The notes under the pieces were generated by a model. The model searched no databases and was not told the DNA's origin. It saw only the letters and a list, made by a program, of their open reading frames with translations. Positions 1 to 43,502 of a DNA stretch of 43,502 nucleotides are shown piece by piece; the stretch's first letter is position 1; every line of letters starts with the position of its first letter. Position numbers and translations under genes: made by a program. The stretch lies in the IMG/VR virus record IMGVR_UViG_3300037507_003534, positions 1 to 43,502 of that record. One strand, 5' to 3'. This stretch comes from a virus.

Positions 1-40
1 GGAGGCCGGCCAGGTGCTCGGCGGTGATCCAGGGGGGCAT
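1..40 (-). CDS. 5' end of a leftward gene running off the window
   Basis: An ATG on the minus strand at 40 opens a frame (MPPWITAEHLAGL) that stays open to the window edge. Only 13 codons are visible, so no function can be given. It continues the leftward gene chain and has a possible promoter just upstream at 64-92. Confidence 0.4.
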   Translation of the reverse strand, partial: MPPWITAEHLAGL

Positions 41-63
41 GGGGCGTCGGGGGCGACGCTTCA

Positions 64-97
64 ATCTTGGGCGGATGCTGGTCATAGGTCAACCTAT
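64..97 (-). promoter_or_regulatory. possible leftward promoter overlapped by a palindrome
   Basis: Read on the minus strand, TTGACC (92-87) is followed after 17 bases by CAAGAT (69-64), a weak -10. The -35 overlaps an inverted repeat ATAGGT-CA-ACCTAT at 84-97. A related core, AGGTTGGCCTA, lies at 11204-11214 upstream of another leftward gene. This would drive the gene starting at position 40. It is inferred from consensus only. Confidence 0.3.
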
Positions 98-104
98 TCA
101 GGAA

Positions 105-809
105 TCAGTTACGCGAGGAGAAGGCAAGAGCGCGGGTGCCGTGGGCGGGGATGTAGTAGCCACCGGTGCTGCCGTCGCAGGCGTGGCAGGCGGAGCAGGT
201 GGTGGCGTGGCCGGCCTCGGCAGAGGCGGGGCAGAGGGTCAGGCCAGCGGGGGCGGGTTGGCCGGGCTCGGTGACCAGATAGGGCTGCCAGCCGTGGGCG
301 GTGGCGTCGAGGTAGTCGCGGAAGCCGTGACAGGAGGCTTGGAGGATGTCGCGCAGGGATTGGGCGTCGGTGCGGCGCCATTGCGCGGTGTAGCCGGTGT
401 GGTGGCGGGTGTGGGCCAGGCAGGCGCGCCAGACGGGCTCGGGGACGCAGTAGGGGTCACCGGCAGAGCCGATGCGGAGGTCGAAGTCGTCGAGGACGCT
501 GTAGTCGGTGAGGGGGGCGTAGTTGCCGCGCTTGTAGCAGCGCCAGACGCTCAGGGGAGCTTGGTGCCAGGTGACGTAGCAGGTCTTCTGAGTGAAGTGG
601 TGACAGCCACCGCAGATGGAGAGGTTGGAGCCGTCGCGGTAGCCGATGTTCGGGGCGATGTCCTGGCGGAGGATCCAGGTTTGGAGCATGGTGCCGGTCT
701 TGCCGTTGTCGGAGGACTCGGTGAAGCCGGTGATGATGCAGACGATGGGGGCGCCATCGATGGGGGACGGGCCCTCGTAGAGGACTCGCCCGTTGGGGTT
801 GGTGGGCAT
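105..809 (-). CDS. conserved phage protein, Cys/His-rich, unknown function
   Basis: A 234-residue protein. The N-terminal part (about residues 8-45, with GPSPIDGAPIVCIITG and KTGTMLQTWIL) followed by a CGGCHH cluster, a later Cys and a conserved WRCYKRGNY stretch resembles a family I recall from many phages, described as hypothetical. The clusters CGGC..C and, near the C terminus, CSACHAC could bind zinc; this is inferred from spacing. It lies 3 bases downstream of the next leftward gene, so it is probably co-transcribed. No catalytic motif is evident. Confidence 0.75.
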   Translation of the reverse strand: MPTNPNGRVLYEGPSPIDGAPIVCIITGFTESSDNGKTGTMLQTWILRQDIAPNIGYRDGSNLSICGGCHHFTQKTCYVTWHQAPLSVWRCYKRGNYAPLTDYSVLDDFDLRIGSAGDPYCVPEPVWRACLAHTRHHTGYTAQWRRTDAQSLRDILQASCHGFRDYLDATAHGWQPYLVTEPGQPAPAGLTLCPASAEAGHATTCSACHACDGSTGGYYIPAHGTRALAFSSRN

Positions 810-812
810 GGG

Positions 813-1250
813 TCAAAGCTCGTAGTGGAACCAGCCGTAGCCGGGGCGGAAGACGTAGAGGTGCTCGCAGTCACGCACTCGCCAATGGGCGGGGGCGTCA
901 GCGTCGAGGACCGTGCTCGGGGGATCGCCGTAGCCGCTGCCGTCACCGGCGGACCAAGGGCCGGAACCGCGCTCGTGGTGGTAGAGGGGTTGGGGGTCGC
1001 GCAGGTTGGTGCGGGGGGCGTCGAAGTCGGGTTTTCCGGCGGTGTCCCGTGAGTAGTCGCTGGCCCAGGTCTCGCGGGTGCGGAGCGCGGACATTGAGCC
1101 CGGGCGGATGAGCTCGCGCACCTTGGACAGGGTGGGGTAGTGCTCTTCGAGGATGGGGAGCTGGTGGGAGGGGTAGCCATCCCAGTGGCAGTAGACGGCG
1201 CGTACCTTGCCGGAGGGCAGGGCGTAGCCGATGGCGGAGCGGGTAGCCAT
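813..1250 (-). CDS. conserved phage protein with N-terminal CHWDGYPSH motif, unknown function
   Basis: A 145-residue protein beginning MATRSAIGYALPSGKVRAVY and then CHWDGYPSH. Proteins with this opening recur as hypothetical proteins in phages that infect quite different bacteria, so the family is real although its role is unknown to me. The C-terminal third is rich in aromatic residues (LYVFRPGYGWFHYEL). The start fits, being 5 bases after the stop of the preceding small gene. No signal peptide or membrane segment is visible. Confidence 0.8.
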   Translation of the reverse strand: MATRSAIGYALPSGKVRAVYCHWDGYPSHQLPILEEHYPTLSKVRELIRPGSMSALRTRETWASDYSRDTAGKPDFDAPRTNLRDPQPLYHHERGSGPWSAGDGSGYGDPPSTVLDADAPAHWRVRDCEHLYVFRPGYGWFHYEL

Positions 1251-1255
1251 GGCGG

Positions 1256-1402
1256 TCAGGCGGCGTGATCGAGGAGAAGGAAGTCGGCGGCAAGGCGCTT
1301 GGCGTCCTGCTCGTGGGGGCGCGGGGCCAGCAGTAGGCCGATCAGGTTGCGGTCGAGGCGGACGACATAGCCGCCGTGGGAGCGGGAAAAGGTGATGGTC
1401 AT
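1256..1402 (-). CDS. small protein of 48 residues, unknown
   Basis: The minus-strand frame reads MTITFSRSHGGYVVRLDRNL and ends LLLDHAA. It fills the gap between two larger leftward genes exactly (6 bases from the upstream neighbour's stop, 5 bases to the downstream start), which is the main argument that it is translated. It has a beta-rich N-terminal half and a helical C-terminal half by eye. No function can be assigned. Confidence 0.6.
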   Translation of the reverse strand: MTITFSRSHGGYVVRLDRNLIGLLLAPRPHEQDAKRLAADFLLLDHAA

Positions 1403-1408
1403 GGCAGA

Positions 1409-1900
1409 TCAGGCGTCAGAGGTGTCGATCGGCTGCCACATCGGGGTGTAGGCGGAGGGGTGTTCCCGCACGTCGACGAGGTGGCGGAACTGCTCGTCGG
1501 TGAGGCAGTCGAGCTGGGTGCTGAGGGCGAGCACGTCGCCATTTGGAAAGGCGCGGTAGTAGACGCCGCCGTGCTCGTCGGGGCGGAGTTTGCTGCAGTA
1601 GTACGCGACGGAGAGGCCGAAGCTTTTGATGAGGAGCCTGTGCTCAGCGAGCTTCTCTATGAGGTACTCAAAACTCAGCGGGCAGAAGTATTCGTCGCCG
1701 CTGGCGATGTAGAGGGAGCCATCGCCACCCATCTCGATGTCGAGGCAGTCGGCGTAGAAGTCATCGAACTCGGTGGGGCGGTCGTCTTGCGCCAGGATGT
1801 CTTGGAGATCGCTGTGGATGCGGACTGCTGCCTCAGCTCCACCGGGAGCGAAGCAGTCGGCGGGCACATGGGTGGCGCCGGATTCGTAGTTGTTTGCCAT
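1409..1900 (-). CDS. acidic protein of unknown function
   Basis: A 163-residue acidic protein (MANNYESGATHVPADCF...). A middle section is packed with Asp/Glu and aromatic residues (EFDDFYADCLDIEMGGDGS). No known motif was recognised. The gene sits in the leftward chain with 6 bases to its downstream neighbour and 3 to the upstream one. Small acidic proteins of this kind are common among early phage genes that bind host proteins, but that is only a general analogy. Confidence 0.7.
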   Translation of the reverse strand: MANNYESGATHVPADCFAPGGAEAAVRIHSDLQDILAQDDRPTEFDDFYADCLDIEMGGDGSLYIASGDEYFCPLSFEYLIEKLAEHRLLIKSFGLSVAYYCSKLRPDEHGGVYYRAFPNGDVLALSTQLDCLTDEQFRHLVDVREHPSAYTPMWQPIDTSDA

Positions 1901-1903
1901 GGT

Positions 1904-2188
1904 TCAGATCGGGGCAAGGGGGGCGTAGGAGCGGATGCGGGAGCGTTGCGTGGCGGCGCCGGTGCTGGCGGGTTTGAGCACGGGCTCGATGCCTGCGGCG
2001 CGGCTCCACTTGATGAAGCGGGCAGCGTCTTCGTCTTCTTCGAGGTAGACGTGCTGGCCGCGCTCGTAGGAGAAGCAGGTGAAGACCTTGCGCCAGTCAG
2101 CGCCGATGATCTGCACGAGGAAGGAGATGGGGACGCGGACCCAGCCGTGGCCGGGGTCGGAGTAGAAGCGGAAGGTGCGGGTTTGCAT
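1904..2188 (-). CDS. small protein (94 aa), phage-associated, unknown
   Basis: The start at 2188 (MQTRTFRFYSDPGHGWVRVP) is chosen because the longer frame upstream is only a shadow of the neighbouring gene, and because the upstream gene ends at 2190. The opening FRFYSDPGHGWVRVP is a recurrent motif in short phage and plasmid proteins with no function known to me. The middle contains CFSYERGQHVYLEEDEDA. Probably cytoplasmic. Confidence 0.7.
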   Translation of the reverse strand: MQTRTFRFYSDPGHGWVRVPISFLVQIIGADWRKVFTCFSYERGQHVYLEEDEDAARFIKWSRAAGIEPVLKPASTGAATQRSRIRSYAPLAPI

Positions 2189-2189
2189 G

Positions 2190-2393
2190 TCAGGCGCGGG
2201 GGTCGGGGGTGAGGCCGAGCTCGTGCAGGATCTGGCCGGTGGAGAAGTAAGGGGAGCGGCTGGCAGTGGCACCAGCGAAGCGCCATGAGCGGAACGTGCC
2301 GGACCAATAGAGGTCGGTGGGGTCCACACCTACGGATCGCAGTTGCTCGGGAGTGACAGGCGCAATCGCCGGATCGTGGAAGTGGGTTTTCAT
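2190..2393 (-). CDS. small protein (67 aa), unknown
   Basis: Begins MKTHFHDPAIAPVTPEQLRS and ends HELGLTPDPRA. Its ATG overlaps the stop of the upstream gene by four bases (ATGA at 2390-2393), the usual sign of translational coupling, which supports the start. No family recognised. Confidence 0.65.
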   Translation of the reverse strand: MKTHFHDPAIAPVTPEQLRSVGVDPTDLYWSGTFRSWRFAGATASRSPYFSTGQILHELGLTPDPRA

Positions 2394-2554
2394 TGGCGGT
2401 AGTTCAGGGCGAGGTCTTTGATCTCTTCGATGTAGTAGTTGACGAGCTCAAACTCGGCCTCGGTGCAGTAGCCGTCGTAGTGGAACTGGTTTGCGCGGGC
2501 GAAGTATTTGAGGAGGGCGTCGAAGTCCTCCGGGTGGATGGTGAGTTGGGGCAT
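2390..2554 (-). CDS. small acidic protein (54 aa), unknown
   Basis: The start at 2554 (MPQLTIHPEDFDALLKYFAR) is preferred because it follows the upstream stop by 2 bases. The sequence is mostly helical and acidic, ending YYIEEIKDLALNYRQ. It overlaps the next gene by four bases. Function unknown. Confidence 0.65.
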   Translation of the reverse strand: MPQLTIHPEDFDALLKYFARANQFHYDGYCTEAEFELVNYYIEEIKDLALNYRQ

Positions 2555-2556
2555 CG

Positions 2557-2853
2557 TCAGACTCCGAGGTAGAGAAAGTCGTAGGCGCCGGGTTCCTCGG
2601 CGCAGTTGCAGGCCCACGTCCAGAGGACGCGCTCGCGGTTGGCGTTGTGGTCGCAAAGGTCGGAGTGGTCCCACGCGCCGTACTCACGGAGGTATTCGCG
2701 GAAGAGCCAGGCGGGGCCATCGAAGTCGAGGCGGCGCACCCAGGCGGCAACATCGGCGGTGCGGTCACCGGAGCCGGAGCAGTCGGCGACGCACTCGGGG
2801 GGCAGTTGCCGCAGAGATTCGCGGCCGTGAAACCAGTGGTTGCGATAGGTCAT
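2557..2853 (-). CDS. unknown protein of 98 residues
   Basis: Starts MTYRNHWFHGRESLRQLPPE at 2853; the open frame further upstream is arginine/proline-rich shadow sequence and was not included. Cysteines at several points (ECVADCSG, DLCDHN, WACNCAEE) and many Trp residues suggest a small folded, perhaps metal-binding, protein. Separated from the upstream gene by 23 bases. No family recognised. Confidence 0.65.
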   Translation of the reverse strand: MTYRNHWFHGRESLRQLPPECVADCSGSGDRTADVAAWVRRLDFDGPAWLFREYLREYGAWDHSDLCDHNANRERVLWTWACNCAEEPGAYDFLYLGV

Positions 2854-2876
2854 GGCGTGTGCAGTTCCTGAATGGG

Positions 2877-3107
2877 TTAGCGGTGACGCAAGGCGGGCGG
2901 GAGCTGGCGGTTGCGGCGCGTTAGTTCCATGCCGTAGGTGGCGGCTTGGTCCATGTAGTAGCCCTCGCGGGAGGGGTTCCAGCCGGACATAGCGGCTGCG
3001 GCTTGCTTGCAGTCGGAGATGACGTAGCGCAGGGAGTAGGCGTCGAGGGTGGCCGCGTGGGACTCCCAGCGGGCGAAGTGCTCGGGGGTGGCGTGCTCGG
3101 TGATCAT
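2877..3107 (-). CDS. small protein (76 aa), unknown
   Basis: MITEHATPEHFARWESHAAT and a helical middle (YVISDCKQAAAAMSGW), ending with a basic tail. Its ATG overlaps the stop of the upstream gene by four bases (3104-3107). No function recognised. Confidence 0.65.
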   Translation of the reverse strand: MITEHATPEHFARWESHAATLDAYSLRYVISDCKQAAAAMSGWNPSREGYYMDQAATYGMELTRRNRQLPPALRHR

Positions 3108-3337
3108 TGGCCGGACTCGATGAGGGTGAAGAGCTCCGACTTGACGGAGGCGATGCTGGGGCCTTCGATGACGTGGATGCCGTAGACACCGCAGAACCAG
3201 GGCTTGCGCGGGGTGCTGTAGGTGTCGGTGATGTAGGCGATGGCTTGGGGGTTGGCGCCCTCGGGGAGGGGAATGTCAGTGCGCCAGATGAACTCCAGAT
3301 AGCCGGGGCAGGTGGCCCGGCGTGAGTCGAATTGCAT
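3104..3337 (-). CDS. small protein (77 aa), first gene of the left cluster
   Basis: Start chosen at MQFDSRRATCPGYLEFIWRT (3337), since the frame upstream reads into the gene-free region without protein-like sequence. The rest (DIPLPEGANPQAIAYITDTY, then CGVYGIHVIEGPSIASVKSE) looks like a compact alpha/beta protein. It is the first gene downstream of the leftward promoter proposed at 4224-4252, so its transcript would carry a leader of nearly 900 bases. Function unknown. Confidence 0.65.
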   Translation of the reverse strand: MQFDSRRATCPGYLEFIWRTDIPLPEGANPQAIAYITDTYSTPRKPWFCGVYGIHVIEGPSIASVKSELFTLIESGQ

Positions 3338-4223
3338 GGCTGAACTCACAGCTAGAGGGATGGAGAGGCAAAGCCCCTCAGCTAGAAGACCCCCGGACGC
3401 AGTGCGCCAGGGGGAACTTCTGGGGGAGAGGGTTTGTGCGTGCTGAGCAGAGCCGAGTGCTCGGTGCCACGGTGGGCACGCGGCCACCGTTGCTGGGTGT
3501 CACCCAGCTGGGAGTAGGTATCCCACTATTTAGATCACTCGTGCAGCCGCAACCTGGAGTGTGCTGGGGCGCAGGGGATGCGGGCAGTCCGTGGGTGCAA
3601 GCATCTGTCCGCCTGAGGTTCAGGTGAATCGCCGGGCCGTGCGGGTGATCTGTAGACGAGCGCAGTCGAGGGCCTTACGGAGGACAGAGCACAGCGGGCA
3701 GGAGGGGCCGTCACGGACCGACGCCACGCACACGGAGGGCGTGCTCGGTCGGGTGACTGACTCCCACGGCTGAGGCTTGCGGTTGGGGCTTGATGCCTCG
3801 CGGCACTATTCACGGGCCAACCTTGGCTACCTCCCTGGGGGTATCGACTAACTGGACACACGGCGGGATCGTCTCTGTGCTGGGACCTCTGGCTCCTCAC
3901 CGCAGATGCGGGGGTCTTGCCTGCCCATGAGACCAGGCCCGCCATGGGCCTTCGTCAGATGTCAGTGGCGCAGCGCACAGCGCCGCAATGGGTCAAACCA
4001 TGAACGATTCAGGAATAGGATGGACGGTTGGCAACCGATAGCGGCGGGGGGCTGGCCTGGGGCCTAGGCCCCGCAGGGCCGTTCTTCGGTTGTGCTGACA
4101 AGCCTTGCAGATCGCCGGGCTTTTGTCAAGTCCCGCACCGATAAAGGTTGCGGGATCGGGGGAGCCGGGGGATCCTGACCCTATGGGCCAAGGGATCGCA
4201 GGCCGGTTCCGTCCGACTGAGCT

Positions 4224-4252
4224 ATCAGAGCACGGCCTGCGGCAAGTGTCAA
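4224..4252 (-). promoter_or_regulatory. leftward sigma-70 promoter
   Basis: On the minus strand a perfect -35 box TTGACA (4252-4247) is separated by exactly 17 bases from TCTGAT (4229-4224), which matches four of six -10 positions. It points at the gene-free region and the gene cluster starting at 3337. It is the best consensus match noticed in the left half. The -10 lies inside a stretch resembling a tRNA D-arm, which may be chance. Confidence 0.5.
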
Positions 4253-4261
4253 GGGTCTTGA

Positions 4262-4308
4262 CTGAGTCTATTGAGACTCAGATCACAGGGATGAGTCTCA
4301 CCGTCTCA
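4262..4308. promoter_or_regulatory. cluster of inverted TGAGACTCA repeats, likely regulator binding sites
   Basis: CTGAGTC (4262-4268) pairs with GACTCAG (4275-4281). TGAGACTCA (4272-4280) and its exact reverse complement TGAGTCTCA (4292-4300) are centred 20 bases apart, about two helical turns, and a half site GTCTCA follows at 4303-4308. The cluster lies directly upstream of the promoter at 4224-4252, a position suited to an activator, and just downstream of the HTH gene at 4397-4834. Confidence 0.4.
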
Positions 4309-4396
4309 AAGCAAGACGCAGCCTGGGACGAAGGGTGAGGCAGGGGGTGCAGCGCTTTGCACATGGCCGGGCCCATAAAAATTTAATGTATATGTA

Positions 4397-4834
4397 CTAT
4401 TCGCGCCCTTCGCGGGCTTTGGTGATCAGCCCGTTAACGATGTCGGCGGAACGGCACTTGCGGGCAACACACTCGGCATCAAGCCAGCGCTTGTTCTCAG
4501 GGGTCAGGGTCATCGAGAAGCGGAGCCTGTCGTTTTCGCGGCGGAGCGTCTCGTTGCTTCTGGATTGAGCAGCCCTCGCGGATGTTGAGCGCCAGCGATC
4601 CAACGTGTCGGGTTGAAGGTCGCCACGGTCACTTGCGGACTGCAGGCGATTCAGCACGGCTTGGCGGGAGATGTCGTGAACCCTGGCCACATCCGCCCAT
4701 TTCACAAAGCCGTGGGCGGTGTAAAGCTGCTCGCAGGTGGCGACGATGTCTTCCAGTGGGATGTATTTGGCGTAGCCCACTCTCAGACGTCGACTTTGGT
4801 CCCAAAGACTGGCACAGGAGCGTAGGGCTGTCAA
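4397..4834 (-). CDS. putative DNA-binding protein with HTH and ribbon-helix-helix-like parts
   Basis: A 145-residue protein. Residues about 40-70 (VKWADVARVHDISRQAVLNRL) read as a helix-turn-helix; residues 85-105 are Arg/Glu-rich and probably coiled coil; the C terminus (FSMTLTPENKRWLDAECVAR) resembles a ribbon-helix-helix module of the kind that pairs a beta strand with two helices. The ATG overlaps the upstream stop by four bases (4831-4834), favouring this start over a GTG about 20 codons later. It probably regulates transcription, and the repeats at 4262-4308 are candidate targets. Inference from motif shape only. Confidence 0.6.
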   Translation of the reverse strand: MTALRSCASLWDQSRRLRVGYAKYIPLEDIVATCEQLYTAHGFVKWADVARVHDISRQAVLNRLQSASDRGDLQPDTLDRWRSTSARAAQSRSNETLRRENDRLRFSMTLTPENKRWLDAECVARKCRSADIVNGLITKAREGRE

Positions 4835-5025
4835 TCCTTGGCTTGCGTTTCGGCGCTGGGGCCGTGGTACAGGGATTCGAGTTGTTGGACTAGGCCGTCC
4901 TCGGGGGTGTCGTCGTAGACGATTTGTTGGATGAGGATTCGGTGGATGCGGGGGCTGCGCGAGAGGAAGCGGAGCATCCAGAGCTCGTACCAGCGCAGGG
5001 GGATGTAGGGGTCGCGCCGGGTCAT
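4831..5025 (-). CDS. small basic protein (64 aa), unknown
   Basis: [20 protein letters not shown], a basic, Trp-rich N-terminal helix, then an acidic C-terminal part (YDDTPEDGLVQQLESLYHG). Coupled to both neighbours by four-base overlaps (5022-5025 and 4831-4834), which fixes the start. It could be amphipathic or bind a protein partner. No family recognised. Confidence 0.65.
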   Translation of the reverse strand: MTRRDPYIPLRWYELWMLRFLSRSPRIHRILIQQIVYDDTPEDGLVQQLESLYHGPSAETQAKD

Positions 5026-5321
5026 AACAGCTCTTCGAGGTCCTCGATGGGGGCCTGCTGGATGATCAGTGGCGTGCCGGGGCCGAGCCAGGCGCCCTCG
5101 AGTTGGGTGGTGACGTAGTCGTGGGCAGCCTCGATGCCCAGGTCGTACCAGCGCATCACGGCTTTGATGCACGCCTCGAAGTCGTAGACGGCGACGGGGC
5201 AGGGGTCTCCGGCGCGCCGGCCCCAGCCGAGGAAGGCGGCGTCGAAGACCAGGCGGGGGTAGAGGAACAGCGGGCCGCGGATGGAGCCCGTGTCCAGGTG
5301 GAAGGTGGGATCAGAGCTCAT
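5022..5321 (-). CDS. unknown protein (99 aa) next to the sigma factor
   Basis: [20 protein letters not shown], with a conserved-looking core ([20 protein letters not shown]) and an acidic C terminus ending IEDLEELL. It overlaps the 3' end of the sigma factor gene by 11 bases, so the two are translated from one message. Not recognised; cytoplasmic by appearance. Confidence 0.65.
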
Positions 5322-6180
5322 GACCGTCGAGGCTGAGGAAGTAGCGCAGCTTGCGCAGCGCGGCTTTTTGGATTTGGCCTGCCCGGCAGCGGCTGAAGCC
5401 GAGCTCGGTGGCGATGTCTTTGAGGGTGCGGCGGTTGAAGAAGGATTCGCGGATGACCGTGGCTTCGGTGGTGGAGAGACGGGCCAGGGCGGCGGTGAGG
5501 GCTTCTTGGTTGCTGCGGAAGGTCAGGTGCTCGTCGGGCTCGGATTCGTTGGAGTCGGTGGGGGCTGAGATCAGATCGATGATTGCGGAGCCGCCCTCGG
5601 TGGAGAGGGAGTCGAGGGACGCGCAGGCGGTGATGGTGTTGGTGTGGAGGACTTGGGCGATGCGCTCGGGGGTGGTGTCGGTGAGGGTGGCGAGGTGGTC
5701 GACGCTGGGGGCGGTGCCGTGGAGGGTGAGGTGCTCAGTCGTGAGGCGTTGGATGCGGGCGAGGAGTTCGTGGGTGTTGATTGGGATGCGGATGGCGCGG
5801 GCGTGGGTGTGGATCGCGCGGTTGATGGCTTGGCGGATCCACCAGTAGGCGTAGGTGGAGACGGCGTAGCCGCGGGTCGGGTCGAAGAGCTCGAGGCCGC
5901 GGATCAGGCCGAGGTTGCCTTCTTGGATGAGGTCGGCCAGGTCGAGGCCGCGGTTTTGGTAGCGCTTGGCGATGGAGACGACCAGGCGCAGGTTGGTGCG
6001 GACCATGACCTCCATCGAGCGGCTTCCCGAGCGGCGGATGTGCAGCGGGGCGCTCTCGCGGCCGTGCTCGTGGTGGATCCAGGCGAAGATGCGCTGGCAG
6101 TGGCGGAGCTGCGCCTCTTTCGAGAGGACCGGGTGCCGGCCGATTTCGGATAGGTAGTGGTTGATTTCGGATTGGGACAT
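5311..6180 (-). CDS. RNA polymerase sigma-70 family factor
   Basis: A 289-residue sigma factor with regions in order: 1.2 (residues 3-30), region 2 (about 56-125, with the core-binding and -10 recognition stretch [18 protein letters not shown] and [14 protein letters not shown]), region 3 (about 135-210) and region 4 (about 228-285, with [23 protein letters not shown]). It binds core polymerase and should direct it to chosen promoters. The layout matches group 2/3 sigma factors of cyanobacteria rather than the short late-gene sigma factor of T4-type phages. It lacks region 1.1, as non-primary sigma factors do. All four regions look intact, so an active protein is likely. Its target promoters are unknown. 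Confidence 0.93.
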
Positions 6181-6190
6181 TGCCCGATTG

Positions 6191-6544
6191 TCAACCAGAA
6201 CTGGATGGGTGAGGGTAAATAGAAGATGAAGGTTGCATTGGATGGTGGCTGGCTGGGATGTCCTGCTGAGCGGGGAGCGCAGTGCCAGCGGCCGGATGGA
6301 CCTCGGGGATGGGCGTCTGGTGCGTGGGTGGGTCCGGCAGCCAGTCGGTCTCGGGGTCCGGGTCAGCTGTGAGGTGGTCGGCGAGGGTCCACTGGGCTCG
6401 GAGGATGTCTTCGAAGCAGCGCTCGAGGAGCGGCGCGCAGCCTGAGTAGGTGAAGGCGGCGTCAGGGCCGTCGTGCAGTTCCCAGCGGTAGTAGCCGTCC
6501 TCGGTGGTGCGGATGGTGATGAGGAGGGGGGAAAGGTGGGTCAT
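6191..6544 (-). CDS. unknown protein with proline-rich C terminus (117 aa)
   Basis: Starts [20 protein letters not shown] at 6544, overlapping the upstream gene's stop by four bases. The first 60 residues look folded ([18 protein letters not shown], then [20 protein letters not shown]); the remainder is Pro/Thr/Ser-rich and probably disordered. It lies 10 bases upstream of the sigma factor gene. No family recognised. Confidence 0.6.
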
Positions 6545-7146
6545 TCCGCAGGTTTTATGACGTAACGGCCACGGACGCCACTTGAAACTATTGGGCACTC
6601 TTTCCAATACCTAGAGTTTAATGCATTTGAAACTTGTTGGGACCATCGTGTTCCGGCTTGTTGGGTTTGTCTGTCTCCTTCTTTTAGAGTCGTGTACTGC
6701 TGAAGATGGTCGCAAATAGTGGCGAAAGTTACTTCACGTTCGCCAAAGTATTCTCTAATAGCTTTGATATTGTCTGTTATTAGTTTTCGTATCTCGGGGC
6801 TGCTGTGATATGCGGGCTTTGCTATTGCAGGCTCAGCTAGTTCCTCCGTTAGCTGTTCTTGCGATTTTGCGTGCTCTATAGCCTCCCGAGCGTAAGCACG
6901 CATCAGTTTGCCTGCTTTACGACTGTGCAGGGCTTCAATCATCATGCGCTTAATTGCTGCGCGCTGTTCAAGAGGGTCCCCTATCAGCTGCGCTATGTGA
7001 AGACGTATGAGCTCTTCTTGTGCTTCTTGTATCTCGCCTAAGCGCTGTTCGATTAGTACAGTCGCTATTTCTCTCATGAGATGATGATAGATCGGTGCTA
7101 AGCCCTTGAACTTAGGGTCGTTTACAACATCAAGTAATGTTTTCAT
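6541..7146 (-). CDS. AT-rich inserted gene, helical protein with possible winged-helix C terminus
   Basis: A 201-residue protein with clearly lower GC than its neighbours. Residues 1-110 are long amphipathic helices rich in Glu/Arg/Leu; residues 135-201 (REVTFATICDHLQQYTTL, then WSQQVSNALNSRYWKECPIV and GRYVIKPAE) look like a winged-helix fold of the kind found at the end of DNA-binding or restriction-related proteins. Immediately upstream lies a copy of the thyX 3' end, suggesting arrival by recombination. It may be an accessory gene for lysogeny or phage exclusion, but no function can be claimed. Confidence 0.65.
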   Translation of the reverse strand: MKTLLDVVNDPKFKGLAPIYHHLMREIATVLIEQRLGEIQEAQEELIRLHIAQLIGDPLEQRAAIKRMMIEALHSRKAGKLMRAYAREAIEHAKSQEQLTEELAEPAIAKPAYHSSPEIRKLITDNIKAIREYFGEREVTFATICDHLQQYTTLKEGDRQTQQAGTRWSQQVSNALNSRYWKECPIVSSGVRGRYVIKPAE

Positions 7147-7156
7147 TGTTTAGGGA

Positions 7157-7176
7157 GCGAGGCGGGCTTTGTGGAG
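7157..7176 (-). repeat. copy A of the thyX 3'-end repeat
   Basis: Twenty bases identical to 7486-7505. Read leftward, this copy encodes the same LHKARLAP ending as ThyX, with synonymous changes in the last two codons, and is again followed by a stop, a short gap and a start codon with AAAACA. The in-frame remnant is a 17-codon frame starting ATG at about 7191. It marks the upstream edge of the inserted AT-rich gene. Confidence 0.8.
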
Positions 7177-7207
7177 CGGATAGCGATGAGGAGGAGGGCT
7201 CATGGGG

Positions 7208-7474
7208 CTAAGGAATCACGCCTTCGGCTCTGAGCTCTCTTATTGTTATTTCTGCTTGTTTTTTGCCTGCATCGCTTATGAACCATTCCGCTTGTAGGCT
7301 GTGATCACCGCACCAATCTTTGTTTGATACCTGGGCGAAGCCCGATGTAGTAGGTGAGTGACGTCGACACTGGCCGAAGCGCAGGGTTATGTCTTCGTAC
7401 TGTGTGGACTCATACCACTCGCAAGATTCGCAGTGGAGCTCACCTGGCTTGAAAAAAGTACTGGGTGTTTTCAC
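7208..7474 (-). CDS. small Cys-rich, probably zinc-binding protein
   Basis: An 88-residue protein from GTG at 7474 (VKTPSTFFKPGELHCESCEW). The motifs CESCEWY, then FGQCRRHSP, then WCGDH form a C-x2-C ... C-x2-H ... C pattern that I recognise from many short bacterial and phage proteins of unknown role; zinc binding is inferred from the ligand spacing. The start lies 4 bases after the thyX stop codon and lacks a clear Shine-Dalgarno. The gene is AT-rich compared with thyX and sits between the two copies of the thyX tail. Confidence 0.7.
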   Translation of the reverse strand: MKTPSTFFKPGELHCESCEWYESTQYEDITLRFGQCRRHSPTTSGFAQVSNKDWCGDHSLQAEWFISDAGKKQAEITIRELRAEGVIP

Positions 7475-7478
7475 TGAG

Positions 7479-8204
7479 TTAAGGTGCGAGGCGGGCTTTG
7501 TGGAGACGCGAGGTGGCGTACCAGCTGGCGATCTCGGGGGCCCAACTTTCGAGGTGGGGCCACAGGAGGTCGCATAGCTGTTGGATCTCGAGTTGCGCGT
7601 CGCGTTTGGCTCGCAGATCCATGAAGTGGAGTAAGGAGCGGAGGTTGAAGGAGACGACGAAGTCCTGGCGAATGGCGTAGGGGATGATGTCCCGGGCGTG
7701 TTCTTCGCTGAAACCGTCCTCGAGGGCGAGCTTGAAGCGGCCGGCTGAGTCGATGCAGATGATGCGGTGGACGATGCGGGCGTCCTCGGTGTAGTCGTAC
7801 TGCTTGCCTTGGCGGTCGCGGTAGGTGCCGACGGGGCGGAGGTAGAAGACTTCTTCGACGTCGCGGGCGCCGGTGCAGACATCCAGGATGCGCTTGCCGG
7901 TGTAGCGGCCGGATTGGACGTCGAAGCTGACGCCGACGCGGTGAGTGCGGGCCTGTTGCATCACCGAGTGGGGGAAGCCCCCGACGTTGAAGGTGATGGC
8001 CGGGTGTTCCAGCGGGCCGTAGTGGCCGCGCTCGCCAGCGAGGAGGTGCTTGATGATCAGGCGGCCGGCTTCGGATTCGCTGGGGGGTTCTTCGTCGAAG
8101 ACGAATTTCTCGGAGTAGTCCTGGTGCATGGCCCACCAGCACAGGGTCTGGGGGTGCTCGGTGCGGGCGAGGACTTCGACGCGGAAGTGGGGGTCGATGG
8201 CCAC
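7479..8204 (-). CDS. thyX: FAD-dependent thymidylate synthase ThyX
   Basis: Converts dUMP to dTMP using methylenetetrahydrofolate, FAD and NADPH, feeding phage DNA synthesis. From the GTG start at 8204 the protein has 241 residues, normal for the family. The ThyX signature is present as RTHRVGVSFDVQSGRY at residues 86-101, an accepted variant of RHRxxSxxxxSxR. Upstream, HYGPLEHPAITFNV matches the substrate-binding region. The GTG start is chosen because the upstream gene ends at 8209 and the frame beyond is shadow. The 3' end is duplicated at 7157-7176. It clusters with a dNMP kinase, as expected for a nucleotide supply module. Confidence 0.95.
   Translation of the reverse strand: MAIDPHFRVEVLARTEHPQTLCWWAMHQDYSEKFVFDEEPPSESEAGRLIIKHLLAGERGHYGPLEHPAITFNVGGFPHSVMQQARTHRVGVSFDVQSGRYTGKRILDVCTGARDVEEVFYLRPVGTYRDRQGKQYDYTEDARIVHRIICIDSAGRFKLALEDGFSEEHARDIIPYAIRQDFVVSFNLRSLLHFMDLRAKRDAQLEIQQLCDLLWPHLESWAPEIASWYATSRLHKARLAP
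7486..7505 (-). repeat. copy B of the thyX 3'-end repeat (inside thyX)
   Basis: The 20 bases encoding the ThyX C terminus LHKARLA. Identical to 7157-7176; the similarity extends past the stop codon into the start of the following gene (RTGAAAACA). Confidence 0.8.
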
Positions 8205-8208
8205 GGGA

Positions 8209-8454
8209 CTAGCGGTACGTGATCGGTTTGGAGGAGCAGTGCAGCTGCGGGATGCGCCAGAGCTTTCCGGCGGGGTCGACGAGTTGGAGGTGGGGGAAGC
8301 CCAGCCAGAGTTCGCCGCCGACAACCGTGAAGGTGCTGTCCAGCGGCCAGCCCTTGACGTAAGCGGTCTCGCCGAGTTGGAAGCGCCAGGGGTAGGTGCG
8401 CAGGTCGCCGGGCTCGGGGGCCAGGGGGACGGGTTTGGTTGGGATGGGGGGCAT
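8209..8454 (-). CDS. unknown protein (81 aa)
   Basis: Starts MPPIPTKPVPLAPEPGDLRT at 8454, 2 bases after the upstream stop. After a proline-rich lead, the core (WRFQLGETAYVKGWPLDSTF, then WLGFPHLQLVD) reads as a small beta barrel of SH3 or KOW type, a common shape in phage accessory proteins; this is a guess from the pattern. Sits between the dNMP kinase and thyX in one operon. Confidence 0.6.
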   Translation of the reverse strand: MPPIPTKPVPLAPEPGDLRTYPWRFQLGETAYVKGWPLDSTFTVVGGELWLGFPHLQLVDPAGKLWRIPQLHCSSKPITYR

Positions 8455-8456
8455 GG

Positions 8457-9032
8457 TTAGGCGGCGATGGATTGGGGGGTCAGGATTTGTTGGATGCGTT
8501 CGTAGAGGTTGAGCAACGTGCCGTCGTTGAGGATGCGGCGGTCGAATAAGGGGTAGTTGTCCAGGGAGCCTTCGCTGGAATGCGTGGTGCCGCGCTCGGT
8601 GGCGGGGCGGGTGACACACCAGATTTCGCCGCCGAGACGGCGGATTAGGGCGGCTTCGTTGGGGTAGCGGATGTCGTCGCAGACGACGTTGAAGCCGTTG
8701 TTGAGTTGGCGGGTGGCGGCGTGCTCCCAGCACATCAGCCAGAGCTCGGGGTGGATGCAGTCGCGGCCCCACTCCGTGCCGAGGGTTTGGAGGATGTGGC
8801 GGAGGTTGGTTTTGATGCCGGGGATGGTGTCGTTTTTGCCGTACTCGAGGAGGCGGTTGATGGTGTCGAGGTCGTGGCCGAGTTCCATCAGCAGGACCGT
8901 GGCCATGCGCTTGATGGGGTGGGCGAAGGAGATGGTTTCGTAGCCCGCGTCGATCAGGTAGCGGGCGATGGTGGTTTTGCCGGAGCGGGGGGCCGGGCTG
9001 TAGAGCCCGATCAGGCGGGGTGGGGTGCGCAT
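8457..9032 (-). CDS. deoxynucleoside monophosphate kinase
   Basis: A 191-residue P-loop kinase: GLYSPAPRSGKTT at residues 9-21 is the Walker A loop, FAHPIKRM follows as the typical nucleotide-binding segment of phage dNMP kinases, and CDDIRYPNEAALIRRLGG (about residues 118-135) supplies the conserved DxRxxNE element. It phosphorylates dNMPs to dNDPs, complementing ThyX next door. Length and motif order fit the T4 gp1-like family; the exact substrate range cannot be read from sequence. Confidence 0.85.
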   Translation of the reverse strand: MRTPPRLIGLYSPAPRSGKTTIARYLIDAGYETISFAHPIKRMATVLLMELGHDLDTINRLLEYGKNDTIPGIKTNLRHILQTLGTEWGRDCIHPELWLMCWEHAATRQLNNGFNVVCDDIRYPNEAALIRRLGGEIWCVTRPATERGTTHSSEGSLDNYPLFDRRILNDGTLLNLYERIQQILTPQSIAA

Positions 9033-9039
9033 GACTGGG

Positions 9040-9435
9040 TTACTCGGGGAAGGAGGGGTCGAGGATTCCGAGGAGGGCGAGGTGCATTGCGACGCCGGCT
9101 TTGCGGTAGATCTCGGGGGGTTTGCCCCCGTTTTTGGGGTCGCCGAGGATTGACCAGAGGAGCGAGGTGTATTGGCAGACGATCAAGTTGGCGTTGCTCT
9201 CTTCGACGAAGAGGGCGACCAGGCTGGAGAGGGCGTGGTTGGCGAGGAGGTCGGGGTTGATGCCGAGCTCGGTGAGTTCGTCGCTGAGGGCGCGGAGCTC
9301 GGGGGAGTCGCCGTCAAAACTGGGGCCCAGCAGCGTGTAGAAGCTGAGCTCGCGGCGGCTGGCGATTTGGCCGATGAGAGAGCCGGCGATGGCGGAACTG
9401 AGGTATTCCTCGACTTTGTTTTGTTCGCGCTTCAT
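9040..9435 (-). CDS. helical protein of unknown function (131 aa)
   Basis: MKREQNKVEEYLSSAIAGSL, largely alpha-helical with hydrophobic helices (LANHALSSLVALFVEE, then CQYTSLLWSILGD). It overlaps the nuclease stop by four bases and is followed by the dNMP kinase. No motif recognised. Co-expression with nuclease and nucleotide genes hints at DNA metabolism, but that rests on position alone. Confidence 0.6.
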   Translation of the reverse strand: MKREQNKVEEYLSSAIAGSLIGQIASRRELSFYTLLGPSFDGDSPELRALSDELTELGINPDLLANHALSSLVALFVEESNANLIVCQYTSLLWSILGDPKNGGKPPEIYRKAGVAMHLALLGILDPSFPE

Positions 9436-10139
9436 CGTTTTGACCTCCGGGCTCGGCTGAAGGTGAAGCGCTTTAGGCGGGCGAGGAAGTGCTTGTAGAG
9501 CTGCTCGAGGGAGCGGGCGTCAAGGGTCTCGATCTGCGGAGGGGAGTCCGCGATGGCGATGACGATCTTGGCTTGGGTGATGTGGAGGCCCAGGTGGCCG
9601 TAGACGTGGTTCGCTGCGGCGGTGTACGCGGCGCATTGCAGCGAGTACTCGTAGATCTTGTCCGGCTTGCGCAGGGCGTCGGCTGTTTTCCAGTCGAGCA
9701 AGGTCGGTTGGAGGCCGTCCTCGGAGAGGTAGGCGATGCAGTCGAGCGTGCCGGCGAAGCCGTCCGGGTGCCAGATCGCGCCTTCCATCAGAAGGGGCTT
9801 GTCGACCGTGTCCAGGAAGGGGCGGCTGGACTTCCAGTAAGGGGTTTGGAGGAAGTCGAAGGTGGGTTCGACACCGTCAGCGAGGAAGAGTTCGATCGCC
9901 TCGTGGTGCTTGGTGCCGCGATGGCTGGCGAGGGAGCTGATGAAGTCGGCGCGCTCGGGGCCGACGGATTCGCGCCAGGCTTCGAGGCCGGATTGGTCGC
10001 GGGAGCCAGAGAGGATTGTGGTGACGGAGGGGCAGGCGCCGACGGGGGTGCTGTACAAGCGCTCGTCGCCGTCGTGGCTGCGGACAGGCTCGTAGCGAGG
10101 GAGAGCCCGGAGACGTTCAGTCAGGTTTGGCGTAGTCAA
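9432..10139 (-). CDS. PD-(D/E)XK exonuclease, Cas4/RecB-like
   Basis: A nuclease likely used in recombination or DNA processing. With the TTG at 10139 as start it has 235 residues. Visible active-site elements: HHEAIE (His79, Glu80), TLDCIAYL (Asp133), LLDWKT (Asp149, Lys151), and the QCAAY motif (Gln168, Tyr172) typical of the RecB/Cas4 branch. No ATG occurs between the upstream gene and the conserved core; TTG at 10139 (overlapping the HTH gene by 23 bases) and CTG at 10124 are the only plausible starts. Together with the single-strand binding protein upstream it suggests a phage recombination or repair pair. Confidence 0.85.
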   Translation of the reverse strand: MTTPNLTERLRALPRYEPVRSHDGDERLYSTPVGACPSVTTILSGSRDQSGLEAWRESVGPERADFISSLASHRGTKHHEAIELFLADGVEPTFDFLQTPYWKSSRPFLDTVDKPLLMEGAIWHPDGFAGTLDCIAYLSEDGLQPTLLDWKTADALRKPDKIYEYSLQCAAYTAAANHVYGHLGLHITQAKIVIAIADSPPQIETLDARSLEQLYKHFLARLKRFTFSRARRSKR

Positions 10140-10371
10140 TGCCGGGCTGGGGGAGGAGGAGTTCGTTGGGTTCACAGCCGAACAGCTCCAGCAGCGCGGT
10201 GAAGACCTCGGGGTCGAGGTAGCGGCTACGGCCGAAGCGGATGCGGTTGAGGGTGTTGTGGGAGACGCCCAGTTCGTGGGCCAGCTTTGCCATGGACCAC
10301 CCGCGTTTGAACGCACAGTGCTCGACATTTCGTGCGTAGACGTGCAGGAGAGGAGGCTGGTTGGCGGACAT
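10117..10371 (-). CDS. Cro/CI-type helix-turn-helix protein
   Basis: An 84-residue protein with a clear XRE-type HTH at residues 27-55 (MAKLAHELGVSHNTLNRIRF), followed by GCEPNELL, the fifth-helix signature common in Cro-like proteins. It probably represses or tunes a phage promoter. It follows a terminator (10400-10423), so it may have its own promoter in 10372-10399, and its 3' end overlaps the nuclease gene. Its small size suits a Cro-like rather than a two-domain CI-like protein. Confidence 0.85.
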   Translation of the reverse strand: MSANQPPLLHVYARNVEHCAFKRGWSMAKLAHELGVSHNTLNRIRFGRSRYLDPEVFTALLELFGCEPNELLLPQPGIDYAKPD

Positions 10372-10399
10372 GGGTGAAAAGATTTATTCAACAGTAACG

Positions 10400-10423
10400 A
10401 AAAGGGTGGGTTGGGGCCCACCC
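10400..10423 (-). terminator. rho-independent terminator after the ssDNA-binding protein gene
   Basis: Read leftward, GGGTGGG (10423-10417) and CCCACCC (10410-10404) form a 7-bp GC stem with a 6-base loop, followed by TTTT (10403-10400). It separates the single-strand binding protein gene from the HTH-nuclease-kinase operon. Confidence 0.6.
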
Positions 10424-10442
10424 CGTTCAGGAACTGGATAAA

Positions 10443-10982
10443 TCAGGCTGAAGCTTCAGCCCAAGGGTCGTCTCCGTCGAACAGAGCCTTCAGGTTGCAC
10501 GACACCTTTTCAAAGGACTCGGAGATGTCCTTGGTGACGGGCTTGGGCGGTGCGGCGACGAGCGTGTACTCGGTCTCCTTGCCTTCGCCGGTCTTGCTGA
10601 TCTTGATGTCGTAGGTGGTCGGGTCGCCGTAGTCCTCGTCCTTCATGAACTTGAAGAGTTGGTCCATCAGCGTGCGCTGAGTGATCTCCAAGATCTTGAA
10701 TTCACCGGCCTCGTAGTCGTAGACCAGGCCAGCCAGGAAACGCTTGACCGAGAGTTTGCCGCTCAGGTCGGGGGCCAGGTCGGCGGGAAGTTCGGTGGGC
10801 TTGGATTCCCAGCGAATGGGTTTTTTGTCGAGGGTCCAGCCGCTGTAGCCCGTGATGCCTTCGCCGAAGAAGCGCAAGCGCTTTTCGCCGGTCAGCTTGG
10901 AGGGGTTGATGTAGCGGCCAGAGCTACTGGATTCGTTGGCGATCTCGTCGATTACGCCAGCGGAAAGGAACGTGGATGTCAT
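10443..10982 (-). CDS. phage single-stranded DNA-binding protein
   Basis: A 179-residue protein. The core (residues about 35-140: RFFGEGITGYSGWT, then RFLAGLVYDYEAGEFKILEI, DYGDPTTYDIKI and EYTLVAAPPKP) matches the pattern of phage OB-fold ssDNA-binding proteins, with the typical ILEITQ/TLMDQL helix and acidic C-terminal tail (ALFDGDDPWAEASA) that contacts replication partners. It protects and organises single strands for the helicase-primase and polymerase encoded at 12.7-18.7 kb. It overlaps the upstream small gene by four bases. Confidence 0.85.
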   Translation of the reverse strand: MTSTFLSAGVIDEIANESSSSGRYINPSKLTGEKRLRFFGEGITGYSGWTLDKKPIRWESKPTELPADLAPDLSGKLSVKRFLAGLVYDYEAGEFKILEITQRTLMDQLFKFMKDEDYGDPTTYDIKISKTGEGKETEYTLVAAPPKPVTKDISESFEKVSCNLKALFDGDDPWAEASA

Positions 10983-11173
10983 GAGGCTTCAGATGCCGAG
11001 GTGACGGGGATGGCGGTGGCGGAGGCGTGATTCCGAATGATCTGCTCGCAGACCTCGGAGGGAGATGAGCCGGAGCCGTGTGCCAGATCGATGAGGTGGG
11101 TGTGGGCGGTATCTGTGAGATACAGATGCCGTTTGCGCTTGAGCTCGCCGTAGAGGCGGTGCTTGGTGCTCAC
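10979..11173 (-). CDS. small ribbon-helix-helix-like DNA-binding protein
   Basis: A 64-residue protein from GTG at 11173: basic start (MSTKHRLYGELKRKRHLYLT), then LTDTAHTHLIDLAHGSGSSP and SEVCEQIIRNHA, the strand-helix-helix pattern of Arc/CopG-like proteins. An AGGTTGGCCTA palindrome at 11204-11214 lies about 30 bases upstream and could be its own operator. It overlaps the ssDNA-binding protein gene by four bases. Confidence 0.6.
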   Translation of the reverse strand: MSTKHRLYGELKRKRHLYLTDTAHTHLIDLAHGSGSSPSEVCEQIIRNHASATAIPVTSASEAS

Positions 11174-11219
11174 TCCAAAACGTCGACTGATGTCAGCCTA
11201 GACAGGTTGGCCTAATGCG

Positions 11220-11696
11220 TCAACCGGATTTGGACGATTGTTTGAGAATCGCGGTGAGAACGAGCTCGCCACTTGTGAAGCCAAGCGATTTGGCGGTTGT
11301 ACGGATTTGGTCGGCGAGCTCGGAGGGCAGGTTGACCGTGGTTTTGAGACGGCGGGAGGGGACGATCTCGGGGAAATCGTGGGCGGCGCCGGCGGCGCAG
11401 AACTGGGGGCGGCCGCTGTCGTCGAAAGTCACTGGCAGCAGCGGAATCTCGTTCTCGAACGGATCTGCGGCGCAGTCAGCGAGTTGCTGGATGTAAGGCT
11501 TCAGCGCAACAAGATCAGCGCCCGAGCACAGCAGCGTGTACATCTGGCCGCCTTGGTCGTCTTCGACAACAAGGCGAGCTTGGGGGTGCGGTTGATCACT
11601 TAGCTGCTCAATTTCGAGCAGGGGCATGTAGTGCCAGTCGACCGGCGCTCCGCAGAGCGATGCGGCGAGGCGGTGGGCAATTCGGTTGACGGGCAC
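11220..11696 (-). CDS. putative regulator with C-terminal ribbon-helix-helix domain
   Basis: A 158-residue protein from GTG at 11696. The last 45 residues (RRLKTTVNLPSELADQIRTT, then GFTSGELVLTAILKQ) form a convincing ribbon-helix-helix domain; the first 110 residues have an unidentified alpha/beta domain. It is preceded by a palindrome at 11756-11768 also found before the KilA-N gene. A downstream ATG at residue 24 is an alternative start. Probably a transcriptional regulator of the early region. Confidence 0.6.
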   Translation of the reverse strand: MPVNRIAHRLAASLCGAPVDWHYMPLLEIEQLSDQPHPQARLVVEDDQGGQMYTLLCSGADLVALKPYIQQLADCAADPFENEIPLLPVTFDDSGRPQFCAAGAAHDFPEIVPSRRLKTTVNLPSELADQIRTTAKSLGFTSGELVLTAILKQSSKSG

Positions 11697-11755
11697 AGAG
11701 CTGTTGCAGTCCCCTCAATGTAACGGCACCTATGGGGTCTGGTTGACCGTTACCA

Positions 11756-11768
11756 CCACTGGTAGTGG
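11756..11768 (-). promoter_or_regulatory. operator-like palindrome, copy 1
   Basis: CCACT-GGT-AGTGG, a perfect 5+5 inverted repeat about 60 bases upstream of the gene at 11220-11696. Read leftward, the surrounding GCCACTACCAGTGGTGGTAACGG matches 15561-15573 plus flanks at 18 of 23 positions and has the same orientation relative to its downstream gene. Confidence 0.4.
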
Positions 11769-11773
11769 CTACG

Positions 11774-12487
11774 TCAGCTTTTCAGGGCTTGGATCAGATC
11801 GCTCTCGGTGCTGGGGCCACCAAGTTCTGCGCTCAGGGCGCTGATTGCGGGGAGTTCGTTAGCCAGCTGTTGGGCGTTCCAGACATCGCGGTTCTGGATG
11901 ACGGCGTTGGTGCGGCGCAGGCGCTCGGCGTCTTTGGCCGGGTATTTCTCGCGGAGGACGCGGTCGAGCTCGGTGATGATGTCCATGTCCTGCTGGATCA
12001 TCAGCTTGCGGATCATGGCTCCCCACGCTGCGGAGATCCGGCTGGCCTGCTCTTCGGTGAAGAAGGTTTCGCGCAGGTCGATGTCGAGGGGCTGGCGCTG
12101 ACCGCAGAAGACTTCGACCCACCAACCCAGCTGTGGGGGCTTGCCGCCCTCGGTGATGGCGAAGGCTTTGGCGTAGAGGTTGCTGCCGGGGGTGCCGGGC
12201 AGGAGCTTTTTGGTGGTGGCGTAGCGGTGGATGTAGAAGTTCAGCCGCTCAATGGCGATGAAGGTTCGCGGTCCGGGGCTGAGGAGCTTGCCGTGGCGCA
12301 GGCCGCTGATTTGGCTGCTGTGGAGCCACGAGGTGCCTTCAAGGCAGGCGCGGGCCAGGGTCACCATGGTCGGGTGGGACCAGCCGTTGGTGTCCATCCA
12401 CCGGGTGAAGAGCAGCGAGAAGGTGCTGACTCCCTGGGTGAACTGAGTGTGGTGGTCGACGTGCGCATCACGTTTGGACTGCGCCAT
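11774..12487 (-). CDS. repressor-like regulator at the early switch
   Basis: A 237-residue protein from ATG at 12487; a TTG at 12508 would add seven residues. A region near residues 50-85 (LHSSQISGLRHGKLLSPGPR, then TFIAIERLNFYIHRY) reads like an XRE-type DNA-binding segment: helix, SSQIS recognition helix, then GLRHGK. The C-terminal half is helical. Its divergent position next to the rightward replication operon, with inverted repeats in the shared control region, suits a lysogeny repressor. The function is inferred from position and HTH shape; no CI-type peptidase residues were identified. Confidence 0.55.
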   Translation of the reverse strand: MAQSKRDAHVDHHTQFTQGVSTFSLLFTRWMDTNGWSHPTMVTLARACLEGTSWLHSSQISGLRHGKLLSPGPRTFIAIERLNFYIHRYATTKKLLPGTPGSNLYAKAFAITEGGKPPQLGWWVEVFCGQRQPLDIDLRETFFTEEQASRISAAWGAMIRKLMIQQDMDIITELDRVLREKYPAKDAERLRRTNAVIQNRDVWNAQQLANELPAISALSAELGGPSTESDLIQALKS

Positions 12488-12549
12488 GGACACTGATTGG
12501 TTGGGCAACAGTTCTGGGGCCGGAAGGCTTGAGTGCGTGGGCCAACCCT

Positions 12550-12626
12550 AAAAGGTGTTGAGGCAACTACGAACCTTTTTCAGAAAAGGATCAAGGTTTG
12601 ACGGTTGTCCAAATCTGGTGTACCCG
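12550..12626. promoter_or_regulatory. divergent control region with AAAAGG inverted repeats and rightward promoter
   Basis: AAAAGGT (12550-12556), ACCTTTT (12573-12579) and the hairpin CCTTTT-TCAG-AAAAGG (12574-12589) give three half sites. Rightward, TTGACG (12598-12603) is followed after 17 bases by TACCCG (12621-12626), a modest promoter for the replication operon. Leftward, TTGATC with CGTAGT at 17-base spacing is a weak candidate for the repressor gene and overlaps the repeats. The arrangement would let one protein control both directions. Confidence 0.4.
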
Positions 12627-12660
12627 ATAGCTTGGCTTGTCCTGGATGGGCGTCGCGCAT

Positions 12661-12692
12661 AAAAAAGCCCCGCACCGACTGGGGTGTGGGGC
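12661..12692 (-). terminator. strong leftward terminator upstream of the replication operon
   Basis: Read leftward, GCCCCACACC and GGTGCGGGGC form a 10-bp stem (one G-T pair) with a 6-base loop, followed by six T. On the rightward strand the same hairpin would lie in the 5' leader of the primase-helicase message and has no T run. It blocks leftward transcription from entering the repressor region. Confidence 0.75.
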
Positions 12693-12738
12693 GATGGTGG
12701 CCCTTGGAAAGGACGAGTCTCAAGCGACCCGAACCTAC

Positions 12739-15549
12739 ATGACAAGACCGAACTCGGCAAGCACGGATGCGCCAGATGGGGGCAAACGTGCAATCGATCT
12801 GCTGCGCGAAAACGCCTTCCCGGAGTGGTGGACGTTCGTGCCGGTGGCTGGAAAGGCCACCTTTGTGAAGGAGTGGAGCACCAAGCCGTTGACCCGGCAG
12901 CTCTGCATTGATGCCTACAAGACCAACCGCGCCTACGCCGGCCTCGGTGTTGTCACCGGGGAGTTCTCGGGGGGCTTGATCGCCCTGGATATTGATGGGC
13001 CGGAGGCCGATGCCCGCTATCGCGGTGCGGCGGGCGATGACTACGACGCGCTCGGTGAGGAGCGGACGATGTCGTGGACTTCGGGGCGGCCGGGCCGGAG
13101 GCAACTGCTGTATCGGGTGCCGCAGTCGATCGTGCCGGAGCTGCGGCACGTCAAGACGCTGATCCTGCGCGCAGATGGGAATTGGCACCTGGGCAACAGC
13201 GATGTGGAACGGCAAGCGGGCAAGGTCGAGGCCAGCGAGGCCCCGCACTACGAAGAGGTGGTGCTGCGCTTCAACCAGTGCCAGAGCGTGGTGCCGGGCT
13301 CGCCCCATCCGGATACGGGCAAGACCTACAGCTGGTTGAACTACAACGCGGCGCAGGTCGCGCCGGCCCCGGCATGGGTGCTCGATGTGCTCCGGGATCA
13401 CCGCAAGCCGGTGCAGTGGCTGAGCGATGCCGACCAGAAGGCCCTTGATGCCGAGCTCGGGGAGACGGCGATTCCGTCCCGGCAGATCCGGGGCTGGTTC
13501 TTCAAGGAGGAGGTTCAGCGGCTGCTGCGGCCTCGGTTGGATGAGTTGGTGTTCAACCACCCGGTGTTCGACAAGTACGGGTGGAAGGAGCGCGGGGGGA
13601 ACAAGCCTCAGATGATGTCGGGCTGCCCCTGGCACGGGGGGCAGTCGGGCACCAGCTTCCAGTACTCGGCTGAGTCGGGCTGTTGGGACTGCAAGGCGTG
13701 CGGGGTTGGTGGTGACGTCCTCGACTTCGTTCACAAGGTCACGGTCAATGACCTCTACGCCGAGCGGCCTCAGGGGCCGGACCTGGAGCGGTACGTAGCG
13801 GAGATCGCCACCAAGCTCGGGTTCAACTACCCCGAGGATGCGCGGGCCCAGATCACCAAGGAGGCCCCGCGGCTGGTGATGGATGAGCGCCAGTTCCACG
13901 AGGCGCTGATCAAGATTCACGATGAGGAGCTCAACCCGGCGATCAGGCTCGGGCGGATGGCGGGCCTGGCGGCGGAGACCGGCCGGCGGCTGACGGGCCA
14001 GCAGTGCCTGGCTGCCATGGATGAGTACCGGTACTACGAGGACAGCCGCCGCAACAACCAGAAGAAGGAGTGGTGGCAGGACGTGGAGCAGATGCAGTTC
14101 CTGGTGCCGAACCTGTTGATGCGGCCCACCCAGGTGATGCTGCACGCGGCGGGCGGTCTCGGGAAAACGTCGGCGTGCATGGGCCTGGCCAAGGTCGTCG
14201 GGCGCGGCGAAACCATGCGGATCCGCGGCATTGAGCTGCCGGTGAAGCAGGGCCCGGTGCTCTGGATTCAGAACGACCAGAACCCCGCCAAGCTGCTGCG
14301 GGACTGCGAGGACAACGGGATTAACCCCGCTCTCGACAAGTGGTTCATCGTCAAGCGCGGCTTCCAGATCAACCACACGCATGAGTTTGCGGAGTGGATC
14401 CGGGCCTACAAGCCGGCGCTGGTGGTCGTCGACTCTATTGGCTCCTGCAGCACCAAGATGCAGGTCGAGGAGAAGGACAAGGCGTTCGCCAGCCCCTTCT
14501 ATTACTACGCGGAGAAGAACGGCGATCCGGACGAATCAGGGTTCCCGGCGACCTCGATCATCTGGATTCACCACGACAACGCCAATGGCGATGCCAGGGG
14601 CACCCGCTACCTGATCGCTGCGGTGGATGAGCAGTGGCACCTGCGGACGCTCTCGGAGGATGAGCGGGAGGCGCTGCGCGAGCGGGGGCGCGTTCCGTCC
14701 AGCTGCCGGATGATCCAGATCAAGAAGTCCAGGCTCGGGCGCCAGGGTGACCTGCTGGTAGTGGAGCGGGACCACGACTTCGCTTACTCGGTGTGGGACT
14801 ACACCCCGACCGAGCGGAGGGAGGACCAGGGCCAGGGGGATCCGGAGCCGCACACCATGGCGCTGCGGATCGTGAAGGACCACGTCCTCAAGTCGCGGGG
14901 GGAAGACGGGGTCGGTCTGAAAGACCGCCTGACTGCCAAGACGGTTTGGGAGTGTCTTGTTGAGGAGATGGGTGGACAGGGGCGGCGGGCTCCATCCAGT
15001 CGGACCGTGAAGCGTTGGCTAGATCGTTGGGTGGATGACGGGGTGCTGGTGAATGGGAAGGCGCTCTCGGTTGAGGGGCAGAACAAGCCGGCTCCTTCGT
15101 ACACGCTCCCTCCCTCTCGCGCGCGTGCGTTGCCTGCTACGAAGGGACTTTTGTCAGTTCGTCCTTCAAATCCGTTGCAGGAGAACGAAAGTCAGAACGG
15201 ACAAGGGTCTGCTCCCGAGGCCGTTGTCGTTTCAACTGAGCGCGTTCAACCTGCTCAGGAACTGAACGGACAACAACCAAACCAGGATGACAATGTCCAT
15301 CCAAAATTCCCAGTCCCCGAGAGCGATCTGGGGGCAGAGCGGTCAACGGACACGCCCACACTCGGTATAAGAGGCTCCGAGGGCGCTGCTGAAACAGCTG
15401 AGGAGGCCGTCGACGCTGGGGTTGAGGCCGTGATCAGTCACCCTGAATCCGGCGATCAGCTCGTGGCGCCGCCTGTTTGGGCGCAGGAGCCCAGGCCCGA
15501 GGCCGTTGTCGACTGGGACGACCTCGACGCTGGATTTAGGGCGGGGTGA
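12739..15549 (+). CDS. primase-polymerase / zinc finger / helicase fusion protein
   Basis: A 936-residue replication protein. Residues about 20-215 form a bifunctional primase-polymerase-like domain with the metal-binding Asp84-Ile-Asp86; residues 296-321 a CHC2-type zinc finger (Cys296, His299, Cys318, Cys321); residues about 460-660 a RecA/RepA-like ATPase with Walker A GGLGKT (472-477) and Walker B ending at Asp565, then IIWIHHDNANGDARGT. A winged-helix-like part (about 730-775) and a long Pro/Glu/Asn-rich tail follow. It should prime and unwind DNA at the fork. Start chosen at ATG 12739, because the frame upstream runs through the terminator hairpin. Confidence 0.88.
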   Translation: MTRPNSASTDAPDGGKRAIDLLRENAFPEWWTFVPVAGKATFVKEWSTKPLTRQLCIDAYKTNRAYAGLGVVTGEFSGGLIALDIDGPEADARYRGAAGDDYDALGEERTMSWTSGRPGRRQLLYRVPQSIVPELRHVKTLILRADGNWHLGNSDVERQAGKVEASEAPHYEEVVLRFNQCQSVVPGSPHPDTGKTYSWLNYNAAQVAPAPAWVLDVLRDHRKPVQWLSDADQKALDAELGETAIPSRQIRGWFFKEEVQRLLRPRLDELVFNHPVFDKYGWKERGGNKPQMMSGCPWHGGQSGTSFQYSAESGCWDCKACGVGGDVLDFVHKVTVNDLYAERPQGPDLERYVAEIATKLGFNYPEDARAQITKEAPRLVMDERQFHEALIKIHDEELNPAIRLGRMAGLAAETGRRLTGQQCLAAMDEYRYYEDSRRNNQKKEWWQDVEQMQFLVPNLLMRPTQVMLHAAGGLGKTSACMGLAKVVGRGETMRIRGIELPVKQGPVLWIQNDQNPAKLLRDCEDNGINPALDKWFIVKRGFQINHTHEFAEWIRAYKPALVVVDSIGSCSTKMQVEEKDKAFASPFYYYAEKNGDPDESGFPATSIIWIHHDNANGDARGTRYLIAAVDEQWHLRTLSEDEREALRERGRVPSSCRMIQIKKSRLGRQGDLLVVERDHDFAYSVWDYTPTERREDQGQGDPEPHTMALRIVKDHVLKSRGEDGVGLKDRLTAKTVWECLVEEMGGQGRRAPSSRTVKRWLDRWVDDGVLVNGKALSVEGQNKPAPSYTLPPSRARALPATKGLLSVRPSNPLQENESQNGQGSAPEAVVVSTERVQPAQELNGQQPNQDDNVHPKFPVPESDLGAERSTDTPTLGIRGSEGAAETAEEAVDAGVEAVISHPESGDQLVAPPVWAQEPRPEAVVDWDDLDAGFRAG

Positions 15550-15560
15550 GCCTGTCGCCA

Positions 15561-15573
15561 CCACCGATAGTGG
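15561..15573 (+). promoter_or_regulatory. operator-like palindrome, copy 2
   Basis: CCACCGATAGTGG, an inverted repeat (CCAC...GTGG) about 155 bases upstream of the KilA-N gene, with the flanks GCCAC and AACGG shared with 11756-11768. A GC hairpin (15627-15649, GGGAGGGG with CCCCCTCCC) lies between it and the gene. Confidence 0.4.
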
Positions 15574-15727
15574 CAACGGCTGCTTGCAGTTCCTAAATCG
15601 GGGCTAGGCTGACCAAATACGGCAAAGGGAGGGGTGGCAACCCCCTCCCCCTGCGTCACCACCGTTCACCGCTGGTGGCCGCGCCGCTCCGACAACCTCA
15701 TCCGGAGCAGGGCTCCGCACAACCTAC

Positions 15728-16495
15728 ATGGCTTTCTTCTCAATGGATAGTTCCAACCTCGTGTCGCGTTCCTGGAACGGGACGCCGATCAGCCGCCGGA
15801 CCACCGATGGCTACGTCAATGCCACGGCCATGTGCCGGGCGAACGACAAGCAGTGGCACGACTACTGGCGCACTGATCGAGCAACCGAGTACCTGGAGGC
15901 ACTCGCGGCCGAAACGGGAATCACCGTTTCCAACTTGTGTCTCATCACGAAAGGCGGCTCGCACCAGGGCACCTGGGTTCATCCGCAAGTTGCCGTGGAT
16001 CTGGCCCGGTGGATCTCGGCGCCGTTCGCGGTCTGGATGGACGGCTGGTTCATTGAGAGCTTCCAGAGCGGAGTTCAGCCACAGAAAACGACGGTCCCCA
16101 AGCTCGGGGCTGCCGAGGTCATCGCTTTGGTGGAGCGCAGCGTGGCGCTGTTCGATCGACTCGGTGGTCTGGACCAGCGTGATGAGTTGCTGTTCAAGGA
16201 CATCGTGCGCAGCAACGTGTTGTCAGCGAGCTCGGGTTCAGTGCCCACGCTGGCTGGCGAGGACGAGCTCACGCTGAGCGACGCCTGGATGGAGGTGTTC
16301 CAGGAGGTGCTGCCCCGGACGAAGTACCGGTCCGCCGGGATTTTGATCGCCAACGCCTACCGCGAGGACTTTGGCGAGGAGCCCCCGACTCGGCAACAGT
16401 TTGTGGACGGAGCACCGCGTCAAGTCAAGAGCTATCGCCGCTCGTGGCTGGTCGAGACGCTGCAGCGGTTCAAGTCTCAGCTTGCTGGGGCCTGA
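15728..16495 (+). CDS. KilA-N domain protein
   Basis: A 255-residue protein. Residues about 14-115 form a KilA-N domain: RRTTDGYVNATAMCRAN, then DYWRTDRATEYLEALA, GSHQGTWVHPQVAVDLARWI and FAVWMDGWF. KilA-N is a DNA-binding domain of phage and large DNA viruses, often in regulators or antirepressors. The C-terminal 130 residues are helical without a recognised domain. It sits between helicase-primase and polymerase genes, and its promoter region carries a palindrome shared with the 11.7 kb region. An antirepressor or regulator role is likely but unproven. MDSSNL five codons later is an alternative start. Confidence 0.88.
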   Translation: MAFFSMDSSNLVSRSWNGTPISRRTTDGYVNATAMCRANDKQWHDYWRTDRATEYLEALAAETGITVSNLCLITKGGSHQGTWVHPQVAVDLARWISAPFAVWMDGWFIESFQSGVQPQKTTVPKLGAAEVIALVERSVALFDRLGGLDQRDELLFKDIVRSNVLSASSGSVPTLAGEDELTLSDAWMEVFQEVLPRTKYRSAGILIANAYREDFGEEPPTRQQFVDGAPRQVKSYRRSWLVETLQRFKSQLAGA

Positions 16496-16704
16496 TCGAT
16501 TCCGAATACGGATGGGCACCCTTCACACCGATCTCGGGTCAGCGCCTCAAGCTGCTGCTCCATGAGCAGGCAGATCAGCGCCTTGGCCTCGAAGTGGCCT
16601 GTGACCAAGCTGCGGGCCAGAGGCTTGAGCTGCTCGAGGTCGGTGCAGCTGTCCACCATCCGCAGCGCGGCCTGTTCCGCGAACTTCAGCGAGAGGTGGT
16701 CCAT
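16477..16704 (-). CDS. possible small leftward gene between rightward genes
   Basis: The minus-strand frame MDHLSLKFAEQAALRMVDSC (75 residues) has balanced, helical, protein-like composition (LKPLARSLVTGHFEAKALIC) and fills an otherwise empty 230-base gap, overlapping the KilA-N gene end by 19 bases. No rightward frame of comparable quality exists here. An ATG at 16734 would extend it but overlaps the polymerase start. Function unknown. Confidence 0.5.
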   Translation of the reverse strand: MDHLSLKFAEQAALRMVDSCTDLEQLKPLARSLVTGHFEAKALICLLMEQQLEALTRDRCEGCPSVFGIDQAPAS

Positions 16705-16727
16705 CCTCACTACGCCGTTACACCACA

Positions 16728-18677
16728 ATGCCATCGTTAAAAACACAGGAAAGGGCTGAGGCCCTGACACGTCTTGATTTCGACTTTGTGCAGGGCCCCC
16801 ATCAGGTGGGGCTACTGCAGCGTCGAATTAACGAGATCGCAGCGAGCGACGGGATTATCGGCGTAGATACTGAAACCACCGGATTGGATCCTTTGGTCAA
16901 TCAGGTGCGTCTGGTTCAGGTCGGAACTAAAGATTTTGCTCTGATTGTTGACCTGGATGGGTGGAGAGCCGAGGGCGAAAGAACAGTGCCATGGGATGCT
17001 CCGGGACTTTCAGAGCTGCGTGCGCTGTTGGAGGGAAATAAGCGCAAAGTGCTGCAGAACGCTGCGTTTGACCTCAATTTTCTGCGAGGGGAGAACATCG
17101 TCCTCGGGGGCGCCCTGTTCGACACGATGATCGCGGCCAAGATCATCAACAACGGGACTGGGGCCAAGAACGACCTCGGGTCGCTGGTGGACCGTGTCCT
17201 CAAGCTCCAGCTGCCGAAGGAGCTGCAGAAGGCGGATTGGTCGGGAGAGATTTCTCCGGAGATGGTCGAGTACGCGGCGCGGGACGTTGTCTGCTTGCCG
17301 TTTTTGGCGGAGGAGTTGGCGGAATCGCTGCGGACCCAGAAGATTCGGGATGGCTTCACCCTCTGGGATCTGTTCGCCCTCGAGATGCGGGTGCTCCGGC
17401 CCATCGCCACGATGCAGTGGCACGGGTTTGGGTTTGATCAGCCCGGAGCCGAGGAGCTCAGGCTCGCGTTGACGGAAGAGGCTGAAGCTCTCAAGACCCT
17501 GTTCCTTGAGCACCTGGACAAGGAGATCCGGGCCAACCACCCGGACGATCCGCACGTCTGGCTGCCGCGCGATCCCGATGGCAGTGTCAATACCCGGGAG
17601 AAGGATTCCGGTTCTAAGCGCCTGGGGACCAAGCTGCTCAAGGGCTTCAACCCCCGTTCGCCGAAGCAGATGGCAGAACGGTTTGAGCAGGCGGGCATCC
17701 TGCTGCCCCCGGATGAGAAGGGTGCCCCGAGCCTGGATCAGAACCTGTTGGCGTTCCTGCGCAAGGACTACGAGCTCATCGATCAGTACCTGACCTGGAA
17801 GACGGCGGTCACCAAGGTCTCGAACATCGAGAAGCTGCTGGAGTCAGTGGGGCCGGATGGCCGGATCCATTGCAACTACAGGCAAATGGGGACTGAGACG
17901 GGCCGTCTGAGCGCGGCGTCTCCCAACCTTCAGCAAGTAAATCGGGGTAAGGATTTCCGCAGCAAATTCGTTGCGGCCTCGGGCTACGTCCTCGTGGTGG
18001 CGGACTTCTCGCAGATTGAGCTGCGCGTGGCGGCGGAGCTCTCAGGTGAGGAAAAGATGCGGGAGGCGTATCGGGCGGGGCGCGACCTGCACACCGAGAC
18101 TGCAGCGTTGATGACCGGTGTCGCCCTCGGGGACGTCACCAAGGAGGCCAGGACCTCAGCGAAGGTGGCCAATTTTGGGTTGCTGTATGGCGCGGGGCCG
18201 GCGACGTTGCAGAAACAGGCGGTTGCGCAGTACGGCCTCGATATGGAACTCGACGAGGCGCGGCAGATCGTCGAGGGTTTCAGAGCCGCGTACCCCACGC
18301 TTTATGCCTGGCAGCAGAGCGAAGGCACCAAGACCACCAAGGCGGTGAATACCGCGATTGGCCGCCGGCGCATGCTCGTGGGGTTCAACGACAAGTACAC
18401 GACGCGCATCAACACGCAGGTGCAGGGCACCGCGGGTGACATTGCCAAGATCGCGATTGACAAGCTCTGGCGCCACGTTGTCCAAGCGCCGGCAGGTGAG
18501 GCCAAGTTGATCGCCATGGTCCACGATGAAATCGTCCTCGAGGTGCGCGAGGAGCAGGCCGAGCACTGGGCTGGCGTGCTGAAGGAGTCCATGGAGCTCG
18601 CAGGCTCGGAAGTCTGCACGCATGTGCCCATCGTGGCGGAGGTGTCTGCTGGTAAGACCTGGGCGGACGCGAAGTAA
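16728..18677 (+). CDS. polA: family A DNA polymerase with 3'-5' exonuclease
   Basis: A 649-residue replicative polymerase. The proofreading domain is intact: Asp47 and Glu49 in DTETTGLD, Asn111/Asp115 in NAAFDLNFL, Tyr182/Asp186 in YAARD. Polymerase motif A has Asp426 (DFSQIELR), motif B is RTSAKVANFGLLYG (Arg475, Lys479, Phe483, Tyr487), motif C is His599-Asp600-Glu601. There is no 5'-3' exonuclease domain, as usual for phage enzymes. Phe483 corresponds to Phe762 of E. coli Pol I. It acts with the primase-helicase upstream and the ssDNA-binding protein. Confidence 0.96.
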   Translation: MPSLKTQERAEALTRLDFDFVQGPHQVGLLQRRINEIAASDGIIGVDTETTGLDPLVNQVRLVQVGTKDFALIVDLDGWRAEGERTVPWDAPGLSELRALLEGNKRKVLQNAAFDLNFLRGENIVLGGALFDTMIAAKIINNGTGAKNDLGSLVDRVLKLQLPKELQKADWSGEISPEMVEYAARDVVCLPFLAEELAESLRTQKIRDGFTLWDLFALEMRVLRPIATMQWHGFGFDQPGAEELRLALTEEAEALKTLFLEHLDKEIRANHPDDPHVWLPRDPDGSVNTREKDSGSKRLGTKLLKGFNPRSPKQMAERFEQAGILLPPDEKGAPSLDQNLLAFLRKDYELIDQYLTWKTAVTKVSNIEKLLESVGPDGRIHCNYRQMGTETGRLSAASPNLQQVNRGKDFRSKFVAASGYVLVVADFSQIELRVAAELSGEEKMREAYRAGRDLHTETAALMTGVALGDVTKEARTSAKVANFGLLYGAGPATLQKQAVAQYGLDMELDEARQIVEGFRAAYPTLYAWQQSEGTKTTKAVNTAIGRRRMLVGFNDKYTTRINTQVQGTAGDIAKIAIDKLWRHVVQAPAGEAKLIAMVHDEIVLEVREEQAEHWAGVLKESMELAGSEVCTHVPIVAEVSAGKTWADAK

Positions 18678-18713
18678 AAGGCAGCCGTAGCCTTGTTTAG
18701 TGGCGCTACACCC

Positions 18714-18950
18714 ATGGCCCCACAATTTGTGCCCCGGGATCGCTCCTTCTACTGCGTGTTGATGGAGGACATCGCCGACGCAATCGAGGCGTCGCTGAGT
18801 GTCGATCCGGTTGTCGAATCCATGGCGGTGATGGATGTGCTCACCACCCGGCTCGAGGAGCACTTCGACGGCCTCGTGGTTGGCGATGGGCGCGGCATGG
18901 AGATCGATGGCCGGCGCTACGTCGAGATGCTGTTCTCGGTGGGTGGTTGA
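18714..18950 (+). CDS. small acidic protein (78 aa), unknown
   Basis: MAPQFVPRDRSFYCVLMEDI, then an acidic helix-rich segment (SLSVDPVVESMAVMDVLTTR) and a C-terminal GMEIDGRRYVEMLFSVGG. It follows the polymerase gene by 36 bases and overlaps the next gene by four bases (TTGA). No family recognised. Confidence 0.6.
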   Translation: MAPQFVPRDRSFYCVLMEDIADAIEASLSVDPVVESMAVMDVLTTRLEEHFDGLVVGDGRGMEIDGRRYVEMLFSVGG

Positions 18951-19165
18951 CCGAGCTCGAGGTCAGGGACGCGCTGCTTCGCCGCTTGGAGAAGGTGGTG
19001 CGCAAGCTGCCCAATGGCTTGCTGCAGCGGCTGGTCGCCGACGCTGAGTTCTTCAGTGACTGGAACGTGCGCAAGAAGCGTGCTCGGGCTTCAGCGCGGA
19101 TCGCTCAGCACCGAGCCTGGGAGATCAAGGCAGAGGACCGCTACTGGAAAAGTGTTAGGCGGTAG
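18947..19165 (+). CDS. small basic helical protein (72 aa), unknown
   Basis: Starts with TTG at 18947, overlapping the previous stop as TTGA, which indicates coupled translation. The sequence (LEVRDALLRRLEKVVRKLPN, then FSDWNVRKKRARASARIAQH) is strongly basic and helical and could bind nucleic acid. No family recognised. Confidence 0.6.
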   Translation: MTELEVRDALLRRLEKVVRKLPNGLLQRLVADAEFFSDWNVRKKRARASARIAQHRAWEIKAEDRYWKSVRR

Positions 19166-19166
19166 T

Positions 19167-19307
19167 TCAGTCGTCTGCCGCGTCGTCGAGTGCTTTGACC
19201 AGCAGATTCCACCATTGGAACTGCAGTTCTGGCATGTCAACCCAGTTGGGTAACCACTCGGTGTAGAGGCGGCTGTACCACTGCTGTAAGCACTCTTGCT
19301 CGGTCAT
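19167..19307 (-). CDS. tiny Trp-rich protein (46 aa), unknown
   Basis: The leftward frame MTEQECLQQWYSRLYTEWLP continues with six Trp in total and an acidic end KALDDAADD. It lies 9 bases downstream of the excisionase-like gene and ends 2 bases from the convergent gene, so it fills the gap neatly. Possibly part of the integration cassette; function unknown. Confidence 0.55.
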   Translation of the reverse strand: MTEQECLQQWYSRLYTEWLPNWVDMPELQFQWWNLLVKALDDAADD

Positions 19308-19316
19308 CGAGGCAGC

Positions 19317-19598
19317 TCAACAAATTCCGAGCTCGCGGAGAGTTAGTTCACGGTGGTACCGGAAGTTGAACGCATTGCCCCGTTTTTGTTGTTTCACTGC
19401 GGCCTGCGACAACCGGCCTGAGTAGACATAGTTAAGGAGCGTGCGGGTTGAGACGTTGCAGAGCTTGCTCATCTCTGCGGGGGTCAGCCAGACCTTCTCC
19501 GGGGCGACGAGCGGCATTTGTTGCTCCAGTCGCTCCATGCGCCGATTGAGTTCTTGCACTTCGTGCAGGATCGCGGAGCCGAGTTCGGTGGAGATCAT
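19317..19598 (-). CDS. excisionase-like DNA-binding protein
   Basis: A 93-residue protein with an N-terminal coiled-coil-like stretch (ELNRRMERLEQQM) followed by a MerR/excisionase-type HTH (VWLTPAEMSKLCNVSTRTLL, then NYVYSGRL). It lies directly downstream of the integrase in the same direction. Position and fold suggest a recombination directionality factor that drives excision, though a transcriptional role is equally possible for this fold. Confidence 0.65.
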   Translation of the reverse strand: MISTELGSAILHEVQELNRRMERLEQQMPLVAPEKVWLTPAEMSKLCNVSTRTLLNYVYSGRLSQAAVKQQKRGNAFNFRYHRELTLRELGIC

Positions 19599-19675
19599 CT
19601 TCTGGGGTGAGCTCGGCGAAGCCTAGCGCATTTGCGTGCAAATTCGGAATGAGTTGGACTGCCGACCGGATCTGG

Positions 19676-20809
19676 TTAGGGCTGACTGGCTTCTGCCATG
19701 GCTCGGCGTAGGTCCTCGGCTTGGATGTGGCGGTGGTACGAGGACTCGTGGACGGCAGCGCTGTGGCCCATGGCGCGGGCGCAGAGCGTCAGGGGCTTGC
19801 CGGCCTCGATGCTGCGGACGGCCCAGCGGTGCCGCAGGTCGTAGAGGTCGAACTCGTGGAGCAGCTCGTCGAAGATCGGTTTGATCTCCCGTGATCGCCG
19901 GCTGTGGCGCCAGGCGTCGACGAATCTTCTGCTGAGCGAGGAGTCGTATTGGTCGGGCCGGGTCCAGCGGTATTCACCGGGGATTTCGATCTTGTCCAGG
20001 GCGTAGCGCTCGATCCAGCTGCGGGGCAGGGCGAAGCAGGTTCGCAGCACGGGAGTGCGGTTGCGGCGTTTGATCGTCACGCATTGCGCGGTGCTGTCGG
20101 TGTTGAGCACCAGAGACGGCACTTCCGCCGGGCGGCAGCCGAAGGTGGCAAGGGCCGCGTAGCACCATCCCCATTTCGTGGGGCGAAGGGCGTCCAGCAG
20201 GGCGACGATGGTCGCGTCCTCGGGGATGGTCCGGTCTGCCGGTTCGTATGTCCCTTTGAGCGCGGACAGTTCCTCGAGGTCGCCTTCGAGCCGTTGGTGT
20301 TTGGCAAGGCGCTTGTAGACCTTGCAGCACTCGAGCCGAGTGCGAGTTCCTGGGGCGGTTGATAACGCGATTGTTAAAAGAGTCGGAAGTGTGCAGGGCT
20401 CCTGACTTGGGAGACGCCGGAGCTCCAGGGCAATCCGGTCCCAAGTGCGCTCGGAGGCAGGTGTCCGGGGATGGGTCTGCCAGTAGTGGATTTCAAAGGC
20501 GTGGACCGCTGCGCCGCAGGTCAGCGGGGTGGATGCGCTGGGAGCATCAGCGTGGACCGTTGTGGACCACGGCAGGAGGGGTGGGTACGTCCCTTGCTGA
20601 ATCGCTGCGTGGAGCTGGAGACAGCGCAGCTCGGCGGTGACAAGATTGACCACCGTGGCTGGGAGGTCCAGGGCAATGCGACGACGCCTGGGTGGACCAC
20701 CAAGCTCGGGGAATGTGCCCCGAACTGTGAGGGCATTGCGGCGCTGCTCCACTGCCATGCGGAGCCCACGCTCTCGGAGGGCGTTGTTGAGGGGGCCGAG
20801 CTCGAGCAC
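19676..20809 (-). CDS. int: tyrosine recombinase / phage integrase
   Basis: A 377-residue integrase that should recombine attP with a host tRNA-Ser gene. An N-terminal arm-binding part (about 1-55, RRIALDLPAT) and a core-binding part (about 95-185) precede the catalytic domain: Arg226 in FGCRPAEV, Arg326 in YDLRH, His349 in MGHS and nucleophile Tyr358 in SSYHRH. The usual His of the HxxR box is Tyr323, a variant I associate with cyanobacterial integrases. The start codon lies just beside an arm-type repeat (20814-20834), so integrase binding could repress its own gene. Extra GTGGACC copies lie within its 5' coding region. Confidence 0.93.
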   Translation of the reverse strand: MLELGPLNNALRERGLRMAVEQRRNALTVRGTFPELGGPPRRRRIALDLPATVVNLVTAELRCLQLHAAIQQGTYPPLLPWSTTVHADAPSASTPLTCGAAVHAFEIHYWQTHPRTPASERTWDRIALELRRLPSQEPCTLPTLLTIALSTAPGTRTRLECCKVYKRLAKHQRLEGDLEELSALKGTYEPADRTIPEDATIVALLDALRPTKWGWCYAALATFGCRPAEVPSLVLNTDSTAQCVTIKRRNRTPVLRTCFALPRSWIERYALDKIEIPGEYRWTRPDQYDSSLSRRFVDAWRHSRRSREIKPIFDELLHEFDLYDLRHRWAVRSIEAGKPLTLCARAMGHSAAVHESSYHRHIQAEDLRRAMAEASQP

Positions 20810-20813
20810 GGGC

Positions 20814-20834
20814 GTGGACCATTTGTGGACCGAT
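20814..20834 (+). repeat. integrase arm-type site pair, left of attP
   Basis: GTGGACCATTTGTGGACCGAT: two GTGGACC copies 11 bases apart. It matches 21056-21076 at 20 of 21 positions and lies 117 bases from the attP core, 5 bases upstream of the integrase start. Confidence 0.6.
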
Positions 20835-20950
20835 TCTCCGCCAGAAACGGCAAGAAGGGGCTTGATCGCTCTCGGGGCCGCGGCCTTGTTAATCCAAGCA
20901 CCGATCCTTAAACCCCTTGCAATTCCTGGGATTCCAGGCTGTAACTGAAG

Positions 20951-21006
20951 CGGAGGGGGTGGGATTCGAACCCACGGAGGCTTTCACCTCGCCGGTTTTC
21001 AAGACC
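20951..21006 (-). other. attP: attP core: 3' half of a tRNA-Ser(TGA) gene
   Basis: Read leftward, GGTCTTGAAAACC forms the anticodon arm with TGA, followed by a serine-type long variable arm (GAGG...CCTC), the T arm GTGGGTTCGAATCCCAC and the acceptor strand CCCCTCCG. The 5' half of the tRNA is absent: upstream sequence cannot form a D arm or matching acceptor. A 56-base tRNA 3' end beside an integrase gene is the classic phage attachment core, which rebuilds an intact tRNA on integration. The predicted target is a host tRNA-Ser gene beginning GGAGGGG. Confidence 0.85.
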
Positions 21007-21055
21007 CAGTTCAAAGCAAGTCTTGAAAGGCTTTTTGGGGTGTAAGGCGAACGGT

Positions 21056-21076
21056 GTGGACCGTTTGTGGACCGAT
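21056..21076 (+). repeat. integrase arm-type site pair, right of attP
   Basis: GTGGACCGTTTGTGGACCGAT, 50 bases beyond the attP core and in the same orientation as 20814-20834. With the left pair it brackets the core as P and P' arms would. Confidence 0.6.
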
Positions 21077-21101
21077 AGCCTGGTTCATACGCACGTTGCG
21101 C

Positions 21102-22247
21102 ATGGCCAGCAGCAAGAAGATCGCCTACCCCGCGAGCTGGGATGGGGTGCTGGCGGCGGCCAAGGCGGCGGGGGCCAAGTTCCCCGAGCTCGTGGCTGCG
21201 CAATGGGCCCTGGAGAGCGGATGGGGGAAGAGCCCATCAGGGCGCAACAACTACTTCGGCATCAAGGGCAAGGGCACGGTCAAGCCGACGACCGAGTTCA
21301 TCAACGGAGCTCGGGTGCATGTCGACGCCGAGTTCATGGACTTCCCCGACCTCGGGGCCTGTGTCCAGTACCTCGTGACGCGCTGGTACAAGGACTGGGA
21401 GGGCTACGAGGGCGTCAACCGCGCGGCGACCCGGGAGGCGGCGGCCAAGGAGCTGGTCAAGCAGGGGTACGCCACTGATCCGGCCTACGCCGAGAAGCTG
21501 ATCCGGCTGATGGACGAGAAGGCCCCGACCTCGGTAGCGGAGCCCGAGGTGGTGAAGGCGGCACCAAAGCCGATCCTGTTCGAGATCGAGGCGCGGCAGG
21601 ACACCTGGCTCAAGAAGAAGCCCGTGCAGGCGATCGAGCTCGGGGATAAGGAAAAGGTGGCGGTGGTCAGGGGCAAGGACTATGCCGTCGTTGCATACAC
21701 GGAGGTTCCGGCTGATGGCCACGCCAAGGTCGAGCTGGCCGGGGGCGCGGGAACTTGGTATCTATATGAGCCGCACTGGTCCAAGGCGCAGCGGAGCGGT
21801 GAGGCGCTGCCGTCCTCGGTGGATTGGGGGGACTTTGATGCGCTGGTGACCCCGCACCTGACGGTGGGGGAAGTACTGCAGTGGGATAAGCGCCGGGTCC
21901 CGCCGCAAGGTGCATCGGCACGCAGCAGGTTGCTGCGGACTGCAGCGGAGTTTGAGAAGGTCCGGGTGGCGTGGGGCCGGCCGCTCGGGGTGACGAGCTT
22001 CTACAGGCCCGAGCCCATCAATGCGCAGGTGGGTGGGGTGCCGGGCTCGAAACACACCACCGGGGAGGCATTTGACATCTATCCGGTGGATCGGAGCTTA
22101 GAGAGCTTCTACCAGTGGATTCGTACTCGGTGGACGGGGGGTTTAGGTGATGGGAGAAACCGCGGATTCATCCATTTGGATACACGCGGAGGCGGCGGAT
22201 TTGTGCCAGGGGCTGGTGTTAGGCCCGCCGCTGAATGGATTTATTGA
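21102..22247 (+). CDS. two-domain endolysin: glucosaminidase plus M15 peptidase
   Basis: A 381-residue lysis enzyme. Residues about 5-135 resemble the FlgJ/glucosaminidase fold (WALESGWGKSPSGRNNYFGI with Glu38 as likely acid), cutting glycan strands. The C-terminal part (about 245-380) is an M15-type zinc peptidase with SKHTTGEAFDIYP (His318, Asp325) and FIHLD (His358), cutting peptide stems. The middle may be an SH3-like or linker region. No signal peptide is seen, so a holin is needed for export. Start at MASSKK chosen because the frame upstream runs through the arm-type repeat. Confidence 0.88.
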   Translation: MASSKKIAYPASWDGVLAAAKAAGAKFPELVAAQWALESGWGKSPSGRNNYFGIKGKGTVKPTTEFINGARVHVDAEFMDFPDLGACVQYLVTRWYKDWEGYEGVNRAATREAAAKELVKQGYATDPAYAEKLIRLMDEKAPTSVAEPEVVKAAPKPILFEIEARQDTWLKKKPVQAIELGDKEKVAVVRGKDYAVVAYTEVPADGHAKVELAGGAGTWYLYEPHWSKAQRSGEALPSSVDWGDFDALVTPHLTVGEVLQWDKRRVPPQGASARSRLLRTAAEFEKVRVAWGRPLGVTSFYRPEPINAQVGGVPGSKHTTGEAFDIYPVDRSLESFYQWIRTRWTGGLGDGRNRGFIHLDTRGGGGFVPGAGVRPAAEWIY

Positions 22248-22396
22248 TGGACGAGCGCACTCGTGAGAATTGGCTGAAAGTGAAGGCGGCTTTGGAAGCG
22301 GCAGGGAAGACTGATAGCCCCTTTTATGCGAGGGCGGTGGCGGTCGTTACGACGGGGCGTGATCCTGGAGATGGGTTGAAGCCGCTCAAGTTTTAG
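22247..22396 (+). CDS. small protein after endolysin (49 aa), unknown
   Basis: MDERTRENWLKVKAALEAAG and ending GDGLKPLKF. Its ATG overlaps the endolysin stop by one base (TGATG), so the two are probably translated together. Helical N-terminal half, no membrane segment. Similar small soluble genes sit beside endolysins in other marine phages, as I recall, without known function. Confidence 0.65.
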   Translation: MDERTRENWLKVKAALEAAGKTDSPFYARAVAVVTTGRDPGDGLKPLKF

Positions 22397-22398
22397 CC

Positions 22399-22512
22399 TT
22401 GACCACGCTTCTGTTTGCGCCCGTGATTGGCTTTGGAGTGGGTGCCTTGGCCTTGGTGCGTTCGCTTAGGGGGCCGGGCTCGGTGTTCGATTTTTCCGAG
22501 CGCAGTTTTTGA
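22399..22512 (+). CDS. possible tiny membrane protein, holin candidate
   Basis: A 37-codon frame from TTG at 22399 encodes one hydrophobic segment (LLFAPVIGFGVGALALV) followed by a basic turn (RSLRG) and a short polar tail. It starts two bases after the previous stop. One membrane span followed by a charged tail is compatible with a minimal holin or lysis accessory, but the frame is very short and the start is TTG, so it remains tentative. Confidence 0.35.
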   Translation: MTTLLFAPVIGFGVGALALVRSLRGPGSVFDFSERSF

Positions 22513-22555
22513 CTTGACGGCCACTTTTAAGTGTGGTCATAGGCCATCTAGTTTA

Positions 22556-23053
22556 TCAACCACCGAGATTGCTGAGCAGTTGGGCGCTGATGCGAGAGGC
22601 GGACTCGCAGTAGTAGACGAGGACGTCCACTTTGTTGGCGGTGGTTGTTAGGGTTGGCGCGGTGCCGTTGGGAAATTTCCAGTTGGAGCCGAAGGACAAG
22701 GTGCGGCTGCCGGTGGCGTCTTGGGTGATGACGATGGCGCCCGATTGGCCGGCGGTGATGTTGGTGGGGTTAGCGAGGGTACGGTTGCCAGCGAGAGTGA
22801 CGCTGAAGTTGTTGGCGGCGGAGAAGTCGGGGGTGATCGTGGCCCCGTCGGTTAGGGCGGTGATCGCGCCGCGCTGGGCTTTGGTGAAAGTTTGGGCGAT
22901 GGCGGTGCCCGCCATGGGGTAGCCGCCGGCGAGGCTGCCGTCGTGGACGACGACGACGTCCTTATCGGTGTCGACGGTGACTTCCCCGAGGGCGCCGGTG
23001 AAGCTGGAGTGTTGGGTGGTCGTTCCGCGGCGGAACTGAACGGCGGTAGGCAT
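22556..23053 (-). CDS. tail fibre protein with Mtd-like N terminus
   Basis: A 165-residue structural protein. It opens MPTAVQFRRGTTTQHSSFTG, the N-terminal module of many phage fibre and major tropism determinant-like proteins that attach to the tail. Residues about 55-165 form a beta-rich module (NNFSVTLAGNRTLANPTNIT, then VLVYYCESASRISAQLLSNL) repeated in the protein at 30186-30962. Last gene of the fibre cluster; it overlaps the upstream gene by one base. Likely part of host recognition at the tail tip. Confidence 0.75.
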   Translation of the reverse strand: MPTAVQFRRGTTTQHSSFTGALGEVTVDTDKDVVVVHDGSLAGGYPMAGTAIAQTFTKAQRGAITALTDGATITPDFSAANNFSVTLAGNRTLANPTNITAGQSGAIVITQDATGSRTLSFGSNWKFPNGTAPTLTTTANKVDVLVYYCESASRISAQLLSNLGG

Positions 23054-23745
23054 TAGACCAAGGCTCCGTAATCGAAGGTGGTGTCAGCGGCGGTGGTGAT
23101 TAGGCCGTAGTCCAGCGCGGTGTTGGCAATGACTTGCCACGCGCTTTGGACATAGGCTTCGAGGCAACCGAGGGTCGTGTTGTAACGGAGGTGGCCTGAA
23201 GCGGGTGTTGGGCGCTGGGCTGTCGTGCCGTTGGCGACCTTGATGGCTCCGGTGCCTGTCATGGTGATGTCACCAGAGACGTTGCCGCCGGTGCTGCTGA
23301 AGCCGTCGGTGATGCCGTAGCCGCTCAGCGTGGTCGGCTTGCTGGCGATGTTGGCGAAGGTGTAGCCCGTGCAGTTGGTGAGCGTGCCTGAGGTGGGCGT
23401 GCCCAGCAGCGGGGTGACTAGGGTGGGGCTGGTGCTTAGCACCGTGCTGCCGGAGCCCGTGCTCGTGGTGACGCCGGTGCCTCCGTTGGCGACGGCGAGG
23501 GTGCCGGCCAGAGTGACTGCACCCGTGGTGGCCGTGCTCGGGGTTAGGCCGGTGGTGCCAGCGGAGAAGCTGCTGACCCCGGTTGCAGAACCGCCGATCT
23601 CGACAATCGAGGCGGTTCCGTTGTCCTTTTTGGTGTAAAGCTTGCCGTCGTAGGTGTTGATCGCGAGCTCGCCGAGCTGCAGATCGCCGGTAGTGGGGAC
23701 CTTGCTGGCTACAGCCGAGCGCTTGATTTTGATGACGTTTGCCAT
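23053..23745 (-). CDS. tail fibre protein
   Basis: A 230-residue Gly/Thr/Ser-rich protein. The opening MANVIKIKRSAVASKVPTTG, then GELAINTYDGKLYTKK is the same adapter module as in the next gene upstream. The middle has the repeated VANGGTGVTT type motif of phage fibres and GSGSTVLSTSPTLVTPLLGT. Likely a trimeric fibre segment; the C terminus FDYGALV differs from its neighbours. Part of a leftward fibre cluster. Confidence 0.8.
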   Translation of the reverse strand: MANVIKIKRSAVASKVPTTGDLQLGELAINTYDGKLYTKKDNGTASIVEIGGSATGVSSFSAGTTGLTPSTATTGAVTLAGTLAVANGGTGVTTSTGSGSTVLSTSPTLVTPLLGTPTSGTLTNCTGYTFANIASKPTTLSGYGITDGFSSTGGNVSGDITMTGTGAIKVANGTTAQRPTPASGHLRYNTTLGCLEAYVQSAWQVIANTALDYGLITTAADTTFDYGALV

Positions 23746-23793
23746 GTGGCTTCCCTTGAGTGCCTAGGTAGGCGGGACGGACAGCGGAGCGCC

Positions 23794-25347
23794 TTAGAAG
23801 GTGCCGCCGTCGATGGTTGCGTTGGGGCTCAAGTAGTCGGTGCCGTCCACCGCGGCGGTGAAAGCGCTGGTGCCGTTGCCCTTGAGGATGCCCGTCAAGG
23901 TGGTGGCGCCGGTGCCGCCGCTGGCGACGGAGATGGTCGTGCCGTTCCAGGTGCCGGTGGTGATCGTGCCGACCGAGGACAGGCTCGAGAGCGTGGTGAC
24001 GGCGGAGTTGACCAGGGTGCCGCTGGTCGGCAGGGTCACGCTGGTGTTGCCGGTGACCGTGAAGGCGGTGGTGAACGCGCCGCTGAAGGTCAGGCTGCCG
24101 CCCAGCGTGATGGTGCTGGAGCCGTTGTTGACGCCCGTGCCGCCGTAGGTGGTGCCGATGACGCTGCCGTTCCAGGTGCCGGTGCCGATGGTGCCCAGCG
24201 TGGTGATGCTGGTCTGGCCGACATAGGTAGAGGCAATGTCAATGGAGTCGGCGTTGACCGTGATCCGGTTGCTGGTGCCAACGGCGTCGATGGTGTTGCC
24301 GGTCTTGGTCAGACCCGCGCCCGCCGTGATCTGACCAGCGCCGGAGAACTGCGCAAAGGTCAGCGAGGTGGACCCCACCACGATGGGGTTGTTGGTGCTC
24401 AGCACCCAGCCGCTGTCGGCGTTGACTGTGCCTTCTTCGACGAAGGTGAACATGCCGGCGTGGACTTCCGCGTCGGTGTCGGCGTCGGTCGAGCGGGACC
24501 AGGCGCCGGCCGCCGCCACATAGATGCCGTTACCGCTGGCCGTGCTCTGGTCCTTGACCAACACGCGGTCGCCAGCGATCACCGCCACGCCGTCGATGGT
24601 CTGCGTGCCAGACAGCGTGATGTTGGCGGTGGTGGCAGCGCGGACGCTTGCCTTCACGTCGAGGCCGCTGCGGGAGGCGTCCACATACGCCTTGGTGGCC
24701 GCGTCGGTGTCAGCGGTCGGCGTGGCCAGGTTGGTGATCTTTTGGCTGTTCAGCGTGACCGAGGCCGTGGGGGCGGTCAGCTGATCCAGCCGGTTGGTGC
24801 GGACCTGGGTGTCAAAGTCGCTGATCTTGGCGGCCGTCAGCGTCGGGATGTCGGTGGCGCTGAGCGTGGTGCCGGAGGTGACGCGACCTTTTGCGTCGGT
24901 GGTGACCTTGGTGTAGGTGCCAGCGGTGCCGGCGTTGGCCAGGGTCAGCGTGACGGAAGTCGTGCCGGAGCCGGAGGCATCACCCGAGAAGGTGATCGTT
25001 TGGTTGCCGGTGAGGTAGTTCTGCGCCTTGACGAAGGCGGTGGTCGCAACCTTGGTGCTGCTGTCAGCGGTCAGCTGCGTCGCAGCGGTGGCGGTGCTGC
25101 CGGTGAGGTCAACGCTGCCGGTGAAGGTCTTATTGCCGCTGACTGTCTGAGCGCTGCTCAGGGTTAGGAATGCACCGGAACCGGCGATAGCCGGAATGGT
25201 GGTGGCGGTGCCGCCGGCGCCGCCGGTACCTTTGCCGTAGTAGAGGACATCATCGACCTCGTTGTAGGCGAGCTCGGCGTTCGCGAGGGATGTGGGCGCC
25301 CCGGGGGAGCCGGAAGCGCGCCGTTTAATGCGGAGGGTGTTGGCCAT
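23794..25347 (-). CDS. long tail fibre protein
   Basis: A 517-residue fibre protein. It starts with the shared adapter (MANTLRIKRRASGSPGAPTS, then AELAYNEVDDVLYYGKG) and continues with fibre repeats: VTLNSQKITNLATPTADTDA with ATKAYVDAS (a well-known phage fibre motif), GDRVLVKDQSTASGNGIY, and several TTYGGTGVNNG / VASGGTGATT elements. It ends TIDGGTF, matching the DGGxF end of the upstream gene. Expected to be trimeric and to reach the receptor. Confidence 0.85.
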   Translation of the reverse strand: MANTLRIKRRASGSPGAPTSLANAELAYNEVDDVLYYGKGTGGAGGTATTIPAIAGSGAFLTLSSAQTVSGNKTFTGSVDLTGSTATAATQLTADSSTKVATTAFVKAQNYLTGNQTITFSGDASGSGTTSVTLTLANAGTAGTYTKVTTDAKGRVTSGTTLSATDIPTLTAAKISDFDTQVRTNRLDQLTAPTASVTLNSQKITNLATPTADTDAATKAYVDASRSGLDVKASVRAATTANITLSGTQTIDGVAVIAGDRVLVKDQSTASGNGIYVAAAGAWSRSTDADTDAEVHAGMFTFVEEGTVNADSGWVLSTNNPIVVGSTSLTFAQFSGAGQITAGAGLTKTGNTIDAVGTSNRITVNADSIDIASTYVGQTSITTLGTIGTGTWNGSVIGTTYGGTGVNNGSSTITLGGSLTFSGAFTTAFTVTGNTSVTLPTSGTLVNSAVTTLSSLSSVGTITTGTWNGTTISVASGGTGATTLTGILKGNGTSAFTAAVDGTDYLSPNATIDGGTF

Positions 25348-25403
25348 CTACCGGCTGAAAGGCAGTGACCCAAGTTATCGCCGGGATTTAGTCGTGATTA
25401 GCG

Positions 25404-25742
25404 TTAGAAGTTGCCGCCGTCTGAGAGGGATGTGGTGGTCCAGGTTGTGTTGGCTTTGAAAAGGGATGAGGCGCTGTCGTAATACAAGATTGAACCGTCG
25501 GCGACTGCGGTTGTGTCGACATTGCTGAGACTTCCGAGCGGGCCAGTAGAGCCAGAAGGACCCTGCGGACCCTGGGGGCCTGTTGGACCTTGAGGACCTT
25601 GTAAACCTTGCGGTCCTTGAGGCCCTTCAGTGACTGCGGTTAAAATTGAGGGAGCAGAGGCTGTTGTTACGGTGGTAATTGCACCGTTTTCTTCGGTTAT
25701 GACGACTTCTGCTTGAGTTGTAGTGACATTTATGTATGTCAT
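25404..25742 (-). CDS. collagen-like short tail fibre protein
   Basis: A 112-residue protein with an N-terminal beta-rich part (about 1-38), ten Gly-X-Y triplets (about residues 40-70; GPQ, GLQ, GPT, GPS, GPL), and a C-terminal part ending SLSDGGNF. Collagen-like triplets in phage fibres form rigid trimeric stalks. It overlaps the upstream gene by four bases. The SDGGNF end echoes IDGGTF in the long fibre, suggesting a shared terminal motif. Confidence 0.8.
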   Translation of the reverse strand: MTYINVTTTQAEVVITEENGAITTVTTASAPSILTAVTEGPQGPQGLQGPQGPTGPQGPQGPSGSTGPLGSLSNVDTTAVADGSILYYDSASSLFKANTTWTTTSLSDGGNF

Positions 25743-26080
25743 GGCACCGTTGTGTAGCCTTCAGTGGTAAGGATTGTACCTTCTAGGTAGTATTCGCGCT
25801 CGCCGTTGGTGTTGATGAGCAGGACGTCGTAGACGGTCTCGTTGGGGAAGGTCGTCGTGGCGGCGTAGCCAAGACGTAGGCGCACTCGGCCTTGGGAGCG
25901 GTCGACGTAGTCGACGGTGAAGTCGGCGTATTTCGTGGAACGCCCTTGGTCCCAGACCGAGGCTGCGACGGTCCAGCCGGTCAGGTTGATGGCGACCTTG
26001 TTTGAATCTTTGAAGTCCAGGAGGACGCTGTAGTCAGCGCGGCGCTGGAGTTTGATGTTGTAGACCCCAGGCTGGATCAT
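25739..26080 (-). CDS. small tail or baseplate-like protein (113 aa)
   Basis: MIQPGVYNIKLQRRADYSVL, then DFKDSNKVAINLTGWTVAAS, a beta-sandwich pattern like the N-terminal domain of BppU-type upper baseplate proteins. It overlaps the collagen-like fibre gene by four bases. Probably an adapter that seats a fibre on the tail tip; the assignment is by pattern only. Confidence 0.65.
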   Translation of the reverse strand: MIQPGVYNIKLQRRADYSVLLDFKDSNKVAINLTGWTVAASVWDQGRSTKYADFTVDYVDRSQGRVRLRLGYAATTTFPNETVYDVLLINTNGEREYYLEGTILTTEGYTTVP

Positions 26081-26111
26081 CGTTCAGACCTCCTGAGGCA
26101 GTGTATCGACG

Positions 26112-26378
26112 TCAGCGCAGGCGGTTGAGGGCTGCTTTGACGGGGTCGTAGAGACCGATTACGGCCTCGATTTGTGTAGCGGTGGCGCGATGTCCTGTGG
26201 CGTTGGAGATGGCGCTTGCGATGGCGCCTTGGACCGAGCTCGGGGGAGCGTTATTGCTCAGGAGAAGGGGCACTTCGGCATCGAGCTGTTTGTACACGGT
26301 GGGGAGCCCGCGGCGAAGTCCCTCGTCGAGGGCGACTTTCAGCAGCGCTTTGGCCAGGCGGATGAGGAAGGATTTCAT
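26112..26378 (-). CDS. unknown helical protein (88 aa) in lysis/fibre region
   Basis: MKSFLIRLAKALLKVALDEG begins with an amphipathic, partly hydrophobic basic helix, then polar helices (VQGAIASAISNATGHRATAT). It overlaps the upstream membrane protein gene by four bases. It might be membrane-associated and linked to lysis. No family recognised. Confidence 0.6.
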   Translation of the reverse strand: MKSFLIRLAKALLKVALDEGLRRGLPTVYKQLDAEVPLLLSNNAPPSSVQGAIASAISNATGHRATATQIEAVIGLYDPVKAALNRLR

Positions 26379-26638
26379 GTGTTGGTGCCTCCGAAGGGAT
26401 TGCGGGACCGTCCTCGGTCAGGGGCGCTGCGCGTCTGCGCCGGGGAGTCGGTGATGTAGGCCCAGAGGGTGGAAGCGGCGCCGCCGGCGACGGTGAAGGC
26501 TTGGGTCCACTGGTTGCCGCATTGACCGGGCCGGCGGAGTTCGCAGCTCAGGACGTTGGCGCTGGCCATGAGCAGCATGTAGCTGTAACAGCCGACGAGC
26601 AGCTTGAGGACAAGTGCGACGACGGCGGGGTGGCTCAT
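26375..26638 (-). CDS. small membrane protein, holin candidate
   Basis: An 87-residue protein with hydrophobic segments at about 5-28 (VVALVLKLLVGCYSYMLLMA) and 48-66 (FTVAGGAASTLWAYI), separated by a Cys-containing polar loop, and a basic C-terminal tail (SAPDRGRSRNPF). Two spans and a basic tail fit a class II holin. It overlaps both neighbours by four bases, forming a three-gene membrane cassette. The endolysin lies 4 kb away, so the link is inferential. Confidence 0.55.
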   Translation of the reverse strand: MSHPAVVALVLKLLVGCYSYMLLMASANVLSCELRRPGQCGNQWTQAFTVAGGAASTLWAYITDSPAQTRSAPDRGRSRNPFGGTNT

Positions 26639-26889
26639 GGCGACAGAGCCTCGAGTTTGGCTACACGTTGTTCGAGGCCGTTGAGACGTTGGTAGGTCTC
26701 TTTGCGGTCGGCTTTGATGTCGACGTGGAGCTCTTCGAGGCGAATGGCGACGTTCTCGACTGCGGCGGTGAGTTTGATCACCGCGTCGCGACCTTCGGAT
26801 GAGCGCCGGGTGTTCGCACCGATGCCCATGGCACCAACCGTGATGGCTGAACCGAGAACGGCAGCAACGACTTCGACCACGGAGCCCAA
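26635..26889 (-). CDS. small protein with one membrane span and coiled coil
   Basis: An 84-residue protein: a hydrophobic N-terminal segment (VVEVVAAVLGSAITVGAMGI) followed by a long heptad-rich helix (AAVENVAIRLEELHVDIKAD, then LNGLEQRVAKLEAL). XhlA-like and similar holin-associated proteins combine a coiled coil with one span, though usually with the span at the C-terminal end. It probably partners the next gene in lysis. Confidence 0.55.
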   Translation of the reverse strand: MGSVVEVVAAVLGSAITVGAMGIGANTRRSSEGRDAVIKLTAAVENVAIRLEELHVDIKADRKETYQRLNGLEQRVAKLEALSP

Positions 26890-26919
26890 GGGTCTACCAA
26901 GTCAGGCTACGGAGGCTGG

Positions 26920-27441
26920 TTAGCCCGCGTCGTCTGGCGTGGGTTCGTCTGCGATCGGAGTGTCGCTGAGCGCGGGGGAGTAGGGATCAGCCGGCCAGAC
27001 GCCGTACTCGGGGCCGGTGATGTAGGCAGCCAGTTTCTCGGTGTCTTCGGTGCCCACGATGGCAGTCACCTTGGTGCCGGTGGCGAGGCGGATGTCTTCA
27101 CGCCAAGTCTTGATGGCGGGGTCGATGGCGGTGCCGTTGTCCGCTTCGCGGATGATCATCCAGTCGGTGGGCGACAGCAGCGTGCCAGCGGTTTGGCGTG
27201 TAGCGGCGGTCCACTGTTCGACGAGTTGGGCGTGGTCCTTCGGGATCAAGTGGCCTTCGGCGTCGTAGCCCCAGTAGAAGCGTTGGTCGTAGATCTTCGG
27301 GTCGGGCACCTCGGTGATGCCTATGGCCTCTTTCTCCTCGGCGGTGGAGAGGCGCAACCAGTTGGCGGGGTATTGCGTGCCGTCTGGGGTCTTGAAGGGG
27401 GTGTCAACCGCGAGGGGCTGACCGTCGAGCAGGAAGGCCAT
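26920..27441 (-). CDS. putative tail fibre assembly/accessory protein
   Basis: A 173-residue acidic protein. It opens MAFLLDGQPLAVDTPFKTPD, then GTQYPANWLRLSTAEEKEAI and YDQRFYWGYD, a pattern I recognise from marine phage tail-region proteins and from tail fibre assembly-like proteins. A Pro/Asp-rich tail ends the protein. It lies directly downstream of the large fibre gene, a typical place for a fibre chaperone. Function inferred from pattern and position. Confidence 0.55.
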   Translation of the reverse strand: MAFLLDGQPLAVDTPFKTPDGTQYPANWLRLSTAEEKEAIGITEVPDPKIYDQRFYWGYDAEGHLIPKDHAQLVEQWTAATRQTAGTLLSPTDWMIIREADNGTAIDPAIKTWREDIRLATGTKVTAIVGTEDTEKLAAYITGPEYGVWPADPYSPALSDTPIADEPTPDDAG

Positions 27442-27476
27442 TGTTAGCTCCGGTGAGTAGATGCCCGTTTCATAGG

Positions 27477-30182
27477 TCAGCGGGCGAGGGCGTACTTGAA
27501 GGGGGCTTCCGCGAAGGCGGCAAAGACGTAAGTAACTCCATTTGTATTTGTGGAGTTACCTCCAGTGTTTCTTGCTTTAAATCCATTTGATAATAAATCA
27601 ATTTCGTAATTAGTAGCGAAATACGATTCGCCATTGGACATGTTTGCAGCCAGTGGATTTATGCAAGTGTTGTACTTCATTCTTTCGGAATCGTATAATA
27701 CCCAATCGTAATAAAGTCCTCCTGTGCTGGACGCTTTAATCATCAACCACCGTGGCCTAAACCCGCAGAACACAAACGGACCATCACTGGACCCGTTGCC
27801 CGTGTAGCTGCCGAACTTGCTGAAGCCCGCGACTTCGGACCACAGGTAGGCGACCATGCTGTCGCCGTTGCCATTGACTTGATTGTCCGTGCCAACTGTA
27901 AATACACTTGATGTAGGCGCAGTGTTATTCCAGTAAAAAGAGTACGTTACAAATGCATCGGTTAGGTTGAGGCGAAGTCCGCCGGTTGTTGGTGATGCGA
28001 CCCCGCTGTGGTACACAATCCAACCAGTGCTACCAGTCGTTCGGTTCTTGACGATCATCATGTTCGGCGCAACACCCAGCGAGTGGGCGATGGTGCGGTT
28101 TGTTGCGTTCCCCGTATAGGTCACAATGTCAAACCCCGGCGTGGCACTTTCTTTCCACTGCCAGCCGACATAAGTTGCAGAGCTTTGGTTGTTCGCTAGG
28201 TTTGCTGCTCGATAGGTTGCAATAAACCCGTTTGTTGTGATGTCAAGTTGTGCGCCAGGGTTTGCCTCGGCGTTTGTTATGTCGGAAAACAAAACATTAC
28301 TATTTCCGCGAACTGAATCCACAAGGCTGTGACTGTATGCAACAGAGCGACCTTTATGCCAAACAAGGTCAGGTGTAAATCCACCGCTATTTGTCACCGT
28401 TTGAGCGGAGCCATTGCCTGTGTAAAGGCTGACATCAAAGTAGCTGCTCGGCTTCTTAATCGACGGCTCGGGCAGGTTCTGCGTGTTCAGCGCCTTGAAG
28501 CCTGACGGCGGGGTGTAGGCAAAGGCGCGTTGGCCGAAGTTGGCGGAAAACGAATCAGCAGAACCACTGGTACCGTCAGTCACGCAGGGAAACAACCCTG
28601 ACGGCGAGCAACCAATTGCTCCTTGCGAACTATTATTTTTATAGAAAGTTACAGAGCCGCTATCGCAGTCAACTGCAACGCCTATAACATCATTTGTAGT
28701 ATATGTAGCGCCATACGCACCACCATCGGAGCCGTTAACATATTTCTTGCCATTGTTCCAGTAGAACACTGATGGGTTAATAGCCCAGGCGTTGATAGCT
28801 GTTGCAAGGTAACTGCTTATTCCGATCATTGAACTATTGCCACTGGTTGCTGTCACCTCGAAATACCATTTCCCAGATGCTGGAAATGCAACCGTCCCCC
28901 AAATGCCTCCACCGTTTGTGACCGGCGTAGATGCATCTAAATTGCCATTAGTAATTGTTGAATTGGGCAATAACGACAAAGGATTCCAAGTGCAGTAATT
29001 CCCCCTGCCATTGCCGCCATCGGCGTAGGGCGTTGGGGTGTCAATAAAGCTGTCAGTGGTGGCCGTGCCGCCATCAGCGGAGTAGTTGACCGTGATCGAG
29101 GCAGCTCGCTCCATGTAGGAGCCCCCGCTTGAAGCTGCCTCAACGAAGAAGTTGTAGGTCATCCCGGTGCTCAGCCCTGTACCCGTCACGGTGAAAGAAC
29201 CGCTGGAGCCAGACCCTGACCCACTGGCTACAACGGTGTTAGAGCTGTCGCGAAGCTTCACGTACTGCGTCAGGCTGCCACCCAGGTTTCCGCTCCAGGA
29301 GTAGGAGCAGTTCAGGGTGATGGTGCTGTAGCCGGTCAAGCCGCTGATCAGCGTCGCGGATCTGTAGTCGTTTTCCCGCTGGGTGCCGTGGTTGATGCTT
29401 GCGGAGGATGTGAAGACACCGATGTTGTTTGGCGTCCAGTTGTTGCCGTTGCCGCTGTAATCCTTGCCAATCGTTGTTGCCGTGTTGGCGGAGTTGTCCG
29501 AGAAGTTGAGGTAGAAGCCGTTGGTGCCGTAGGTGCCGGTGTACTTCTTGGGCTTCCAGACGCCGGTGATGGTGTCGGTCTCGCCGAAATCGGTAACAGG
29601 AGGCAGTGTTGAAGGCTGCCAAATGTCGTGGAACTCTGTGATGTAGCCGTTAAAATAGGCGCTTGATGACGATGGATCTCTCCCTATTTGGTGAGTATTG
29701 TTCCCGCCGAAAGGAGTTCCTACGCTCTGCGTGGTTGTGTTTGTATTGGTAGACCAAGATGTTATTTCAACACCGTTGACCCACATGCGAAATCTATTTG
29801 CAGCAGTTGCTTGGTCTGTGTCTTGCGCGTAGTAAATGTGATACCAGGCAGACGGATCGCGCAATACCAGTGTTGATTGGAGATTGAGAACATTTACAGC
29901 GCTGTTGACCCAGTAAAGGCTCAGTTTGTCGCCAGAACTAAGGTAAATGTAAATGTAGTTATTTGCGTTAAAAAGAGCTCCATAGATGACGGAATAAGAG
30001 CCTGTGTTAACACTTGCACGCTTCATCCAAAAAGATGTGACGTGCTTGGTGTTGGTTCCACCGGGGCCAATAGTTTTATCGAGGTACGCCGAATCCGCCG
30101 AGTTGAACCGCAGGCTGCGCTCGATGCGGTAGCCGGGAGCAGAACCGGCGAGAAGGAAATTGGCGCTTCCGGGAACTCCCAT
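27477..30182 (-). CDS. large receptor-binding tail fibre: LamG-like, SPRY and triple-repeat domains
   Basis: A 901-residue protein. Residues about 20-200 form a concanavalin/LamG-like domain (SLRFNSADSAYLDKT, VTSFWMKR, FRMWVNGVEI); residues about 430-545 a SPRY-like domain (GKWYFEVTATSGNSSMIGIS, DVIGVAVDCDSGSVTFYKN); residues about 580-901 three tandem repeats of roughly 105 residues, each opening F(D/G)xxxYTGN and then G(F/V)xPxxxxxK. Such sugar-binding folds point to receptor binding on the host surface. Parts are AT-rich relative to flanking genes (for example 27530-28340 and 29650-30010), suggesting domain exchange between phages. Confidence 0.85.
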   Translation of the reverse strand: MGVPGSANFLLAGSAPGYRIERSLRFNSADSAYLDKTIGPGGTNTKHVTSFWMKRASVNTGSYSVIYGALFNANNYIYIYLSSGDKLSLYWVNSAVNVLNLQSTLVLRDPSAWYHIYYAQDTDQATAANRFRMWVNGVEITSWSTNTNTTTQSVGTPFGGNNTHQIGRDPSSSSAYFNGYITEFHDIWQPSTLPPVTDFGETDTITGVWKPKKYTGTYGTNGFYLNFSDNSANTATTIGKDYSGNGNNWTPNNIGVFTSSASINHGTQRENDYRSATLISGLTGYSTITLNCSYSWSGNLGGSLTQYVKLRDSSNTVVASGSGSGSSGSFTVTGTGLSTGMTYNFFVEAASSGGSYMERAASITVNYSADGGTATTDSFIDTPTPYADGGNGRGNYCTWNPLSLLPNSTITNGNLDASTPVTNGGGIWGTVAFPASGKWYFEVTATSGNSSMIGISSYLATAINAWAINPSVFYWNNGKKYVNGSDGGAYGATYTTNDVIGVAVDCDSGSVTFYKNNSSQGAIGCSPSGLFPCVTDGTSGSADSFSANFGQRAFAYTPPSGFKALNTQNLPEPSIKKPSSYFDVSLYTGNGSAQTVTNSGGFTPDLVWHKGRSVAYSHSLVDSVRGNSNVLFSDITNAEANPGAQLDITTNGFIATYRAANLANNQSSATYVGWQWKESATPGFDIVTYTGNATNRTIAHSLGVAPNMMIVKNRTTGSTGWIVYHSGVASPTTGGLRLNLTDAFVTYSFYWNNTAPTSSVFTVGTDNQVNGNGDSMVAYLWSEVAGFSKFGSYTGNGSSDGPFVFCGFRPRWLMIKASSTGGLYYDWVLYDSERMKYNTCINPLAANMSNGESYFATNYEIDLLSNGFKARNTGGNSTNTNGVTYVFAAFAEAPFKYALAR

Positions 30183-30185
30183 GTC

Positions 30186-30962
30186 TCAGCTCAGGTTCGT
30201 GATCAGTTGGGCGTGGATGCTGGTGCTGCTGCGGACGGCATAGACCAGGCAGTCCACCGCCGACAGCGTGCTCGTGACAGAAGGGGCAGTGCCGCCGCTG
30301 AAGTCCCAGTAGCTGCCAAAGGCCAGGGTGTAGGCGGTGCTGGCGTCTTGCGTGATGAAAATCACTCCGCTTTGGCCGGCGGTCAGGTTGGTGGGGTTCG
30401 CCAGCGTGGCGTTGTGCCCGAGGGTCAGGCTGAAATTGTTGGCCGCCGCAAAGTCCGGCGTCACCGTTGCCGCACTCGTGAGCGCCGTGATGCTGCCGCG
30501 CTGGGCTGCCGTGAAGCTTTGGGCCAGGCTGAGCAGAGGAACGGTGCCCGTCGCGTCGGGCAGGGTGATTGTGCGGTCACTGGTGGGGTTGCTAACCGCC
30601 AGAGTGGTTTCGTTGCCGTCGGCGCTGGTCCCCTCGAACACCAACGAGCCGGCGGAACCGATCTCTAAGGCGCCCGTTATGGTGCCCCCGCTCAACGCCA
30701 AGAACGTCGAGTTGGCGGTGGCGCTGGTCAGCAGGCCCAGGTTGGTAGATGCCAGGGTGCCTACATCAACCCAAGCGTTGTTGGAGGCGTTGCGGATCTT
30801 CAGTTGGCCGCTGGTTGTATCAGCCCACCACTGGAATGCGTATGTGGTCGAGGGCGCTGTAGCGCCCGAGTGATTGGTGAAGAGCGCAGCAAGTTGACCG
30901 TTGATGTCGGAACGCACGGCCGCGCCTGTTCCATTACTTACGACACCGTCGGCTTGTGCCAC
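30186..30962 (-). CDS. tail fibre protein sharing its C-terminal module with another fibre
   Basis: A 258-residue fibre protein. It starts MAQADGVVSNGTGAAVRSDI, then QWWADTTSGQLKIRNASNNA, a common phage fibre N-terminal element. The C-terminal about 110 residues (FTAAQRGSITALTSAATVTP, then NNFSLTLGHNATLANPTNLT) are clearly homologous to the C terminus of the gene at 22556-23053. Lies 3 bases before the large fibre gene and is the first gene after gpJ in transcription order. Confidence 0.8.
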   Translation of the reverse strand: MAQADGVVSNGTGAAVRSDINGQLAALFTNHSGATAPSTTYAFQWWADTTSGQLKIRNASNNAWVDVGTLASTNLGLLTSATANSTFLALSGGTITGALEIGSAGSLVFEGTSADGNETTLAVSNPTSDRTITLPDATGTVPLLSLAQSFTAAQRGSITALTSAATVTPDFAAANNFSLTLGHNATLANPTNLTAGQSGVIFITQDASTAYTLAFGSYWDFSGGTAPSVTSTLSAVDCLVYAVRSSTSIHAQLITNLS

Positions 30963-30991
30963 AAGGTGGGTGCAATGCTCGTCGGTTCAGT

Positions 30992-33900
30992 CTACGTACC
31001 TCGTCCGAATCCGTTCGCGGTCCATGAGAACTGACGCTGGATATTGGCACCGCTGCTGTTCTTAAAGGTCACCCTAAATCCGGTTCCGCTGACGTTGGTT
31101 AGCTCGAAGTAATCGCCGCTGGCCATGTTCATTGCGGTGATGCCTACACTCGGCAAGCTGCTGTTCACACCGCCCAGGACGCTAGTCCCCGTAAAGAATC
31201 TATTGGGGAAGGTGATGTCCGTGGCACCGGTGTTGCTCGTCAACACGCCAACGCTTTGCTCGGTGCGGCTCTGGAAGGTGGCTTCGTAACCGCACTCGTC
31301 GATCAGGATGTTTTGGTCAACGTCATTGCTCTCCAGCAAGGCACGGAACTGGAAGGCGCGCCCGCTATAGGCGCCGGCCACAAAGGGCTGCCATGCGCTC
31401 CACGAGGGGGTCGCGCTCGGGTCGTCGTCAGTCCGGCGGAGCTCCAGCGCAGCGTTGACCGCAGCAGCGATCTGCCCGTCCCAGTCGGCGTAGTCGTCCA
31501 CTTCCCCGAGGCGGGCGTCGAGCAAGTCCCCTGGGAAATACGCCCTCGTGATGAAGTAACGGCTCAGATCGAGGGCGTAGGGGGTGCCGAGATCCAGTGT
31601 GTTCGCGAAGTCGTAAATGCCTTGGGACGCAATAGGTCCGAGGACATCGACGCTTCCCACGACATCGAGGTCAGGGACCGTGTCAAACAGCACAGTGCCG
31701 TCAATGGTCAGGGCATCCCACTCGTCGCTGTAGAAGCAAGTGGTGCGTTGCCCCTGGAATGGGGGTGTATCGGCGTCTTCTCGGCGGCTTTGGATCAGCA
31801 GGTTGCCAAGCGCGTCAGGCAGATCGACGATCACGCTGGTTTCGGCTGCGCTTTGACGCCCACCGTCGTCCTCGAATTTGACGAGGATCTCGCCCTCGAC
31901 AAGGGGGACGATGGCTTCGGTCTGGTTGCCGTTCTTGGCTTCGATCAGATCAATGGAGTTGCTCCAGGTTCCGGTGCCATCGGTTCGGTTGCTATGGCGG
32001 ATGATGACTTTGCCGCCGACCCGGACATCAAGGTCGACCGTGGGCGACCAGCGCAGTCGCCCGGAGTTGGGGCTGATGGCCTCGAAGCTCAGGTTTTGGA
32101 CATTGCCGGGGACGGCTGTCTTTCCGAATGCTGTAAAGCTAAGGGCTGCCGGGGAGACGGAGGGCAGTCCACCGGCGCTAATCGAGGCGACTTGGACCTC
32201 GTAAAGACCGGGGGAGGTGTCGAGGATGTCGAAGTCCGATCGGGTTTGCTGGGTCGTTGTCCAGTTGCCGTTTTGCCGGCGCCAGCTGATTTGGTAACGC
32301 GATACTCCGAGGACGGGGGTCCAGCTCGCAATGATCTTGGATTTGACCAGACCGTTGTCCTCGTAGAGCAATTCTTCGGCCGTCAGGTTTGTCGGTGCAT
32401 CGGGGTTCGTGTTGAGATTGGTGATGTCGCGGTTTTCGAGCCGGATGTCACGCTCGACGTAGTCATATTTGCCTGCGTTGTAGGCCAGGGCTGTAATCGT
32501 GTATTTGGCTTGCTCTTGCTCTGAGACAGAGATGACCCTCCAGGTCGATGTCTGGATGTCATTGGTGCCCACGATCCAGATGCTGTTGGCGTTTGGAGCC
32601 ACGCTGAAGGGTGTAGCAGCATTGATGTAGAGCACGACGCCAACGCGGTTGGTGATATTCCTGGTCTCAACGGTGCCGTTGGGCAGGATGACCGAGAGCG
32701 TGGCGTTGCTCGTTGGCAAATTTGCGGCGTCATCCACCGTGACCGTGGTCGTGGTTGCCGTGATGATGCGTCCGCCGCGGCGCTGGACCGAGCGGACAGG
32801 GTCCATGATCTCGATGATCTGGCCGGGGCGGACCATTAAGGACTCGAGGCTGGCGGTAAAGCTCACGACCTCGGATTCGTAGCGGTCCGTGTAGAGCAGC
32901 CACTCACCCAGGCGATGGGCCTGCCCGCGAGAGGTGCAGGCGAACGCGGAGATCTCATCCTTGAGTACCCCGTACTTGCTGATGCTCTCGGCATCTTCGA
33001 CGACCTCGTAGGCCACATCGCGGCTGGTGAGATCGAGATAGCTGACGACGGCGACGTTGGGGCGTGTCTTGCGGCTGCTGCTCTGGTAGTTAAAGCCTTC
33101 TTCGGTGACGTTGGCGAGGGTGAACAGGTAGGCAGAGTCGGCGGGCTTGTCCTGCGTGATGGTCAGCGAGCCCGTGGCCCAGTAGGGCATGGCTCGGAAC
33201 ACCGAGCTCAGGTCGTTGATTAGCTTGAATGCCTCTTCCTGGGTTTGGATGTTGACGTTGCATGAGAACCGCGGCTCCTGTCCCCCGAATCCATCAGGCA
33301 CCAACGCGGAGGCGTAGACAGAAGCGGAATAGAAAGCCCACTTATCGAGTTGTTCCGCCTTGATGTGGTCGCCGAACCCGTAGCGCGAGCTCGTGAGCAG
33401 ATCCCACATGATCCAAGCCGGGTCGCTTGTCCAAGCAGCCGCGCCGAAGCTTCCGTTCCAGATACCGGAATACACCAAACGACCTGTGGCGCTGTCTACG
33501 GTGGCGTTGCTTGGGATGCGGACTTTGATGCCGCGCACAAGGTATGAGCGACTGGGAATTGAGTTGAACTGTTCGGCATCCACTCGAAGTGCGACGAGCG
33601 CACTGTTTGGGTATTTCAGCTTGGTGTAGATGATTTCGGTGTAGCTGCTCCAGTTAAAGGAGTTGGCGATTAGGCCGCTGGAGCTATCCGCTGAGGTGCG
33701 CGTGACTTTGATGTCAACTGGGAATGCGCCGTTGATGTTGACGAGGTAGCTCTTCTGGTAGGGATCGGATGAGCGACCGCTAATGGTGTCCGTAATGACC
33801 TCGGTGTAACCACCGTTGTTGTACTGGACTGAAATCGCCAGACTGAGCGAGGCACCTAGCTGGTCGCCTTTATTCGTGATCTCTTGCAGCTGGGGTACGG

Positions 33901-34747
33901 TGATTGTGATTCGTGCAGCGTTGATGTTGCTATCGGTCAGGCTCCGAACGATGGGTGTGCTCTGATTGACTGTGACGTTGACGGGTTTTTCGTCCTCGAT
34001 GTCGGCTGTAATCGGGATGTACGTCTGGTTTTGCGTGCCGGTGCGGGTCTCAATCGTGACGTTCTGAAAGTTGTAGGTGCCGTCAGCGTTCTGCAGCGGT
34101 GTGTTGTTGATAAAGATCGACTTGTGGCCGTCCTTGAGACCTTGGATCTCGCCCTCGCTGATCAGGTCAAGGACTTTGGCGTATTGCTTGGAGTCGAGGG
34201 AGTCACCGACGACTGTTGGGTTGTATTGCTGGGATCCGCCCCCGCCACCTTTACCACCACCACCGCCGCCACCACCGCCTGCACCGGTAATTGCACCGAG
34301 GCCGAGGCCGGCGTTGTGGACGCGCACGCCGCCGGCAATGAAGGTGTGGTGGCCTTCGACGGTGAGGTTGTAGACCGTGCCGCGTCCGTGCTCGGTGCGC
34401 TCAACGATGGGGCGCAGGTGGCCGTTCTCGTCGACGAGGCAGTCGTCGGGACCGAGGGTGTCGATCTCGACGAAGGCGTTGAACTGGTTGAGGACCCAGT
34501 GGTTGGGAGTGGCGTCGAGGACTGTGCCGCCCCATAGGCGGTAGCGGACGACGCGCTCGTTCTCGTGCTCGTGGACTTTGAGCACCTTGGCCTGGTGCAG
34601 CGCGCCTTGGTCGTCAAAACTCAGGACAAGGTCGCCTGGCTTGAGGGTTTCGATGGCGCGCAGCCCCTCGGGGGTTCCCACCAGGGTGTGACCCAGGAAG
34701 CATCCGCCCCCTCCGCCTCCGCCACCAGCGCCAATGATTCGGGTCAT
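30992..34747 (-). CDS. J: tail tip attachment protein, lambda gpJ-like, with embedded Hint domain
   Basis: A 1251-residue tail-tip protein that recognises the host surface and caps the tail tube. After MTRIIGAG and a run of eight Gly, a Hint domain occupies residues 16-145; a second Gly run follows and then the J-type body (DSKQYAKVLDLISEGEIQGL, AWIMWDLLTSSRYGFGDHI, MVRPGQIIEIMDPVRSVQRR). Fibronectin III-like parts follow (PDAPTNLTAEELLYEDNG, SRYQISWRRQNGNW), and a C-terminal receptor-proximal region. The start at 34747 overlaps the gpI stop by one base. Order I-J and the LISEGEIQGL signature make the family call firm; receptor specificity is unknown. Confidence 0.93.
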   Translation of the reverse strand: MTRIIGAGGGGGGGGCFLGHTLVGTPEGLRAIETLKPGDLVLSFDDQGALHQAKVLKVHEHENERVVRYRLWGGTVLDATPNHWVLNQFNAFVEIDTLGPDDCLVDENGHLRPIVERTEHGRGTVYNLTVEGHHTFIAGGVRVHNAGLGLGAITGAGGGGGGGGGKGGGGGSQQYNPTVVGDSLDSKQYAKVLDLISEGEIQGLKDGHKSIFINNTPLQNADGTYNFQNVTIETRTGTQNQTYIPITADIEDEKPVNVTVNQSTPIVRSLTDSNINAARITITVPQLQEITNKGDQLGASLSLAISVQYNNGGYTEVITDTISGRSSDPYQKSYLVNINGAFPVDIKVTRTSADSSSGLIANSFNWSSYTEIIYTKLKYPNSALVALRVDAEQFNSIPSRSYLVRGIKVRIPSNATVDSATGRLVYSGIWNGSFGAAAWTSDPAWIMWDLLTSSRYGFGDHIKAEQLDKWAFYSASVYASALVPDGFGGQEPRFSCNVNIQTQEEAFKLINDLSSVFRAMPYWATGSLTITQDKPADSAYLFTLANVTEEGFNYQSSSRKTRPNVAVVSYLDLTSRDVAYEVVEDAESISKYGVLKDEISAFACTSRGQAHRLGEWLLYTDRYESEVVSFTASLESLMVRPGQIIEIMDPVRSVQRRGGRIITATTTTVTVDDAANLPTSNATLSVILPNGTVETRNITNRVGVVLYINAATPFSVAPNANSIWIVGTNDIQTSTWRVISVSEQEQAKYTITALAYNAGKYDYVERDIRLENRDITNLNTNPDAPTNLTAEELLYEDNGLVKSKIIASWTPVLGVSRYQISWRRQNGNWTTTQQTRSDFDILDTSPGLYEVQVASISAGGLPSVSPAALSFTAFGKTAVPGNVQNLSFEAISPNSGRLRWSPTVDLDVRVGGKVIIRHSNRTDGTGTWSNSIDLIEAKNGNQTEAIVPLVEGEILVKFEDDGGRQSAAETSVIVDLPDALGNLLIQSRREDADTPPFQGQRTTCFYSDEWDALTIDGTVLFDTVPDLDVVGSVDVLGPIASQGIYDFANTLDLGTPYALDLSRYFITRAYFPGDLLDARLGEVDDYADWDGQIAAAVNAALELRRTDDDPSATPSWSAWQPFVAGAYSGRAFQFRALLESNDVDQNILIDECGYEATFQSRTEQSVGVLTSNTGATDITFPNRFFTGTSVLGGVNSSLPSVGITAMNMASGDYFELTNVSGTGFRVTFKNSSGANIQRQFSWTANGFGRGT
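34313..34702 (-). other. intein-like Hint domain inside gpJ (Cys16-Asn145)
   Basis: A 130-residue hedgehog/intein-type domain without homing endonuclease. Block A starts CFLGHTLVGTPEG (Cys16), block B has DATPNHWV (TxxH), and the end reads VYNLTVEGHHTFIAGG then VRVHN, with His144 and Asn145. The following residue is Ala146 instead of Cys, Ser or Thr. All residues needed for N-terminal thioester formation and Asn cyclisation are present, but the +1 nucleophile for normal splicing is not. Glycine runs with IIGAG and ITGAG flank it on both sides. It therefore resembles bacterial intein-like domains that cleave rather than splice. Confidence 0.88.
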
Positions 34748-35382
34748 CAGCCGGCCACCTGGATGGTGTCGATGCCCGCCGAGATCACGACCGAGCCGAC
34801 AAGGGTTTCGCCGTAAACAATCGGGACCGGGACGCCTTGGCGGCTGGTTTGTTGGACACCGCTGAAGCTGTAGGACTTGCGCGGATCGGTCTCGGAGTTC
34901 GCGCCGCTGCCGCCCATCCCAAGGCCAGTGGCGGCTTTGGGCTGAGGAGTCAGCAGCTGGACGGTGCCGGACAAAGCAAGGCCGACGCCGACGATGCCGA
35001 CCGCTGTGCTGACCGCAATCGCTCCTGCACCGACACCGAGGGTCCCAATCGCAGCGGCGCCAAAGGGATTGACGATGGCGAGCGCGATCAGCGCGACGCC
35101 TGCGATGACTTTCCACAGACCGCCACCGTCTCCACCGGCGCCTGCCAGCACCGGGATGATCTGAATGTCTTGGCTGCCGGCTGGATCGTGCAGCTCTTGT
35201 TCACCGAGGTCGTATTCACCAACGACAACGCGGTAGTGCTGGGCAGCCATGTGCTGCTCCAGGTGGGGGAAATTTGCCAGTAGAAACCGCACGGCCTCGG
35301 CAGCTGTCGTGACCTCGGCTTCAAACACGCGGCGGCGCAGGAATTTGGCGAGTTGGCCGTAAACGCGAATCTTGCGCAGCAT
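34747..35382 (-). CDS. I: tail assembly protein, lambda gpI-like
   Basis: A 211-residue protein. Residues 1-80 form a ubiquitin-like region (MLRKIRVYGQLAKFLRRRVF, AVRFLLANFPHLEQHM) and residues about 88-145 are hydrophobic and Gly/Ala-rich (VIAGVALIALAIVNPFGAAA), as in lambda gpI. The C terminus (SYSFSGVQQTSRQGVPVPIV) is typical of this family. It acts in assembly of the tail tip with gpK, gpL and gpJ. The neighbours confirm the call. Confidence 0.92.
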   Translation of the reverse strand: MLRKIRVYGQLAKFLRRRVFEAEVTTAAEAVRFLLANFPHLEQHMAAQHYRVVVGEYDLGEQELHDPAGSQDIQIIPVLAGAGGDGGGLWKVIAGVALIALAIVNPFGAAAIGTLGVGAGAIAVSTAVGIVGVGLALSGTVQLLTPQPKAATGLGMGGSGANSETDPRKSYSFSGVQQTSRQGVPVPIVYGETLVGSVVISAGIDTIQVAG

Positions 35383-35389
35383 CGCCTAC

Positions 35390-36112
35390 TTAGCCTCTGC
35401 CCATCGTAGGGAACTTGGGATGGCGCAATCTGCGGCCTGTGCATTTCTGCAGCCACCCGCCGTATAGGTCGCGGCTACTCAGCCGACCTCGGATGTGATG
35501 GAGCACAAGCTGTTCGCCGATGTACACGCCGCAGTGATTAAGCCCGTTGCCTTGAATGCTCATCAACAAACCGTCGCCAGGAAGTAAGGGTTCCTCGGGC
35601 TCGAGCTCGTGGAAACCGGCCTCGCGCCAGTAGCCATCAAAGAGTGGATCCTGCTCGAACAGCTCCGGTGTCACGGGGCGCTCCCAGTCGGGTAGTTCGA
35701 CACCTTGCTCGCCATACCAGTCACGCGCCAATGTCCAGCAATCCGTGAGGCCCCAGACCCACTCGCGGCCGATGAGGGGAGCTTTGTACCCAGTGGGCAG
35801 AAGCTTGGTGCTCCATTGCTCAGTTTTTGGGTTGACGATGTACCAGGGCAGATCCCCGCGCTCGATGGCCACGAGATCCGCTTGGCTCGGAATAGGTGGC
35901 GTCACCGGGTGGCTGTGGATGACCGCCAGGATTTCACCGGCGTCCTCGGCGGCTGTGTAGTCCGAAGGATCGAGGATGAATTGTTCGGAGCCTGCCGTGA
36001 GGTTCTTGCACGGCCAATAGCGACGGCGGCCTTTGATAACGACAAGCAGGCCGCATGCTTCGCGAGGGTCCTCCGCCTGGGCGTGTTCGAGTGCGTGGGT
36101 GCGCCAGGTCAT
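35390..36112 (-). CDS. K: tail tip peptidase, lambda gpK-like (JAMM plus NlpC/P60)
   Basis: A 240-residue two-domain hydrolase. The JAMM/MPN metal site is complete: Glu18 (REACGL), His66 and His68 (HSHP) and Asp79 ten residues later. The NlpC/P60 domain has Cys125 ([13 protein letters not shown]), His193 (LNHCGVYIG) and a His pair at 205-206. Such proteins process tail tip components or open peptidoglycan during DNA entry. The ATG overlaps the upstream gene by four bases, fixing the start; the long frame upstream is the shadow of gpL. Confidence 0.93.
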
Positions 36113-36834
36113 GCGAAGAAGGTGCCGATGCCGGGGTAGGAGCCGAAGGGCAGCTCGGCGGTGGCGCCGAAGCGGACTTTGCAGCTGCTGAGCTTTTTGC
36201 CGCAGACGTCCTGCGCGGCTGTAGTCACTCGGCTGTCGTTCTCGTTGAAGTAGTTCGTGCCGGTGTAGCCGCACTCGGTGGAGCGGTACACCCATTGGCA
36301 GATGTTGGCGATGCACTGGCGCTTGGGTGCGCGGACGCCGGCGAGATCGAAGGCCGCTGCGAGCTCGAATTCGACGAGGTCTCGGGATTCCGCTGTCTTG
36401 CGGTCGATGTAGTAGATCTCGCGGGGGAATTCTGCGGTGGGGTCCGGGGTGCCGTATGGATTGACGTTGCCTGGGAAGTTCGCGGCGTCCAGATACCGGG
36501 CCAGGGTGCGGATGCGGGTGACCTTGGCGCCCTCGAGGCCGTCGGGGAGTTGAAGCAGTACAGCCGTGATTGTGTTGAGGAGGTTGGCCACGCGAATCTT
36601 GGGGCGGGGCAACTGGCCTTTGCCTCCGGAGTACTCGAAGCCCTCGGCCTCGATGGGGAAAGCTAAGTAGGGCTGGGCGGCCCAGATCACTTCGCCGTTG
36701 GCGTTGGCGTTGGTTCCGGCGTGGAAGTAGAAGATTTGGTTCAGCCCGTGTTGCGCGGTGTTCAGTTCGAGCTGGAAGAGTTCGATGACCGCGCTCGGGG
36801 CGATTTTTTGGAGCTCGGAGACTGGGACGGTCAT
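36109..36834 (-). CDS. L: minor tail protein, lambda gpL-like
   Basis: A 241-residue tail tip hub component. The N-terminal domain ([30 protein letters not shown]) matches gpL. The C-terminal domain has Cys174, Cys179, Cys188, Cys211 and Cys218; in lambda gpL four C-terminal cysteines hold a 4Fe-4S cluster, so the same is likely here. Overlaps gpM by one base and gpK by four. Confidence 0.92.
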
Positions 36835-37181
36835 TACGGCTCGAAGACCTCACGGAAGGTGGCGGTGATTTGGTTCCAGTTGGTTCCGATGAATTCGCGG
36901 GACCAGGAGAAGCAGACGAATTTCTTTGAGCTGGCCTGGTCAGGTGGGGTCCAGTCGAAGCTGGCGGCGTCGGCGGCGCGGGCGTCCAGGAAGGCTTCGA
37001 TAGCTGTGGCGTCGGCGTCTTTGACCTTGAAGGTCAGGGCGTATTCCTTGGGGTTGTTGTGGCCGGGGAGGCCAAACACGACGCGCTGTTCGTATCCATC
37101 ACCGAAGCGGGCTTGACGGATGCGGGGTTCGCTGCGCTTGGTGGCGGTGTAGGCCGGTTTGTAGTTGGGGAAGGTAGCCAT
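36834..37181 (-). CDS. M: minor tail protein, lambda gpM-like
   Basis: A 115-residue protein of usual gpM length: [20 protein letters not shown], then [20 protein letters not shown], the hallmark of this family, and ending with a beta-rich FREVFEP. It joins the tape measure end to the tail tip. The start overlaps the tape measure stop by one base. Confidence 0.92.
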
Positions 37182-40100
37182 TACGCAAGGATGCCTCCGG
37201 GCCTCTTCTGCTTAATGAGCTCTTGTTGAACAGCTTGAGAAATGGCGCGACCGAGCTCGGCGCCTTTCGTGTTGTCCCCCTGAACTGTACTGCCGGTGGC
37301 ATCGACGTTGACCACGATGTTGGTCGCTCCGCCTGCACCGTCGCCGTGTAATTTGACGCCGAGTTCGCCACCTGCTCCGCGGCTGAGAGGAAGGATCGCT
37401 TCGGGCCCGGCCTCCCCCATCACGCCGGCGCGCATGGAGCCGCCGTCCTTGTAGCGGAACAGCGTGGGGGAATAGACAACGCTGTTGGTGAATCCCCCGC
37501 CGCGGGCGAAGGCAGCGATCCCGTTGGCGAAGCTGGCGCCCTTCGCAGCCTTCTCTGCGAAGACACCGCCGCCCTCGAAGGTGAAGCCAAAGGCGCGGAA
37601 GATGGCGAGGAGCGCCCACTTGGCGATCATGTCCATCACCATCTTCACGAACATCTGGTAGATGTTCTGGAACATGTTGGCGAAGGCGTCTTGGACGGAG
37701 GCTGTGCCGTCGACAATGGCAAAGACCGCGTTGGACATCGCGGTGCCGAGCTCGCTTTGGATGGTCTCGGCGAACTTGGAGACTTCTTCGTCCATGCTCT
37801 GGAGATCGTCGTTCCAATCGCGGAGGACGTCTTTGAGGTTGCGACGGTCTTTGGGCTCGGCGGGCTGGTTGTCCACGGTGCCCTTGGCTTTGTCCGCGTC
37901 TCCTTGGAGCTGGGCGATGATCGCTTGAAGCCGAGCGATCTCGGCATTGGCAGCGTCGAGTTGTCTCTTCAGCTCGGCGGCTTCCTTGGGTGAGGCGTTG
38001 GCAATCTGAGCCGCGATGCGAGTGCGCAGCTCTTCTTGGGTTTTGAGGGAGGCGTTGAGGTCCTTGAGGGCGGCGTCGAGCCGTTGCTGGATTTCGAGCT
38101 TGCGCAGTTCCTTCTCGATTTGCTCGGGGGAGGCGCCGGCCTCGAGGAGCTTCTTGCGCAGCGCGAGGACTTCGTTCTGCCGGGTGATTTGCTGGACCTG
38201 CTGCTGGAACTCACGGGAGAGGTCGACGCCCTGTTGGATGGCGTTTAGGCGGAGGCGGACTTGGGCCTCGTCTTTGAGGCTGCGGACGAAGGCGCCGTGG
38301 CGGGCTGTGACCTGTTGGATCAGGGTGTCTTTCTCGCGCTCGCTGAGGTTGGTGCGGGCGTTGATGCCCTCGATGATTTGACCGAGCTCGCGTTGTGCGC
38401 TGGCGACACGGGCGGCGCCCTCGGCTGCGATTTGGGTGCGCTCGGGGTTGAAGGCGTCGTAGGTGTTCTGGGCGAGGGCGGTTGTGATGCCGTCGAGCTC
38501 GTAGAGCTTGTCCTGGTACTGCTCCAGGCCCACGGGCTCAAAGGCGGATTTGGCGATGGCGTCGAAAGCTTCCTTGGTCTTGGCCTGGGTGAGCGCGGCC
38601 TGGATCGCCGCGAGGCGCCCCATCGCAGAGGTCAGGGAGCGGATTGCGGCCTCGTACTTGGCGACGGCAGGGGCGCCGACGTCGGCGAAAGACGGTGCCT
38701 GGGGTGCGGCGCCCGTGCTGCCAGGCCCTTTGTATGCCGAGCCGGGATCGGCCAGGTGCATGACCTTGTAGCTCTGGCCTCGGGGGCCGGCGATGGTGGC
38801 GTAGTTGCCGCCAAGGCCCCTGGGATCGCGGGTGAAGTTCTGGAGGGTGTAGCCCGGGGCCAGGTTGAGGGGAGTTCCGACCGGTCCGGCTAAGTCGTAG
38901 CCGGCATGACGACGGCCACCAGAGCGCGCGGACCCGGGGACATCGGTGAGTTGAAGCTGTCTGTTGATATTCGCTGCGAAAATGGCGCGGGCTTCGGCTT
39001 CGCTGCCAGCGCCGGAGATGTGGAAGTGATCTCCTCGGCTGCTAGTGCCGGTGTTGCCTTGGGTAAGGCCGGTGACGCCGCCGACCGGGGTCTGGCCGGC
39101 CAGTTGCCGGCGGTAGTCCGACACCTTTTGTTCGTACTCGCCGGCGCGCTTGCGGATCTCGGCGATTTTCTTTTCGTTCTCGAGGCGGTAGTCGGAGATC
39201 TGGCGTTCGAGGTTGGCGGCCTCGATCACCAGCTGCTTTTTGCCAGCTTCGATGTCGAGTTCCCCGCGCTCGCGAGTCGATAGGTAGTTGTTTAGCGCTT
39301 CGAGCGCGGAGCGTGAAGCGCCTTCCTCGCCCTCGATGAGCTTTTTGTTGGCCTGCTCCATCTGGTAGATGCGCAGTTCGCCGGCGGCACGGAAGATATC
39401 GACTTCTTTTTGGGCTAGTTCTTGACGTTTCTGGAAGAGTTCGTTCTCTTGTTGAATGCGTATATCATTGATTTCCTTCTCCAGTGAAGTTCTTTTATCG
39501 GCTTGGAGTCTTATGTTTTCTTCTGCGTCTTTTTTGTTTTGTGCGGCTTCGTACTTCCTTTGGTACTCGCGCAACCGAGCTTGCTCGCCAATCAGCGCAC
39601 CTACTCGCTGCTGCTCGGCATTGCCGCCTAATGCCCTGGTGACTGTGTCGCGTACATCAAAGAGTCTCCAAAATTCGCTCCAGGTCTGGATGCCGAGTTG
39701 GCCTTCGTAGCGCAGATCATTCAGCTTCTTCCTGATTTCTTCAATGCGTTCGGTGGCCCGGCCGTACTCGGCCTGGGCTAGCTGCCGTTCAAAGTCCCGA
39801 GCGGCCTTAGTGGCGTAGTCTGCGTCGTCCCCGACGTTTCTATATACGGTTCCAAGTCGTTCTAAAGCGAGCTCGGCGCGGTTCGTTTTAGCGGTTTCCT
39901 CGGCTCTCTTTTGGTATTCGCCGAAGGCATTTACAAGCACCGTTATTGCTGCTTGTACCAGGAATATCATCCCTACTGACTTGACCATGTTCATTGCGGT
40001 CAAGCGCACAGTTTCACCGAGATTTTTGAATCCTCCTGCAACAGTTTCAATCCGGCCGCCGGTGCTGACCGCGTCATTGCCTGCTTTGATCAGATTATTG

Positions 40101-41893
40101 GAGACTTCTTGCAGGGCTTTGGCGACACCTGCTGCCATCGTGGGCAGTGTGACTAGCGATGCCGCAAGTGTCCCAAACACGATCGCAAGTTTGCCCACCG
40201 CGGCTATTAGGACAGCGATGCCACCAAGCAGCGTTGCGATTGCTACTCCTACTCCGCCGAGTGCCGGAACTACAACTCTTACTAGCGTGTTGCCAATGAT
40301 TAGGGCATTGGTAATGAAGTCCATGCCTGCCCTTTTGAGCAGGCCCATGGTGGCAGCTAGTTTCGTAAACTCCTGAACTATGGGTAAGTCAAGAAGTTGA
40401 CTGTAAAGATTAAAGCCCGTGGCGAGTAGTTCGATGAATTTGCTGTAGAAGCTGATGACGTTTGCCAAGGCGCGCGCCAGCGTTTCAAATACATCAACCT
40501 TGATTTCTATGAATGATTTGCCCAGTCGGACAAAGGCATCTGCAACGGTCAGTACCGCAGGCTGCAACGTGGTAATGATTTGAGCTACAGCGCCAATGGC
40601 GCGCTGCATTCCAGATTCGATCAGGACGACGACGTCTTGGATAGCGTCCTTCAGATCATTTATGGCCTTGCTACCTGAGTTGTCCTTTAAACCGATCTCT
40701 CCCAATGAGATCAACCCGCTGCGCTCTCGGATCACCTGGCCGATTGCTGCAAACCTGCCAATGAATTGACCAGCAGCGTCGGCAAGGGAGAACAGCTGCT
40801 CTCTGATCCTGAACAACCTCTCAAAAATCCCGGCCAGAGCGTTCAGTAGCGGATCCAACAGCCCGGCGCCGAACCGTTGGGCCACCAGCTCACCGAGATC
40901 GCGGATGTTGGAGACGACGCCTGAAAAGCCCTGCGCCGCAATCCGTTGGCCGGCGACGGAAGCAGCTAGCCGGTCCTCGAGAAACTTGATGACGCCGCCA
41001 GCTTGTGTTTTGGCTCGGGCCACGTCCTCGTTGGTGATTCCGAGTGCCTTGGCCAGGTACGAATCCATGGTGATGTCACCACGGAGGATCGAGCCGATTT
41101 CTTGGCGTGCCTGGTACAGGGGGATGCCGAAGGTCCCGAGGGCGGCGGAGAAGTTGATCGCCAGGTCTTCGGCTTCCTTAAGGCCGCCGCCGATCTGACC
41201 GACTTGCGAGGCAACGATGCCGAAGACTTCGATGACCTCGTTGGAGGTGACGCCGGCCAGAGCAATAGACCGCTCTCGGATGCTGTCGATCCGCTTTTGG
41301 ACCTCGCCGGTCAGGCTGACGATCTTCTCGTAGGGGTCAGTGATCTCTTTCCCGTTACGGAAGACCTTGTTGGTGGAGGCGAGGGTGGTCTGGGTCTTGA
41401 GAATCGTCTCGCGGAGCTTGATCTCGCGGCCGATCGTCTGCTGGAAAAATCCGCCAAAAGCGTTCTGCAAGACACCAAGTATCTCTTTGATGCCGAACAA
41501 GGCAAAGCCAACTTTGGCTAAGCCATTCACTAAGCCACCTACAGAGCTGCTGGCTTTGTTAAAACTGTTAGCTAAAATGTCACCAGCTTTTGTGTTGTTG
41601 GCGAGGGTTGTCGCTGCTTTGGCTGTTCCTGTTATGGCGCCTTCATACCTTTTAATGCTGTCACCCACGCCGGGCAGCTGCTTTGCGACTTTGTAGAAGG
41701 TCTTGATATTGTTTGCCGCATCGTTTACGTCCCTCCCCAGGTTTGAGAACGTCTTGTTGACGTCTCTAATCGATGGGAGGTCGATTTTTAGCTGACGGGC
41801 CCTGGTCGCGCTGTCGGCCGTCTGATTCAGCTGGCGCAGATCGCGTTCAGCTCGCTGCGTATCGGCAGTGACGTTGAGCCGAAAATCAGCCAC
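37181..41893 (-). CDS. H: tape measure protein with embedded M23-like peptidase motifs
   Basis: A 1570-residue protein setting tail length; at about 0.15 nm per residue the tail would be near 235 nm. The N-terminal part is coiled coil and Asn/Lys-rich; residues about 530-600 hold hydrophobic segments (VVVPALGGVGVAIATLLGGI); residues 780-950 and 1080-1400 are long Glu/Lys/Gln coiled coils; the C terminus (PTLFRYKDGGSMRAGVMGEA, GPEAILPLSR) is the family's usual end. Residues about 945-1050 carry M23-type zinc peptidase motifs in permuted order: GDHFHIS (His956, His958), then HAGYD (His996, Asp1000), then VMHL (His1046). Part of the middle (39400-40600) is AT-rich. Confidence 0.93.
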   Translation of the reverse strand: MADFRLNVTADTQRAERDLRQLNQTADSATRARQLKIDLPSIRDVNKTFSNLGRDVNDAANNIKTFYKVAKQLPGVGDSIKRYEGAITGTAKAATTLANNTKAGDILANSFNKASSSVGGLVNGLAKVGFALFGIKEILGVLQNAFGGFFQQTIGREIKLRETILKTQTTLASTNKVFRNGKEITDPYEKIVSLTGEVQKRIDSIRERSIALAGVTSNEVIEVFGIVASQVGQIGGGLKEAEDLAINFSAALGTFGIPLYQARQEIGSILRGDITMDSYLAKALGITNEDVARAKTQAGGVIKFLEDRLAASVAGQRIAAQGFSGVVSNIRDLGELVAQRFGAGLLDPLLNALAGIFERLFRIREQLFSLADAAGQFIGRFAAIGQVIRERSGLISLGEIGLKDNSGSKAINDLKDAIQDVVVLIESGMQRAIGAVAQIITTLQPAVLTVADAFVRLGKSFIEIKVDVFETLARALANVISFYSKFIELLATGFNLYSQLLDLPIVQEFTKLAATMGLLKRAGMDFITNALIIGNTLVRVVVPALGGVGVAIATLLGGIAVLIAAVGKLAIVFGTLAASLVTLPTMAAGVAKALQEVSNNLIKAGNDAVSTGGRIETVAGGFKNLGETVRLTAMNMVKSVGMIFLVQAAITVLVNAFGEYQKRAEETAKTNRAELALERLGTVYRNVGDDADYATKAARDFERQLAQAEYGRATERIEEIRKKLNDLRYEGQLGIQTWSEFWRLFDVRDTVTRALGGNAEQQRVGALIGEQARLREYQRKYEAAQNKKDAEENIRLQADKRTSLEKEINDIRIQQENELFQKRQELAQKEVDIFRAAGELRIYQMEQANKKLIEGEEGASRSALEALNNYLSTRERGELDIEAGKKQLVIEAANLERQISDYRLENEKKIAEIRKRAGEYEQKVSDYRRQLAGQTPVGGVTGLTQGNTGTSSRGDHFHISGAGSEAEARAIFAANINRQLQLTDVPGSARSGGRRHAGYDLAGPVGTPLNLAPGYTLQNFTRDPRGLGGNYATIAGPRGQSYKVMHLADPGSAYKGPGSTGAAPQAPSFADVGAPAVAKYEAAIRSLTSAMGRLAAIQAALTQAKTKEAFDAIAKSAFEPVGLEQYQDKLYELDGITTALAQNTYDAFNPERTQIAAEGAARVASAQRELGQIIEGINARTNLSEREKDTLIQQVTARHGAFVRSLKDEAQVRLRLNAIQQGVDLSREFQQQVQQITRQNEVLALRKKLLEAGASPEQIEKELRKLEIQQRLDAALKDLNASLKTQEELRTRIAAQIANASPKEAAELKRQLDAANAEIARLQAIIAQLQGDADKAKGTVDNQPAEPKDRRNLKDVLRDWNDDLQSMDEEVSKFAETIQSELGTAMSNAVFAIVDGTASVQDAFANMFQNIYQMFVKMVMDMIAKWALLAIFRAFGFTFEGGGVFAEKAAKGASFANGIAAFARGGGFTNSVVYSPTLFRYKDGGSMRAGVMGEAGPEAILPLSRGAGGELGVKLHGDGAGGATNIVVNVDATGSTVQGDNTKGAELGRAISQAVQQELIKQKRPGGILA

Positions 41894-41919
41894 TTCGCGC
41901 TGTATTCGTTATCCGTATG

Positions 41920-42306
41920 CTACGGCCGCCGCTCGACTGGGGTCATCAGCGCAGTTAGGACGTGGGGCGGCAGAAGTCGCTTGCGCCCGAGTGAGGCGAG
42001 GATGAACTTGGTTGGGTTGCTGGGGCCATCGGCTTGGCTCGAAGCCGGCCGCCAATCGGGGTAGGGGAGGAAGTCTTTGGCGTTGACCTTGGGTGCTGCG
42101 CGCTTCGAGCCGGAGAACCCATGGGCGATCTGGATGAGGATCTGGGTTAGGCGAGCAACAGGGACGGCCTCGAGATTTGCTTGGCCTTTTTCGCGGTCGT
42201 CGATGACGCGCAGCAGCCAGCGCAGTGTGCTGATGGGGGTACGCAGAAAGCGATCCGCTGGGAAGTCAGCCCCGAGCTCGGAGGTTCGGATGCGGACGTA
42301 GATCAC
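41920..42306 (-). CDS. tail assembly chaperone extension (T part of gpGT)
   Basis: A frame of 128 residues from ATG at 42306 (MIYVRIRTSELGADFPADRF); the same frame stays open upstream to the slippery site at 42396-42402. It is therefore probably made mainly as the C-terminal half of a frameshifted gpG-T fusion of about 323 residues, as in lambda, where the T part binds the tape measure during tube assembly. Independent translation from 42306 is possible but has no clear Shine-Dalgarno. Confidence 0.8.
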   Translation of the reverse strand: MIYVRIRTSELGADFPADRFLRTPISTLRWLLRVIDDREKGQANLEAVPVARLTQILIQIAHGFSGSKRAAPKVNAKDFLPYPDWRPASSQADGPSNPTKFILASLGRKRLLPPHVLTALMTPVERRP

Positions 42307-42350
42307 GTCCCAGTCAGTCTCAGGACTACGGAGGTAGTCCTCGCAGCTTT

Positions 42351-42890
42351 TTAGGAGTTCTTCGGGGGTGGGTTGAAGACTTGCTCGTCCTCGGCCTTTC
42401 CCGTGGTTTCAGGCCAGCCGTCGCGCTCCCAGCTGATCAGGCGGAAGACGTCCTCCATCAGCTTGGTGGGCATGGCCTCGGTGTCGGCTTCGCTCCAGTC
42501 CTCGACCCGCTCCCAGTCCTTGGATTTGGGCAGTTTCACTTCGGCGCGGTACTGCATGAACAGGGTGACGAAGGCCACCTGTTGTTCGACAGCGCCGACA
42601 CTGTTGCGCTGCAGCTCTTCGAGTTCGCCGGCGTAGTCGTAGAGCAGATCCTGGTTCTCTTCGGTGGTGTTGCTCAGTAGTTCGACAGCGTCTTTGGTGG
42701 AAATGCCCTTGTCCTTGGCGATGCGTTGAGCGAGCTTGATGGAGGCGAAGGTGGAGCGGGATTGTTTGCGGGAGATGGCCTCAATGCCGCGGGATTCGCC
42801 GGGGACGAGGTCGTTGTAGATGGGGAAGCGGAACGGGCCGATCTCGTGGTACTTCTCAGGGGCGAAGAGGAGGCTCGCGTACTTGCTCAT
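42351..42890 (-). CDS. tail assembly chaperone, gpG-like
   Basis: A 179-residue helical acidic protein from ATG at 42890 (MSKYASLLFAPEKYHEIGPF); a TTG at 42908 is an alternative. The central region (LAQRIAKDKGISTKDAVELL, QQVAFVTLFMQYRAEV) and its place directly before the tape measure gene identify it as the tail chaperone that coats the tape measure. It carries GGGAAAG at codons 163-165 in the right phase for -1 slippage into the following frame. It overlaps the upstream small gene by 35 bases. Confidence 0.85.
   Translation of the reverse strand: MSKYASLLFAPEKYHEIGPFRFPIYNDLVPGESRGIEAISRKQSRSTFASIKLAQRIAKDKGISTKDAVELLSNTTEENQDLLYDYAGELEELQRNSVGAVEQQVAFVTLFMQYRAEVKLPKSKDWERVEDWSEADTEAMPTKLMEDVFRLISWERDGWPETTGKAEDEQVFNPPPKNS
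42396..42402 (-). promoter_or_regulatory. programmed -1 frameshift site GGGAAAG
   Basis: Read leftward the gpG frame is ACG GGA AAG, giving the heptamer G GGA AAG, the same slippery sequence used by lambda G/T. After slipping, the -1 frame runs GGC CGA GGA and stays open to 41920, joining 165 residues of gpG to 158 residues of the T part. Confidence 0.85.
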
Positions 42891-43116
42891 CTCGGATGGG
42901 GAGCTCAACCTCCCAGGCCCGTTGTGGGCTTGGTTGGTTTAACAGCTCGGGCGGAAGTTCAACCTCAATAGTAGCGGCTTCATACGCTAGGCGTATACAC
43001 TGGGATTGGATCAGGGGTTCGAGGTAGAGGGCTCCACAGTGGAGCGTGGAGCCTTCCTCTCGGCAATTCACGGCGTACACGGTGTACAAGCCGTCGATGA
43101 GTAGGTCGTGTTCCAT
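42856..43116 (-). CDS. unknown small protein between tail tube and chaperone genes (86 aa)
   Basis: MEHDLLIDGLYTVYAVNCRE, then CGALYLEPLIQSQCIRLAYE and a C-terminal Pro/Arg/Glu-rich tail. Start chosen just downstream of the terminator at 43126-43149. Its place between the tail tube and gpG is where phages often carry a small tail completion or chaperone-like gene, but no family is recognised. Confidence 0.6.
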   Translation of the reverse strand: MEHDLLIDGLYTVYAVNCREEGSTLHCGALYLEPLIQSQCIRLAYEAATIEVELPPELLNQPSPQRAWEVELPIRDEQVREPPLRP

Positions 43117-43125
43117 AAAGGCATG

Positions 43126-43149
43126 AAAAAAGGCCCCAATGATGGGGCC
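43126..43149 (-). terminator. rho-independent terminator after the tail tube gene
   Basis: Read leftward, GGCCCCA and TGGGGCC form a perfect 7-bp stem with a 4-base loop, followed by six T. It follows the tail tube gene stop by about 22 bases and would raise tube protein levels relative to downstream tail genes by partial termination. Confidence 0.8.
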
Positions 43150-43171
43150 CGTTGATGACGCGCTCGGGAGA

Positions 43172-43502
43172 TCAAGCGGTGCGGAAGGTGGTGGTGAGAC
43201 CTTGGATCGGGCGCTTGATGCCCGAGGCCGAGGCGGCGCCGTTGGCGTCCACTGCCTGGGTGATGGCGCCGTCGGCGACACGCAGTCGGTAGATGGTGCC
43301 GGCGGCGAGGTTCGCGCTCGGGTTGATGGTCACCACGTTGCTGGCCAGGGACACAGCAGCATCGACCTTGGCGCTGGTGGAGGCCACTTCCAGGCGGAAG
43401 CCGGAGCCATCGCTCTGGCCGAGGGCCAGTTGGGTCAGGGCCACGGTGCCGTTGGTGGTGTAGGTCACGGTGATGTCGTTGCCGACCACCACAGCCGAGG
43501 CG
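43172..43502 (-). CDS. major tail (tube) protein, C-terminal part with Ig-like domain
   Basis: The gene enters from beyond the window edge; about 109 codons are visible. The sequence (NDITVTYTTNGTVALTQLAL, then TIYRLRVADGAITQAVDANG) has the strand pattern of a bacterial Ig-like domain, as found at the C terminus of lambda gpV. It precedes gpG in transcription order, matching V-G-T-H. A fibre or decoration protein is an alternative because the N-terminal domain is not visible. Confidence 0.65.
   Translation of the reverse strand, partial: ASAVVVGNDITVTYTTNGTVALTQLALGQSDGSGFRLEVASTSAKVDAAVSLASNVVTINPSANLAAGTIYRLRVADGAITQAVDANGAASASGIKRPIQGLTTTFRTA

Follow-up and report, generated by a model that had tools for sequence, protein, structure and literature searches.

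An intein-like Hint domain at a fixed site near the start of the phage tail-tip protein gpJ probably removes itself from its host protein

The window analysed here is the whole of a 43,502-base virus record (IMG/VR IMGVR_UViG_3300037507_003534, positions 1 to 43,502). Its minus strand carries a lambda-like tail module, in which the gene for the tail-tip protein gpJ lies directly downstream of the gene for gpI. The ATG of gpJ (34745-34747) overlaps the stop codon of gpI in the sequence TGATG. The gpJ body begins at about residue 168 and from there on is an ordinary gpJ, which matched the PHROG family of the central tail fibre J (PHROG_31) with E 4e-250 and the NCBIfam model lambda_TipJ with E 6.5e-131. 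In front of the body, a Hint domain is set between glycine-rich stretches. The features are listed below.

37181-41893, minus strand: tape measure gene, assigned by position and weak models
36834-37181, minus strand: gpM, with family support
36109-36834, minus strand: gpL, with family support
Stretch between gpL and gpI, minus strand: gpK, read from the translation alone
34747-35382, minus strand: gpI, tail-tip plug/assembly protein (PHROG_32, E 6e-46; weak match to Pfam Lambda_tail_I)
30992-34747, minus strand: gpJ, 1251 residues, with a clear PHROG match
34703-34747, minus strand: gpJ residues 1-15, leader or N-extein MTRIIGAG-Gly8, resembling the N terminus of Hint-free J relatives
34313-34702, minus strand: Hint domain, gpJ residues 16-145, from profile, PDB-profile, AlphaFold and Foldseek matches
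34700-34702, minus strand: codon of Cys16, the Cys1 of the Hint and residue of the N-S acyl shift, invariant in the family
34499-34510, minus strand: block B, TPNH, residues 80-83 (T80, H83), with TxxH invariant in the family
34313-34372, minus strand: blocks F and G, YNLTVEGHHTFIAGGVRVHN, residues 126-145, ending in His-Asn (Ser-Asn in one family member)
34313-34315, minus strand: codon of Asn145, the last residue of the Hint
34310-34312, minus strand: Ala146, the +1 residue, not a nucleophile
34235-34312, minus strand: residues 146-171, spacer AGLGLG and second motif copy AITGAG-Gly9-K-Gly5
30992-34234, minus strand: gpJ body, residues 172-1251 and stop, with hub, FNIII-A and fibre regions (PHROG_31, lambda_TipJ, Pfam FNIII-A_GpJ and Phage-tail_3)

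Behind its N-terminal, lambda gpI-like part, the gpI of the window carries PVLAGAGGDGGG, which resembles the N-terminal motif of J; the JAB peptidase of gpK has been predicted to cut gpI at such a glycine (Iyer et al., PMC1779556). Elsewhere on the minus strand lie a 600-residue open reading frame (12583-14382) with no match among PHROG families or INPHARED proteins and a sigma-factor homologue (5314-6180; phrog_351, E 1e-58).

The domain at residues 16 to 145 was compared with profiles and structures. Pfam PT-HINT (PF07591) was the best Pfam family, with E 6e-10 and over its cut-off, and NCBIfam intein_Cterm was over its cut-off as well. When a profile of 42 sequences was searched against PDB profiles, the best match was the BIL 2lwy of C. 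thermocellum (E 1.4e-12). The core of the AlphaFold model had a pLDDT of about 96, and Foldseek matched the model to BIL2 of T. thermophila BUBL1 (E 3e-11) and to 2lwy (E 2.8e-10), with a probability of 1.00 against inteins, BILs and hedgehog. The domain has the Hint fold and blocks A, B, F and G with Cys1 and TxxH; further block residues in the window are Y126-N-L, H134 and H144-N145. No homing endonuclease is found inside the Hint, which is 129 to 135 residues long. The Hint assignment is far above chance level. The sequence-only reading had placed the domain and its Cys16, TPNH, His144-Asn145 and Ala146 correctly to the base, and the Hint or BIL identity that it had proposed was confirmed by these comparisons.

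Relatives were collected from IMG/VR. Pattern scans with the window Hint gave 455, 525 and at least 542 confirmed relatives in overlapping sets. A scan with the J body only found J proteins with and without a Hint, and a scan with the J of the member L268 found a second J family, again with both kinds of members. The combined set holds 148 distinct Hints at the J site, with the J body downstream in 146 and contig ends cutting off the other two, and the earlier belief that related domains occur in other phage J proteins proved right. One exact site of tail-tip J is occupied by a Hint in hundreds of uncultured phages. A recent one-off insertion was ruled out, as Hints of down to 27% identity share the site, and an out-of-frame or sequencing artefact was ruled out by the 148 distinct open copies. 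IMG/VR contigs may contain assembly errors. In one member (L184, IMG/VR 3300045125_000022), a leader RRWWWWRG precedes Cys1 out of frame, owing to a frameshift or an assembly error.

A search of 50,697 cultured-phage records (INPHARED, tblastn with Hints of several clades) yielded no close relative of the J Hint. The matches there were distant Hints in helicases, terminases, a thymidylate synthase and hypothetical proteins, none of them in an annotated tail protein. The Ruminococcus phages NatCom PV036417, PV036440 and PV036441 (L363), which are gut phages, have as many as three Hint-like places in a genome, in genes annotated only as hypothetical. Plasmids gave distant Hint proteins only. Representative cellular genomes gave one prophage-like J in Oxalobacter and, in a cyanobacterial MAG, a single phage-like contig, and these are the only host hints for the phages concerned; matches were present in one of 399 genomes of the Oxalobacter order and in three of 292 genomes of the phylum of the MAG, two of these three being non-J. 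In the open literature searched, which covers part of the literature, no account of a gpJ carrying a Hint came up.

Residue conservation was analysed across the 148 Hints, whose lowest pairwise identity is 27%. Cys1 was present in all of them and His-Asn in 147, the exception being Ser-Asn at the Hint C terminus of L301 (IMG/VR 3300020436_000012). TxxH was also found in 148 of 148, some of the scans having used TPNHW-type patterns, which favour it by design. Only 12 of the 134 columns hold one residue in at least 99% of the members, and all five catalytic columns are among them. The 34 members of the seamless type described below were found almost wholly via patterns outside the Hint. Because the same invariance was seen in these members (Cys1 and TxxH 34/34, His-Asn 33/34), the J Hint is under strong selection for keeping its chemistry. 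The sequence-only reading had named one finding that would count against it, close relatives that keep the fold but have lost the catalytic residues. No such loss was found, and its proposal that a thioester could form and Asn could cyclise is supported. In some seamless members another residue stands in place of the block F His.

The +1 residue was Ala in 93 Hints, Lys in 29, Gly in 25 and Thr in one (L224, IMG/VR 3300020045_002196, the sole member with a possible +1 nucleophile), and never Cys or Ser. It changes at least four times on the Hint tree, and in 146 of the 148 its codon is one substitution away from Cys, Ser or Thr. Gly occupies -1 in 146 Hints and +2 in all 148, where it holds although the rest of the spacer varies. 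Splicing had earlier been described as disabled at one position in the window. The non-nucleophilic +1 residue is instead a trait of the whole family (147/148), and type A BILs lacking this nucleophile have been reported to splice, although they mostly cleave (PMC4031507; PMC7664689).

The Hints occur in two arrangements. In the duplicated type, with 114 members including the window, a leader I-x-G-[AS]-G-run is followed by the Hint, an A/G-G-spacer and a second I-x-G-[AS]-G-run-K-Gly. In the window these flanks read M1-TRIIGAG-Gly8 before the Hint and AGLGLG-AITGAG-Gly9-KGGGGG after it, and Hint-free relatives of this type have the motif once, as in MTALIAGAGGGGGGKGGGG. In the 34 seamless members the Hint lies within a single motif, without a second copy. 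Examples of filled sites are VPFISGGKGG and KGGGKSAAP around a Hint running from Cys to His-Asn, VPYIVGAKGG and KGGGKGGG, and VPLIEGGGGGGG and GGGGGKK; the empty counterparts of the first two are IPQISGAKGGKGGGGG and VPRITGAGGGGKGGGG, and Hint-free sequences related to the seamless sites are IPQISGAKGGKGGGGGS, VPRITGAGGGGKGGGGGG and IPIIVGGKGGKGGS. Within one J family, GGKGG-Hint-KGGG stands against the empty GAKGGKGGGG. When Cys1 to Asn is removed from a seamless member and the flanks are joined, the empty sequence type is restored, as with an intein. The repeated flanks noticed in the window were confirmed and recur throughout the duplicated type. A recent tandem duplication behind the matching flanks is unlikely in view of the synonymous differences between the copies. 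On the Hint tree, which is unrooted, the duplicated type forms one clade (SH-aLRT 96) with seamless Hints of the L264/L268 type among its neighbours, and so it probably arose once from the seamless form.

Presence of the Hint was then followed on a tree of 75 J bodies. It changes at least nine times, three of these changes being forced by starred branches, and none of 500 shuffles gave a number as low. The closest filled and empty pair, L110 (with Hint) and L111 (Hint-free), has J proteins that are 88% identical. Their DNA is about 100% identical across the 3' portion of gpI and on through the leader of J until the codon before Cys1 and only 72% identical past the Hint, which places a crossover in the Gly codons bordering the Hint. 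Hint and body mostly show similar synonymous divergence, so that a Hint is usually inherited together with its J. Among the exceptions, the pair L052 and L074, with a pS of 0.07 in the Hint and 0.53 in the J body, shows that the Hint module has been exchanged between phages.

The fate of the segment in front of the Hint bears directly on the outcome of the reaction. In the seamless type this segment has 20 to 26 residues and resembles Hint-free J (for example RRYVNYQGYQVPHIYG versus KTYVNYNGQLVPRITG). Its pN/pS is 0.31, close to that of the Hint (0.27) and of the body (0.26). An overlap with gpI as the source of this constraint was ruled out, since gpI stops at most a few bases into J. When a seamless member was modelled with its body by AlphaFold, the Hint and one further domain were modelled well and the N-terminal segment had low confidence. 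In the duplicated type, rare motif variants stand on both sides of the same Hint, namely IQGASTGGG in L054 and GSKG in L209, L214 and L256. Leader and second copy matched in 33 of 50 cases against 22.9 in shuffles (p 0.0006, a statistic that ignores relatedness). Because the rare variants match across the Hint although their two copies differ at synonymous sites, the leader seems to be selected at the protein level in this type too. Taken together, these results argue that the N-terminal part of J is kept and not thrown away. The sequence-only reading had suggested that self-cleavage could release the leader, and the purifying selection on the segment in seamless relatives speaks against its being discarded. 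Ligation would be the simplest way of keeping the segment; a nicked J whose parts stay associated, or an uncut J, would also fit.

We regard self-removal of the Hint from gpJ, by an unusual route, as probable, because the catalytic residues are essentially never lost and the usual splicing residue is almost never present. In the proposed route, which follows established Hint chemistry, the acyl group of Gly15 would be taken over by Cys16 as a thioester, helped by Thr80 and His83. Asn145 would then cyclise with the help of His144 and free the amine of Ala146. This unhindered amine could attack the unhindered Gly thioester and rejoin J without a +1 nucleophile, in competition with hydrolysis of the thioester, which would give a nicked J. 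The Gly at -1 and the Ala, Gly or Lys followed by Gly at +1/+2 would suit such an aminolysis, even in variable spacers (AGLGLG, GGHRERYP). Given self-removal, ligation has slightly better than an even chance of being the main productive outcome. As a whole, we somewhat favour a mini-Hint that is active, resembles inteins and type A BILs, and cuts itself out of new gpJ, with the parts probably rejoined at least in part. A large natural phage-intein lineage that normally splices with no +1 nucleophile at this one tail-tip-hub site, by direct aminolysis of the Gly thioester through the Ala, Gly or Lys-Gly amine, is a tentative extension which we hold to be somewhat below an even chance. The junction peptides computed for the window are IIGAGGGGGGGGAGLGLGAITGAGGGGGGGGGK when joined (M 2351.194), AGLGLGAITGAGGGGGGGGGK when C-cleaved (M 1540.796) and IIGAGGGGGGGGCFLGHTLVGTPEGLR when uncut (M 2409.222). 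The predicted masses are 135 kDa for full-length gpJ with its Hint, 119.6 kDa for a J starting at AGLG and 14.5 kDa for the Hint.

The main competitor is a pro-domain that only cleaves: the Hint would cut one or both junctions, the leader would be lost and J would start at Ala146 without ligation. We consider this rather unlikely, although several observations suit it. A plain intein under selection for splicing should favour a +1 nucleophile, yet Cys and Ser never occur and 147 of 148 members have none, and the function selected may be cleavage. Cleavage predominates in the type A BILs that have been characterised (PMC4031507; PMC7664689); reviews differ on splicing, one of them holding that these domains cleave and cannot ligate (PMC7765530). 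In the window type, moreover, ligation would place two copies of the motif side by side, whereas C-terminal cleavage alone would give J a near-native N terminus, AGLGLG-IxGAGGGGKGGGG, resembling the Hint-free start MTALIAGAGGGGGGKGGGG. What speaks for keeping the leader is the seamless type, with its single motif copy and an N-terminal segment common to Hint-free J and under purifying selection, together with the covariation of the leader motif with the second copy in the duplicated type despite their synonymous differences. An uncleaved Hint that stays in J as a structural or binding module would explain why the non-catalytic stretches NHWVLNQ and HLRPI are strongly conserved in the duplicated type, but the catalytic residues are near-invariant at identities down to 27% and Hint-free J with an 88% identical body exist; we judge this reading improbable. 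Less probable still is a Hedgehog- or BUBL-like acyl transfer, in which a different tail protein, for example gpI or another copy of gpJ, would accept the N-terminal J peptide from its Gly thioester on an amine, giving a covalent cross-link in the tail tip. The predicted thioester chemistry, the almost invariant -1 Gly, the top structural matches to the BUBL-locus BIL2 and other BILs, and the neighbourhood of gpI, whose lambda form has a ubiquitin-like domain with a glycine end (PMC1779556), would all agree with it. The conserved His-Asn and +2 Gly would be superfluous for transfer alone, no acceptor was identified, and Hint-free relatives manage without the domain.

The Hint sits in a flexible Gly linker that joins the first strand or motif of J to its hub, where the protein would tolerate insertion of the domain, its clean loss and ligation that is imperfect. 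The J Hint thus behaves like an intein that is selfish or of conditional use, and not like an essential switch. An essential switch at adsorption is unlikely because close J proteins manage without the Hint; the adsorption switch suggested earlier has no support, given the Hint-free J of up to 88% identity and the repeated presence changes on the J tree. The site, at the start of gpJ and beside the gpI gene, is relevant to tail assembly: in lambda structures gpI plugs the tail-tip lumen, touches gpJ and pairs with its hub domains, and gpI and the J N-terminal region together are the equivalent of T5 pb3 (PMC10721106). There may be little room for three added domains of 14.5 kDa at the J N termini.

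The most familiar inteins sit in nucleic-acid enzymes, and the most familiar BILs in variable proteins of bacteria. The J Hint shares fold and blocks A, B, F and G with the class 1 mini-inteins (Mtu RecA, Ssp/Npu DnaB, gp41-1), and like them it has an N-terminal Cys, TxxH, a terminal Asn, no endonuclease and a fixed site in a conserved protein, with sporadic presence and uninterrupted alleles in close relatives. Class 1 inteins have Cys, Ser or Thr at +1, found here in one of 148 (the Thr of L224), and their host is a nucleic-acid enzyme and not a tail structural protein. A class 3 intein (WCT, no Cys1) is ruled out by the Cys1 of the J Hint. In pretoxin PT-HINT proteins (PF07591) the Hint precedes a C-terminal toxin domain, whereas in gpJ the tail hub and fibre follow. 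The Hedgehog Hog domain, a C-terminal Hint followed by a sterol-recognition region, differs from the N-terminal J Hint with the J hub behind it. The ciliate BUBL BILs (6y75, 6tmm) gave the top Foldseek matches and belong to another protein and another domain of life; acyl transfer as in BUBL is not indicated beyond the common chemistry. Lambda gpJ is a clear homologue of the window J body and, like other Hint-free J, lacks the domain.

The closest parallel is the type A BIL (Amitai 2003; Dassa 2004; 2lwy of C. thermocellum), which has the size, fold, N-terminal Cys, TxxH and His-Asn of the J Hint and likewise no +1 nucleophile; 2lwy was the closest PDB profile match and among the closest folds. 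Type A BILs form the N-terminal thioester and cyclise Asn, and when they splice, the freed amine attacks the thioester, cleavage being dominant (PMC4031507; PMC7664689). BILs have been described from bacterial proteins that are not conserved, where they lie in hypervariable regions (PMC7765530), whereas the J Hint always occupies the same site of a tail-tip protein that is conserved among phages, with the J body in 146 of 148, and has empty alleles. In the J Hints, nature offers a test of whether splicing that lacks a +1 nucleophile is real and has been selected for, and they are possibly a source of nucleophile-free ligation domains. In conclusion, the J Hint would work like a type A BIL and is best filed as a new variant between BIL and class 1 intein.
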